Virus record (IMG/VR): IMGVR_UViG_3300007960_000050
Coordinates: 1 to 41,497 of that record
Direction: 5' to 3' (one strand)
Source: a virus
DNA: 41,497 nucleotides
Positions 1 to 41,497 of this stretch are shown here, piece after piece. A program made the position numbers and the translations under genes. The notes beneath the pieces were generated by a model. That model saw only the letters and a list, made by a program, of their open reading frames with translations. It made no database searches and had not been told where the DNA came from. Position 1 is the stretch's first letter. Each line of letters opens with the position of its first letter.

Positions 1-1239
1 ATCAATATCGCTACCAAGCTGCGTCCAGCTACTACCATTCCACTGGAAAACTCTTGTGTGTCCAGAGTTGGTGCCACCACCATCATTATACAGAGCACCA
101 ATCGCTACACGGTCACCGGCTGAATTGAGAGAAACACTCCAACCGCTTTGATCACCAGTCGCTTCACCATCAATATCGCTACCAAGCTGACCCCATTCAC
201 CACCGTCTGAAAGCCATTGGTGACAATCATCTGGGTCTAAAGAAGATCCGCCCCAGTTATCTATAAGTGCATTAAGTCCTTGTTCTATGCCGCTAAACCC
301 ATTGTCCAAGTTTTCAATTGTAACCCAATCTGTACCATTATCTGAAGCCTGTAAAGAATACCTTATTTCTACAAAATCAGCATTTTGCCCTTGTGAATTT
401 GAAGCGAGGGCAGTGTATTCTATAGTATGAGCATCTTGTTCTTGTTGCTGCGAAACACAACTGGAACAAACATTTTGGAAGGGACTATTAGACGGGAAGA
501 CGTTCGTGCAATACTCTCTGATTAGGGCGTCATCTGGTGATTTAATAAATGATAGAGCGAGTGCTCCACAATCTACATCGACACCACATTCATCCATGAG
601 AGGTTGTGCATTGTCTGTGCAGCATTGAGATTGGGCAAAGGGACAGATAATATCTTCATTAGTATTGTCGGTAGAACCAGCAATTGTATAGCCAGAAGAA
701 ATAGCGTCTGCTTTTAGTCTTATGACCGTCGCCGCCATCTGGGTCTCGCCCTGCAAGCTATCAGAGTCATCGACAAAAACAGCAATTTCTGTAGCCGCAT
801 CAAATATAGCTTTTACTGACGGATAATGCTCTTTTATTGATAAAATTCTACCCCAAGGATCATTAGCAGTAGCGATTGCGTTATCACCATTATCTCTTGC
901 AAGAAAACGTATCAGACCAGCGGGGCCAGAAGGATCATCAAATTCTGCCCTAAGAGAAAAGGCGAGAGGGTCATTGACAAAAGAATCAGAGTAATACATA
1001 GTCTTGGAAGAGTTGGTGCAGTCCAAGACAAAGAGTAATCTATTTGGGTATGCAGCCCTAAAGAGTGGATGAAGAACAGCCATTTGATCACGACCAGCAA
1101 ATGTGCCGCCGTTTGACACACTTTTTTCATTTTCGTCTATAAGGGCAATGCATATTACATCATCACACTGTGAGATTGGTGGATCTGGTGGATCTCCGAT
1201 ATCCCCGCAGCAGGGGTCGCATTGGTTGGGTCTTCCCAT
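1..1239 (-). CDS. large virion/tail protein with beta-propeller repeats (partial)
   Basis: The frame is open from an ATG at 1239 to the window edge (413 codons, no stop), so the C-terminus lies outside. A GAGGAACAG ribosome site precedes the start. The N-terminus is Cys- and Pro-rich (CDPCCGDIGDPPDPP). The middle (about residues 60-180) reads like a globular domain (LLFVLDCTNSSKTMYYSD). The last ~70 residues contain repeats of the type QLGSDIDGEATGDQSGWSVS...AGDRVAIGA...HTRVFQWNGSSW, the FG-GAP-like propeller repeat common in marine surface and virion proteins. The repeat also shows in DNA: the same 22-mer occurs at 1-22 and near 169-190. It is last in a fibre operon, so a receptor-binding or tail-tip role is inferred. 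Confidence 0.8.
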   Translation of the reverse strand, partial: MGRPNQCDPCCGDIGDPPDPPISQCDDVICIALIDENEKSVSNGGTFAGRDQMAVLHPLFRAAYPNRLLFVLDCTNSSKTMYYSDSFVNDPLAFSLRAEFDDPSGPAGLIRFLARDNGDNAIATANDPWGRILSIKEHYPSVKAIFDAATEIAVFVDDSDSLQGETQMAATVIRLKADAISSGYTIAGSTDNTNEDIICPFAQSQCCTDNAQPLMDECGVDVDCGALALSFIKSPDDALIREYCTNVFPSNSPFQNVCSSCVSQQQEQDAHTIEYTALASNSQGQNADFVEIRYSLQASDNGTDWVTIENLDNGFSGIEQGLNALIDNWGGSSLDPDDCHQWLSDGGEWGQLGSDIDGEATGDQSGWSVSLNSAGDRVAIGALYNDGGGTNSGHTRVFQWNGSSWTQLGSDID

Positions 1240-1260
1240 TTTCCTGTTCCTCAGTTTGTT

Positions 1261-3966
1261 TTACGGACAACTAACCCACATAGGTCGCCATTCATCTCCC
1301 ATCTTCATAACAATAACATAAGTAGTAGCACCTATAGGTCCAAGGTTCGCGTCTCTGTTTGTAACGGTAATATTCTCTGTTGTGTCTGTACCATTTACGT
1401 ATACACTTAGTGTCGCAGTGGTTGGAGAATTAATACCACCAGCAGCAGAAAGAGTACCGTCTAAAATACCTTCTTTAATAAACGAGGTTGGAGAGGAGGT
1501 TTGCGGTATCAGTTGACCATCGCAATTTAAGTAAGCAACCAACGTATCGTTGCAATACCAGCTTTGTAAAACCTTGCTTCCATCTATCTTTGGATTGTTA
1601 CTATGACCAATCGTGTCATCATATCTAACCTCAAGAGGTGCAGTCGGAGACAATCTACCATCACCAATAGAAATGTTTCTTCTGTCTGTTCTACCAGCAA
1701 TAGCCTTATTGATGGACAATCTGTAGTCTAGAGCCAAAGTTTCAGGATCGCTAAATAACCTGTCTCCATCAGAAATTCCAGCATTGATCTCTATATTGCC
1801 AACTCCACCCTCTGACTCAGAAGTTCCACCCTTGAGGGCAAAATTTCCAATACCTATTGACTTAGTTTGTGTCGAATCTAGTCCGGCACTGTTTCCAATA
1901 AATACACAGTCTGTTGCACTATCAGAGTTCTTTCCAGCACTATCTCCGATACAGATTGCATAAGATGTATCGTTAGAGTCTTGACCTGCTGCTGGACCAA
2001 TAAAAATGTTATTAAATGGAGAAGAAAGTGATGGATTGCTTACTGTTGCATTTGCACCAGCCGCTGAACCAATCATAATTGAATTGTACTGACCAATCGT
2101 TCCGTAAGCTACGTCGCAACCAATCATTACACTTCTTGTGTTTGCCGCCGCATTGATATTTAATTCATTCTCTGGATTAGATATAATAACGTTGCAGTTT
2201 TCAGCAATACTTGAGGTTCCGCTACTAACATAATCCGCGAGACCTTGAAGTGACATCTTACCTATATTTGATGAATCTGTTCCATCAACCTGAACTGCCA
2301 CAAAGGTATTATCTGTTCTGATATTACTAGAAACATCACCAGCAAGACTCAAGTCAGAATAATCTAATACAAAATAGTTTGTACTGTTAGAGGTTTGTAA
2401 TACCTTATTGATACCAGACGTACCAAAAGTTGTGAGAAGTTCAAACTCTGAAAGGCCAGATAAAGAGGTTCCATCTTGGAATCTAATTGCACCCTTGAGT
2501 TTAAAATCTGCATCAAGTTGAGCAAATGGAGTTGTTTCTGCTGGAGATGCATAGTTTGGAGTATTACTAAGGGCATCGCCGCGAGGTTCAAGTTGGAATA
2601 ATGTGTTGGTGAGTCCGTCTTCATTTTTGAAGTTGAACTTAAGATTGTCTTCTGCGTAGTCAGTTCCACCTTTGTTATAATCAATCAAGTCGATATTAAT
2701 CGTATTTCTTTGGAATACCGAATCAAAAGTGGTACTTACCTTAAACTCTGTTTGGTTTTCATCTAGGACAGACAAATAACCATCGTTAACCGTGAAGTGC
2801 TTGTCTGGTGAAGCGACTCTACCAGTAATCAGTGGGTTACTTCCTATACCTATAGCCAGTACGCCTTCGTCTGGAACTTCGTTGTTGTATAGGTCTCTAC
2901 CGATTGCAATAATATCTTGAATAGTGTCAGATTGGATAGTGCCATCTTGAAGGACGTTATTTGAACCAATAATAACATTCTTATATGCGTTTGAATAACC
3001 GTAAAGGCTATTGCATCCAACTACTGTATTTCTACTTGATAAATCTATACCACTACCTGTATGATAACCGATTAGTACATTACAGGTTGATACAGATTCT
3101 GCATCTATACTTGCACCAGCACCATAACCATAAAATGTATTAGTTCCTAATTCAAGACTACCGGCTCTAACACTTGGTGTATACCAGCCACCATAAGTGT
3201 TTCCAAACCCGTCTCCGTAAATAAGACCATCAAGAGAATCTTCTGGATCTAAATCTTGAGAAAGAACCAAGTTCGTCTCGTTACCACCATCGTCTTTGAA
3301 GTACAAAGCCTGAGTTCTTCCACCAACCGAATATGGCTTAACGTATACTTTACCAAAATTGGTGTGGGTAGTTGGCTCAGAAGCCTGCTGGTGAATCGAG
3401 ATTGTACCACTATCTTGATGACCATCGCACATGTAGGCTATAGTCAGTGGTGCATTGGCTTCAAAGTGTCTTTGTTCATGAACTCTGGTTAGACCAATGC
3501 TGACATATCCACGCTCTGAAAGGGACATGTGTGAGAACTCCATGCCATCTGTACCGCTTGGACGAATCAGAGAAAAGTCAGCTACAGTTTTATCTGTTCC
3601 GTTTGGGTTCACGCAGGGTTCATAGGTTCCGTACCCAGTATCGGCATCAATATATGAATCATCAAATTGTGGATCATAACTAAAGTGTAAACCAGAAGCT
3701 CTTTCATTTCCAACCGCTAAAAGCTCTAAACAGCTTCTATATGATGTTGATGGACCACTAGAAAATCTAATATTAGAATCGCCAGTAGATTGGACATTAA
3801 ATATAGTCTCTGGGATGTATGCCGTTCCGGTATTTGGATCGTAAGCAGCATTTGTTATGCCAACTAAACCAGATTGGGAAGCGGTGCCCCCATTTCTTAG
3901 TACAGTAACAGCCTCCCTTATGTCGGATTGGCCGTTATCTAAATGTATTGATAGTCTATCTCTCAT
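1261..3966 (-). CDS. tail fibre/adhesin with YadA-like head repeats
   Basis: The 901-aa product has two blocks of the left-handed beta-roll repeat of trimeric adhesin heads. One is near residues 290-345 (NVLIGYHTGSG, NTVVGCNSL, NVIIGSNNV). The other is near 650-715 (NIFIGPAAG, AICIGDSAG, CVFIGNSAG, SIGIGNFAL). Such repeats trimerise in adhesins and phage fibres. The start has an AGGAATAA ribosome site and lies 4 nt after the upstream fibre gene, so the two are co-translated from the promoter near 6120. No enzymatic domain is visible. A host-binding fibre role is inferred from repeats and position. Confidence 0.85.
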   Translation of the reverse strand: MRDRLSIHLDNGQSDIREAVTVLRNGGTASQSGLVGITNAAYDPNTGTAYIPETIFNVQSTGDSNIRFSSGPSTSYRSCLELLAVGNERASGLHFSYDPQFDDSYIDADTGYGTYEPCVNPNGTDKTVADFSLIRPSGTDGMEFSHMSLSERGYVSIGLTRVHEQRHFEANAPLTIAYMCDGHQDSGTISIHQQASEPTTHTNFGKVYVKPYSVGGRTQALYFKDDGGNETNLVLSQDLDPEDSLDGLIYGDGFGNTYGGWYTPSVRAGSLELGTNTFYGYGAGASIDAESVSTCNVLIGYHTGSGIDLSSRNTVVGCNSLYGYSNAYKNVIIGSNNVLQDGTIQSDTIQDIIAIGRDLYNNEVPDEGVLAIGIGSNPLITGRVASPDKHFTVNDGYLSVLDENQTEFKVSTTFDSVFQRNTINIDLIDYNKGGTDYAEDNLKFNFKNEDGLTNTLFQLEPRGDALSNTPNYASPAETTPFAQLDADFKLKGAIRFQDGTSLSGLSEFELLTTFGTSGINKVLQTSNSTNYFVLDYSDLSLAGDVSSNIRTDNTFVAVQVDGTDSSNIGKMSLQGLADYVSSGTSSIAENCNVIISNPENELNINAAANTRSVMIGCDVAYGTIGQYNSIMIGSAAGANATVSNPSLSSPFNNIFIGPAAGQDSNDTSYAICIGDSAGKNSDSATDCVFIGNSAGLDSTQTKSIGIGNFALKGGTSESEGGVGNIEINAGISDGDRLFSDPETLALDYRLSINKAIAGRTDRRNISIGDGRLSPTAPLEVRYDDTIGHSNNPKIDGSKVLQSWYCNDTLVAYLNCDGQLIPQTSSPTSFIKEGILDGTLSAAGGINSPTTATLSVYVNGTDTTENITVTNRDANLGPIGATTYVIVMKMGDEWRPMWVSCP

Positions 3967-3969
3967 TAT

Positions 3970-5565
3970 TTATTCCTGATCAAATTCGTCATGATAAACA
4001 ATACTAAAGCCACGAACTGTACTAGAGCTTTTTATTCTACTTGCGAACCTTTGTGCCACCTGAACACCTGAATCTACAGTTCCGTACATTACGGTATAAT
4101 CGTAGCCACTTGGGTTGCCCTCTATAATATCTGTACCAGATCTAGCAATAAAGTTTGCATCGTTTAGGGTTGGATAACTATTAGAAAAATGTGGTTCTTG
4201 AGATACAACAACTCTTTGCCCAGACGGTTCGTATCCTTCTAGGAATACGCCCATGCAGCCACTTTGGATAACCATAGAGGCTACTTCACGACCTAATACT
4301 CTTTCTGTTATCAGTGCGTTACCAGATGTAACCTCTAATGAGATATTAGACTCAAACCTAGATCTTGAGTAAGGATCATCTAATGGTAGGCATTTCAGTG
4401 TAGGGTCTGGTTTTCTGTAGGCAAAAATGTAATCTCGTCGATAATCTGATCCGCTAGAGTGGACCTCAAAACCTGCACCATCTAAAGATACATCATCTAA
4501 AAAGCCGCAAACGGCAGAGTTATGGAAACCATCATCTTCTGGATCACAAAAACCACTTGTTGCTAAGTGAAGCGTTTTACACTCATAAAGACATTCTGAT
4601 ACATTATTGTAAGTCGCGTCATTAATAAAAGCCTGACCACTAATAACCACATCATTAAAATAACCATCCCATCTTAACTGTGGATGGCCTAATGCGTATC
4701 TATCATTAATGCTTGGTACTAGGTCTCCATAGACCGTCATTTTTCCATCAGCTACACCCTGAGCCGCACCTGATGGTTGGCCCCCAACACCTACGGCACC
4801 TCCAGAGAAGAATACTTCTTCATTAACGGATGACCATTTGTAACCATCGAAACCAAGATTGAATTCAGACCCAATAGTTGGTGCTATGCCGCCAGAAACC
4901 TGAAGCATACCAAAACTATGTATAGAATTTGTTCCTACGGCAAGCTGATGGTTAGAAGCATCTAAATTACCGTAAAGTAATGGTGCCTCCCCGGAAAAGA
5001 TAGGATTGCCAAAATCATCACAGGTTTCTTCTACACCGATTGGAGTGGAAGCTACTACGAATGTATAGTCAACCTCTTGCCCTATATACCAACCTGCACC
5101 ATGACCAATTGCTACATTAAAGTGGCCCTTCTTATTGTTGTGCAGTGTGTAACTGCCTAGTCCAACATTTCCAGAACCAGTTGTGTTTCCAGCAAGAGAA
5201 GAAAGACCAATTGCTGTATTAGAGTCGCCATAAAAATTACATGATAAAGAATAACTACCAACGGCAGTATTACCACTACCCGTATAATTATTTCTTAGAG
5301 ATGCGTAACCAAAAGCAGAGTTGTCAACGCTGGTTCTCCCAGCTAAGAACATGTTTCTTAGAGATTGATCGCCAGCAAGTGTAGTTCTTGTATCTGGAGT
5401 ATTAAAATTTGCAGTGCTTATTCTAGTACCATTTATAAAATTTGGTACAGAATCAATTAAGTTAATTAAACTGGTGCGTAAGTCGAGAGGTGAAATTTCT
5501 TGAGTGCCATTATCAGGCAACAAGGAATTTATAGAGCTAATGTACTCTGCTTTTGACAAAATCAT
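3970..5565 (-). CDS. tail fibre protein, second YadA-like paralogue
   Basis: The 531-aa product opens with MILSKAEYISSINSLLPDN...ISPLDLRTSLINLIDSV, a short helical N-terminus of the kind that anchors marine phage fibres to the virion. Residues ~77-160 hold five YadA-head-like repeats (NSAFGYASL, NTAVGSYSL, NTAIGLSSL, NVGLGSYTL, NVAIGHGAG). The C-terminal half is a beta-rich region without a recognised domain. It sits between a 162-aa virion protein and the 901-aa fibre with gaps of 9 and 4 nt. Two adjacent fibres with the same repeat suggest a two-part fibre or duplication. Confidence 0.85.
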   Translation of the reverse strand: MILSKAEYISSINSLLPDNGTQEISPLDLRTSLINLIDSVPNFINGTRISTANFNTPDTRTTLAGDQSLRNMFLAGRTSVDNSAFGYASLRNNYTGSGNTAVGSYSLSCNFYGDSNTAIGLSSLAGNTTGSGNVGLGSYTLHNNKKGHFNVAIGHGAGWYIGQEVDYTFVVASTPIGVEETCDDFGNPIFSGEAPLLYGNLDASNHQLAVGTNSIHSFGMLQVSGGIAPTIGSEFNLGFDGYKWSSVNEEVFFSGGAVGVGGQPSGAAQGVADGKMTVYGDLVPSINDRYALGHPQLRWDGYFNDVVISGQAFINDATYNNVSECLYECKTLHLATSGFCDPEDDGFHNSAVCGFLDDVSLDGAGFEVHSSGSDYRRDYIFAYRKPDPTLKCLPLDDPYSRSRFESNISLEVTSGNALITERVLGREVASMVIQSGCMGVFLEGYEPSGQRVVVSQEPHFSNSYPTLNDANFIARSGTDIIEGNPSGYDYTVMYGTVDSGVQVAQRFASRIKSSSTVRGFSIVYHDEFDQE

Positions 5566-5574
5566 AATTTATCT

Positions 5575-6063
5575 CTATTTGAATTTAATTTGCAGTGTAG
5601 ATACATCAAACTTCACTGTGTCACCTTGGTAAATGATTCTTGGATTGCTCAATTCTGCATACATAAGCATGTTGCCAGTTCCATAGTCTCCAGAATCAAC
5701 AATCGCGATTCCAGATACCCAGCCCCAGTCTTGGGTGGCAGTGCCAAATAATATTGTATCAGTATTTTTAATTAAACCACTTCCGGCATTGTGGTCATCT
5801 GAGTCATATGTCCATACGGAATTACCCAGTACGGATGGATCTCCAAGATTTTTTCTCTCATAACCTGTAGATGCACCAATTGAATTTCCAGAGGGTATTT
5901 CTGGAAGCGTACCTCCATTTGCATACTGGGAAACGCCAGTGTCAGAGTCTCTTGGGACTCCACTGCAAAGTGCTATAGCTACATTGGCTGGTTTTGGAAA
6001 ATCTTGACCTCTAAACACATGGTGAAGAAGACCAGACTCCAAATAGTCAGAAAAAGCGGTCAT
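5575..6063 (-). CDS. small tail/virion protein, first gene of the fibre operon
   Basis: 162 aa. The opening (FSDYLESGLLHHVFRG...PANVAIALCSG) and the ending (GDTVKFDVSTLQIKFK) resemble a widespread family of small phage proteins often annotated as tail fibre proteins, with the pattern LLNHVL..PANVYVAL early and a beta-sandwich body. It is the first gene after the TGTGTATAAT promoter at 6118-6127, with an AAAGGGG stretch upstream of its ATG. The exact virion location is not known; the family match is from memory of the pattern. Confidence 0.7.
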   Translation of the reverse strand: MTAFSDYLESGLLHHVFRGQDFPKPANVAIALCSGVPRDSDTGVSQYANGGTLPEIPSGNSIGASTGYERKNLGDPSVLGNSVWTYDSDDHNAGSGLIKNTDTILFGTATQDWGWVSGIAIVDSGDYGTGNMLMYAELSNPRIIYQGDTVKFDVSTLQIKFK

Positions 6064-6117
6064 AATATATTATCCCCTTTAAAAGATCCTTTTAGTGTAA
6101 AACGCGAATTACAAACT

Positions 6118-6127
6118 ATTATACACA
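6118..6127 (-). promoter_or_regulatory. late-type promoter TGTGTATAAT for the fibre operon
   Basis: Read on the minus strand, TTTGTGTATAAT lies about 55 bp before the ATG at 6063. The same TGTGTATAAT decamer occurs before three other minus-strand units and, with at most one change, before two plus-strand units. No TTGACA-like -35 is present. The promoter runs directly out of the T-tract of the capsid terminator. Recognition by the gp55-like sigma factor encoded at 16774-17295 is inferred. Confidence 0.7.
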
Positions 6128-6163
6128 AAAAAAGAGCCATTCCCAATCTAATGGGAATGACTC
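6126..6163 (-). terminator. intrinsic terminator after the capsid gene
   Basis: On the minus strand a 12-bp stem (GAGTCATTCCCA with TGGGAATGGCTC, one G-U pair) and a 6-nt loop are followed by seven T residues. It begins about 30 bp after the capsid stop codon. The T-tract overlaps the next late promoter. Confidence 0.85.
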
Positions 6164-6191
6164 TCTCGTATAGGTAGATAAGCCTATAAAC

Positions 6192-7199
6192 TTAGAAGGA
6201 GCCAAGGATAACGCGACGGTTATCAAGAACACCAAATCCAAGTTCAGCCCATCCGTAGTAGCCAACTCTCTGTTGACGGTGCAGGGTTGGGTCTTCAAAG
6301 ACCTGAAGAGCCTGCTTCATAGGCATAACGAAGCTGTCGTTAGCACCCTGATCCAGACCAACAACCAATTCGAGGTCAGAAGCCTCTACAGCACCACCAA
6401 GACCATTCGTGAAGAAGTCTTGGTATTCTTGACCTTCACCAAGTTCATCAAGGTCGTGAAGGTTAACACCGTAAATGCGAGTGATTGGAGCACCACCTTC
6501 GCTTGCGGTGTAGATCTCGCGACGAGTTACTTCGTCAACCTGATCCAGTCCCCAGTTTCGCACGTCTTCGAGTGCTTCTGGAGAAACGTACAGGTCGGTC
6601 AGACGACCACGATTAGCAGAGCCAGTGTTTCCACCAGCATTACGACGCATAACGGTCTGCATCAGAGAAACCAGACGCTTGGAGAACAAGCCTGCGGTAG
6701 CGTCACCGTCGTAAACCAAGATGTTACGATCAACACCAGCGGCCAACAGTGTGTGCCACCCGTCATCGTTCATCTTCTTGACAAAGCCAGCTTCCATGAC
6801 CTGTGCAGCACGACCAGCCACATCCCAACGAGCCTCACGAGCATAACGGAGCAAGTAGTCGATGCTCGAAGTAATGCTGTAGGTCGGGATCATGACGTAA
6901 TCGCTTTCAACCGCACGCTCAGGAATACGGCCATGACCGGGATTGGTGTAAGCAACGTGCTCACCTTCGAGTCCCGGTGAAATGAGGTCGAGAGGATACT
7001 CAGTAGTAGCTCCGGGCTCGACATTGATAGTCTCGAAAATATCTCCGAGAATATTACCGATCAGAACACCTTTTCGCAAAGGAAGTTCCAATGCTTTAGC
7101 AAACTCACGCTGTGCAGCGTAAGCTACATTCTGGTCATTATCACCAGTCTTCTGATAAAGACTGATGAATTCATCGCTAGGTCTTTCAGTATATGACAT
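6192..7199 (-). CDS. major capsid protein (HK97 fold)
   Basis: 335 aa, in the usual size range for phage capsid proteins. It lies downstream of portal, protease/scaffold and decoration protein, the classical head order. Features include an N-terminal helical arm (YAAQREFAKALELPLRKG), an E-loop-like segment, LYVSPEALEDVRNWG in the central domain, and a C-terminal LDNRRVILGSF as in many capsid proteins. A strong AAAGGAG site precedes the ATG, and an intrinsic terminator follows, as expected for the most abundant late product. The family call rests on pattern and synteny. Confidence 0.85.
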   Translation of the reverse strand: MSYTERPSDEFISLYQKTGDNDQNVAYAAQREFAKALELPLRKGVLIGNILGDIFETINVEPGATTEYPLDLISPGLEGEHVAYTNPGHGRIPERAVESDYVMIPTYSITSSIDYLLRYAREARWDVAGRAAQVMEAGFVKKMNDDGWHTLLAAGVDRNILVYDGDATAGLFSKRLVSLMQTVMRRNAGGNTGSANRGRLTDLYVSPEALEDVRNWGLDQVDEVTRREIYTASEGGAPITRIYGVNLHDLDELGEGQEYQDFFTNGLGGAVEASDLELVVGLDQGANDSFVMPMKQALQVFEDPTLHRQQRVGYYGWAELGFGVLDNRRVILGSF

Positions 7200-7225
7200 G
7201 TTTAATATCTCCTTTAGATTATGGC

Positions 7226-7717
7226 TTACGCAAGTGGGCCGTGATTAGGAAGGTTGACATAAACTTTAGCATATCCATCTGCGTCCTTAGCGGACATAAA
7301 TCGACCAATAGCCAAGTTTCCAGATGCTTCTGCGTTCGCTGCCACTGTTGAAATTTCACCAATGGTTTCGGAAGCATAAGCCAAATCACCAGCGGCGGGA
7401 TTTCCAGTTACCTTATTGGTAACAACCCATCCACGAGTCAGCACAGTGACTTTACCACCCAACTGAACTTCATCTTTATACTGATTAAGATGTGTTCTGG
7501 TCAGGTCTTTGTTAACAACGTCGTTCAAAAGAATACCAACTGGTACATCAGTTGCAGCGGCAGCTTGGTAAGAAACTGTATTGTCGCCCTGATCCATTGC
7601 AGCACCAGAGGCACTCAACAGGTCGAGGCAGACAACGCCTCCACGGTCACCGGTAGCGGCAGTCATGAAATAACTGATATCAGTTGATTCTTCATATCTA
7701 TCTGCTTTAAGAGCCAT
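7226..7717 (-). CDS. putative head decoration/stabilising protein
   Basis: 163 aa, Ala/Gly/Val-rich and beta-rich (VPVGILLNDV, GGKVTVLTRGWVVTNKV, GNLAIGRFMSAKDADGYAKVYVNL). It lies between protease-scaffold and capsid, the usual place of a head decoration protein. The pattern PVGIL...G.VTVL.RG.V is typical of small capsid-cementing proteins related to the lambda gpD/DUF2190 type. Ribosome site AGGAG. Function inferred from position and fold-like pattern. Confidence 0.7.
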   Translation of the reverse strand: MALKADRYEESTDISYFMTAATGDRGGVVCLDLLSASGAAMDQGDNTVSYQAAAATDVPVGILLNDVVNKDLTRTHLNQYKDEVQLGGKVTVLTRGWVVTNKVTGNPAAGDLAYASETIGEISTVAANAEASGNLAIGRFMSAKDADGYAKVYVNLPNHGPLA

Positions 7718-7736
7718 AGTTATAATCTCCTATAAA

Positions 7737-8390
7737 TTACTTGTTAAGTACGTGATTTGTGAACCAGTCTGAGACAGAAGCTCTCGCTGTTTCAAGTTCG
7801 TCGGTTTGCTCTGCCTCTACGAGAGTGGCTTCGCTGGTTTCTACATTATCAAATGCATCTTCAGAAAGTTCTGCTTCGGCTTCTTCTGCTTCAGCTTCTT
7901 CTGCCTTGGCTTCCTTATCCTTCTTTTCTTCGTCTTCGTGCTCATCGGCATACTTCTTCATGCCCTTCTTCTTCATCATAGCAACGATAGCTTCAAAAGC
8001 ACTGTCGTCAAGAGCGTCGAAGGAAGCGAGAGTTTCATCAACTTCTTCTTCTTCCAAACCAGCTTCAGCAAGACTTGCTTTACGCTTCTCCATCTTTTCT
8101 TTCTTCTTCATGTCGTCCATTTCCTTCATGGCTTCTGCCAATTGGGTCTGAGATGACTGAAGAGAATCTTCCAACTCAGCAACACGAGCCTGAGTTGATT
8201 TAATAGTTTCGTTAAGCTCATCAATTGTAGCTTTGCTTTCATCAGCAGCAGCTTCAAAAGCCTCTACCTTGGAAGCAAATTCTTTATCTTTTGCTTCTTC
8301 GATTTTAGCTTTGATAGCTTCGTTTTCGGCCTTAGCTGCTTCAAGCTGTGCTTTAACTTCGGCCAACTGGTCTGTCAAAACATCTGACAT
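7737..8390 (-). CDS. internal in-frame start: scaffold protein alone
   Basis: Inside the protease-scaffold gene an ATG at 8390 (MSDVLTDQLAEVKAQLEAAK) is preceded by AGGAG at 8403-8399 with exactly 8 nt spacing, a better ribosome site than most genes here have. It starts where the protease domain ends and the coiled coil begins. The product would be 217 aa, Glu/Lys/Ala-rich. This is the arrangement of lambda C/Nu3, where the scaffold is made from a nested start. The sequence shows the site and frame; use is inferred. Confidence 0.65.
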   Translation of the reverse strand: MSDVLTDQLAEVKAQLEAAKAENEAIKAKIEEAKDKEFASKVEAFEAAADESKATIDELNETIKSTQARVAELEDSLQSSQTQLAEAMKEMDDMKKKEKMEKRKASLAEAGLEEEEVDETLASFDALDDSAFEAIVAMMKKKGMKKYADEHEDEEKKDKEAKAEEAEAEEAEAELSEDAFDNVETSEATLVEAEQTDELETARASVSDWFTNHVLNK

Positions 8391-9167
8391 TTGTAATTCT
8401 CCTATTGAAAGTTTAGAATTATGATCTACATTAATATTGGCGGTACTGCTATCACGTAAAATTACACTTCTTGGATTAGCTGGTTTAGAAACCAAACCCT
8501 TCCCAGAAAATGAAATATTAGAAAGAGCACGCCCCAGCTTATATCCCTCATATTCACCCGATCCACCATAAGCCCTGAGATGCTTGGTTAAAAAGGAGGA
8601 ACCTTCGTCTCTAGCGAGAACTTTAGCAACACCCTTTTCGTCAATTAATGCATAATCAAATCCAGAAAATAGACATTCCATAGAAACGTACCATTTTCCG
8701 TCTTGGATCTCAGCAATAATTTTTCCCATCCTATCTCTGTTTTCCTCACCGGTCCAACTGTTGTAGAGAACCGCCTGAGTGATAATATCAAACTCTTGTG
8801 GGGCTTCTGCGTCATCAGCTAGAGCTTTACCATCTTTGGTTAAAACATAGCTTCCAGTGATATGACCAATAATGTCATTCTCATCGTGCATAAAATTGAA
8901 CTGCTTGTCTTCGGGGGTATTTCTAGCAGCCCAAGTAGCCTCCGATGTAAACACATCGTCGTTTTTATTCCATCCAGTTGACACCAAGACTGACTCTAGG
9001 TAATAAAGGTCAATCTGATCCTTGTTCTCTGCAACCGCCTTTGCAACTACTTCTTGTGGGATATCTTCCTGAATAGTCGCGGCAGAACAATACGCAACAC
9101 TGGCAGTGCTTTTTACAAGCTCGCCAATACCGTCGTCTATCTCTTTTTGGAATATTTTTATTGTCAT
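7737..9167 (-). CDS. prohead maturation protease with C-terminal scaffold
   Basis: 476 aa. Residues ~1-240 look like a head protease: a conserved His in FNFMHDENDIIGHITGSYV and a Ser in WYVSMECLFSG, in the order and spacing of the His/Ser pair of HK97-type (S78/U35) proteases. This assignment needs a profile search. From about residue 260 the chain is a long charged coiled coil (AEVKAQLEAAKAENEAIKAK, then Lys/Glu/Ala-rich repeats), typical of scaffolding cores. A separate internal start yields the scaffold alone (see 7737-8390). The TGTGTATAAT promoter lies 18 bp upstream of the ATG. Confidence 0.75.
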   Translation of the reverse strand: MTIKIFQKEIDDGIGELVKSTASVAYCSAATIQEDIPQEVVAKAVAENKDQIDLYYLESVLVSTGWNKNDDVFTSEATWAARNTPEDKQFNFMHDENDIIGHITGSYVLTKDGKALADDAEAPQEFDIITQAVLYNSWTGEENRDRMGKIIAEIQDGKWYVSMECLFSGFDYALIDEKGVAKVLARDEGSSFLTKHLRAYGGSGEYEGYKLGRALSNISFSGKGLVSKPANPRSVILRDSSTANINVDHNSKLSIGELQMSDVLTDQLAEVKAQLEAAKAENEAIKAKIEEAKDKEFASKVEAFEAAADESKATIDELNETIKSTQARVAELEDSLQSSQTQLAEAMKEMDDMKKKEKMEKRKASLAEAGLEEEEVDETLASFDALDDSAFEAIVAMMKKKGMKKYADEHEDEEKKDKEAKAEEAEAEEAEAELSEDAFDNVETSEATLVEAEQTDELETARASVSDWFTNHVLNK

Positions 9168-9184
9168 ATTAATTACCTCAAAGC

Positions 9185-9194
9185 ATTATACACA
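9185..9194 (-). promoter_or_regulatory. late-type promoter TGTGTATAAT for head genes
   Basis: On the minus strand TTTGTGTATAAT lies 18 bp before the protease-scaffold ATG. It would serve protease, decoration protein and capsid, up to the terminator at 6126-6163. There is no -35 match. Confidence 0.7.
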
Positions 9195-9219
9195 AAAAAA
9201 ATAAATTTTCACAAAAACG

Positions 9220-11223
9220 TCAAATTTTCATTAGAAGTAACTCAACATAGTTTGCTACAACCAGTTTTCTGTAGTCATCTATGCCTTTTGAGTTTGCCCT
9301 AGCATCTTTCAGTTCTTTGGGGATTTCCTTAAACTCTCTAGATATTGCTGCGTAGATAACATCGTCGTTTATCTCGCATAGGGGTTCTAGGTTGAGAAGA
9401 GTACCAAGTCTCAGGTTTTCAAGTTCATCCACCTCTGATTTTGTTAATTGGCGAACGTTTGCTCTACCTTTCTGGGCAATATAACCATCTCGTATCAAGG
9501 AAGTTGCATCAAATGCTTTTGTAGCCCATAAGAATAATTCTGCAACGCCCGGAGTAGATTTTGGTGTATCAACCCTTTTCTTTCTAGGTTCTTCATCTAG
9601 CTTGTTTTTAGGTCTTCCAGCTTCTTGATTTGGTTTTTGAGACTCTTTCTTTTCAGCAAGTTTCTCCTGCTGCTCCCCTTGTTTGTCCATCTTTTCCATC
9701 TCAAACTTCTGGTTTGCGTTATGGAAGGGGCTTGCTTTTGGAGGTAGTTTCTCTCCATCTCTAGCTTTATCTTCTCTTTGAAGTCTAACCTTCTCAACTG
9801 CTGGAACTTCCTTGAATCTCTCAAGAACGGTCTCGTGCGAGATAATATCGCGATCAGCAAGTTGGATAAGCAGATTTTTCTCAGAAGCCTCGTCAGATAG
9901 ACTCATTTGGTCGTAAACCACATGTGCTGGCTTTCTAAAGCCCATAGCCTTTCTTACGAATTCCAGTTCTTTCTCCCAGAATTTTGTAAGTTGGTCTCTA
10001 CCGTACTGCAATCTCTCAACGAGAGTTTTTAATGAGATAAAGTTGTTAGTGAATCCACCGCCATTATTTGCCATACCAGTCAATGTGGGGGGCACACCAA
10101 GACCAGCATAGATACTATTGAGTACAGATTGATATTTTTCTGACCCTAAGAATTTGTAAACTTGAGAGTTACTCTCTGTAAACTTGAGTTCTGGACCATA
10201 AACAAGCTCCATAGTTCCGCCACCAGTATTACTAGCTAGAATGTTGCGAAGTTTATTGATACCTTCTTTTGTTGGCAGAACTTTATGATCGAAATCTCCA
10301 AGCGTCCACAGTCGGATATTTGAAATTGCACCATCCAAAGCAGCAAGGTCAGCGAGCTTCATCTTCTCAAGCATGATGATATCATCGAGAATAGCGTAAA
10401 CAAGAGGATGTGCCCACTGCTGCCAGTCGTCCTTCTTGTAATAATGGACACAAAGACGATCTGCTTCGAGGTCTATTTTTCTTTCTTGTCGCTTGATTGC
10501 ATTTTTGACATTGGATGGTAATGTCTCCAAGACTTTGACTGGGATTGTGCCATCCTTAAAGTTATCAAAAAACGTATTAGCTGTAAGAGCATAATTTTTC
10601 TTACCAATAAATAAGCTAACCTGACCGTCTTTCATGTCAATAGTTAGGGGGTTAAAGAAGTTGTATCTCCAAGGAACAACGGCCTTTTTGATATCTGGAA
10701 CCTCAAGAGTAATATCTTCTGCTAAAGACTTAATGTACTTGTTGATTTCGGGCGTAATATTGGCATAACTCTTGTAGAGAAATACATTTCCAGTTCTGTA
10801 TAAGTTGTTGAGAAATCGTTCTGATCTTTCTTTTCCATCAATCTTCTTGAACCACTGCTGAAAAAACTTCTCCACGCTTTTGTTCTCGTGAACAATGTTA
10901 ATACCTTGGCAACCAAAGTCGCCCATAAGGTCAATGACATTTCTTACGATTCCAACCTTGTCGTATGCATCCATACACATCTTAATGATACGCTTGGACT
11001 TACGAGGAACTTGCTCTTCAGGTCTAAAGGCGTAGTAATCGTTCGAACCAAAATGAGGCTTTACAGAACGGTTTGGTTCTATGTCTAGAAAGTCTCTATG
11101 ATAGGCTCTAGAAACGCCTTGGTAAGACTCTGCCGCTTGAGCGTACTCCTTGAACGCATCATCTCTGCTGTTTCTATCGTCACTATTCCAAGTGGTGAGA
11201 GATCCATTGGTATGTTCGGACAT
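9220..11223 (-). CDS. portal protein
   Basis: 667 aa. The N-terminus (YQGVSRAYHRDFLDIEPNRSVKPHFG) and the region around residues 70-330 have portal-like features: IIKMCMDAYDKVGIVRNVIDLMGDF, a wing-like beta region, then LAALDGAISNIRLWTLGD and GLGVPPTLTGMANNGGGFTNNF before a long helix (LKTLVERLQYGRDQLTKFWE). The last ~200 residues are charged and low-complexity. Position directly after TerL supports the call. A ribosome site AAAGGAAA and its own late promoter at 11271-11280 precede it. Confidence 0.85.
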   Translation of the reverse strand: MSEHTNGSLTTWNSDDRNSRDDAFKEYAQAAESYQGVSRAYHRDFLDIEPNRSVKPHFGSNDYYAFRPEEQVPRKSKRIIKMCMDAYDKVGIVRNVIDLMGDFGCQGINIVHENKSVEKFFQQWFKKIDGKERSERFLNNLYRTGNVFLYKSYANITPEINKYIKSLAEDITLEVPDIKKAVVPWRYNFFNPLTIDMKDGQVSLFIGKKNYALTANTFFDNFKDGTIPVKVLETLPSNVKNAIKRQERKIDLEADRLCVHYYKKDDWQQWAHPLVYAILDDIIMLEKMKLADLAALDGAISNIRLWTLGDFDHKVLPTKEGINKLRNILASNTGGGTMELVYGPELKFTESNSQVYKFLGSEKYQSVLNSIYAGLGVPPTLTGMANNGGGFTNNFISLKTLVERLQYGRDQLTKFWEKELEFVRKAMGFRKPAHVVYDQMSLSDEASEKNLLIQLADRDIISHETVLERFKEVPAVEKVRLQREDKARDGEKLPPKASPFHNANQKFEMEKMDKQGEQQEKLAEKKESQKPNQEAGRPKNKLDEEPRKKRVDTPKSTPGVAELFLWATKAFDATSLIRDGYIAQKGRANVRQLTKSEVDELENLRLGTLLNLEPLCEINDDVIYAAISREFKEIPKELKDARANSKGIDDYRKLVVANYVELLLMKI

Positions 11224-11270
11224 TTAGTGGTTTCCTTTGATTACAAATGATTCAGAATGTATTGCGAATG

Positions 11271-11280
11271 ATTATACACA
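11271..11280 (-). promoter_or_regulatory. late-type promoter TGTGTATAAT for the portal gene
   Basis: On the minus strand TTATGTGTATAAT lies 47 bp before the portal ATG, in the 62-bp gap after TerL. Same decamer as at 6118, 9185 and 18145; no -35 box. Confidence 0.65.
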
Positions 11281-11285
11281 TAAAT

Positions 11286-13274
11286 CTAGTAAATACCGTT
11301 CATACCATCTGTAAACCATTGTGGACCCTGATATAGCTTGCCTGTAGGATCTTTTGACTTCTCTACAGTTGCAAATCCTCCATAAAAATTGTAGGTCTCA
11401 GCATCTGGAGTTCTGTCTATTGTTCTCGCCGCCATATTAGCCATGAGTAAAGAAGAGTAGCGGTCTTTTCTTAGTTTGCCCTTTTTCCCTGTTCCAATTA
11501 CTGTCTCTGGAGTATCCCACTTGTCTCGACCCGTTGCCGTTTGAGTAATCTGAATCATTGCCAATTCATCTTTGAGATCCTCAATTTCCATTACACACTG
11601 TTCAAGGGTGTCATATGATCTGCCCTTCATATCATCCTCAATTGATGAAATATCAAGACTAAGGGTATCAAACATTGGGAATAATAAAATTCTGTCTTCA
11701 AAATCTTTTCTCATTCCATGATTAGCTTCTGCCAACCAGTCATACCTTGAGAATTGGCACATTTCTAAGATATGTAGACCTCTGTTGTAATCTGTATCCT
11801 TCTCCTTGTTCTCGTCGATTACTTCCCAGATTGGATGTTCGCCCTCTTGTATCTTATCATTATCATGCAAACTCTCCATTACGGCGATACCACCACCTCC
11901 AGCATCCATAGCAATATGAACACATGGGAATATTTTCATGAGATCTCTAATTTTTCTAGCACAGTAGGCGTAGAAGTCTGACTCAGTAGAATAGCCGCTC
12001 TTAACCTTTTCCTTGTGCTGTTCCCTATTCGTTGTCCATACGTGAACAATTCGTCTATGATCTCCATTCAATTCGATAACTACAATACTAAAATTATCTA
12101 CCTCAGATGCGGGGTCAACACCAAATACGTACTTTTTGTTAAGATCGCCACGTAATTGTGCTTGAAAGCAGATGGGGTTATCTTTTGAATCTTTTATAGC
12201 TGGCTTATCGTTGTATTTGTCGTCAGTGACACACGACTCGATCAGGGTACGCTTGAAAAAGCCCTGAGAATCGCGTGTAAAGCACGCTCCGAACTCCATT
12301 TGATAGATACCAGCATGAACCGTTGCCTTCGATCTGGCGACCTGTGAGGCGTCCATAAAGCCTTCTGGTAGAAGTTCATAAGGAACACGGATAATAGAGT
12401 AGTCTTTCCAGTTAAAGTCCTTTGGTGGGTCTTCTCCAAAGATATCTCTTAATCTACTTTTTTTACCTTGGCTTTGAATGATAGACTTCCATTTCTTCCA
12501 GTATTCGGCAAAATGGTTAAAGTCATAGTACGCCGTACCAGAGAGAATGATCTGGTTGTCATTTTTCTTGATGATATTCTCATCTTCTTTGAATAGGTCT
12601 AGACCTAACTCTTCAGCTTTTTTCTTTGCTGCGATCTTTTTGACGTTTTCAATTGGGTCGGAGCTTACCGCAGCAAAACCTGCCACAACAGTCTCGAAAA
12701 TATCGCGAGGTATGGAAGCAAACTCGTCAGAGATAATATCGTTAGCTCTTTGACCCCTGATTTTCTGTCCGTCCCCCAAAGGTAGACAAGTAACCCGAGA
12801 TTTATTAATCCGCATAACACAACGGTCCACATCTCTACGTGGTCCACTACTCGCATCGCACATGCTCCTCAAGATTGGTGCATTGTTCCAAATCGTTTCC
12901 ATGTACTCAAAAAGAACCTTAGATTGTCGGAAAGCAGCACCAACAACCACAACCTTTCTTTCTGGTAAAATTAATGCTCTTAAAATAGAATAGAGCGATA
13001 GCATAAAAGACTTACCAAATCCACGACTAGCGATTAGCATGGGGAATTTTCGGTTCCACATCTCGCAAAGGAACAAAGCCTGTGAGGGTAAGATGTTTAT
13101 GTTTAGTATTTGCTTACATAGAAATGAGAAATATTCCGGTCTAGTCATTAGCCAAAGAAGACGATAGTGAAAATCGTCCTCGCTCATTTTGACTAGCGAC
13201 ATAGGGTTAAATAGATCTTCATCATCTACCTGATCTAGATTTAACCAAGCCTCATTTATCTTTTTTAGTTTCAT
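11286..13274 (-). CDS. terL: terminase large subunit
   Basis: 662 aa packaging motor. The ATPase shows a Walker A-like motif ASRGFGKS (residues ~82-89) and a Walker B-like IISDEFAS (~180-190), then a coupling-type motif ILSGTAYYDFN. The C-terminal nuclease domain (RNase H fold) shows VFGVDPASEVDNFSIVV and HIAMDAGGGGIAV, with the expected acidic residues. The ATG overlaps the stop of the ClpP-like gene by 4 nt. A small terminase candidate lies 2.7 kb upstream in the same operon, separated by accessory nuclease and sugar genes. Confidence 0.93.
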   Translation of the reverse strand: MKLKKINEAWLNLDQVDDEDLFNPMSLVKMSEDDFHYRLLWLMTRPEYFSFLCKQILNINILPSQALFLCEMWNRKFPMLIASRGFGKSFMLSLYSILRALILPERKVVVVGAAFRQSKVLFEYMETIWNNAPILRSMCDASSGPRRDVDRCVMRINKSRVTCLPLGDGQKIRGQRANDIISDEFASIPRDIFETVVAGFAAVSSDPIENVKKIAAKKKAEELGLDLFKEDENIIKKNDNQIILSGTAYYDFNHFAEYWKKWKSIIQSQGKKSRLRDIFGEDPPKDFNWKDYSIIRVPYELLPEGFMDASQVARSKATVHAGIYQMEFGACFTRDSQGFFKRTLIESCVTDDKYNDKPAIKDSKDNPICFQAQLRGDLNKKYVFGVDPASEVDNFSIVVIELNGDHRRIVHVWTTNREQHKEKVKSGYSTESDFYAYCARKIRDLMKIFPCVHIAMDAGGGGIAVMESLHDNDKIQEGEHPIWEVIDENKEKDTDYNRGLHILEMCQFSRYDWLAEANHGMRKDFEDRILLFPMFDTLSLDISSIEDDMKGRSYDTLEQCVMEIEDLKDELAMIQITQTATGRDKWDTPETVIGTGKKGKLRKDRYSSLLMANMAARTIDRTPDAETYNFYGGFATVEKSKDPTGKLYQGPQWFTDGMNGIY

Positions 13275-13924
13275 TTTAAACTATCTATGTGAGGGTACTT
13301 TCTAGTCTCTAAAACTGCGTCTGCTAACCCGTAGTACACTGCTTCGTTAGCATCTAAGTACCAGTCACCGTCTTTCAGCTTTCTCTTTAGGTAATTTTTG
13401 ACTTTTTCTTCTGTAGAGTCGGTGTAGTGTTCCTTAAAGTATTTTCCTTTGGAGCATCCCGCAGTATAAATATCAAGCATTGTTTCTGTATTCTTTTTAT
13501 CTACTTTTGCATAGTTCTGGGCACTAAGATGATCTCCACCACAATCTGTGCTTCCATAGTGAAGCATAAAGTGGGCGTTTGGTGTCATAACCCTCTTATC
13601 GGCAGCTTGAAGTATAATACTACTCATAGACGAGGCTTGTCCATACGCAACAATTGTAACATAGGATTGGCATAAAGATATTGCGTCATAAATTGCCATA
13701 CCAGCGTCCCATTCGCCACCCTCACTGAACATGTGGACAATAATAGGAAGGTTATTGATAGAATCAAGCAATCTTATGTTTTTGTAGAACTGTGCAGCCA
13801 TTCTGTATTCAACACCGGGATCTTCGTCGGTGTTACCAATATATCCGTGTAAGTATAGCTCTCTATTCTTAACGTCTAACCCATAGGCTTGTACGTCAGA
13901 AATAGTATCAACACTTAACGTCAT
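13271..13924 (-). CDS. ClpP-like serine protease
   Basis: 217 aa. It has the ClpP/crotonase-like fold pattern: LYLHGYIGN, PIIVHMFSEGGEWDAGMAIYDAI, then the nucleophile region VAYGQASSMSSIILQAA (Ser ~99) and the His region NAHFMLHYGS (His ~122). A start at 13924 (MTLSVDT) is chosen because CGGAGA lies 8-9 nt upstream; an earlier in-frame ATG at 13954 has a weaker site and would overlap the ERCC4 gene. Phage ClpP homologues usually mature capsids, but here a second protease-like protein lies in the head operon, so this one may act in packaging or on host proteins. Confidence 0.8.
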   Translation of the reverse strand: MTLSVDTISDVQAYGLDVKNRELYLHGYIGNTDEDPGVEYRMAAQFYKNIRLLDSINNLPIIVHMFSEGGEWDAGMAIYDAISLCQSYVTIVAYGQASSMSSIILQAADKRVMTPNAHFMLHYGSTDCGGDHLSAQNYAKVDKKNTETMLDIYTAGCSKGKYFKEHYTDSTEEKVKNYLKRKLKDGDWYLDANEAVYYGLADAVLETRKYPHIDSLK

Positions 13925-13928
13925 TTTA

Positions 13929-14432
13929 TTATTCTCCGATTGAGCAGCGTTCATTGACTCTCTTAAATATACTATTGATTAGGAATTTAGCGTTTCTCTT
14001 ATTGTCACAGAAATAAACGGGAATATTATAATTCATCTGTATTTCAACGAGCATCTTTAATAAATATTTTCCAGTGATCTTAACCTTGGATATGTTACCC
14101 TCTGGTATATCCGCCCCTTCTGGAAATTTGATAAGGTCGTCCAAGGAAAATTCTAAAATTAAAAAGGGAAACTCAAACTCCTGCATCCTTTCAATCTCTC
14201 TCATGAATCTTGCCTTATCTTTTCCAAGATTAATTGCAAGTTCAGAGACTCTTCCTTTTCTCTCTATGCAAAGTCTATCTTCTAGACCTTCTAGGGAATA
14301 ATCACCAGTGTCTAGCTTTTTTACAACCATACCTGTACAAGAGGTGTACCTTCCGGTAAAACTCTCAAAAGTGTACCCGTCTTGCTCTCGCGTATCTTTG
14401 ATTACTTTGTACGCCGGTGCTTTACCTGCCAT
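13929..14432 (-). CDS. ERCC4-domain nuclease
   Basis: 167 aa. The ERCC4/XPF-type core is visible: IKDTREQDGY near the N-terminus, KLDTGDYSLEG, then LCIERKGRVSELAINLG, which fits the family's E-R-K-x-x-x-E/D-L metal site. PFLILEFSLDDL follows. Single-domain ERCC4 nucleases are common in phages, where a role in branched-DNA or replication-intermediate processing is assumed. The start overlaps the HNH gene by 11 nt, showing translational coupling in the late operon. Confidence 0.85.
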   Translation of the reverse strand: MAGKAPAYKVIKDTREQDGYTFESFTGRYTSCTGMVVKKLDTGDYSLEGLEDRLCIERKGRVSELAINLGKDKARFMREIERMQEFEFPFLILEFSLDDLIKFPEGADIPEGNISKVKITGKYLLKMLVEIQMNYNIPVYFCDNKRNAKFLINSIFKRVNERCSIGE

Positions 14433-14688
14433 TTTTCCGTACTATCTCCATGAATAAAGATTCGTATAAGTGTTCCTTGCCATTGATCGAATCATGACAA
14501 GTACGGCATAACGTAATACCGTTATTTACATCGTATCTCAACATGGATGCACTCGACCATTTTCTAATATGGTGAGCTTGCAATCTTTTCTTGCGTTTGC
14601 ACTTGGGCATCTGGCAAGTATTTTTGTCCCTTCGCCTTACAGCTTGTCGCCAAGTCTTGTACTGAGGGTCATCATAATTTCGTTTCAT
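14422..14688 (-). CDS. HNH endonuclease
   Basis: 88 aa. A zinc-type HNH: CQMPKCKRKKRLQAHHIRKW, then YDVNNGITLCRTCHDSI, giving paired CxxxC/CxxC ligands around the catalytic HH...N...H. The stand-alone small size and its place near terL match HNH proteins that act with terminases in some packaging systems. A selfish homing origin is also possible; it does not interrupt a gene. It overlaps its neighbours by 11 and 17 nt. Confidence 0.88.
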   Translation of the reverse strand: MKRNYDDPQYKTWRQAVRRRDKNTCQMPKCKRKKRLQAHHIRKWSSASMLRYDVNNGITLCRTCHDSINGKEHLYESLFMEIVRKNGR

Positions 14689-14935
14689 CTTTACAATAAA
14701 CTTTCGTTATTCTTATGTCATACTCTATTTCTTTCATTAACTTTACTGTTTCTGGGGAGGCGTCTTGACTAAGTACAGTATCTGCGAATTTACAATAACC
14801 TAAGTAACAAGCCTCGTCTGGATCTTTTGCTTCTATAAATAATACGGGGATCTCACTATTAAATTCTCTTAGCCTAAACTTTTTAAGTCTAGTATGGACT
14901 AAAGTTAGATCAAACTTCAAGACATAGATTTTCAT
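14672..14935 (-). CDS. hypothetical protein
   Basis: 87 aa, not recognised. It opens with a beta strand (MKIYVLKFDLTLV) and contains IPVLFIEAKDPDEACYLGYCKFAD, an alpha/beta pattern without catalytic motifs. The ATG overlaps the end of the dehydratase frame by 4 nt and the end overlaps the HNH start by 17 nt, so it is translated within the operon. Confidence 0.6.
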   Translation of the reverse strand: MKIYVLKFDLTLVHTRLKKFRLREFNSEIPVLFIEAKDPDEACYLGYCKFADTVLSQDASPETVKLMKEIEYDIRITKVYCKDETKL

Positions 14936-15984
14936 GATACGTCATGTTCTACCATTTTCTTTACCAAATCTTCAAAACTATGCTTAGGAGTCCATCCTAA
15001 TACATGATTCGCTTTGCTGCAATCGCCCCGTAAGTAATCAACCTCTGCTGGTCTATAGAATTCAGGGTCTTGAACTACTAAATCAGACCAATCTTCAATT
15101 CCAATGTGTGAAAAAGCTACGTCTAGGAACTCACGAATAGTATGAGTTGTACCGGTGCAGATAACATAGTCCTGTGGACTTTCCTGTTGAAGCATCATCC
15201 ACATCGCTTCCACGTAATCTCCTGCGTACCCCCAATCTCTAAATGCTTCCAAGTTACCTAGACGCAGCTTTGGAAACTTATAACCATTAATGATAATATT
15301 GTCAGAGTCGAAATTGTATTCATTTGGTTGAGTTGGGTTGGATGCTCTATTTGACCATCTAACGTAATCGCCTATCCACTTAGTGATTTTTCTTGTTACG
15401 AAGGTTTCGCCTCGTCGTTCACCTTCGTGATTGAATAAAATACCAGCACTAGCGTGTAAACCGTAAGCCTCGCGGAACAGTCTAGTCATATGGTGGGCCG
15501 CACACTTGGCAATCGCATACGGGCTTTGCGGCATGAATTTTGTGTTTTCGTGTTGGTACTTATATCCTTCTCTGCTTACATCGTAGTGCTTTCCATACAT
15601 TTCGCTAGAACTAGCCTGATAGAACCTAGCATTAATATCAAGATCCACAATAGACTGTAAGATATTTAAACAGCCCTTGCCTGTTATGTCTCATGTGAGT
15701 GCTGGTTGCTTAAAAGACACTGCTACATGTGACTGTGCGGCTAAATTATAGATTTCATCTACATCTTCATGTTTTTTAAGTATATTTATAACAGAATAAG
15801 CATCAGTAATGTCACCTTGAACCAACTCGAACCTTTCGTTACCAAGGATGTGTTTGATTCTTTGTGTGTTGTCTGTACTGGCTCGACGAGAGACTCCCAC
15901 TACGTGGTAGTCCTTTGAGAGCAATAGGTCGGCTAGATGGCTTCCATCTTGGCCGGTAATTCCAAAAATAATAGCTTTTTTCAT
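14932..15984 (-). pseudogene. gmd: GDP-mannose 4,6-dehydratase, interrupted by an in-frame TGA
   Basis: Both halves are in one frame (351 codons, the usual length of the family). The first half has the Rossmann motif [16 protein letters not shown] and [18 protein letters not shown]. Then TGA (15693-15691), and the frame continues DITGKGCLNILQ...ARFYQASSSEMYG, through SPYAIAKCAAHHM with the catalytic YxxxK, to a complete C-terminus. The enzyme makes GDP-4-keto-6-deoxymannose for fucose/rhamnose-type sugars. A GTG at 15648 has no good ribosome site, so restart there is unlikely. The rest of the frame is intact, so the stop is recent, a sequencing error, or read through. Confidence 0.85.
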
Positions 15985-15986
15985 TA

Positions 15987-16796
15987 TTAGTCCTTTACTG
16001 TATCAGGGGTCAAGAAGGGCTGATCTACCGTGTCATCTGTGTATTTGTGGAACTGAGATAGTCTGTCTGCTTCTTTTTGCATGGCTAGTCTCATTTTTTC
16101 CATTTCAAGACCATAACCTTGTGCAACTTCTGGGTTGGAAACAAGATATGCCATCCATCCAGCAAAACTAGACTTGCTATCTTCAAATCTCTTAACACGT
16201 TGCTCACGAGTAGCTTTCATGTCCTTGAGCATTGTATTCTTTTTTGTTTGTAGCTCGCGGTAGTCTTTGTTCAGAGACTCCTGTGAGGCTTTCAGAGAGG
16301 CTACCTGACGCTCCATATTAAAAAGCATGTCTGTATCTATCTGATCAGGGTCACGCTGCCTCTCAGCGGCAATGAGGGCGTCCAGAGAGGTAATCTGCTC
16401 AAGGTTATCTTTATTGCCCTTGAGTGCCCTGTTCATTAATATATCTAGCTTGATGAGGTCAACAACTTGCAGTTCTTCAGTTGGTATAACGTCATCTTGG
16501 AACTGTGATATAATTCTTGACCAGTGGTACTTAAAAAGTTCAAGCTCTTCATTGGTAAATTGCTGTTCTAGCTCTTTCCAATATGGTCTAAATGATAAGT
16601 TATACTTAGCTTGATCTTCGTCTTGCCCTTCTAACCACTTAGGCTTCTCAAGTTTGCCCTCTGCAACCTTACGTTTGATGAAATCTAGAATACTATCTGG
16701 ATTTCTATCCAGTTCTGATGCGACTTTGGCATAAGGCACATGAATATTTTCAGAGATGTACTGTTCTTCGACCTTACTGATTCTGCCCGTCTTCAT
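15987..16796 (-). CDS. putative terminase small subunit
   Basis: 269 aa. The N-terminus ([40 protein letters not shown]) reads as a helix-turn-helix of the kind found in small terminases. The middle is helical, and residues ~150-210 form a coiled coil ([32 protein letters not shown]). The ending FLTPDTVKD is short and flexible. DNA-binding head, oligomerising coil and an upstream place in the terL operon suggest the small terminase; sequence alone does not prove it. It overlaps the sigma-factor gene by 23 nt. Confidence 0.5.
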
Positions 16797-17295
16797 TGAA
16801 CCCTTGTTCCTCTAGGATGCCCTTGATGATTCCAATAACTTCTTCTTTTCTTTGTTTTGTAATGTAAATATCATTGATGATTTTTAAATAGTCCATCCTG
16901 ATACTTGCCGGAATATACTTGTCAATCGCTTCAATCATGTTTTTAAAGTCTAACTCTTCGTATCCGTCTTCTTCTGTCTTAGAATCAATGATTTTATTTT
17001 CGTAATCTAACTGTGACGGTTGAGCCAACTTCTTACGGGCCTCGTTCGAGTTCCCGATAAAATAGTTGTCACGCATGAAGGTCTTTAGTCTGTTTGATAG
17101 ATTTACACTCAGGAAGTTTTCCAAAGGGCGAGCTTCATTATATCTGTTAAGGGCTTCTATACAAATAATAAATGCCTCTTGCCAAATGTCTTCATTTGTA
17201 TATCCGTAAAATGTATATTTGGGTGATATTCTATTGCATACTGCGGTAATTTGATCTATAACCTGCTGTTCGGTCATTCCTGATGGAATTTTCAT
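16774..17295 (-). CDS. sigma-70 family late transcription factor (gp55-like)
   Basis: 173 aa. Residues ~30-80 match sigma region 2: YGYTNEDIWQEAFIICIEALNRYN, then PLENFLSVNLSNRLKTFMRDNY, the core-binding and -10-recognition helices. There is no clear region 4, and the length is close to T4 gp55 (185 aa), a sigma that recognises only a -10-like late box. The TGTGTATAAT promoters without -35 boxes in this window fit such a factor. The ATG overlaps the preceding stop (TAATG) after a GGAGGAAA site. It is itself under a TGTGTATAAT promoter, which suggests self-amplification. Confidence 0.8.
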   Translation of the reverse strand: MKIPSGMTEQQVIDQITAVCNRISPKYTFYGYTNEDIWQEAFIICIEALNRYNEARPLENFLSVNLSNRLKTFMRDNYFIGNSNEARKKLAQPSQLDYENKIIDSKTEEDGYEELDFKNMIEAIDKYIPASIRMDYLKIINDIYITKQRKEEVIGIIKGILEEQGFNEDGQNQ

Positions 17296-17960
17296 TAAAT
17301 TTCCTCCGTCCTAAGTCTTCTCCAGCCATTTTTCCCATAAACCTCGAACTCGTCTGCGACCTCGTTGTAAATAATAGTACCTTTGGTGGGTCTAGCGGGT
17401 CTTTTTCTTGAAGATTGCAGCTTTACCTGTTTGTAAGAGGGCGACTTTTCGGTTTTAGCCTTAGAGAGCATGTCTAAGATCTCATTAACGTCCAATTCTT
17501 CTATCAAACCATCTTTAACACCAATCATTTGGTTATCTTCTAGGGTGATAACACCATCTGATGTAAGTACAGACCGGTAAAATTCACCACTAAAGAAATT
17601 TTTAGATGGAAAATAAGAGGTAATGAGGAATCTATGGTCAGATTCTGGGTAGATTTTATCGCCACCGACGATTTTTTCGATATTCAGGACGTATTTATCG
17701 CCATCTTTTTGCAAAGTGCCAATGCAGTCGCACTTTTCTTGCTCTACTTTGTTGTGATAGAGCGAAATTGAGAAGAAAAACTGTTCGTTGATAGGGACGG
17801 TTTTGGTTATACACTGCTCTGAACCCATGTTCTGACGTAAAAATTCGGTTACTTCTCGGTCGAAGCAACAGTCGTCTAGAGAACAGTGCCCTATTTCGTA
17901 TCTATCATTCTTAAATTGTGCCAAACAAAAGGCATCATTCTTCAGTATTCTTATTCTCAT
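17295..17960 (-). CDS. hypothetical protein
   Basis: 221 aa, not recognised. The C-terminus KGTIIYNEVADEFEVYGKNGWRRLR is the short beta motif (GTIIYN...FE.Y...GW..L) seen at the ends of many phage structural proteins. The centre is beta-rich with Cys pairs (CDCIG). ATG 17960 is chosen because AAGGA lies ~6 nt upstream; an earlier TTG at 17978 is in frame. The start lies inside the preceding 54-aa gene. It may be a structural or adaptor protein. Confidence 0.65.
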   Translation of the reverse strand: MRIRILKNDAFCLAQFKNDRYEIGHCSLDDCCFDREVTEFLRQNMGSEQCITKTVPINEQFFFSISLYHNKVEQEKCDCIGTLQKDGDKYVLNIEKIVGGDKIYPESDHRFLITSYFPSKNFFSGEFYRSVLTSDGVITLEDNQMIGVKDGLIEELDVNEILDMLSKAKTEKSPSYKQVKLQSSRKRPARPTKGTIIYNEVADEFEVYGKNGWRRLRTEEI

Positions 17961-18099
17961 CTTTTTCCTTGTTGTCAAGAAGCTCGCTCAGGCTCTTGTC
18001 TTCCTTCATGATCTCGCCCACTACTTCTGCTTGCAATTGGGCGGTAGCTTTGCAGCACATCTTCGCCTCACACTGTTGCGGTTTGTCTTTATTCGTCAT
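17935..18099 (-). CDS. small hypothetical protein, first gene of the long late operon
   Basis: 54 aa, starting MTNKDKPQQCEAKMCCKATA, ending in a Lys/Glu/Asn-rich tail. A GGAGACAGAAG ribosome site precedes the ATG. It overlaps the next gene by 26 nt and lies 46 bp after the TGTGTATAAT promoter. The Cys triplet (C, CC) might bind metal. No family recognised. Confidence 0.65.
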   Translation of the reverse strand: MTNKDKPQQCEAKMCCKATAQLQAEVVGEIMKEDKSLSELLDNKEKDENKNTEE

Positions 18100-18144
18100 C
18101 TTCTGTCTCCAGTTCTATGAATGAGGAACTTGTTCCTACATTCT

Positions 18145-18154
18145 ATTATACACA
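18145..18154 (-). promoter_or_regulatory. late-type promoter TGTGTATAAT for the 18.1-11.3 kb operon
   Basis: On the minus strand TTCTGTGTATAAT lies 46 bp before the first ATG of the operon that includes the sigma factor and TerL. It faces away from the plus-strand promoter at 18182, marking the divergence point between early and late regions. Confidence 0.7.
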
Positions 18155-18181
18155 GAAACGAGACTTTTTCCAAAAAGGTTT

Positions 18182-18210
18182 TTGCAGAATTGGTAAATTC
18201 AGACTATAAT
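18182..18210 (+). promoter_or_regulatory. sigma-70 promoter for the structured ncRNA (copy 1)
   Basis: TTGCAG (18182-18187), 17-bp spacer, TATAAT (18205-18210). Transcription would start about at 18216, exactly at the first stem of the ncRNA. The spacer lacks the CGATA motif of the early mRNA promoters. Confidence 0.8.
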
Positions 18211-18215
18211 TAGGC

Positions 18216-18545
18216 GTGACGATGGTTGTAAAGCGTCACAATTCACTGAAAATTTGTAAAAAAACGTTACTGGTGTAGTTTTGCGTTCTAACCAATCAGT
18301 GGACAGAAAGTTACTGGCGAGTGAACAAGCACTCCGAGGTAGGGCAAAAAAATTAATCTAGGCTCTGTGTGACCAACCAACCTAGACCTGTAAAGCAGCT
18401 AACGCTGATAATTGAATAAAGCAAAAGTAAAAGCTAAAGTATTGAAGACCCCACTGCTTTCTAACACAACCTAAGTATCTGGTAAAGGGCGACACTCTTC
18501 TCTTTACAGGTATAAATGGTCTTGGTACGTACCTACGGTACGATT
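18216..18545 (+). ncRNA. large structured ncRNA, copy 1
   Basis: No plausible ORF; a strong promoter ends where it begins, and a diverged homologue lies at 39899-40215. Stems seen here: GTGACG/CGTCAC (18216/18234), CACTG/CAGTG (18244/18297), a GGT...ACC hairpin inside that, GAGTG/CACTC (18319/18330), CTAGG/CCTAG (18358/18381), and CCTGTAAAG/CTTTACAGG (18387/18502). Most of these stems occur in the other copy with different bases that still pair. Conserved single-stranded blocks include AGTTTTGC, GGTAAAGGGC and ACAGGTATAA...GGTACG. It does not match tmRNA, RNase P RNA, 6S RNA or group I core motifs. Size and position recall large phage RNAs such as ROOL and GOLLD, but identity is unknown. Confidence 0.85.
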
Positions 18546-18738
18546 TGATAGAGGCAAATAGAGTCGTTTGGAGCAATTAGAAGCTACATCTAATTATTTT
18601 TATACAGAGGGCTGATTTATATACTTTGGGTAAGACACACCTTCGGCATCGCCGTATTGCATCTGAACCACCAGACGTTTTTTTTGCAGGAACCGGGCCA
18701 TTATACCAGAAGATAAAACCATAGCCCCCCAAAATTAT
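18546..18738 (+). other. intergenic, no gene seen
   Basis: The stretch is AT-rich with no supported ORF. A run of eight T after CAGACG near 18680 could end the ncRNA transcript, but the preceding stem (CTG/CAG with CGT/ACG) is weak. A half copy of the early-region repeat follows at 18739. Confidence 0.4.
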
Positions 18739-18774
18739 CCTAAGTCTTTTACTGTCAACGACTTACGACGATTT
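18739..18774 (+). repeat. early-region palindromic element, half copy
   Basis: CCTAAGTCTTTTACTG...AACGACTTACG is one inverted pair of half-sites, equal to the right half of the full elements, followed by ACGATT and an A-tract. The GC core and left pair are absent. It lies 33 bp before the first early mRNA promoter. Confidence 0.75.
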
Positions 18775-18806
18775 AAAAAAACTTTCTGATTTTACGCTAA
18801 AGAGTA

Positions 18807-18834
18807 TTGGCATTTATGCCGATCTATGTATAAT
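18807..18834 (+). promoter_or_regulatory. early promoter
   Basis: TTGGCA, 16-bp spacer containing CCGATC, TATAAT. It drives the 59-aa gene at 18877. Confidence 0.8.
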
Positions 18835-18876
18835 AGAGGCGTAACGAAGAACGTAACACAACAAAAGGAAAACAAA

Positions 18877-19056
18877 ATGAAAATCGCCCTCATTACCAAA
18901 CGCATCATCCGCAATCTTGAATGGGTTTCGGAGTTGGATGATATCGACCACGATATTTGCGATAACGCACTTGATGCAAAAGAGGAAATCTTGCGACTAT
19001 CTCGCATCATTGAAGAACTTCGTAAAAAACAAGAAAAAGATCAAGATACCCCTTGA
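18877..19056 (+). CDS. small early hypothetical protein
   Basis: 59 aa, starting MKIALITKRIIRNLEWVSELDD. The second half is a charged helix (AKEEILRLSRIIEELRKKQEK), probably a coiled coil. AAAAGGAAAAC precedes this ATG; an upstream ATG at 18826 lies inside the -10 region and is rejected. The TGA stop lies inside the -35 hexamer of the next promoter. No family recognised. Confidence 0.65.
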   Translation: MKIALITKRIIRNLEWVSELDDIDHDICDNALDAKEEILRLSRIIEELRKKQEKDQDTP

Positions 19057-19081
19057 TAAACGCCGATATATAGTACATAAT
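19053..19081 (+). promoter_or_regulatory. early promoter
   Basis: TTGATA, 17-bp spacer with CCGATA, CATAAT. A weaker member of the family; it overlaps the stop codon of the previous gene. Confidence 0.55.
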
Positions 19082-19119
19082 AAAGACATAAGAAGTTAAA
19101 CAACACAAAGGAAAACACT

Positions 19120-19344
19120 ATGAAATATTTCGACGTTAAAGCAATCGACCCAACCACCAACCGCCCATGCACATTCAAGCATGTAAGCCGTGACCAACTA
19201 CGGCAAAACGAGCACGGCGAAACAGTGTTCCGATACAACGATCACTACGATAGCTGCGAAGTTATCAGTGTGGTCGAAGTACCACAATCCGAACTAGATG
19301 CAATGGCTTCATACTTCGAGCGATACGGTACTGCTTGCGAGTAG
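19120..19344 (+). CDS. small early hypothetical protein
   Basis: 74 aa, starting MKYFDVKAIDPTTNRPCTF. Beta-rich N-terminus (GETVFRYND, EVISVVEVP) and an acidic end. AAAGGAAAAC ribosome site identical in form to those of its neighbours. Not recognised. Confidence 0.65.
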   Translation: MKYFDVKAIDPTTNRPCTFKHVSRDQLRQNEHGETVFRYNDHYDSCEVISVVEVPQSELDAMASYFERYGTACE

Positions 19345-19393
19345 TCGCACCCCAACCAACCGCCTAACGGCACACACAACACACACACATTGA

Positions 19394-19484
19394 CCTAAAC
19401 CCTTGGTACATAAGGACTTAGGTGCATCGGGGCGGGCCCCGCGAGACGTAAACCCTTACCACATAACGACTTAGGGCAATCTTC
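19394..19484 (+). repeat. early-region four-half-site element
   Basis: Left pair CCTAAACCCTT...AAGGACTTAGG, GC core CGGGGCGGGCCCCG, right pair CGTAAACCCTT...AACGACTTAGG, then GCAATCTTC. It lies between a stop codon and the next promoter. The 50 bp before it (from 19345) hold nothing recognisable apart from CA-rich sequence. Confidence 0.85.
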
Positions 19485-19525
19485 GAAAACTTTCTAAATC
19501 AGAGGGTAAAGTTAAAGGATATGTC

Positions 19526-19553
19526 TTGCAGTGGTCGATAAATATAGTATAAT
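19526..19553 (+). promoter_or_regulatory. early promoter
   Basis: TTGCAG, 16-bp spacer with TCGATAAATATAG, TATAAT. The first ATG of the transcript is only 6 nt after the -10 box, so the message would be leaderless. Confidence 0.8.
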
Positions 19554-19559
19554 ACCCAT

Positions 19560-19640
19560 ATGACAAGCAACCAAGCAACGTCCTGCCTGCATTTGCGGCT
19601 GAGACAAAGCTGGCACCGAAACCTATTTCAACGAGGATAA
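19560..19640 (+). CDS. possible leaderless leader peptide
   Basis: 26 codons starting MTSNQATSCLHLRL, with the ATG at the predicted transcription start. It ends 5 nt before the GTG of the next gene, whose AGGA site lies at the end of this frame. The position fits a coupled leader peptide; the sequence itself has no recognisable function, and it may be chance. Confidence 0.35.
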   Translation: MTSNQATSCLHLRLRQSWHRNLFQRG

Positions 19641-19645
19641 ATCAA

Positions 19646-19993
19646 GTGGCAACGGAACCAGAATCAGGCCAGCCGTCGAATGAGGCAGTTGTTCACACGC
19701 CGGGACCGTGGAGCATCGACGGGGTGAACGTCATTGCGGAGTCGTGGAAAGGGTCGCGGAACGCTAATGGCTGCGTGTGCTGCACTGTGTCTACAGACGG
19801 AAGATCGCCGTTCGAGCAAATAGAAAACGCTCGGCTGATTGCATCTGCACCCGATCTACTTATCGCATTACAGGAGTGTTTAGCCGTTATTTCGTGGGAT
19901 GAGTTAACGCACGGAGGCGCGATTGGCGCGGGTAACGCAGCGAGGGATGCAATCGAAAAGGCAACAGGCATCCGGCCTGCTGAGGTTGTGTGA
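19646..19993 (+). CDS. conserved phage protein of the HTPGPW type
   Basis: 115 aa starting at GTG. It contains HTPGPWSIDGVNV near the N-terminus and NARLIASAPDLLIALQECL in the middle, two blocks shared by a very common but uncharacterised family of small phage/prophage proteins (HTPGPW...NARLIAAAPDLLEAL). The gene is noticeably more GC-rich than its neighbours, which hints at recent acquisition. An AGGA ribosome site precedes GTG. Function unknown. Confidence 0.8.
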   Translation: MATEPESGQPSNEAVVHTPGPWSIDGVNVIAESWKGSRNANGCVCCTVSTDGRSPFEQIENARLIASAPDLLIALQECLAVISWDELTHGGAIGAGNAARDAIEKATGIRPAEVV

Positions 19994-20013
19994 ACAACAC
20001 AAAGGAAAACACA

Positions 20014-20286
20014 ATGACTAACACAATCCACAACGCAGGCGAGAGTGCATACCTTGACACATTTAGTGGGCTTATCGCCTGCACGGTTATGCGAGTCAGG
20101 GAAGCCGGTCACGGACAACATGCCACTAAAGGCAGAATTGAAGTCCGAATTGATCAAACGGATGGAAAAGGTGGATATAAAGCGGGGGAAACGCTGACCG
20201 ATTCCGCTGGTAACGTCGTACCCTCATCGCACGTAAAGGTCAGGGGCGGCAGGTTTCGCGTCGATGTCAACTATACGTGGCAGTAA
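20014..20286 (+). CDS. small early hypothetical protein
   Basis: 90 aa, starting MTNTIHNAGESAYLDTFSG. Beta-rich, with IACTVMRVRE, GRIEVRIDQTDG and HVKVRGGRFRVDV: a compact beta-barrel-like pattern. ATG 20014 is chosen over an upstream GTG because AAAGGAAAAC precedes it. No family recognised. Confidence 0.65.
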   Translation: MTNTIHNAGESAYLDTFSGLIACTVMRVREAGHGQHATKGRIEVRIDQTDGKGGYKAGETLTDSAGNVVPSSHVKVRGGRFRVDVNYTWQ

Positions 20287-20314
20287 AAACACAACATTTT
20301 TCAGGAGCAACAAA

Positions 20315-20503
20315 ATGGACGATTTTGCTTGTCAGATTCAGTGTGATGAAATGGATGCACAGGAATACTACATGGCTCAGGAATGGGCCGCTGAGTGCGA
20401 GCGTGAACGGTGGGAACTTTGGGCGTGCGTTGACGAAGTAGAGCAGCGTGAGGAAGATTGGCGAGAGTTTTGGGCGGAGGTTCGTAATGCAGGAACAAAC
20501 TAA
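20315..20503 (+). CDS. small acidic early protein
   Basis: 62 aa, starting MDDFACQIQCDEMDAQEYYM, rich in Glu and Trp (ERWELWACVDEVEQREEDWREFW). CAGGAG precedes the ATG. The N-terminal pattern (M-x-DF-x-x-QIQ-x-DE) is shared with the 64-aa protein at 22597 (MNDFLSQIQSDE), suggesting distant paralogy. Confidence 0.65.
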   Translation: MDDFACQIQCDEMDAQEYYMAQEWAAECERERWELWACVDEVEQREEDWREFWAEVRNAGTN

Positions 20504-20588
20504 AGACATCCTGATTGCTCTGGTTATGGGGCTTTTGGGGTTTGGCGGCTGGTATTATCTTGTGATCTGTTTTCAGAGAATGACGTAA
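20487..20588 (+). CDS. 33-aa single-pass membrane peptide
   Basis: MQEQTKDILIALVMGLLGFG followed by GWYYLVICFQRMT. One membrane segment covers residues ~8-28. GGAGG lies 7 nt before the ATG, and the start lies inside the end of the previous gene. Its stop TAA is part of the first half-site of the next repeat element. Function unknown; small early membrane proteins often modify host envelope functions. Confidence 0.6.
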   Translation: MQEQTKDILIALVMGLLGFGGWYYLVICFQRMT

Positions 20589-20682
20589 CCCCTTACCCTG
20601 CAACGACTTAGGTCGTGCGGGGCCCGCCCCCGGCGACGTAAACCCTTACCAGCAAACGACTTACGGCAATTCGGAAAAACTT
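20584..20682 (+). repeat. early-region four-half-site element
   Basis: Left pair CGTAACCCCTT...AACGACTTAGG, core GCGGGGCCCGCCCCCGGC, right pair CGTAAACCCTT...AACGACTTACGG, then CAATTC and an A-tract. It follows the stop of the 33-aa gene with no gap. Confidence 0.85.
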
Positions 20683-20704
20683 TCTGCTTTTGGTATTGTT
20701 GGGG

Positions 20705-20734
20705 TTGACAAAATGCCGATAACTATGGTAGAAT
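20705..20734 (+). promoter_or_regulatory. early promoter
   Basis: TTGACA, 18-bp spacer with GCCGATAACTATGG, TAGAAT. The spacing is two bases longer than the family norm. Confidence 0.7.
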
Positions 20735-20758
20735 GATACTTAATCAAGGAGAAACGAT

Positions 20759-20869
20759 ATGGATTTACTGGACAATCAAGAATTCATGACCTACGTTATG
20801 GTTCCGGCATTGCTTGGAATTATTTTGCTCATAATGTGGATTTTGGGATTTGACCCCATTGACAAATGA
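20759..20869 (+). CDS. 36-aa single-pass membrane peptide
   Basis: Starts MDLLDNQEFMTYVMVPALLG and continues with IILLIMWILGF, a clear membrane segment at residues ~13-31, ending DPIDK. AAGGAG precedes the ATG and its own promoter lies 25 bp upstream. No homologue recognised. Confidence 0.65.
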   Translation: MDLLDNQEFMTYVMVPALLGIILLIMWILGFDPIDK

Positions 20870-20886
20870 AGATCCTACGCTAAAAT
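20859..20886 (+). promoter_or_regulatory. early promoter
   Basis: TTGACA, 16-bp spacer without CGATA, TAAAAT. It starts within the last codons of the preceding gene and serves the 144-aa gene. Confidence 0.6.
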
Positions 20887-20923
20887 ATAGGCATACAACA
20901 CACAACACTTTGAAAGGTTAAAC

Positions 20924-21358
20924 ATGAACTACGATTCTTCTCTCCCTTACTGCGGTTTCAACAACATCGAAGAACTGACCGCTGATCTGCGACAAGCGTT
21001 CGCGGAGTGCATTACCGTTCCGAATCATCTGTTGCCGGAAGAGTTCCGCGATGAGGTTCGCGGTTGCCGTACTCTTGCACGTTTGGAAGAACTGTGCGAC
21101 AAGCGTGACGGTATCACCGAACACGTTAAGGAGCAAGCGATCAAGGCTCGCAACATTGAGAAGCTGCGAAAGCAGTTTGAAGAAAAAGCCGTTTACAAAA
21201 CCCACAAGGGTGGAACGGATTTTGTCGATCTCGATTCAGAATTCGACTACAGCGACAATGAGTGCGACGAATTGCAGTTGCACAAAAATATGCAAGCCTT
21301 AGTTGGTGGCATGGTCAATGGCGGTCTTTTGGATGCTGATGATCTTTTGGAGGATTAA
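20924..21358 (+). CDS. hypothetical early protein
   Basis: 144 aa, starting MNYDSSLPYCGFNNIEELTA. Mostly helical with a central basic helix (KRDGITEHVKEQAIKARNIEKLRKQFEEKA) and a strongly acidic C-terminus (LDSEFDYSDNECDE, LLDADDLLED). GAAAGG ribosome site. Not recognised. Confidence 0.7.
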   Translation: MNYDSSLPYCGFNNIEELTADLRQAFAECITVPNHLLPEEFRDEVRGCRTLARLEELCDKRDGITEHVKEQAIKARNIEKLRKQFEEKAVYKTHKGGTDFVDLDSEFDYSDNECDELQLHKNMQALVGGMVNGGLLDADDLLED

Positions 21359-21382
21359 AAATGTGGATCTGAAGTTTAGGGG

Positions 21383-21410
21383 TTGACATTCAGCCGATAA
21401 AGACTATAAT
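21383..21410 (+). promoter_or_regulatory. early promoter
   Basis: TTGACA, 16-bp spacer with GCCGATAAAGAC, TATAAT. An ATG follows 6 nt after the -10 box. Confidence 0.85.
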
Positions 21411-21416
21411 GAGGGC

Positions 21417-21473
21417 ATGAACAACACAGCCACGAACGGAAACAACGAACAACACTTTGGAGAATTGAAATGA
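21417..21473 (+). CDS. leaderless 18-aa leader peptide coupled to the next gene
   Basis: MNNTATNGNNEQHFGELK, Asn-rich. The ATG lies at the predicted transcription start. The TGA stop overlaps the ATG of the next gene as ATGA, and that gene's GGAG site lies inside this frame. Overlap plus leaderless start argue for translational coupling rather than chance. Expression is not shown. Confidence 0.45.
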   Translation: MNNTATNGNNEQHFGELK

Positions 21474-21781
21474 CTTTTTTCACTTACTGTCAAAATAACT
21501 CTGGTGGCGTTTTCTGCGATCCTGCGGAGTACGTTATCATCGAAGCACCTTCGACCAATGTGGCTGATGCAATCGCTGAGGACAACGGATTGTACTTCGA
21601 TGGCTGTGCTACGGGTATGGATTGCTCGTGCTGTGGTGATCGTTGGTATCGTGCGTGGTCTGATGAGGGCCACGATGAGCCGACTATCTACGGCGATGTT
21701 CTGTCGCGTGACGCGACCGAATACGAGGATAGCTGGGGTAACAAGAGTAGAGTGCTGATCATCCCGCTTGTATCGTCCTAA
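21470..21781 (+). CDS. hypothetical early protein
   Basis: 103 aa, starting MTFFTYCQNNSGGVFCDPAEY. It contains YVIIEAPSTNVADAIAEDNGLYFDG and a Cys cluster, CATGMDCSCCGDRWYRAW, that could bind zinc. This layout (a strand, VIIEA..., then CxxDCxCCGxRW) is one I associate with uncharacterised phage proteins. A GGAG site overlaps the leader frame. Confidence 0.7.
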   Translation: MTFFTYCQNNSGGVFCDPAEYVIIEAPSTNVADAIAEDNGLYFDGCATGMDCSCCGDRWYRAWSDEGHDEPTIYGDVLSRDATEYEDSWGNKSRVLIIPLVSS

Positions 21782-21812
21782 GTAAGCGAGTAGCCGCCGA
21801 GGCGGCAAGGGG

Positions 21813-21900
21813 CGTAAGTCCTTTGCTGCCAAGGGGTTACGTCGGCTGGGGCGGGCCGCGAACGTCGTAACTCCTTTGATACCAACGACTTAGGGCGATA
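21813..21900 (+). repeat. early-region four-half-site element
   Basis: Left pair CGTAAGTCCTT...AAGGGGTTACG, core GGGGCGGGCC, right pair CGTAACTCCTT...AACGACTTAGGG. A GCCGCC/GGCGGC palindrome at about 21792-21806 lies just before it, possibly a terminator stem without a T-tract. Confidence 0.85.
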
Positions 21901-21933
21901 ACAAAAAACTTCCACAAAATTATGCTCAAGGTC

Positions 21934-21961
21934 TTGACAAATCGTGCCGATACTGTATAAT
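21934..21961 (+). promoter_or_regulatory. early promoter
   Basis: TTGACA, 16-bp spacer with GTGCCGATACTG, TATAAT, followed after 6 nt by the ATG of a 51-aa gene. Confidence 0.85.
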
Positions 21962-21967
21962 GTAAGC

Positions 21968-22123
21968 ATGAAAAGAAATTATCACCAACTGACCTACAAT
22001 CCTTGGACGTGGAAACCGGTTCCACCCGAAACGCCTGAACAAACGGCAGACCGCAAACGGCGAGAAGCCGAAGCGGCAAAAAAGTACGAAGAAAAGTACG
22101 GAAAACCGCCGTTCAAGGCTTGA
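21968..22123 (+). CDS. small basic protein from a leaderless message
   Basis: 51 aa, starting MKRNYHQLTYNPWTWKPVPP, then a highly charged helix (RKRREAEAAKKYEEKYGK). No ribosome site is possible because the ATG coincides with the predicted transcription start. Its TGA stop is inside the -35 hexamer of the next promoter. Not recognised; a nucleic-acid-binding role is conceivable from the basic helix. Confidence 0.6.
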   Translation: MKRNYHQLTYNPWTWKPVPPETPEQTADRKRREAEAAKKYEEKYGKPPFKA

Positions 22124-22147
22124 CATTGTGGAGAAGTATGATAAAAT
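22120..22147 (+). promoter_or_regulatory. early promoter
   Basis: TTGACA, 16-bp spacer without CGATA, TAAAAT. The -35 box contains the previous stop codon. Confidence 0.6.
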
Positions 22148-22216
22148 ATACTTCTACGATGATCACTAGGACAACGTTAACATTTACCAACACGAAAAAC
22201 TGAGGAACTACCTAGT

Positions 22217-22516
22217 ATGATGACACGCAACGAATACATGGAAAACAGCAAAGAGCGTCACCACGATTACTACGCTCAATTTGTCACTGAGCAAACGCTG
22301 TCGTTTGTGCGTAACGTGATTGGGATTGACAAGCTGAAAGCCAGCGACGATCCGCACTTTAATGATGTTGTGCGATGGGAAGGTAGCACTTGGGCGTGGG
22401 ATCGCACGCCGATTAACTCAACACTCGCGAAAGAGTGCGGCGAGGGTCTGAGTATGTCAACCCGTACTTGTGTCGGCAAAGCTGCCGCCCGTATCCTGAT
22501 GGAGAATGAAAAATGA
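22217..22516 (+). CDS. hypothetical early protein
   Basis: 99 aa, starting MMTRNEYMENSKERHHDYYA. Helical N-terminal half (FVTEQTLSFVRNVIGIDKLKAS) and WEGSTWAWDRTPINSTLAKECGEG in the second half. GAGGAAC precedes the tandem ATGATG; the second ATG is equally possible. Not recognised. Confidence 0.65.
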   Translation: MMTRNEYMENSKERHHDYYAQFVTEQTLSFVRNVIGIDKLKASDDPHFNDVVRWEGSTWAWDRTPINSTLAKECGEGLSMSTRTCVGKAAARILMENEK

Positions 22517-22527
22517 GAAATTACCCC

Positions 22528-22555
22528 TTGACATACACCGCCCATACTGTATAAT
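22528..22555 (+). promoter_or_regulatory. early promoter
   Basis: TTGACA, 16-bp spacer (ACACCGCCCATACTG), TATAAT. It serves three small genes at 22597-23284. Confidence 0.8.
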
Positions 22556-22596
22556 AAAGCATATCACAACACGTTTCTTTTTTAGGAGTTTCAAAC

Positions 22597-22791
22597 ATGA
22601 ACGATTTTCTCTCTCAAATCCAGTCCGACGAATTGGTTGACTATCGCCCCACCGCAGAGGATTGGTCGGATCACGCCGATTACCTCGATTCCATCGGGTA
22701 CGATGAAGGTGACGACGATTGGGACGAAGATCCCGACGCTCACTATGGTTTCCAGAACCTTGACACCGATTGCCCCTTTTTAGGAGAATGA
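22597..22791 (+). CDS. small acidic early protein
   Basis: 64 aa, starting MNDFLSQIQSDELVDYRPTA, very rich in Asp/Glu (DEGDDDWDEDPDAH). AGGAG precedes it. A strongly acidic small protein may mimic DNA, but nothing specific shows this. Shares its N-terminal pattern with 20315-20503. Confidence 0.65.
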   Translation: MNDFLSQIQSDELVDYRPTAEDWSDHADYLDSIGYDEGDDDWDEDPDAHYGFQNLDTDCPFLGE

Positions 22792-22793
22792 CC

Positions 22794-22976
22794 ATGTACG
22801 ACGAGTTTGACGATTGCTGGTATCCCGCAGAGGATAATTACCACGAAGATATGTTGATGGCAGAAGCCGAAGCATTTTATAATGATGTTTATGGCGATGA
22901 TGATGATCACCACATTCCAAGCGAGGACGATGGTGATTACAATGACTTGCTTGACGAATACGATTTCCCATTTTAG
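22794..22976 (+). CDS. small acidic early protein
   Basis: 60 aa, starting MYDEFDDCWYPAEDNYHEDM, over one-third Asp/Glu. Start 22794 is chosen because AGGAG is 7 nt upstream; the in-frame ATG at 22788 is too close. It follows the previous acidic gene after 2 nt. Confidence 0.65.
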   Translation: MYDEFDDCWYPAEDNYHEDMLMAEAEAFYNDVYGDDDDHHIPSEDDGDYNDLLDEYDFPF

Positions 22977-22984
22977 GAGTTATT

Positions 22985-23284
22985 ATGAAACGCAATCCCC
23001 GTATTGTTTGTGCTGATGGTTTCTCGATGAGCGTTCAGGCTAACGAGTTCAGCTATTGCAAACCGCGACGAGACGCAGGACCGCACACGCATATGGAAGG
23101 CGGTTTTCCATCTAGCACACCACTAAACCCTGAACTAAGAAAGTTCGCTGAGGACTTGTATGGTTGTGACGATCAAAGTGAATGTGATTTCACCGAAACC
23201 GTTTACGGCTACGTTCCCCGCGAAGTGTTCGAGCGAGAGTTCGAGCTACACGGCGGAATAGTGGAAGGAAATCTTCCCTACTGA
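22985..23284 (+). CDS. hypothetical early protein
   Basis: 99 aa, starting MKRNPRIVCADGFSMSVQAN. Contains FSYCKPRRDAGPHTHMEGGFPSS and FTETVYGYVPREVFEREFELHGG. The opening (IVCADGFSMSVQA...YC.PR.D.GP) is reminiscent of an uncharacterised phage/bacterial family. AGGAG ribosome site. Confidence 0.7.
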   Translation: MKRNPRIVCADGFSMSVQANEFSYCKPRRDAGPHTHMEGGFPSSTPLNPELRKFAEDLYGCDDQSECDFTETVYGYVPREVFEREFELHGGIVEGNLPY

Positions 23285-23288
23285 AATC

Positions 23289-23380
23289 GACGTAAGTCCT
23301 TTCCCCGTAAGGGGTTAGGGCTTGCGGGGCGGGCCCCGCTCGACGTAAACCCTTGCACTGTAACGACTTACGACGATTCC
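23289..23380 (+). repeat. early-region four-half-site element
   Basis: Left pair CGTAAGTCCTT...AAGGGGTTAGG, core GCGGGGCGGGCCCCGC, right pair CGTAAACCCTT...AACGACTTACG, then ACGATTCC and an A-tract. The perfect 16-bp core palindrome is shared with the elements at 24896 and 26518. Confidence 0.85.
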
Positions 23381-23414
23381 AAAAAACCTCCACAAAAAAA
23401 CTACAGATACCCCC

Positions 23415-23442
23415 TTGACTTTGACGATGTATATGGTATAAT
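23415..23442 (+). promoter_or_regulatory. early promoter for a small ncRNA
   Basis: TTGACT, 16-bp spacer with GACGATGTATATGG, TATAAT. Its predicted start (about 23449) coincides with the first stem of the ncRNA at 23448-23544. Confidence 0.8.
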
Positions 23443-23447
23443 GATAG

Positions 23448-23544
23448 AGTAAGGCAAGCCAATGCGGTCCCACGAACTCGGGACAGGTTGGCTATCCCGC
23501 CTGACTGTGCTACAGCCTTCTCGGCACTAGGGCGGTGTCTTACT
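23448..23544 (+). ncRNA. 97-nt three-way-junction ncRNA
   Basis: No ORF; a strong promoter ends just before it. The ends pair over nine bases: AGTAAGGCA (23448) with TGTCTTACT (23536). Inside, AGCCAA/TTGGCT (23457/23488) encloses GTCCC/GGGAC, and CCGCC/GGCGG (23497/23531) encloses GTGC/GCAC. The junction has almost no unpaired bases. It does not match tRNA, hammerhead, purine, c-di-GMP or other riboswitch cores that I know. A TTATCC/GGATAA hairpin follows at 23545-23560 without a T-tract. Function unknown. Confidence 0.7.
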
Positions 23545-23581
23545 TTATCCTAACGGATAAGGTTGACATGGTACAGCCAGA

Positions 23582-23613
23582 GGGTCAGCGGGTCAGCGGG
23601 TCAGCGGGTTAGC
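23582..23613 (+). repeat. tandem 8-bp repeat, four units
   Basis: GGGTCAGC three times, then GGGTTAGC, followed by an A-tract and the next promoter. It lies in the 3' part of the ncRNA transcription unit. Confidence 0.85.
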
Positions 23614-23633
23614 GAAAAAAAAGATTTTACCCC

Positions 23634-23661
23634 TTGACAATCACAAAAGATATGGTATAAT
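23634..23661 (+). promoter_or_regulatory. early promoter
   Basis: TTGACA, 16-bp spacer without CGATA, TATAAT. The next ATG is 7 nt downstream. Confidence 0.8.
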
Positions 23662-23668
23662 AGAGAGT

Positions 23669-23842
23669 ATGAAAGACAAGCCCACACAATTCACAAGCAT
23701 GGCACAGAAACGCCGGTTTGAAGCACAACAACGAGAGATTGAAAGAATCAGAGATGAGAAGAAAGAAAGAGAAAATAATGCTGACGATCAAAGTCGGCAA
23801 AGTGCCAGTCGGCCATCAAGCGAACACCCATCAGGTGCATGA
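23669..23842 (+). CDS. small basic protein from a leaderless message
   Basis: 57 aa, starting MKDKPTQFTSMAQKRRFEAQ, then a charged helix (REIERIRDEKKEREN) and a Ser-rich end. No ribosome site can precede the ATG. A hairpin GTCCG/CGGAC follows the stop. Not recognised. Confidence 0.55.
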   Translation: MKDKPTQFTSMAQKRRFEAQQREIERIRDEKKERENNADDQSRQSASRPSSEHPSGA

Positions 23843-23901
23843 TAGTCGTCCGAAGCGTAATCGGACACGTTCACAACAACGATTGAATTGGAGGAAAGAA
23901 A

Positions 23902-24069
23902 ATGATTGTTAAATTCACCAAAGACAAAGAAACCAAGAACAAAGTCCGTTACAGCATCTTGCCACAAAATACCGTTGAGGGTATCATGGGGACGATCTAC
24001 GTGGACAAGGATACAGACCTTGCAAAAGAATCTGAAATTATTCTGGAAATTGCTCAAGTAACCGCTTGA
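23902..24069 (+). CDS. small hypothetical protein
   Basis: 55 aa, starting MIVKFTKDKETKNKVRYSIL. Beta-rich (NTVEGIMGTIYVDKD, SEIILEIAQV). GGAGG lies 9 nt upstream. Its TGA stop is inside the -35 box of the next promoter. Not recognised. Confidence 0.65.
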   Translation: MIVKFTKDKETKNKVRYSILPQNTVEGIMGTIYVDKDTDLAKESEIILEIAQVTA

Positions 24070-24093
24070 CAATGACGATAAATATAGTATAAT
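24066..24093 (+). promoter_or_regulatory. early promoter (near consensus)
   Basis: TTGACA, 16-bp spacer ATGACGATAAATATAG, TATAAT: the clearest copy of the early consensus. It serves three overlapping small genes. Confidence 0.9.
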
Positions 24094-24131
24094 GGTAGTA
24101 TAAGTTTCACAACACTTTTAGGAGATTGACC

Positions 24132-24350
24132 ATGAAAGTCAAACAAACTGTCAGCACCAAGTTTCACACAGCTTACACCGGCTGGAACTCGCTGGAGTTC
24201 ACTGATGAGAACGGTGACGAGATTCAGATTCAGATGACTGATGACAATTATCTGAGTCTTGCCCAAACGGTCGGTAAGAGAGCGGAGCGGATTAAGAAAG
24301 AACGGGCGGAAGCTGCCGCCAAACTCGTAGAGGAGAATGTTGATGAGTAA
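24132..24350 (+). CDS. small hypothetical protein
   Basis: 72 aa, starting MKVKQTVSTKFHTAYTGWNS. A beta N-terminus (LEFTDENGDEIQIQMTDDNY) is followed by a charged helix (KRAERIKKERAEAAAKLVEE). TAGGAG precedes this ATG; an upstream TTG is not needed. The end overlaps the next gene by 8 nt. Confidence 0.65.
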   Translation: MKVKQTVSTKFHTAYTGWNSLEFTDENGDEIQIQMTDDNYLSLAQTVGKRAERIKKERAEAAAKLVEENVDE

Positions 24351-24516
24351 CACCCAAACGCCGATTTGCAGGGTCGGCACTGAATTTCCTGCTGGTACTG
24401 TTGTCGCCATCAAGAACAACGGAGTTGAAATTGACACTGCGGAAGGTGTCAAACTGTTTTCTTTTTCACAAGTTGAAAGGTTTTGTCATGATCTCAGATC
24501 TCTATCTCAAGCGTAA
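24343..24516 (+). CDS. small hypothetical protein
   Basis: 57 aa, starting MSNTQTPICRVGTEFPAGTV. A beta-barrel-like pattern (GTVVAIKNNGVEIDTAEGVKLFSFSQVERF) as in many small phage proteins with an SH3-like fold. GAGGAG lies upstream inside the previous gene; overlaps of 8 and 29 nt join it to its neighbours. Confidence 0.6.
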   Translation: MSNTQTPICRVGTEFPAGTVVAIKNNGVEIDTAEGVKLFSFSQVERFCHDLRSLSQA

Positions 24517-24691
24517 CGAACGCAAAGTTTCTTTCCTCTACCCAGTTGGTGGAAAGAAGAACGTCCTTCGCCAAGTCAATGGCGTTAAGGTTAAGTCCTT
24601 CACCGGCCCTAACGGTCGCGGTATCACGGTCCGCGAGGACAACGGCTTGCATAAGTCATTCTCCGTGAGCAAGTGTGTAGCGAGCTTGTAA
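24488..24691 (+). CDS. small basic hypothetical protein
   Basis: 67 aa, starting MISDLYLKRNERKVSFLYPV. Lys-rich and beta-rich (KKNVLRQVNGVKVKSFTG, GITVREDNGLHKSFSV). GAAAGG precedes the ATG. Not recognised. Confidence 0.65.
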   Translation: MISDLYLKRNERKVSFLYPVGGKKNVLRQVNGVKVKSFTGPNGRGITVREDNGLHKSFSVSKCVASL

Positions 24692-24721
24692 AATATCGCT
24701 AACCTTTCGTGTTGTGGGGAG

Positions 24722-24752
24722 AACCACCCCTTCGGGGGTGGTATCTCTTTTT
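24722..24752 (+). terminator. intrinsic terminator with UUCG loop
   Basis: ACCACCCC-TTCG-GGGGTGGT, then ATCTCTTTTT. An 8-bp stem with a stable tetraloop and a moderately placed T-tract, 31 bp after the stop codon. The tRNA-like RNA starts 5 bp later, so it could also be a processing hairpin. Confidence 0.8.
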
Positions 24753-24757
24753 AATAT

Positions 24758-24885
24758 ACCTTGACTCTGGTTGAGTCCTTTGGCGGGTATACCGTCGATT
24801 GTTTCGCGAGCAATCCGATTTTGCAATCGTTGTGCATGACGAGGGCGAATGTGAAAGGGTGGGGGTTCGATTCCCCCGCGAGGTG
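24758..24885 (+). ncRNA. 128-nt tRNA-like RNA A
   Basis: A perfect T-arm, GGGGG-TTCGATT-CCCCC (24861-24877), is followed by GCGAGGT. The 5' end ACCTTGA (24758) pairs with it over six bases, giving an acceptor stem. Directly after comes a GACTC-TGGTT-GAGTC arm in D-arm position. CCTTT (24777) pairs with AAAGG (24854) where an anticodon stem would start, but about 70 nt with three hairpins (CGG/CCG, GATTG/CAATC, CGATT/AATCG) replace the anticodon loop. RNA B at 25084-25214 has the same plan. This is neither a normal tRNA nor a full tmRNA. Confidence 0.6.
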
Positions 24886-24895
24886 CTTTTATCGA

Positions 24896-24984
24896 CGTAA
24901 ACCCTTGGTATCAAACGACTTAGGGCTGGCGGGGCGGGCCCCGCTCGTCGTAAGTCCTTACGCCACAACGACTTACGGCAATTC
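24896..24984 (+). repeat. early-region four-half-site element
   Basis: Left pair CGTAAACCCTT...AACGACTTAGG, core GCGGGGCGGGCCCCGC, right pair CGTAAGTCCTT...AACGACTTACGG, then CAATTC. The right pair is the best local palindrome of the family (10 of 11 positions). Confidence 0.85.
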
Positions 24985-25027
24985 TGGAGAACTTCTAAAA
25001 CTTTCCTGCTTTTTGTGGTGAGACCCC

Positions 25028-25055
25028 TTGACAAATGACGATAATAAAGTATAAT
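25028..25055 (+). promoter_or_regulatory. early promoter for tRNA-like RNA B
   Basis: TTGACA, 16-bp spacer AATGACGATAATAAAG, TATAAT. Only a non-coding RNA lies between it and the next promoter at 25243. Confidence 0.85.
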
Positions 25056-25083
25056 AAGAGAGTAAGACACAGCGAAACAATAT

Positions 25084-25214
25084 GGGGCGTCTCGAAGGTG
25101 AGACCCGGACGCTACTTTTTGCCACAGGGTTTAGACTCTATTCCTTTAGCGGGGAATGACCTAACGGCGTGACAAATTGCCGGAATAAGGTTGGTTCAAT
25201 CCCAACACGCCCTT
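25084..25214 (+). ncRNA. 131-nt tRNA-like RNA B
   Basis: GGGGCGT (25084) pairs with ACGCCCT (25207) over seven bases. The T-arm is GTTGG-TTCAATC-CCAAC (25190-25206). The arm after the acceptor is GTCTC-GAAGGT-GAGAC, differing from RNA A at bases that still pair. CCGG (25105) and CCGG (25180) pair where an anticodon stem would be, with about 70 nt between them including an ATTCC/GGAAT hairpin. It has its own promoter 28 bp upstream and no ORF. Length nearly equals RNA A (128 nt). Confidence 0.65.
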
Positions 25215-25242
25215 GCCTACAAAATAAGTTAAAGTTTCCCCC

Positions 25243-25270
25243 TTGACAATGCCGATAAGTATGGTATAAT
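25243..25270 (+). promoter_or_regulatory. early promoter
   Basis: TTGACA, 16-bp spacer ATGCCGATAAGTATGG, TATAAT. It drives the GP88-family gene. Confidence 0.9.
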
Positions 25271-25296
25271 GAGGGTAACTCAAACGAAAGGTTTTT

Positions 25297-26061
25297 ATGA
25301 TGGTTAAGTTCAGCGATGCAAACGCCAAGCTCAAAGCTCTTTACGACGTTCCAGAATTGCAGCGATGGTTGCAAGATCGTCGCAAGGTTTACAGTTTCGA
25401 CCTACTTTCCGGTTGGTCGTGTCCACAAGCTAAAGATTGCTTATCTAAAGTTGTCCAGATAGGTGACAGTCGCAAGATTCAAGACGGTAAAGATTGCCAG
25501 TTCCGTTGTTTCTCTGCTTCTCAAGAGGCAACATTCCCAAATGCGTACAATAAACGCAAAGCCAATTTTGACTATATGAAGTCGTGCAAGTCTACGGATG
25601 AAATGGTTGACGAAATTGTGTCGGCTATGCCAAAAAATCTAGGTATCTGCCGGATTCACGTTGCTGGTGATTTTTTCAATCAAAAGTATTTTCGGGCATG
25701 GCGGGAAGTCGCAAGAATTTGTCCAGACCGATTGTTCTACGCTTACACCAAATCACTTTCGTGGTGGGTAGAAGATCGTGACAGCTTGCCAGAGAATTTT
25801 GTTCTGACCGCTTCGCGTGGTGGTCGTTTGGATCATATGATCGACGAACACAATCTACGCGAAAGCAAGGTTGTATTCTCCGAAGCCGAAGCCGATGCAC
25901 TAGGCTATGAGATTGACCACACTGACGAACACGCAGCGATTCCAGAGATTCGCGACGAATCGTTCGCACTATTGATTCATGGCGTGCAGCCTAAAGGCTC
26001 TGATGCTGCTGCCGCTATCAAACAACTCAAGAAAGAAAAGGTGAAGTTTTCCTATAGTTAG
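25297..26061 (+). CDS. GP88-family phage protein
   Basis: 254 aa. It shows the family signature near residues 33-75: FDLLSGWSCPQAKDCLSK...KDCQFRCFSASQEA, with four conserved Cys, then ICRIHVAGDFFNQKYFRAWREVA and FYAYTKSLSWW. GP88-like proteins are common in mycobacteriophages and other phages; the Cys set suggests a metal or Fe-S site, but no activity is established. GAAAGG precedes tandem ATGATG starts. Confidence 0.8.
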   Translation: MMVKFSDANAKLKALYDVPELQRWLQDRRKVYSFDLLSGWSCPQAKDCLSKVVQIGDSRKIQDGKDCQFRCFSASQEATFPNAYNKRKANFDYMKSCKSTDEMVDEIVSAMPKNLGICRIHVAGDFFNQKYFRAWREVARICPDRLFYAYTKSLSWWVEDRDSLPENFVLTASRGGRLDHMIDEHNLRESKVVFSEAEADALGYEIDHTDEHAAIPEIRDESFALLIHGVQPKGSDAAAAIKQLKKEKVKFSYS

Positions 26062-26076
26062 AAAGAAGGTTAAGGT

Positions 26077-26154
26077 GTGACGCAGTTTATAATTCTATCA
26101 GTGATTTTTGCAGTGGTGCATGGTATTTCAGATTCAAAAACGAAAGGTTATTAA
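26077..26154 (+). CDS. 25-aa membrane micropeptide, paralogue of 29586-29657
   Basis: Starts at GTG: MTQFIILSVIFAVVHGISDS plus KTKGY. A single hydrophobic segment covers residues ~4-14. AAGAAGG lies upstream, and the stop is 1 nt before the next ATG. The near-identical MTQFVILCVIFIVVHG sequence at 29586 supports both as real genes. Confidence 0.65.
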   Translation: MTQFIILSVIFAVVHGISDSKTKGY

Positions 26155-26155
26155 A

Positions 26156-26428
26156 ATGAAAAGTTTAGTTTTGTTTTCTTATCGTCAACCCGTCGAAGGT
26201 TCTAAGTTCCGTTGGGGCGTGTTGGAATCCCGGCGTAACACTGAAAAGCAGCCGCTTTCGTTGGATACTATTTTCGGGGCGTACCGTAAGTTCGATCCAG
26301 AGTTTGAGCGTTCGCGTGACCTTGATACGGTTCTAACTCGCGATGGTGTCAAGGCGTTCTATCGCGAGCGTCAGAATTGGGGTATCAAAATCCCCTTCCT
26401 TGGTTCGCTTGTCAAGCCATTCATGTAA
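26156..26428 (+). CDS. hypothetical early protein
   Basis: 90 aa, starting MKSLVLFSYRQPVEGSKFRW. Basic, alpha/beta pattern (LSLDTIFGAYRKFDPEFERSRDLDTVLTRDGVKAFYRERQ as separate elements). GAAAGG lies upstream inside the micropeptide frame. Hairpins CCTAG/CTAGG and ACGTCC/GGACGT follow the stop in the 90 bp before the next repeat. Confidence 0.65.
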   Translation: MKSLVLFSYRQPVEGSKFRWGVLESRRNTEKQPLSLDTIFGAYRKFDPEFERSRDLDTVLTRDGVKAFYRERQNWGIKIPFLGSLVKPFM

Positions 26429-26517
26429 ACACCTAGCAGGCCACTAGGAGCTACGTCCTACCTTTGGGGTATGCGGGACGTGGTTATAAAAGGCAAACCC
26501 CACTTTTTCCTTTTCGC

Positions 26518-26605
26518 CCTAAGTCCTTACTACCAAAGGGTTTAGGTGCGGCGGGGCGGGCCCCGCAAGCCCTAAGTCCTTACCACCAAACGACTTATGT
26601 CTTTC
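26518..26605 (+). repeat. early-region four-half-site element
   Basis: Left pair CCTAAGTCCTT...AAGGGTTTAGG, core GCGGGGCGGGCCCCGC, right pair CCTAAGTCCTT...AACGACTTATG. The left pair mixes the GTCC and ACCC half-site types. Confidence 0.85.
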
Positions 26606-26650
26606 CCAAACAAATCGGGTAAATCCGGCAAATAAACTGGACAGACCCCG

Positions 26651-26678
26651 TTGACAATGACGATAATTATTGTATAAT
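26651..26678 (+). promoter_or_regulatory. early promoter
   Basis: TTGACA, 16-bp spacer ATGACGATAATTATTG, TATAAT, 37 bp before the 71-aa gene. Confidence 0.9.
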
Positions 26679-26715
26679 AGGGGTGTAACGGGGAACGATA
26701 CTAAAAGGGGATGTT

Positions 26716-26931
26716 ATGGAAAAAGTCGCACACTATGCTTGGCCAGGTGGATATCCATTGTTCTACTATGTAGAATCTGCGGATGGTAAATTCCACAGTT
26801 GTCCATCATGTGTAAATCAGAACCGTATCGGCAAGAATGTCGATTGTTGCAAGGCGTATATCAATTATGAGGATGATACGCTTTTCTGTGAAGTTTGTGA
26901 AAAGCAGATTGAATCTGCTTATGGGGATTGA
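26716..26931 (+). CDS. small putative zinc-binding protein
   Basis: 71 aa, starting MEKVAHYAWPGGYPLFYYVE. Cys pairs CPSC and CEVC plus a CC between them suggest a zinc ribbon. AAAAGGGG precedes the ATG. The TGA stop is inside the -35 of the next promoter. Confidence 0.7.
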   Translation: MEKVAHYAWPGGYPLFYYVESADGKFHSCPSCVNQNRIGKNVDCCKAYINYEDDTLFCEVCEKQIESAYGD

Positions 26932-26955
26932 CATTCAAGGCAAGGATGCTATAAT
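26928..26955 (+). promoter_or_regulatory. possible early promoter
   Basis: TTGACA, 16-bp spacer without CGATA, TATAAT. It overlaps the previous stop and the first candidate ATG (26954) of the next gene, which favours the later start at 26996. Confidence 0.55.
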
Positions 26956-26995
26956 GACGATATCTAAAGAACAAGTCTTTCAAAAGGCACTTGAG

Positions 26996-27448
26996 ATGAG
27001 CAACAAAAAGCCAAGAGTTCAGAGAAGCAGCGAGATTGCACAGCACATCGACCCAAGCAAAAGGGTTCGCGTTTATCGCAATCTCCACAAGCAGTGTTTC
27101 AGTGTCAAGCAAGACGGTTTTGTGCGTTGCCATGCCGATCAAGTTACGCTTCAGGATTGTAAATTCATTGTGTCCAAGGCTGGACAAAAAAGAGTCAGGG
27201 ATGAAGGTCGTAAAAACGTTCATGCTTTTGTTGAAGGTTTGTTGGTTAATACTCGTGAGGCCGACACGATTGTTGACGGTGCGAAGTCTGATGCCGAAAT
27301 GGATGCAGGCAAGAGTGACTGGCAAAAAGCCTACTACAATCCATATACCTGCGACACGTTCATCAATCAGTATGACGGATCACCACTAGAGACAGCGACG
27401 TTTGCTGATCTTTACATTGACCCAACCACAATTTACATCTTTAACTAG
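26996..27448 (+). CDS. hypothetical early protein
   Basis: 150 aa from ATG 26996 (MSNKKPRVQRSSEIAQHIDP). AAAAGG lies ~9 nt upstream and the promoter -10 box covers the earlier in-frame ATG at 26954. It contains RVRVYRNLHKQCFSVKQDGFVRCHADQ-type strands and RDEGRKNVHAFVEGLLV, a combination I associate with small conserved phage proteins of unknown role. The C-terminus (WQKAYYNPYTCDTFI) is aromatic. Confidence 0.7.
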   Translation: MSNKKPRVQRSSEIAQHIDPSKRVRVYRNLHKQCFSVKQDGFVRCHADQVTLQDCKFIVSKAGQKRVRDEGRKNVHAFVEGLLVNTREADTIVDGAKSDAEMDAGKSDWQKAYYNPYTCDTFINQYDGSPLETATFADLYIDPTTIYIFN

Positions 27449-27458
27449 GAGAATTATA

Positions 27459-27878
27459 ATGGGACTTGACCAATACGCTTTTGCTCGTAAGGGTGAACCA
27501 ATCGAAACCACTGAGGATTACACTTATCAGGATTTTGATGGTAACACTCACACTGAACAGCGAACGTCTGTTTCGTATGAGGAAGAACACGAGGTTGCCT
27601 ACTGGCGTAAGCATCCTAACCTTCAAGGTTGGATGGAACAGCTTTGGCGTGAGAAGGGTGGTGAAGGTGAGTTCAACTGTGTTGATGTTGAATTGACGCT
27701 TGAGGACTTGGACGATTTAGAGCGAACCCTTGACGGTGAAGCGTTGCCGGAAACGCAAGGTTTCTTTTTTGGACAAAACTCTGACGATTATTATGCAGAG
27801 CAAGACCGCGAGTTTATTCTTGCTGCTCGTAACAATATCAGAGATGGTTATAAAGTTGTTTATACTTCATGGTGGTAA
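27459..27878 (+). CDS. conserved phage protein of the MGLDQY type
   Basis: 139 aa, starting MGLDQYAFARKGEPIETTED. It contains VAYWRKHPNLQGWMEQLWREKG and a late aromatic segment DDYYAEQDREFILAARNNI. Short proteins opening MGLD-x-Y and carrying YWRKHPNLQGWM are widespread in phages and uncharacterised. AGGAG lies 7 nt before the ATG; an upstream TTG is rejected. Confidence 0.8.
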   Translation: MGLDQYAFARKGEPIETTEDYTYQDFDGNTHTEQRTSVSYEEEHEVAYWRKHPNLQGWMEQLWREKGGEGEFNCVDVELTLEDLDDLERTLDGEALPETQGFFFGQNSDDYYAEQDREFILAARNNIRDGYKVVYTSWW

Positions 27879-27880
27879 TT

Positions 27881-28036
27881 ATGACTACATGCCTACTTCT
27901 ATTAAATGATATTGAAGAACTGTCGTTGACTCTCTCAGATATGATAGGGGATCAGAAGCACACGACGGACGAGATCGCAGCCATTGCGGAGGCTGTGTTG
28001 GCACTAACTAAACTCCACAAAGAGTTAACCAAATAG
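27881..28036 (+). CDS. small hypothetical protein
   Basis: 51 aa, starting MTTCLLLLNDIEELSLTLSD, all-helical. It starts 2 nt after the previous stop without a clear ribosome site, so coupling is likely. Not recognised. Confidence 0.5.
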   Translation: MTTCLLLLNDIEELSLTLSDMIGDQKHTTDEIAAIAEAVLALTKLHKELTK

Positions 28037-28050
28037 TTTTTCCAAATCGC

Positions 28051-28140
28051 CATAAGTCCTTTACCCGCAAGGGTTTAGGGCTGGCGAGGCCCCCCCGCCG
28101 CGACCTAAGTCCTTTGATACCAACGACTTACGTCAATTCC
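28051..28140 (+). repeat. early-region four-half-site element
   Basis: Left pair CATAAGTCCTT...AAGGGTTTAGGG, altered core GGCGAGGCCCCCCCGCCG, right pair CCTAAGTCCTT...AACGACTTACG, then TCAATTCC. Confidence 0.85.
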
Positions 28141-28193
28141 GCAGAGCAAATACCATGCCAATAAAATTCTGGGAAAAAACCTAAAGATTCCCC

Positions 28194-28221
28194 TTGACAT
28201 TGACGATAAATATTGTATAAT
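28194..28221 (+). promoter_or_regulatory. early promoter
   Basis: TTGACA, 16-bp spacer TTGACGATAAATATTG, TATAAT; the gene ATG follows after 6 nt. Confidence 0.9.
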
Positions 28222-28227
28222 GATGAC

Positions 28228-28437
28228 ATGAGCAACACGACACTTGTTCGAGTTGCCTGCCCCATGTGCGGCGAACGTCGCACGTTGGAAGTCCCTGCTG
28301 AGGGTTTCGAGCGTTGGCAAGCTGGTGAGTTGATCCAGAATGCCATGCCCGAACTCAATGCGGACGACCGTGAGCAGTTGATCAGTGGCACTTGTGGTGC
28401 CTGCTGGGACAAGCTGTTCCCGTCCGAGGACGAGTAG
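28228..28437 (+). CDS. small zinc-ribbon-like protein, leaderless
   Basis: 69 aa, starting MSNTTLVRVACPMCGERRTL. CPMC near the start and CGAC near the end (LISGTCGACWDKLFPSEDE) form a likely zinc site. The same layout (ACP.C...LEVPAEGF..W..G..IQ.AMP.L) is familiar from small phage proteins of unknown function. The ATG coincides with the predicted transcription start, and a strong upstream ribosome site is absent. Confidence 0.75.
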   Translation: MSNTTLVRVACPMCGERRTLEVPAEGFERWQAGELIQNAMPELNADDREQLISGTCGACWDKLFPSEDE

Positions 28438-28523
28438 GCTTCTCAACCGTCGCCCTTCGGGGTGTGGAGTTTGGCAAGCTCTGTCGAAATTACTCAATTG
28501 CCAAAACTTTTTAATTTTCCCTC

Positions 28524-28551
28524 TTGACTTTTGCCTGCTGTATGGTATAAT
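28524..28551 (+). promoter_or_regulatory. early promoter
   Basis: TTGACT, 16-bp spacer TTTGCCTGCTGTATGG, TATAAT. A CGATA motif is missing. It drives the DUF932 gene. Confidence 0.85.
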
Positions 28552-28599
28552 ACAGGGGTAAGTTTTTAGTTTCGAGTCGCTCACTGAAAGGGTTTAATC

Positions 28600-29526
28600 A
28601 TGAGCAACATTCAAGCATCTGACGTTTCCGCTTCTGTCCGTTCCGCTTTCGATTTCAGCGTTGACAAGTTCCCGCTGTACGGTCCTGACAACATGCCCAC
28701 TGACCAGTATGGTCTGTTCCGGTCTGATACCGGCTACATTGAGGGCGTTAAGTCCATCTCATCCCGTTACGTTCCCCACTCGACTGATGACGTTTGTGCG
28801 TTGGTTGAGGCCGCTTCGACCATGTTCGACGGTGAGGTTGAGTGCAAAACCCACTGGAACAAAGGGCATTATGTGTCCGTTGCTCCAACCCGTGATCGTC
28901 GTCGTGCCATCTTTGGCACTAACGATAACATTTTCCCTCGCGTAATTATTCGCGGTGGATTCGACGGTAAGGGTTTCCACGGTAGCATGGGCTACTGGCG
29001 TGACGCTTGCGACAACCTCGCCATGATGCGTAAGGTTTCCGGTTGCGTTGTGTCGATTCGTCACACTTCCGGCTTGCGTGATCGCATGACTGAGTTGGTC
29101 GAGACTTTCAGCCAACTTGAGGAAGGTTGGGAAAACATGACTGTTGCCGCCCAAGCGATGCAGCAGCGTGATGTCAACCTGTCCGAGTTTGTGCGTGAGG
29201 TGTACGCTGATCGCGTTCCATCCGCTGAGGAGTTGATTCTGCACGAGCAGAAGAAACAACGTGCCGTGACTACGTTTGAAAACATGATGGAAGCCATCAT
29301 GGATCGCGTTGTCTCTGAGCGTGAAACCACTGGACGCGATGCGTTCCAAGTTGGCGAGAAGAAAATCGTCTCCGCTTGGGAAGCGTTTAACGCTGTGCAG
29401 GGTTACGTTCAGCACGATGCACAAGCCAAGAAGGGCTTCAAGTCCGACTTCGCTAGAATCCTTCGTGCATCGTCTGACCGTTACGTTCTCGCGGCTGAGA
29501 CTCTGGCACTAGAACTTTCGGCGTAA
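28600..29526 (+). CDS. DUF932 family protein
   Basis: 308 aa. The DUF932 (phage/plasmid-like protein) pattern is visible: SISSRYVPHSTDDVCALVEAA, then FPRVIIRGGFDGKGFHGSMGYWRDACDNLAMMR and VSIRHTSGLRDRM, and a helical C-terminal half. The family is common on phages and plasmids; its biochemical role is not settled. GAAAGG precedes the ATG. An intrinsic terminator follows 20 bp after the stop. Confidence 0.85.
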   Translation: MSNIQASDVSASVRSAFDFSVDKFPLYGPDNMPTDQYGLFRSDTGYIEGVKSISSRYVPHSTDDVCALVEAASTMFDGEVECKTHWNKGHYVSVAPTRDRRRAIFGTNDNIFPRVIIRGGFDGKGFHGSMGYWRDACDNLAMMRKVSGCVVSIRHTSGLRDRMTELVETFSQLEEGWENMTVAAQAMQQRDVNLSEFVREVYADRVPSAEELILHEQKKQRAVTTFENMMEAIMDRVVSERETTGRDAFQVGEKKIVSAWEAFNAVQGYVQHDAQAKKGFKSDFARILRASSDRYVLAAETLALELSA

Positions 29527-29546
29527 CGTTTACCCTTTCGTGAGTC

Positions 29547-29575
29547 GCCTGCCCCCTTCGGGGGGCGGGCTTTCT
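29547..29575 (+). terminator. intrinsic terminator
   Basis: GCCTGCCCCC-TTC-GGGGGGCGGGC followed by TTTCT. A very GC-rich 9-10 bp stem directly after the DUF932 gene; the T-tract is short. Confidence 0.75.
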
Positions 29576-29585
29576 GGAGGGTAAC

Positions 29586-29657
29586 ATGACCCAATTTGTA
29601 ATTTTGTGCGTGATTTTTATCGTGGTTCACGGGGTAGCTGAGAAGGATTGGCCGTAG
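29586..29657 (+). CDS. 23-aa membrane micropeptide, paralogue of 26077-26154
   Basis: MTQFVILCVIFIVVHGVAEK then DWP. GGAGG lies 6 nt before the ATG. 12 of the first 16 residues equal the peptide at 26077, and the changes are conservative. One membrane segment. It follows the DUF932 terminator, so it needs readthrough. Confidence 0.65.
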   Translation: MTQFVILCVIFIVVHGVAEKDWP

Positions 29658-29704
29658 GCTGTCAACCCCAAATCCACACTTTTTTCCAATTTTTCCCGAA
29701 TCGC

Positions 29705-29794
29705 CGTAAGTCCTTACCAGCAAAGGACTTGCGTCGAGCGGGGCGGGCCTCACCGCACCTAAGTCCTTATATATCAACAACTTACGTCAAATTC
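29705..29794 (+). repeat. early-region four-half-site element (last copy)
   Basis: Left pair CGTAAGTCCTT...AAGGACTTGCG, eroded core GCGGGGCGGGCC, right pair CCTAAGTCCTT...AACAACTTACG, then TCAAATTC. No copy is seen after this point although early promoters continue to 40.2 kb. Confidence 0.8.
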
Positions 29795-29871
29795 AAAAAA
29801 CTATGTGTATGTCTAAGTATATGTCCTGTATAGACTTACGTACTATTTATACCGCCGATGATGTAGACCCC

Positions 29872-29899
29872 TTGATATTAGGAATATTTATGGTACAAT
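29872..29899 (+). promoter_or_regulatory. possible early promoter
   Basis: TTGATA, 16-bp spacer, TACAAT. It leads into the tandem 10-mer and a 250-bp stretch without a convincing gene. Confidence 0.5.
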
Positions 29900-29903
29900 A
29901 TAG

Positions 29904-29960
29904 GTGCCCGCCTGTGCCCGCCTGTGCCCGCCTGTGCCCGCCTGTGCCCGCCTGTGCCCG
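29904..29960 (+). repeat. tandem 10-bp repeat
   Basis: GTGCCCGCCT five times plus a partial sixth copy, starting 4 nt after the -10 box of the promoter at 29872. It would form the extreme 5' end of that transcript. A TGCCCAT/ATGGGCA palindrome follows at 29991-30006. Confidence 0.9.
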
Positions 29961-30004
29961 ACAGAGCAGCGACTTGACACTGGTTGTCTCTGCCCATCTA
30001 TGGG

Positions 30005-30029
30005 CATCGCCGCCTGTATAACAGTCAGC
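30005..30029 (+). repeat. dispersed repeat ATCGCCGCnTGTATAACAG, copy 1
   Basis: CATCGCCGCCTGTATAACAG then TCAGC. Two further copies lie at 30103 and 30704, all in the same orientation. The inner TGTATAAC resembles the late -10 box. The 300 bases from 29795 to 30157 hold these repeats but no supported gene. Confidence 0.85.
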
Positions 30030-30102
30030 GGTTTTGGTACAAAGTGTCACCACATATTCATAAGTTCCTACAAAATGTAACATGTCTTACTCAAAATAAA
30101 AA

Positions 30103-30132
30103 CATCGCCGCTTGTATAACAGTCAGCCAAAT
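30103..30132 (+). repeat. dispersed repeat, copy 2
   Basis: CATCGCCGCTTGTATAACAG then TCAGCCAAAT, 98 bp after copy 1 and 25 bp before an early promoter. Confidence 0.85.
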
Positions 30133-30157
30133 TTCAATATTTTATTAAAGTACCCCC

Positions 30158-30185
30158 TTGACATATGTCGATAATATGTTATAAT
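30158..30185 (+). promoter_or_regulatory. early promoter
   Basis: TTGACA, 16-bp spacer TATGTCGATAATATGT, TATAAT, 45 bp before the zinc-ribbon gene. A tiny frame (MDRFVLL) begins 5 nt after the -10 box. Confidence 0.85.
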
Positions 30186-30230
30186 GTATGATGGACAGGT
30201 TTGTATTACTCTAACTAAGAAAGTCGCACA

Positions 30231-30671
30231 ATGTCAAACAGCCAGCCAAAATTAGGCCGTGGAAAGAAGTTATGTATTCATTGTAATGAGATAAATGGTG
30301 TGAGATCATTTGAGTGTAAGAATTGTGGTCAAGCATTTAAGATGAAGAAGCCGCCAAAGGGCATCCGCAAAAAGGAAGTAGAAGATTTTAAGAGTCTACA
30401 AAGAGGCGACTGTATCAAAGTAGTGGGCGGGTCTGGTCCATATTACACAGATCGTGATGGTGAGAAATACTACATGGTTGATCGTGGTAAATATATTGTT
30501 GAATATACAGACAATGAAGGTATACATGCTTATGGTGATACTGGTTATAATTATCTTTATATGGGCAAAAGATGCCCCTCGCCCCTGATGGATTCATTGG
30601 TTCGTAGTCCATGTAAAATTATGTTATTAAAAAATATGCCCGCACCACGCCCCAAAAAGCGTCTTAGCTGA
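30231..30671 (+). CDS. zinc-ribbon protein
   Basis: 146 aa. Residues ~15-35 form a zinc ribbon (CIHCNEINGVRSFECKNCG). The rest contains beta segments (GDCIKVVGGSGPYYTDRDGEKYYM, KYIVEYTDNEGIHAYG) and a basic C-terminus. A short basic stretch (GRGKK) precedes the ribbon. The ribosome site (AAGAAAG) is weak. A nucleic-acid-binding role is inferred only from the ribbon. Confidence 0.7.
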   Translation: MSNSQPKLGRGKKLCIHCNEINGVRSFECKNCGQAFKMKKPPKGIRKKEVEDFKSLQRGDCIKVVGGSGPYYTDRDGEKYYMVDRGKYIVEYTDNEGIHAYGDTGYNYLYMGKRCPSPLMDSLVRSPCKIMLLKNMPAPRPKKRLS

Positions 30672-30703
30672 TGCTATCGGATTGTCTCAGCCTTATCCTT
30701 CCG

Positions 30704-30733
30704 AATCGCCGCATGTATAACAGTCAGCCAAAT
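30704..30733 (+). repeat. dispersed repeat, copy 3
   Basis: AATCGCCGCATGTATAACAG then TCAGCCAAAT, just after the zinc-ribbon gene. The remaining intergenic sequence to 30882 is AT-rich with no supported gene. Confidence 0.85.
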
Positions 30734-30882
30734 ATAGGTATGTATATACTAATATATGCCCTATACACACTATACAAATAGAGACTTTTACACACTAAAT
30801 AACACTAAATGATGCGTTTTTACAGGGTTTTTGGCCGATTTATAATTTACTTATTGTTTTTTGAGGTGGTGTATTCCAGATT

Positions 30883-31023
30883 ATGAGTAAGAGGTCAGTT
30901 AAACAATATCGTCATTATCGTCGTATTATGAATATGGGTATTATACTTAGTGTTTATGTGTGTTATTTCTTGTATTTATTGATTATTTTGCTCTCACCAG
31001 TTTGGGAGTATATTGCTTGGTAA
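30883..31023 (+). CDS. 46-aa single-pass membrane peptide
   Basis: Starts MSKRSVKQYRHYRRIMNMGI, a basic N-terminus, then a ~22-residue membrane segment (ILSVYVCYFLYLLIILLSPV) and EYIAW. GAGGTGG lies rather far upstream (~14 nt). The positive-inside layout favours a real gene, but no promoter is obvious nearby. Confidence 0.5.
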   Translation: MSKRSVKQYRHYRRIMNMGIILSVYVCYFLYLLIILLSPVWEYIAW

Positions 31024-31034
31024 CTCCCCTGTTT

Positions 31035-31044
31035 TGTGTATAAT
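31035..31044 (+). promoter_or_regulatory. late-type promoter TGTGTATAAT on the plus strand
   Basis: TTTTGTGTATAATCTC with no -35 box, 86 bp before the 85-aa gene. It shares GTGTATAATCTC with the box at 37997. The identical decamer marks the minus-strand virion operons. Confidence 0.65.
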
Positions 31045-31129
31045 CTCTTGGAAAATCATAAAAAACGTAACCGTAATTTTCTTTGAGTATAACACAAAAA
31101 GAAGAAAAGTTAATCTTTAGGGGAGAAAA

Positions 31130-31387
31130 ATGTCGATTACTCCACAGCAAAATCAAGAATTAAAAGAGGAAATGCAACCAGTAATTGATGATCTAAAGAA
31201 AAAAGGAGTAAAGTTTAATAGTACAGAATCAGAAGTCACCGGACTGGGTGACATTGTGGAATCAACTTTGCAGTCTTTTGGTATCACAGAAGAGCGATTT
31301 AAATCGTGGTTTAACTTAAAAGAGTGCAACTGTAAAGAGCGTAAAAAGTGGCTCAACAATTTATTTTCTTGGAAGAAGTCTAACTAA
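31130..31387 (+). CDS. small hypothetical protein with ECNCKERKKWLN motif
   Basis: 85 aa, starting MSITPQQNQELKEEMQPVID. The end FKSWFNLKECNCKERKKWLN matches a short Cys motif (C-x-C-x-x-RK-x-WLN) seen in many phage proteins of unknown role. GGGGAG precedes the ATG. Under a late-type promoter, so possibly a virion-associated or late protein. Confidence 0.7.
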   Translation: MSITPQQNQELKEEMQPVIDDLKKKGVKFNSTESEVTGLGDIVESTLQSFGITEERFKSWFNLKECNCKERKKWLNNLFSWKKSN

Positions 31388-31404
31388 CTTAAGGAGACTA
31401 AAAT

Positions 31405-31746
31405 ATGTCTGATGAAAAAAAAGACCTTACTGGTGAGAACGTACACGGCAGCAAAAATGGTGTGGGTTGGAGTAGGTGGAAATCTTGGGATGAGAAACCT
31501 GCTAAAAAAGAAGAACCAAAAGTTGCTGAACCTGAACCAGTAGCAGAAGAACCTGCACCAGAACCCACACCTGCACCTGCTAAGGGCGAAGATTGGGTAT
31601 CTGGAACTACGCTTAATAATATGGCAGATCACCTTAGAAGAGCAAAAAGATTGAAAATCACCATTGAGCAAGCTAAAGAATTGATCCTAAATGATGAAGC
31701 AACCAAGATTACTTATCAAAATCACCAAAAACGAGGAAAATTCTAA
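31405..31746 (+). CDS. hypothetical protein with Pro/Glu-rich linker
   Basis: 113 aa. A Gly/Trp-rich start (GVGWSRWKSWDEKPAKKEE) leads to a Pro-Glu-Ala linker (EPEPVAEEPAPEPTPAPAKG) and a helical C-terminus (LNNMADHLRRAKRLKITIEQAKELIL). AAGGAG ribosome site. It follows the 85-aa gene and probably shares its late promoter. Not recognised. Confidence 0.65.
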   Translation: MSDEKKDLTGENVHGSKNGVGWSRWKSWDEKPAKKEEPKVAEPEPVAEEPAPEPTPAPAKGEDWVSGTTLNNMADHLRRAKRLKITIEQAKELILNDEATKITYQNHQKRGKF

Positions 31747-31756
31747 AGATTACCTC

Positions 31757-31784
31757 TTGACTTCGACGATAAGTATGGTATAAT
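31757..31784 (+). promoter_or_regulatory. early promoter
   Basis: TTGACT, 16-bp spacer TCGACGATAAGTATGG, TATAAT. It lies directly before a hairpin with T-tract. Confidence 0.9.
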
Positions 31785-31789
31785 AACTA

Positions 31790-31817
31790 GCGTGGCAAGC
31801 GGTTGTCACGCTTTTTT
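31790..31817 (+). promoter_or_regulatory. leader hairpin with T-tract (possible attenuator)
   Basis: GCGTGGC...GTCACGC (7 bp, one G-U) then TTTTTT, beginning 6 nt after the -10 box and ending 31 bp before the gene. It has the form of an intrinsic terminator inside the leader. A GTG frame of 13 codons (31792-31833) spans it. Confidence 0.55.
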
Positions 31818-31847
31818 CTTGGACTTAGTTTAGTAAAGGACAGAGTT

Positions 31848-32399
31848 ATGGGAATGGACATTTATTCAGGTCGTGGTATTATCTTCACCACAGACGAATT
31901 TCTGCGTGTTATCAACGGTAAGAACAAAGCAAATGTTGTTGCTGTCTGTCATTCTTACCATGAACAACTTGTAAAAGATTCAGTACAAACTCCAAATGGT
32001 ACATGGAGTGCAGACCTAGTAGAATCTTTCAAACCTCTTAGTGGTCTAAAAAAGACCATGAAACTTAGCGAGATTCGAGAGATCATCGCTTCTGTAGTTG
32101 AGGTTGGTGGTGAGGTTGCCAAGTACGGTGATTGTTGGGTCGAGAACTCTGAGTACGTTCAGGATTTGTTTACTCGCATCCTCGATGCCTGCCCAGATGC
32201 AAACGATCTACCATACATCCAAGAAGTTACCGCTTGGGGTTCAGGTCGCAACAATGGTTGGGAAGTACCAAAGGGCGTTGCCTGCGTAGTGTTTGACTCA
32301 GACAGTTGTTACGAGCGTACATTGTCCGATCAGGGCAAGGCGGTCAAGAAACTGCTAGGGCATTGTGATGAGACTGAATGGACAGAAATGAGTGTTTAA
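31848..32399 (+). CDS. hypothetical early protein
   Basis: 183 aa, starting MGMDIYSGRGIIFTTDEFLR. Mixed alpha/beta with LVESFKPLSGLKKTMKLSEI and EVTAWGSGRNNGWEVPKGVACVVF. AAAGGACAG ribosome site. Short proteins opening MGMDIYS are frequent in phages, without known function. Confidence 0.7.
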   Translation: MGMDIYSGRGIIFTTDEFLRVINGKNKANVVAVCHSYHEQLVKDSVQTPNGTWSADLVESFKPLSGLKKTMKLSEIREIIASVVEVGGEVAKYGDCWVENSEYVQDLFTRILDACPDANDLPYIQEVTAWGSGRNNGWEVPKGVACVVFDSDSCYERTLSDQGKAVKKLLGHCDETEWTEMSV

Positions 32400-32418
32400 T
32401 ATTTAAAGGATAAGAGTT

Positions 32419-32679
32419 ATGAAGAACGTATTTGCTATCGCATTATTGTGTGCTTGTCTTGTTGGGTGTTCTGATTCTGGTTCTGGATCAGGTGGTGGAG
32501 ACATTGATAAAATTATAGCAGCAAAAGCTGTTGTGAGGTCGATGGTCAACTATCCAGACACTCTATCATTTCACAATATGTCAACCAGAGTCAGTGGAAA
32601 TACTGTCACACTAAAATTTACTGCCAAAAATGCTTTTGGTGTTCCCGAAACTCATACTATGGATATTGAGGTAAACTAA
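32419..32679 (+). CDS. small lipoprotein
   Basis: 86 aa. A lipoprotein signal MKNVFAIALLCACLVGCSDS (lipobox LVGC, Cys 17) is followed by a Ser/Gly linker and a domain with DIDKIIAAKAVVRSMVNYPD and beta strands (VTLKFTAKNAFG). Exported, lipid-anchored phage proteins may block superinfection or act in lysis; a lysis spanin is less likely because the domain is globular. AAAGGA ribosome site. Confidence 0.75.
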   Translation: MKNVFAIALLCACLVGCSDSGSGSGGGDIDKIIAAKAVVRSMVNYPDTLSFHNMSTRVSGNTVTLKFTAKNAFGVPETHTMDIEVN

Positions 32680-32885
32680 TGCAAGTGCAAGGTGATCTAT
32701 TTGACGACCAGCGTTATTACTATGACTTTTATACTGACGTTGCGAATCTTGGTTCGCTGCGTGATACGCTGCAAGCAGGAGAAACATTCGACCATGAAGG
32801 TGTAACGTGGGAGATAATTGAACGGGAAGATTTTAATCAGTGTTTTGTTATACAGAAAGTTAATCATGCAGACGATAAAGATTGA
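32679..32885 (+). CDS. small hypothetical protein
   Basis: 68 aa, starting MQVQGDLFDDQRYYYDFYTD. The ATG overlaps the preceding stop (TAATG), so it is coupled to the lipoprotein gene. Aromatic and acidic. Not recognised. Confidence 0.6.
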   Translation: MQVQGDLFDDQRYYYDFYTDVANLGSLRDTLQAGETFDHEGVTWEIIEREDFNQCFVIQKVNHADDKD

Positions 32886-33036
32886 AGTAAAACTTGATGG
32901 AGAAGAGTTAAGCAAGGAGGATGTTTCTAATTTTGTTGCGGCACTGATAGAAAAAGAAAGTCTACAATTTTATTCTATCGCTCTGCATACAGATGGTAAA
33001 GAACCACAAATTGAATGGGATTGTCCAGAACTATGA
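32866..33036 (+). CDS. small hypothetical protein
   Basis: 56 aa, starting MQTIKIEVKLDGEELSKEDV, a short beta-alpha-beta fold pattern ending DCPEL. It overlaps its neighbours by 20 and 4 nt. AGAAAG precedes the ATG. Confidence 0.6.
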   Translation: MQTIKIEVKLDGEELSKEDVSNFVAALIEKESLQFYSIALHTDGKEPQIEWDCPEL

Positions 33037-33155
33037 AAGATAAGATTTTAGAAGTATTAGAAGCGGTGCGTGACCTTGAGATCAATCTTGAGAGCGAGAC
33101 TGCTAGATTGTGGCTTGCAGAAAAAATTGCAAAAAACATTCAAGAAACCTCTTGA
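33033..33155 (+). CDS. small helical protein
   Basis: 40 aa, starting MKDKILEVLEAVRDLEINLE, one amphipathic helix. ATGA overlap with the previous stop; its own TGA is inside the next -35 box. Coupling and position support it despite the length. Confidence 0.5.
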   Translation: MKDKILEVLEAVRDLEINLESETARLWLAEKIAKNIQETS

Positions 33156-33179
33156 CAATGACGATACCTATGGTATAAT
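33152..33179 (+). promoter_or_regulatory. early promoter
   Basis: TTGACA, 16-bp spacer ATGACGATACCTATGG, TATAAT. Confidence 0.9.
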
Positions 33180-33204
33180 TAACTTCGTACCACAGGAGAC
33201 GCAA

Positions 33205-33450
33205 ATGTTTGGAAGAAAGATGACTTTAAAAGAACAGCAGGAAATGGTTTGTGTCGAGATACTTCGTGAGCTATCTCGTGAGTGGCGAGAACTTGAACTC
33301 AACATTCAAGAGACAGTCAATACCATTGTTCTGCACAAGAATCAAAATTTAATGGAGGATTTATTTGGAACACGCTTTGTGCATCTAGCACATCTATTTG
33401 CTGACTCTAGGACTTTACTTAACGACATTGAGGAATTAGACAATGAATGA
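33205..33450 (+). CDS. hypothetical early protein
   Basis: 81 aa, starting MFGRKMTLKEQQEMVCVEIL, fully helical (LSREWRELELNIQETVNTIV). CAGGAG precedes this ATG; the longer frame upstream runs through the promoter and is rejected. The end overlaps the next gene by 8 nt. Confidence 0.65.
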   Translation: MFGRKMTLKEQQEMVCVEILRELSREWRELELNIQETVNTIVLHKNQNLMEDLFGTRFVHLAHLFADSRTLLNDIEELDNE

Positions 33451-33619
33451 TTTTCTAACCAAAGAAGTTGAACTGTGCGGTAGTAATATGTCACAACAAG
33501 ATAGTGATGCTATCGGAGAGATCATCTACGAAGCATTGATGGAGCGTGGCATTTTCTGTGAGAGTTTTAGCTGGGGTATTAACGTAGAGTATTTTCCACA
33601 GGAGAATGACGATGAATAA
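33443..33619 (+). CDS. small hypothetical protein
   Basis: 58 aa, starting MNDFLTKEVELCGSNMSQQD; acidic, with WGINVEYFPQENDDE at the end. Overlaps of 8 nt on each side. Confidence 0.6.
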   Translation: MNDFLTKEVELCGSNMSQQDSDAIGEIIYEALMERGIFCESFSWGINVEYFPQENDDE

Positions 33620-33824
33620 AAATGTATCTTATGATTTTAGTCTTGATAGTATTGTTGTAGTTGACGCTCCGATTGGTACTGATCCAGACACTTTGATCGA
33701 GCAGGCAAAGCAGAAACTCATCCAGCGAATCCAAGAGGATGACGTTACCATTGTATTTGAAAACATTTTTGATGGCGAAACAGGAGCATACGATGAGGAC
33801 TGGGAAAACTATGAGCGAGTCTAA
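33612..33824 (+). CDS. small hypothetical protein
   Basis: 70 aa from ATG 33612 (MNKNVSYDFSLDSIVVVDAP). CAGGAG lies ~8 nt upstream; an in-frame ATG at 33606 is too close to it. It contains APIGTDPDTLIEQAKQKLIQ and an acidic end. Confidence 0.65.
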   Translation: MNKNVSYDFSLDSIVVVDAPIGTDPDTLIEQAKQKLIQRIQEDDVTIVFENIFDGETGAYDEDWENYERV

Positions 33825-34053
33825 AGATATTGTGGTAGAATTTTCTGGCTGGGTTAAGATTTCCCCACAGAATATTAGATACCAGTATATCGGTAGTGAA
33901 GAATCGCGACCGGAATTTATTACTGGTGTAGAGTGGCAAGAGCTAGACGAAGAAGAACAGTGTGATTATATCATGGAAGATGCTATCGCTGCTATTCGTG
34001 ACGCAGACGATGGTGGATGGGAACACTTATCAACAGAGGTGGCAGATTGGTAG
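33811..34053 (+). CDS. hypothetical early protein
   Basis: 80 aa, starting MSESKDIVVEFSGWVKISPQ, then IRYQYIGSEESRPEFITGVEW and an acidic helical end. It overlaps the previous gene by 14 nt. Not recognised. Confidence 0.6.
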   Translation: MSESKDIVVEFSGWVKISPQNIRYQYIGSEESRPEFITGVEWQELDEEEQCDYIMEDAIAAIRDADDGGWEHLSTEVADW

Positions 34054-34232
34054 ACTATAACATTAAATACAACAAAGATACCAGTTGGACGGTACAAAGT
34101 AACGACAAAAAGATAAGCAGGAAACTCTGGAACAAACAGGAGGTAGAGGATTTCCTTGACCTGCATGAGAATTTAGCAAGGAAAAGAAAACGGCGAAAAC
34201 TTTTTTCAAAATTATTTAAGTTTACCCGTTGA
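34047..34232 (+). CDS. small basic protein
   Basis: 61 aa if it starts at TTG 34047 after AGAGGTGG; an in-frame ATG at 34017 without a ribosome site is the alternative. Contains DTSWTVQSNDKKISRKLWNK and a very basic end (ARKRKRRKLFSKLFKFTR). Start uncertain. Confidence 0.5.
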   Translation: MVDYNIKYNKDTSWTVQSNDKKISRKLWNKQEVEDFLDLHENLARKRKRRKLFSKLFKFTR

Positions 34233-34256
34233 CATTCCGATAATGTATGGTATAAT
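34229..34256 (+). promoter_or_regulatory. early promoter for the rIIA homologue
   Basis: TTGACA, 16-bp spacer TTCCGATAATGTATGG, TATAAT. It overlaps the stop of the preceding gene. Confidence 0.9.
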
Positions 34257-34297
34257 AGAGCCATACAACCAACCACACTTTTTTCGAGGACAGTTAG

Positions 34298-36211
34298 ATG
34301 AAACTTGAATCAGCACCACAAGACGTAACTTTTCATGGCGACTTCGAGCAGCGTGACGTTGCCATCGGTGACGTAGCGTTCATTCTTGATATGTTCGCAG
34401 ACAAGGTTTACAGCAACAAAGAACGTGCTGTTATCCGAGAGTTAGCATGTAACGCACATGACTCTCACGTTATGGCAGGCACTACGGACGTACCATTCGA
34501 CGTACACTTGCCTACTCAGCTAGAACCTTGGTTCAGTCTGCGTGACTACGGCACAGGTCTTGCAGACGATGATATTGCCAATGTATATGGTGCTATTGGG
34601 GTCAGCACTAAACGCGATTCCAACGAGGTCATTGGTTGCTTTGGTATCGGTAGTCTGTCGCCCTACAGCATGTGCGATAGTTTTACCGTTAAAAGTTACC
34701 TTGATGGTATCGTTCGCACCTACCAATGTATGCGTGACGAGAAGCGTCAACCAAAGGTTATCCCTCTGGGGTCAGCACCTACGGACGAACCTAATGGTCT
34801 GGAAGTCAAGCTGACTGTCAACGGCAAGGTCAGCGAGTTTGAGGAAGAAGCAGGGCATGTGTTCATGTTCTGGGAAGGTACGCTTCCAAAGATCAACAAC
34901 CAGCATGTAATTCGTAAGTGTCAAGAGATGCGTGACAAGTACGTTTTCAAGGGTGATGACTTCGGCTTGACTCCATCTTGGGGTAGCATGTATGCTCTCA
35001 TGGGCAACATCGCCTACAAGATTCCAAATCAACTTGATGAGTTCGACGTTGACGGTTACTTAAAATTTGACCTCGGAGAGTTAGAGTTTGATACTGCTCG
35101 CGAGAATCTGTCGATGACCGACAAGACCAAGGCAGCACTCAAGGCTAAGTTTGCGTCAGTAAAAGATAGTCTCACCAAGATTGCTATTGACCAGATCGAG
35201 GCAGAGGATACTCCGTTCAAGAAGGCAGCACTAGCAGAAACTCTTGGCAAGGGTCAGCTTGGGCGATTCGTAGGTCGCAAGAACCTAGATTGCTATGCAC
35301 TACCCGAACCAGCAGAATCGGTGACGTACTGGCAGTCTAAGTATCGTGGCAGCGAGAAGTATAACACTCATTCGATCAGTGCTACTGGTGATATTAAGTA
35401 TTACCTTGACAAACCTCGTATGCAGACTCGCATCAAGTCATACCTAAAAGATATGTCAAATGGTTTTACCATGTATATCTTCAAGGACTTGGCACAAGCA
35501 CAGGAATGTAACATTCCAGTAGATATGCTAGAGGACTTGGATGATCTTCCAAAGGTCACTCGTTCATCTTCTGGTGGAACAACAAGTAAGTGTAAAACTT
35601 TAAGTTTCAACTCTAATGCTAGAGGTTGGGGTTACAATGCTGCTGACTATTGGTCTGAGACAGAGATCGAGCTTGATGGTTCAGAGATCGTGTATGTTGA
35701 GGTCAATCGTAACAAGCCTGCATACCACAGTCTTTCATGGACTGACTCTAACGGTCAGATCAGTTCTACACTCTCGACTGCCAAGGAGCATATCGGTGAG
35801 ATCAATGTAACTGGACTCAAGACTGCTTTCCTCAAGACCGCAGCATTTCGTAAAGGTAACTTTATCCATCTGGATGATTACCTACGTCGAGAGTACGCAA
35901 AGAAAGCACCTAAAACCTACTTCGAGTTCAATGACAGTGATCTGGATAAGTTCAAAACAATCAACAAATACATTGATAATGATGAAGTTCGTGAGATCGT
36001 TGAGCTTGCAACATCCTGCGAGAACGCTGAGATTGCGGACATCTGTAAGCGTCTTGGCGTTGTTGTTGAGATGACCAAGGATACCATGCTGCAAGAGATG
36101 ATGGACGAATGGAATGATCGTCATAAGATGTTGACATTTGTTTCTGATTGGGAAATCAGTCGGAACAAGGAGATCGTCGCAGAATATATTGGAGGAACTG
36201 TTAAAGAATAG
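34298..36211 (+). CDS. rIIA: RIIA-like GHKL ATPase
   Basis: 637 aa (T4 RIIA is 725). The GHKL ATP site is clear: N-box RELACNAHDSH (residues ~48-58), G1 box LRDYGTGLAD (~77-86) and G2 box IGCFGIGSLSPYS (~109-121). The rest of the chain is not assignable. In T4, RIIA and RIIB are membrane-associated and needed for growth on lambda lysogens, i.e. to overcome the RexAB exclusion system. A CGAGGA site precedes the ATG. It has its own promoter, separate from rIIB. Confidence 0.88.
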   Translation: MKLESAPQDVTFHGDFEQRDVAIGDVAFILDMFADKVYSNKERAVIRELACNAHDSHVMAGTTDVPFDVHLPTQLEPWFSLRDYGTGLADDDIANVYGAIGVSTKRDSNEVIGCFGIGSLSPYSMCDSFTVKSYLDGIVRTYQCMRDEKRQPKVIPLGSAPTDEPNGLEVKLTVNGKVSEFEEEAGHVFMFWEGTLPKINNQHVIRKCQEMRDKYVFKGDDFGLTPSWGSMYALMGNIAYKIPNQLDEFDVDGYLKFDLGELEFDTARENLSMTDKTKAALKAKFASVKDSLTKIAIDQIEAEDTPFKKAALAETLGKGQLGRFVGRKNLDCYALPEPAESVTYWQSKYRGSEKYNTHSISATGDIKYYLDKPRMQTRIKSYLKDMSNGFTMYIFKDLAQAQECNIPVDMLEDLDDLPKVTRSSSGGTTSKCKTLSFNSNARGWGYNAADYWSETEIELDGSEIVYVEVNRNKPAYHSLSWTDSNGQISSTLSTAKEHIGEINVTGLKTAFLKTAAFRKGNFIHLDDYLRREYAKKAPKTYFEFNDSDLDKFKTINKYIDNDEVREIVELATSCENAEIADICKRLGVVVEMTKDTMLQEMMDEWNDRHKMLTFVSDWEISRNKEIVAEYIGGTVKE

Positions 36212-36214
36212 CCC

Positions 36215-36242
36215 TTGACTTTACCGATATGTATGTTATAAT
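36215..36242 (+). promoter_or_regulatory. early promoter
   Basis: TTGACT, 16-bp spacer TTACCGATATGTATGT, TATAAT, 3 nt after the rIIA stop. An ATG follows 6 nt after the -10. Confidence 0.9.
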
Positions 36243-36248
36243 GGGGGT

Positions 36249-36293
36249 ATGATTCGCTCTGCCCTTTTTTCAACCATAGGAGTTAAGCTATGA
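36249..36293 (+). CDS. leaderless 14-aa leader peptide coupled to the next gene
   Basis: MIRSALFSTIGVKL. The ATG is at the predicted transcription start. The TGA overlaps the next ATG as ATGA, and the next gene's AGGAG lies in this frame. The frame also spans a GGG...CCC stem with six T residues, a weak attenuator-like hairpin. Confidence 0.5.
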   Translation: MIRSALFSTIGVKL

Positions 36294-36685
36294 AGAGTAC
36301 CAAGAGGAAGAAGAAGGTTCAAGAAGAATATGTTGAGCCAAAAGCACCACCTAAGCCAACCATTCCTAATGACATTTTAAAGGCTTTCCTTGATCGTCAT
36401 GTTACTACTGGTGATGCCGCAAATATTACACAGATAACAGATGGTTTCCTTTGGGAAAAAGGTGGCGTAGAAAGATACCGAGTCAATGTCTGGATGAAGC
36501 GAGATGTTGAGGGTCAGTATTGCCATGACAATTACATCGGCTATAGTTGGTTCCTTCAATTCAATCGCAAAGAGCAAACCCTTACCGACAAGACCACTGG
36601 ACGAGTAGAGGAGGATAAAAAAGAGAAGTCAAAACTTAAAGGTATTGCCAACGGATCAGAAAGAATTGGAAAAAGTTTCAGATAA
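36290..36685 (+). CDS. hypothetical protein between rIIA and rIIB
   Basis: 131 aa. A basic start (MKSTKRKKKVQEEYVEPKAP) leads to ILKAFLDRHVTTGDAANITQ and a beta region with GVERYRVNVWMKRDVEGQYC and YIGYSWFLQFNRKEQTLTD. The C-terminus is Lys-rich. Not recognised. Insertion between the rII pair is not the T4 arrangement. Confidence 0.65.
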   Translation: MKSTKRKKKVQEEYVEPKAPPKPTIPNDILKAFLDRHVTTGDAANITQITDGFLWEKGGVERYRVNVWMKRDVEGQYCHDNYIGYSWFLQFNRKEQTLTDKTTGRVEEDKKEKSKLKGIANGSERIGKSFR

Positions 36686-36699
36686 TTCTCAAGAACCCC

Positions 36700-36728
36700 T
36701 TGACTTTTACCGATACATAGACTATAAT
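36700..36728 (+). promoter_or_regulatory. early promoter for the rIIB homologue
   Basis: TTGACT, 17-bp spacer TTTACCGATACATAGAC, TATAAT. Confidence 0.85.
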
Positions 36729-36771
36729 AGAAGAGTCGGAACCAATCACTTTTACTTTAGCGAGGAAAATT

Positions 36772-37611
36772 ATGTTGACAAGCGTAAAATCTAACGACAA
36801 TCACTGGACTGTAGTTCTTAATGGTCAGCCTCATATGTTTGACCACACTCACCCACAATACTCTGGTCTTGTAGAGTGCGTGCATAGTGGTGATGCTGAT
36901 GAGTTTGTTCGTCTAATCAATACTGGTAACGAGATCGAGAATTGGTCAGAGGGTGACTTTGAGTTTCGCGATGGATTCCTCTACTTCGAGGATGAACAGG
37001 TTGCCAATCAACCTACCAGTCGCGTCATTGAGATGATCCAGCAGGGTTTTCCTCACCAGCCAATGCTTAATTACTTGACAAATCTTTATGACAATGTTAG
37101 CGAACGTGCGGTTCAAGAGTCTTACACTTGGTCAAGCCACAAAGGTCTGCCAATTACCGAAGACGGTATGATGGTTGGCTACAAAGGTGTTCGTCCTCAC
37201 GCTGGCGATACCATCAAGGTCAAGAACGGTGAGCTTAAAGATGGCGACCTTGTTGACATCTACACCGGCAAGACATTCCGTAATAACGTAGGTGATGTCT
37301 GCACCATGAAGCGACGACAGGTCTGTGACGACCATACGCAAGGATGCTCGTCTGGTCTGCATGTCGGTACTTATGAGTATGCTTGCGACTGGGCAGGTAG
37401 CACTGGCGTTGTCGTACTGGTTAAGTTCAACCCAAAAGATATTGTTAGCGTTCCATCTGACTGTAACTGCCAGAAGATGCGGGTCAGCGAATACGAAGTT
37501 ATCGCTATCGCCCGTGAGCAACTGGAAGAAGCGGTCTACTCAGAGGATTGGGATGATCTTGATTACTGCATGGACGCAGAAGATGAATGTGACTCAGAAG
37601 TAGATTTCTAA
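36772..37611 (+). CDS. rIIB: RIIB-like protein
   Basis: 279 aa (T4 RIIB is 312). The family pattern is complete: DGFLYFEDEQV, MLNYLTNLYDNVS, LPITEDGMMVGYKGVR, GDLVDIYTGKTFRNNVGD, CTMKRRQVCDDHTQGCSSGLHVG, then VVLVKFNPKDIVSVPSDCNC and KMRVSEYEVI. It works with RIIA in T4 against superinfection exclusion by lambda Rex. AGGAAAA precedes the ATG. The acidic tail (DDLDYCMDAEDECDSEVDF) is an addition. Confidence 0.88.
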   Translation: MLTSVKSNDNHWTVVLNGQPHMFDHTHPQYSGLVECVHSGDADEFVRLINTGNEIENWSEGDFEFRDGFLYFEDEQVANQPTSRVIEMIQQGFPHQPMLNYLTNLYDNVSERAVQESYTWSSHKGLPITEDGMMVGYKGVRPHAGDTIKVKNGELKDGDLVDIYTGKTFRNNVGDVCTMKRRQVCDDHTQGCSSGLHVGTYEYACDWAGSTGVVVLVKFNPKDIVSVPSDCNCQKMRVSEYEVIAIAREQLEEAVYSEDWDDLDYCMDAEDECDSEVDF

Positions 37612-37631
37612 CTGTGGTTGGTTAGACCTCT

Positions 37632-37668
37632 GGGAGTATGGTTCGCCCTGCTCCCTTTCTTTTTTCTT
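37632..37668 (+). terminator. hairpin with T-rich tract after rIIB
   Basis: GGGAG...CTCCC followed by TTTCTTTTTTC. It resembles the leader hairpin at 36244-36270, with the same loop TATGrTTCGCyCTG. It may end the rIIB message or attenuate the next gene. Confidence 0.6.
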
Positions 37669-37684
37669 TCTAGGAGATTTTGTT

Positions 37685-37870
37685 ATGCAAGAACAAATGT
37701 CTGATATTGAATGGGAATTGAGTCAACTCTGGATGGCGGTTGATTATTACGAACTAGCGATCCAGAACACGTTTTTTAGAAAAGACGCAGAAAAGTTTAG
37801 AGAAACGATTGCGTCATTGAATAAGCAAATTAAAGACCTAGAAAGGAAGCGAGATGAATATGGAGAGTGA
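37685..37870 (+). CDS. small coiled-coil protein
   Basis: 61 aa, starting MQEQMSDIEWELSQLWMAVD, helical throughout (FRETIASLNKQIKDLERKRD). TAGGAG precedes the ATG. No promoter of its own. Not recognised. Confidence 0.65.
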   Translation: MQEQMSDIEWELSQLWMAVDYYELAIQNTFFRKDAEKFRETIASLNKQIKDLERKRDEYGE

Positions 37871-37997
37871 GGCAATATACGAGGAAGAGGTAGCAGAGCG
37901 TGATAGCGATGATTACTCCCCTTACGATTATGTAGAGGAATTAGAAAACCCTGTATTTTTTGATGAGCAAACTTTAGAAGATTGGGATTGGGAATAG
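37854..37997 (+). CDS. small acidic protein
   Basis: 47 aa, starting MNMESEAIYEEEVAERDSDD, ending EDWDWE; very acidic. AAGGA precedes it inside the previous gene. Its stop codon abuts the late box at 37997. Confidence 0.6.
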   Translation: MNMESEAIYEEEVAERDSDDYSPYDYVEELENPVFFDEQTLEDWDWE

Positions 37998-38005
37998 TGT
38001 ATAAT
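37997..38005 (+). promoter_or_regulatory. late-type promoter GTGTATAAT on the plus strand
   Basis: AGTGTATAATCTC with no -35, 40 bp before a membrane-protein gene. It shares its flank with the box at 31035. Confidence 0.65.
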
Positions 38006-38045
38006 CTCGTACATTAACTTACTTACTTTTGTGCGGGAGAAAACT

Positions 38046-38501
38046 ATGGCTATTGTTAAAGAGTGTTGCAAATCAATTCCATTTTTACTTATATCGTTAG
38101 TGATTGGTGCGATCTCTGCTTACGACAATACCCTCAATCTTATTTTTATGAAAACTTTACCTCAAGACGAACAGAACCCCTTTGCGTCATGGATCATTCA
38201 GAATCATGGCGTAGAGGGTCTGATCTATCTCAAGGCGGCAACAACTGGTATTGCATCCCTAATTATGATTGGTCTAAGTTTTGTTAAGAAATATAGATTG
38301 GCACTTGTACCTGTGTTAATTTTTCAACTTGCTTTGTTTTACTACTTGACCTTCTACCCCTCACCATATACAGCAGGAATTTTTGGGAATGATTCGGCAA
38401 ATCTTACAACGCCGTTTTCGTACTATTGGGACTTTATCACAACGGGTGAAGTTCCCGATGTTTGTAATGCTCTTAGTAGTGACGATTATATTGCTCGTTA
38501 A
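38046..38501 (+). CDS. multi-pass membrane protein
   Basis: 151 aa. Three to four membrane segments: IPFLLISLVIGAISAYDN, LKAATTGIASLIMIGLSFV and LALVPVLIFQLALFYYLTFY. The layout, with DNTLNLIF and NPFASWI after the first segment, resembles the DUF5658 type. GGGAG ribosome site. Being first after a late-type promoter and followed by other exported proteins, a lysis (holin-like) role is possible but unproven. Confidence 0.7.
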   Translation: MAIVKECCKSIPFLLISLVIGAISAYDNTLNLIFMKTLPQDEQNPFASWIIQNHGVEGLIYLKAATTGIASLIMIGLSFVKKYRLALVPVLIFQLALFYYLTFYPSPYTAGIFGNDSANLTTPFSYYWDFITTGEVPDVCNALSSDDYIAR

Positions 38502-38553
38502 TGCTATGAACCTTATTTACTGGTTATCAATTATTACAGAGGAGATGAAATGA
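38458..38553 (+). CDS. possible 31-aa membrane peptide
   Basis: Starts MFVMLLVVTIILLVNAMNLI, then YWLSIITEEMK. It overlaps the end of the membrane-protein gene in another frame, and its stop overlaps the next ATG as ATGA. No clear ribosome site. Kept because of the strong membrane segment and the coupling. Confidence 0.4.
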   Translation: MFVMLLVVTIILLVNAMNLIYWLSIITEEMK

Positions 38554-38939
38554 AAGATATAACAAACGCATTTTTTAGTATTGCTATTGTTGGCATGGTG
38601 ATTTCTCTTTTAAGCACTAACTTCGACAATCCTACGGCTTCAACTGCTTATGGGGAAGCAGAACAAACTGTCTTTGCCGAAGAAAGCGAATTGAGCCAGC
38701 CGCCTTTGCCATTGGAAGAAATAGTTGAAGCACCTTTACCAGATCAGGAAGATACGGTAGATGTTGAAAAAGTTTATGAAGAGTTTGTTGAGGAAGCAAA
38801 CGATGTTGTAGTCAGTGAACCTGTTTTAATCAAGGAGGAATGTAAAACAACTACTAGACGAACTAGACGAGGAATCTTTAGGGGTACAAGTCGTGCCGGT
38901 CAATCTTATGGACTTAAAGTTTTTAGGAGAAGTAGATGA
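38550..38939 (+). CDS. membrane-anchored protein with acidic/Pro-rich stem and basic tail
   Basis: 129 aa. An N-terminal membrane segment (FFSIAIVGMVISLLSTNF) is followed by a Glu/Pro-rich region (PPLPLEEIVEAPLPDQEDTV) and a very basic end (TTRRTRRGIFRGTSRAGQSY). GAGGAG precedes the ATG. The form fits an inner-membrane-tethered periplasmic protein; an i-spanin role is a guess. Confidence 0.65.
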   Translation: MKDITNAFFSIAIVGMVISLLSTNFDNPTASTAYGEAEQTVFAEESELSQPPLPLEEIVEAPLPDQEDTVDVEKVYEEFVEEANDVVVSEPVLIKEECKTTTRRTRRGIFRGTSRAGQSYGLKVFRRSR

Positions 38940-39352
38940 AACTAATTTTGATGGCGGTCGCCATCTTCGTTGGATGTGTTGTGAGCAACGATGTTCAAGC
39001 ACAGGACTGTTCAAGACCTAGCAAGGTTGTTGAATTTAAATGTCTTTCACCCTGTGATGTATTCAAGGGTTTTGGATGTTATTTAAAAGATGCAACGTGT
39101 AGAACTGCTCATGGTGCAGGTATGATTTTGTCAGCACCATTTAAAGCAAAAATGTGTCTGCCTGAACCGCAGAGATGGATCTATAAGCCTGCTGAGTGGC
39201 ACTATAAGCCGCCCGTTTTTAAAAGGGTACATCCATGTGTACCTAAAGTTAAAAAGGCTCCAGAGGTCCGTCCTATGCCTATGGTGTTCCCTCTGTACCG
39301 TGAACCACCAGAGAGTCATCAGTTTGTTAAGCTGTATGAACTAAAGTTCTAA
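38936..39352 (+). CDS. secreted cysteine-rich protein
   Basis: 138 aa. Signal peptide MKLILMAVAIFVGCVVSNDV...AQDC with a likely cut after VQA. The mature part has eight Cys and aromatic/Pro repeats (RWIYKPAEWHYKPPVFKRVH). It overlaps the previous gene by 4 nt. Perhaps an exported late protein; no family recognised. A strong terminator follows. Confidence 0.7.
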   Translation: MKLILMAVAIFVGCVVSNDVQAQDCSRPSKVVEFKCLSPCDVFKGFGCYLKDATCRTAHGAGMILSAPFKAKMCLPEPQRWIYKPAEWHYKPPVFKRVHPCVPKVKKAPEVRPMPMVFPLYREPPESHQFVKLYELKF

Positions 39353-39372
39353 CACTTAATTATCTGTACTAG

Positions 39373-39401
39373 GCCAGAGTCGAAAGATTCTGGCTTTTTT
39401 T
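39373..39401 (+). terminator. intrinsic terminator
   Basis: GCCAGA...TTCTGGC with a 9-nt loop and seven T residues, 20 bp after the secreted-protein gene and 12 bp before the tRNA promoter. Confidence 0.88.
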
Positions 39402-39413
39402 GTAAAGTACCTC

Positions 39414-39442
39414 TTGACTTTTGCCGATATGTAGACTATAAT
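39414..39442 (+). promoter_or_regulatory. early promoter for the tRNA operon
   Basis: TTGACT, 17-bp spacer TTTGCCGATATGTAGAC, TATAAT, 9 bp before the first tRNA. Confidence 0.9.
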
Positions 39443-39451
39443 AGTTTACAT

Positions 39452-39524
39452 GGACTGGTAGCATAATGGTCAATGCAGCGAACTCATAATTCGTCGATTA
39501 CAGGTTCGAGTCCTGTCCAGTCCA
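39452..39524 (+). tRNA. tRNA with CAU anticodon (Met or Ile2)
   Basis: Acceptor GGACTGG/CCAGTCC, D-stem GCAT/ATGC, anticodon stem GCGAA/TTCGT with loop CTCATAA (anticodon CAT), T-arm ACAGG-TTCGAGT-CCTGT, discriminator A. No CCA is encoded. Whether it is elongator Met or lysidine-modified Ile cannot be told from this. Confidence 0.9.
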
Positions 39525-39529
39525 ATTAT

Positions 39530-39601
39530 GGCTCTATGGTGTAATGGATAACATAACTCTCTTCTAAAGAGTTGATTTCCGTTCGAATCGGAATAGAGCT
39601 A
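39530..39601 (+). tRNA. tRNA-Arg (UCU)
   Basis: Acceptor GGCTCTA/TAGAGCT, anticodon stem ACTCT/AGAGT with loop CTTCTAA (anticodon TCT), T-arm TTCCG-TTCGAAT-CGGAA, discriminator A. It reads AGA, used often in the minus-strand late genes. Confidence 0.9.
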
Positions 39602-39630
39602 CTTAAAATTATCACATTGGGGAATTACAA

Positions 39631-39813
39631 ATGACAGACTACAATAAACTACGCAGATTCGCTTTTAAGCAAGTGTGTGATCGCAAATATCTGTATACAA
39701 GCCAAGTAGAAAACGATATCCCTGCATATATAATGCACTATTTCCCAAATGCAGAACTTTCTCGCGTTAAAACCATTGTTAGAGAAGTTGCAGAATTAGC
39801 TTTTAAGGAATAA
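39631..39813 (+). CDS. small protein inside the tRNA operon
   Basis: 60 aa, starting MTDYNKLRRFAFKQVCDRKY, then FPNAELSRVKTIVREVAELA. Helical and basic. GGGGAATT precedes the ATG. A protein gene between tRNAs on one transcript is unusual; its function is unknown. Confidence 0.6.
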   Translation: MTDYNKLRRFAFKQVCDRKYLYTSQVENDIPAYIMHYFPNAELSRVKTIVREVAELAFKE

Positions 39814-39821
39814 TCAAATTT

Positions 39822-39895
39822 GGGAATGTAGTCCAATCGGCAGAGACAATGGACTTAAAATCCATCCAGTGCGGGTTCGAGTCCCGCCATTCCTA
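39822..39895 (+). tRNA. tRNA with UAA anticodon (Leu) on a short-variable-loop body
   Basis: Acceptor GGGAATG/CATTCCT, anticodon stem ATGGA/TCCAT with loop CTTAAAA (anticodon TAA), T-arm GCGGG-TTCGAGT-CCCGC, discriminator A. The variable loop is only CCAGT, while bacterial tRNA-Leu has a long variable arm. The D-stem pairs over three bases only. Confidence 0.85.
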
Positions 39896-39898
39896 CTT

Positions 39899-40215
39899 TG
39901 TGGTAATGGTAGCACAGTGCCACAGTCTCGTAAGAATTTGTATAAAAAAGTTATCGGGTGAAGTTTTGCTTTCTTACCCATTATGAGATAATAGGTTGCA
40001 GCGGAGTGTACGACCACTCCAAGGTATCGCAATAAAAATTAAAAATCTATGCTCTGACCTACCACTGTCAACATAGTCCTGTGAAGAAGCACAGAAATTA
40101 TTTAGCATTGAGAATACACTAGCTTGTAAGATACTGCCTATTAACGCTACTTAATTACTTGGTGAAGGCCAATACTCTTCTTCACAGGTATAATGTGGAG
40201 TCGGTACGCAAATAC
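39899..40215 (+). ncRNA. large structured ncRNA, copy 2
   Basis: A diverged homologue of 18216-18545. Stems: TGTGG/CCACA (39899/39920), CTCGT/ATGAG (39927/39983), GGGT/ACCC, GGAGTG/CACTCC (40003/40015), CTATG/CATAG (40047/40072), and a perfect 12-bp CCTGTGAAGAAG/CTTCTTCACAGG (40078/40177). Compared with copy 1 several pairs change on both sides. It begins 4 nt after the last tRNA, so it is probably cut from the tRNA transcript. Its first hairpin loop (TAATGGTAG) looks like a tRNA D-loop. No ORF. Confidence 0.85.
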
Positions 40216-40237
40216 AAAAAAAATATTAAAGTACCGC

Positions 40238-40266
40238 TTGACAAATGACGATTCATAGACTATAAT
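40238..40266 (+). promoter_or_regulatory. early promoter for the UvdE homologue
   Basis: TTGACA, 17-bp spacer AATGACGATTCATAGAC, TATAAT. Confidence 0.9.
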
Positions 40267-40300
40267 AGGGTAGTCAGTCACACTTAACCGAGGATTTCAA

Positions 40301-41239
40301 ATGTATAACTTATGCTGTATCAGTAACGAACTCAAAGAGCAAGGCTACCAGTTCCAGACTATGACTTGGAAACGGTTTAACGATCTATGCGATCAGCATG
40401 GAGATCAGTACGCTTTGCGTGAGCTTGGCGACCGCTGGCTCAACAACTGCAACGTCACCTTCATGGCTATCCAGCATTGTGCAGAGAACGGCTGGGGATA
40501 CCGTGTTTCAAGCTCCCTATTCCCCGTTCTAACGCATCCTGATTTTAAATATGACATTACAGACGTTCCTCAATACCAAGAGATTGTAGACTGCCTCAGA
40601 GAGACTGCTGAGTATAACCAGACATGGCAAGTCAGACTGTCTACGCATCCAGATCAATTTGTGGTTCTTGCTAGTGAGAATCAAGACGCTGTAGACAAGT
40701 CCATCGCAGAACTCAACCACCACGGCTGGGTCATGGACATGCTAGGTTGTGACCGCAGTTACTACAATCCCATGAATATCCATGTCAACTGTACCAAGGG
40801 CGATCTTGCCGATATTGCTGCTCGCTTTATGTCCAACCTTGCCAAGTGCGACGAGTCAGTTACCAGTCGTCTTGTTGTAGAAAATGAGGATCGCGGTTGC
40901 TGGACTGTAGAAAACTTGCTTACATACTTTTTTGATAATTATGGTATTCCGATTACCCACGACAACCATCACGATAATTTGAATCCATCTATTTTAGGTA
41001 ATATGCAGAATTGTGCTGACACTTGGCCTTGTAAGCCGCTGTTTCATTATAGCGAAGGGCATCCAGACAAACCAAACCCTCGCAGTCACGCAGACATGCC
41101 TACAGACTGTCCACCAGACTTTCATGCTGATTTCGACATAGAGCTTAAATCCAAAGATGCAGCGATTCGTGCCTGTGCTAGATACGCAGCGTTGCAAGAA
41201 CTAACAGATCAAGCACAAGAATTAGATATGGGATATTGA
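40301..41239 (+). CDS. uvsE: UV-damage endonuclease (UvdE/UvsE-like)
   Basis: 312 aa TIM-barrel nuclease. Family blocks in order: LCCISNELKEQGYQFQTMTW, YRVSSSLFPVL, VRLSTHPDQFVVL with metal-type His, NPMNIHVNCTKGDL, SRLVVENEDRGCWTVENLL, and GIPITHDNHHDNL. UvdE nicks DNA 5' of UV photoproducts and starts repair without light. A gene for it is typical of phages exposed to sunlight. CGAGGATT precedes the ATG. Confidence 0.9.
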   Translation: MYNLCCISNELKEQGYQFQTMTWKRFNDLCDQHGDQYALRELGDRWLNNCNVTFMAIQHCAENGWGYRVSSSLFPVLTHPDFKYDITDVPQYQEIVDCLRETAEYNQTWQVRLSTHPDQFVVLASENQDAVDKSIAELNHHGWVMDMLGCDRSYYNPMNIHVNCTKGDLADIAARFMSNLAKCDESVTSRLVVENEDRGCWTVENLLTYFFDNYGIPITHDNHHDNLNPSILGNMQNCADTWPCKPLFHYSEGHPDKPNPRSHADMPTDCPPDFHADFDIELKSKDAAIRACARYAALQELTDQAQELDMGY

Positions 41240-41242
41240 CAA

Positions 41243-41497
41243 ATGAGAGATATTAAATTTAGATTCTGGGATAAAAGAGTCAACAAATTTCGATATGATC
41301 TATTAATCTCTAACGCAGATCAGTATGAGGGATTAGAGTTAGATCACGTATTTGCAAATAAGGTATACGATATCTACAATGACTATGGTGGAATGTTTTC
41401 GTCTGGACTTGTAAAAGAAGATGTTTCTAATCACGTAGTGATTCAACAATTTACCGGACTCACTGACCGTAATGGTCAGGAGATTTACGAAGGAGAT
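41243..41497 (+). CDS. YopX-family protein (partial)
   Basis: The frame is open to the window edge (85 codons). It starts MRDIKFRFWDKRVNKFRYDL and reaches VVIQQFTGLTDRNGQEIYEG, the two hallmark blocks of the YopX family (REIKFRAWDK...QYTGLKDKNGKEIYEGD) common in phages. Function unknown. It starts 3 nt after the UvdE stop. Confidence 0.85.
   Translation, partial: MRDIKFRFWDKRVNKFRYDLLISNADQYEGLELDHVFANKVYDIYNDYGGMFSSGLVKEDVSNHVVIQQFTGLTDRNGQEIYEGD

What the first reader, a model, noticed from the sequence alone, without database searches (positions are those of the whole stretch)
24758..25214. A pair of ~130-nt tRNA-like RNAs with an insert in place of the anticodon arm
Seen: RNAs at 24758-24885 (128 nt) and 25084-25214 (131 nt) each have a canonical T-arm, pairing ends in acceptor position, a 5-bp arm right after the acceptor (GACTC/GAGTC versus GTCTC/GAGAC, a covariation), and a short helix (CCTTT/AAAGG versus CCGG/CCGG) enclosing about 70 nt. 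B has its own strong promoter. Known: tmRNA replaces the anticodon arm by a long helix but is usually much longer and lacks a D-stem. Inference: a compact tRNA mimic class, or tRNAs with odd introns. It could decoy tRNA-processing or aminoacylating enzymes, or a tRNA-cleaving host defence.
Basis: partly seen in the sequence, partly recalled or inferred. Interest (0 to 1): 0.85.

Follow-up and report, generated by a model that had tools for sequence, protein, structure and literature searches.

The report
Phage tRNA-like RNAs with swapped arm
A phage carries two ~130-nucleotide RNAs that fold like transfer RNAs but have a ~75-nucleotide extra domain where the anticodon arm should be; relatives keep the fold through matched base changes, so these are real tRNA mimics, related in design to an unexplained stable RNA of phage T4.

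Summary
RNA A (24758-24885) and RNA B (25084-25214) have a 7-nt acceptor position, a D-like hairpin with GG in its loop, a central arm in place of the anticodon arm, and a canonical T-arm. A matching descriptor hits only A and B in the window (0.04 expected per shuffled window).

Relatives prove the fold. In six B-type RNAs 99.3% of cells pair and 13 of 23 pairs change on both sides; slid controls pair at most 64.5%. A and its one relative keep 37 of 37 pairs, 8 with double changes. A covariance model found a held-out B relative at 97 bits, in the phage that also carries an A relative. Neither RNA is an ordinary tRNA, intron-bearing tRNA, tmRNA or Rfam family. Several further tRNA-like families sit upstream of the GP88 gene in related phages, mostly behind near-consensus promoters.

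The closest known RNA is T4 species 1 RNA (rnaC): stable, late, function unknown, also with an acceptor, a T-arm and a ~100-nt insert. I read A and B as tRNA-shell RNAs made and matured as tRNAs, the insert carrying the function. A decoy or competitor for a host tRNA-binding factor is my leading guess, untested.

The parts
24758..24885 (+). RNA A, tRNA-like RNA (128 nt incl. discriminator G)
   Evidence: homolog L011 844-971 keeps 37/37 pairs, 8 double changes
24758..24764 (+). RNA A acceptor 5' strand (ACCTTGA; position 7 unpaired with 66, G at 24763 can pair in the D arm instead)
24763..24777 (+). RNA A D-like hairpin GACTC-TGGTT-GAGTC
   Evidence: one compensatory and one G-U change in L011
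24778..24781 (+). RNA A central helix, 5' strand CTTT (pairs with 24855-24858 AAGG)
   Evidence: 2 double and 2 single changes, no break
24797..24815 (+). RNA A insert hairpin GATTGTT-TCGCG-AGCAATC
24820..24849 (+). RNA A insert arm TTTGC..TCGTT-GTGCAT-GACGA..GCGAA with invariant GUGCAU loop
   Evidence: 4 double changes in 9 pairs
24861..24877 (+). RNA A T-arm, loop TTCGATT
24878..24884 (+). RNA A acceptor 3' strand GCGAGGT; discriminator G 24885, no CCA encoded
24723..24752 (+). intrinsic terminator directly upstream of RNA A
   Evidence: same arrangement in L011
25028..25055 (+). sigma70-type promoter of RNA B (TTGACA-16-TATAAT), -10 ends 28 nt before the RNA
25084..25214 (+). RNA B, tRNA-like RNA (131 nt incl. 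discriminator T)
25084..25090 (+). RNA B acceptor 5' strand GGGGCGT
   Evidence: 7/7 pairs in 6 homologs, 4 with double changes
25091..25102 (+). RNA B D-like hairpin CTC-GAAGGT-GAG, invariant GG in loop
   Evidence: 3/3 pairs with double changes
25105..25183 (+). RNA B central arm replacing the anticodon arm (CCGG 25105-25108 / CCGG 25180-25183)
   Evidence: inner helix CGTC/GACG versus TTTG/CAAA in homologs
25139..25158 (+). RNA B apical hairpin of the central arm, TATTCCTT-TAGC-GGGGAATG
   Evidence: 8/8 pairs in 6 homologs, 3 with double changes
25190..25206 (+). RNA B T-arm, loop TTCAATC
   Evidence: 5/5 pairs, 3 with double changes
25207..25213 (+). RNA B acceptor 3' strand ACGCCCT (G1.U72); discriminator T 25214, no CCA encoded
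25297..26061 (+). neighbour gene: GP88 family protein (PF17338), own promoter 25243-25270

Best explanation
A and B are two members of a class of phage small RNAs built on a tRNA shell: acceptor stem, D-like hairpin and T-arm that should dock as a tRNA elbow, with the anticodon arm replaced by a longer structured arm. Shown computationally: the fold, its conservation, B's promoter. Inferred: they are transcribed, trimmed at the acceptor by host tRNA-processing enzymes (RNase P, 3' trimming, perhaps CCA addition) and accumulate as stable RNAs. Most likely action (inferred): the shell is bound by a host factor that recognises the tRNA elbow or acceptor, such as a tRNA-cleaving defence nuclease or a tRNA-modifying or charging enzyme, and the insert, which has no decoding loop in tRNA position, turns that binding into sequestration or inhibition.
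For: Covariation on acceptor, D, apical and T helices; invariant GG in the D-loop of the B family and T-loop TTCRAYY in five of its six members; held-out relative at 97 bits; near-consensus promoters end 6-28 nt before the RNA's 5' end in B, L176, L009, L186, L010, L206, L196, L258; the same promoter-driven slot holds ordinary tRNA-Asp in L203, L205, L210, L212, so shell RNAs and real tRNAs seem interchangeable there; several dissimilar families at one locus suggest fast turnover. Phages use strongly expressed tRNAs to escape tRNA-cleaving defences (PMC11555353). T4 rnaC, a comparable RNA, is a real stable late RNA (PMC9697503).
Against: No transcript, processing, charging or binding partner has been observed, and the host is unknown. 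A pure elbow decoy would not need conserved insert sequence, yet the B family keeps TTTMGCRG..TGACCT..GGCG and A keeps GUGCAU. The B relative L294 has a non-standard T-loop (AUCGUCA). L196 and L258 have broken acceptor pairs. A has no promoter of its own.
Confidence: 0.42

Rival explanations
1. Scaffolded regulatory RNA: the tRNA shell only gives maturation and nuclease resistance, and the insert is the working part, binding a phage or host protein or an mRNA unrelated to tRNA biology.
For: Insert sequence is conserved within each family and unrelated between families while the shell persists; T-even relatives of T4 rnaC keep acceptor and T-arm but swap the insert.
Against: Does not explain why a D-loop with GG and a full elbow are kept when an acceptor plus T-arm would do; no target identified.
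Confidence: 0.33
2. tmRNA-like translation factor: charged and taken to the ribosome by EF-Tu like tmRNA or another translation mimic.
For: Same topology as tmRNA: tRNA ends with a long arm in place of the anticodon arm.
Against: ARAGORN tmRNA mode and Rfam find nothing in A or B; no SmpB in 20 large related records; no G3.U70 in the acceptors; ~130 nt leaves little room for a tag reading frame.
Confidence: 0.1
3. tRNA genes interrupted by an unusual ~70-nt intron that is removed to give a working tRNA.
For: L206 and L192 RNAs are scored by ARAGORN as intron-bearing tRNAs.
Against: A, B and their closest relatives are not, even with introns up to 250 nt; the insert is conserved and structured; far shorter than self-splicing introns.
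Confidence: 0.04
4. Decayed tRNA genes or chance hairpins with no present function.
For: Weak folding z-score for B.
Against: Compensatory changes in all four outer or apical helices of the B family and in D, central and insert helices of A; near-consensus promoters.
Confidence: 0.02

Closest known systems
Bacteriophage T4 species 1 RNA (rnaC, 139 nt, AF158101 70908-71046)
   Same: Similar size; T-arm CCGGG-UUCGAAU-CCCGG followed by a 7-nt acceptor strand; large insert; no encoded CCA; located in the tRNA cluster. Acceptor and T-arm change in compensation in T-even relatives while the insert is replaced in some. Stable late RNA of unknown function (PMC3014915, PMC9697503).
   Different: No sequence similarity; two U.U mismatches in the acceptor of most members; no recognisable D hairpin with GG; its insert is two separate hairpins. 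Not shown to be homologous.
tmRNA (SsrA)
   Same: tRNA-like ends and T-arm, long arm in anticodon-arm position.
   Different: A and B are ~130 nt, have a D stem, no detected tag frame, not scored as tmRNA.
Bacterial Y RNA YrlA
   Same: 90-150 nt RNA with a tRNA-like domain (D, T and acceptor-like arms), a known non-tRNA mimic (PMC8394870).
   Different: In YrlA the 5' and 3' ends form the Ro60/Rsr-binding stem; here the ends form the acceptor and the extra domain sits at the anticodon position. No TROVE/Ro60 gene in 20 large relatives or the window.
Phage-encoded ordinary tRNAs
   Same: Same promoter-driven slot upstream of GP88 in several relatives; 3' ends without encoded CCA.
   Different: No anticodon arm; not scored by ARAGORN or Rfam tRNA.

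Membership tests
tRNA (Rfam RF00005 / ARAGORN) | 7-bp acceptor, D arm and T arm of tRNA type | tested here: met
   B. A: 6 pairs plus a mismatch at position 7. The two-nucleotide spacer 8-9 is absent in both.
tRNA (Rfam RF00005 / ARAGORN) | anticodon stem-loop of 5 bp and 7 nt | tested here: not met
   Replaced by a ~75-80 nt arm; not recognised by ARAGORN or Rfam gathering
tRNA with intron | recognised as tRNA once an intron is allowed | tested here: not met
   ARAGORN -i0,250: none in A, B, L176, L264, L009, L186, L010, L011
tmRNA | tmRNA profile with tag reading frame | tested here: not met
tmRNA | aminoacylation with alanine (G3.U70) | tested here: not met
   position 3:70 is C-G in A and G-C in all six B-type RNAs; charging itself not testable
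Y RNA / YrlA | 5' and 3' ends form the Ro60-binding stem | tested here: not met
   ends form the acceptor next to the T-arm
Y RNA / YrlA | associated Ro60 (TROVE) gene | tested here: not met
   0 of 20 large related records and window; records may be incomplete
T4 species 1 RNA (rnaC) type | acceptor + T-arm enclosing a large non-tRNA insert, ~140 nt | tested here: met
T4 species 1 RNA (rnaC) type | sequence homology to rnaC | tested here: not met
   model R1 on the whole T4 record finds only weak matches at ordinary tRNAs, not rnaC
T4 species 1 RNA (rnaC) type | stable transcript of full length | not testable with these tools
   no RNA data

The most novel reading that the evidence does not exclude
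Phages carry a previously unrecognised, diverse class of tRNA-shell RNAs in which one structural frame (acceptor, elbow) carries exchangeable inserts; T4 species 1 RNA is one of them, and they act as decoys or adaptors against host tRNA-directed defences.
Probability: 0.3. Interest if true: 0.85.

Novelty: new variant of a known kind. Interest (0 to 1): 0.62.

Why it matters
Few non-tRNA RNAs are known to mimic tRNA in bacteria (tmRNA, Y RNA). Here a group of uncultivated phages carries at least two such RNAs in one genome and several further families at the same promoter-driven slot, none matched in Rfam. The comparison also puts T4 species 1 RNA, unexplained in a genetically tractable phage, into the same structural group, so a shared hypothesis about tRNA-directed host factors can be tested there.

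Tried and rejected
Exact motif scan for RNA A (GTTTCGC..TTGTGCATGA) in viral contigs: 84 stretches, about what chance gives; only A and L011 had a T-arm. Rfam with relaxed threshold: only chance-level matches, incl. sub-threshold tRNA-Sec for A and for T4 rnaC. DNA similarity to cultured phages: no RNA match for window 24700-25300 or for four RNA families, so no cultured host. Y RNA and SmpB partners absent. GP88 as an RNA-binding partner: no solved relative; confident model with only weak TIM-barrel / radical-SAM-like fold matches, E >= 0.037, so nothing concluded. Reading the apical loop (TTTCGC.., TTTAGC..) as an anticodon-loop mimic: possible in A and L011 (7-nt loop), but the B family prefers a 4- or 8-nt loop; left open. 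MAFFT misplaced the 5' end of L294, so the model alignment A12 was used instead, which leans towards its structure; the independent MAFFT alignment A4 gives the same result.

Full report
Observation. The window is a 41.5-kb phage fragment (terminase-like, RIIA/RIIB-like, GP88, UvdE genes) with three ordinary tRNAs at 39.4-39.9 kb. RNA A and RNA B lie upstream of a GP88-family gene (25297-26061). With a T-arm + acceptor + GG-hairpin descriptor they are the only hits on either strand; shuffled windows give 0.04. Folding energy is only moderately low, so I relied on relatives.

B family. GP88 loci and a motif scan gave L176, L264/L266, L009 and L186. On the MAFFT alignment A4 the acceptor (7), D (3), apical (8) and T (5) pairs form in 99.1% of cells, 12 of 23 pairs change on both sides, and sliding the partners drops pairing to at most 64% with at most 2 such pairs. 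A covariance model from these five found one further strong match in 45 related or control records, L294 at 97.4 bits. It was not used to build the model, has acceptor GGGGTGT/ACACCCC, and folds into the same cloverleaf on its own. With it, 13 of 23 pairs have double changes. Inside the central arm, CCGG/CCGG is invariant in B, L176, L264 and L294, CGTC/GACG alternates with TTTG/CAAA, and the segment TTTMGCRG-N4-TGACCT-N3-GGCG is kept in all members except one G in L294.

A family. The only relative found is in L011, 71% identical. All 37 pairs of the proposed fold hold in both, with 8 double changes; slid controls pair at most 53%. This supports a D hairpin, a central helix in anticodon-stem position, and two insert arms, one with an invariant GUGCAU loop. 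Several alignment gaps are of 1-2 nt, against a coding explanation. L011 and L294 lie in the same 162.7-kb record, so A and B types occur together in two phages.

Wider set. Upstream of GP88 in related phages I found other RNAs with the same ends but different inserts: L010; L196/L258/L206 with L272 and L274, where a D-loop segment pairs with the bases before the T-arm (6 bp, two compensated positions); L233/L225/L229 (~165 nt) and L223/L230 (~176 nt), with T-loops of the TGCRANN type; and L192/L197. A strict T-arm + 7-bp acceptor scan gives 16 hits in 80 GP88 loci against 0.33 in shuffles; some are duplicates or mis-started ordinary tRNAs. Near-consensus promoters end 6-28 nt before the RNA in eight cases. 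In four other phages that slot holds an ordinary tRNA-Asp. In L264 and L294 the B-type RNA lies in a longer non-coding stretch with spacers such as ACAATACAAT.

What it is not. ARAGORN with introns or in tmRNA mode and Rfam do not recognise A or B. Related large records have no Ro60 or SmpB, and the ends are arranged differently from YrlA (PMC8394870).

Closest known. T4 species 1 RNA (rnaC) ends in a canonical T-arm and an acceptor strand pairing with its 5' end. Across T-even relatives the acceptor and T-arm change in compensation (A-U to G-C at position 3; U.U mismatches replaced by pairs in a Yersinia phage), while in three relatives the insert differs. It is expressed late, confirmed by Northern blot, function unknown. 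I regard it as the same kind of object, not a homolog.

Mechanism. Shown: fold, conservation, promoter. Inferred: transcription, tRNA-type processing, stability. My leading guess is competition for a host tRNA-binding factor, by analogy with phages that escape tRNA-cleaving defences through strongly expressed tRNAs (PMC11555353). The scaffold reading is nearly as likely. Neither is tested.

Limits. Relatives are few (six B-type, two A-type). All are from uncultivated phages without a known host. The descriptor was written after seeing the RNAs, and the A12 alignment is fitted to its model. The literature searched was open-access only, so an earlier description of T4 species 1 RNA as tRNA-like in older papers could not be checked.

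Noticed in passing
window 19394-29758 (14 half-sites on +, often 53 nt apart, e.g. 24896 and 24949): Repeated palindromic intergenic element (TAAGTCCTT..AACGACTTA type) many times in the window and in relatives, often just upstream of promoters.
   Followed up: partly
L009 9838-9925; L176 1311-1397: A second, nearly identical ~88-nt element (GTTCCTAGCC..GGTTCGCCA) with two T-loop-like hairpins (TGCAAAT, TGCAATT) follows the tRNA-like RNA; it is cleanly absent in the window.
   Followed up: no
L294 1770-1890 minus strand: A tRNA-like RNA with acceptor GACTGGT/ACCAGTC containing two identical T-arm sequences (GCGAGGGTTCGACTCCCTC), in an array with the B relative.
   Followed up: no
L294 1501-1630 minus strand: T-loop AUCGUCA, as if the U54-A58 pair were swapped to A54-U58, in an otherwise conserved B relative.
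   Followed up: no
L225, L229, L233, L230 upstream of the RNA: A conserved ~58-nt hairpin element GCCGCTCCC..GCGGC precedes two different tRNA-like families.
   Followed up: no
window 25297-26061: GP88 protein: confident model (pLDDT 91), three invariant cysteines (42, 48, 71), only weak TIM-barrel / radical-SAM-like fold matches.
   Followed up: partly
L196 2251-2400, L258 2250-2400: Acceptor pairing is broken at positions 2, 3 and 8, and the promoter places the start at about the RNA's 5' end, so RNase P processing may be dispensable there.
   Followed up: no
L310, L314, L315 (T-even phages): rnaC relatives with conserved acceptor and T-arm but a different insert.
   Followed up: partly
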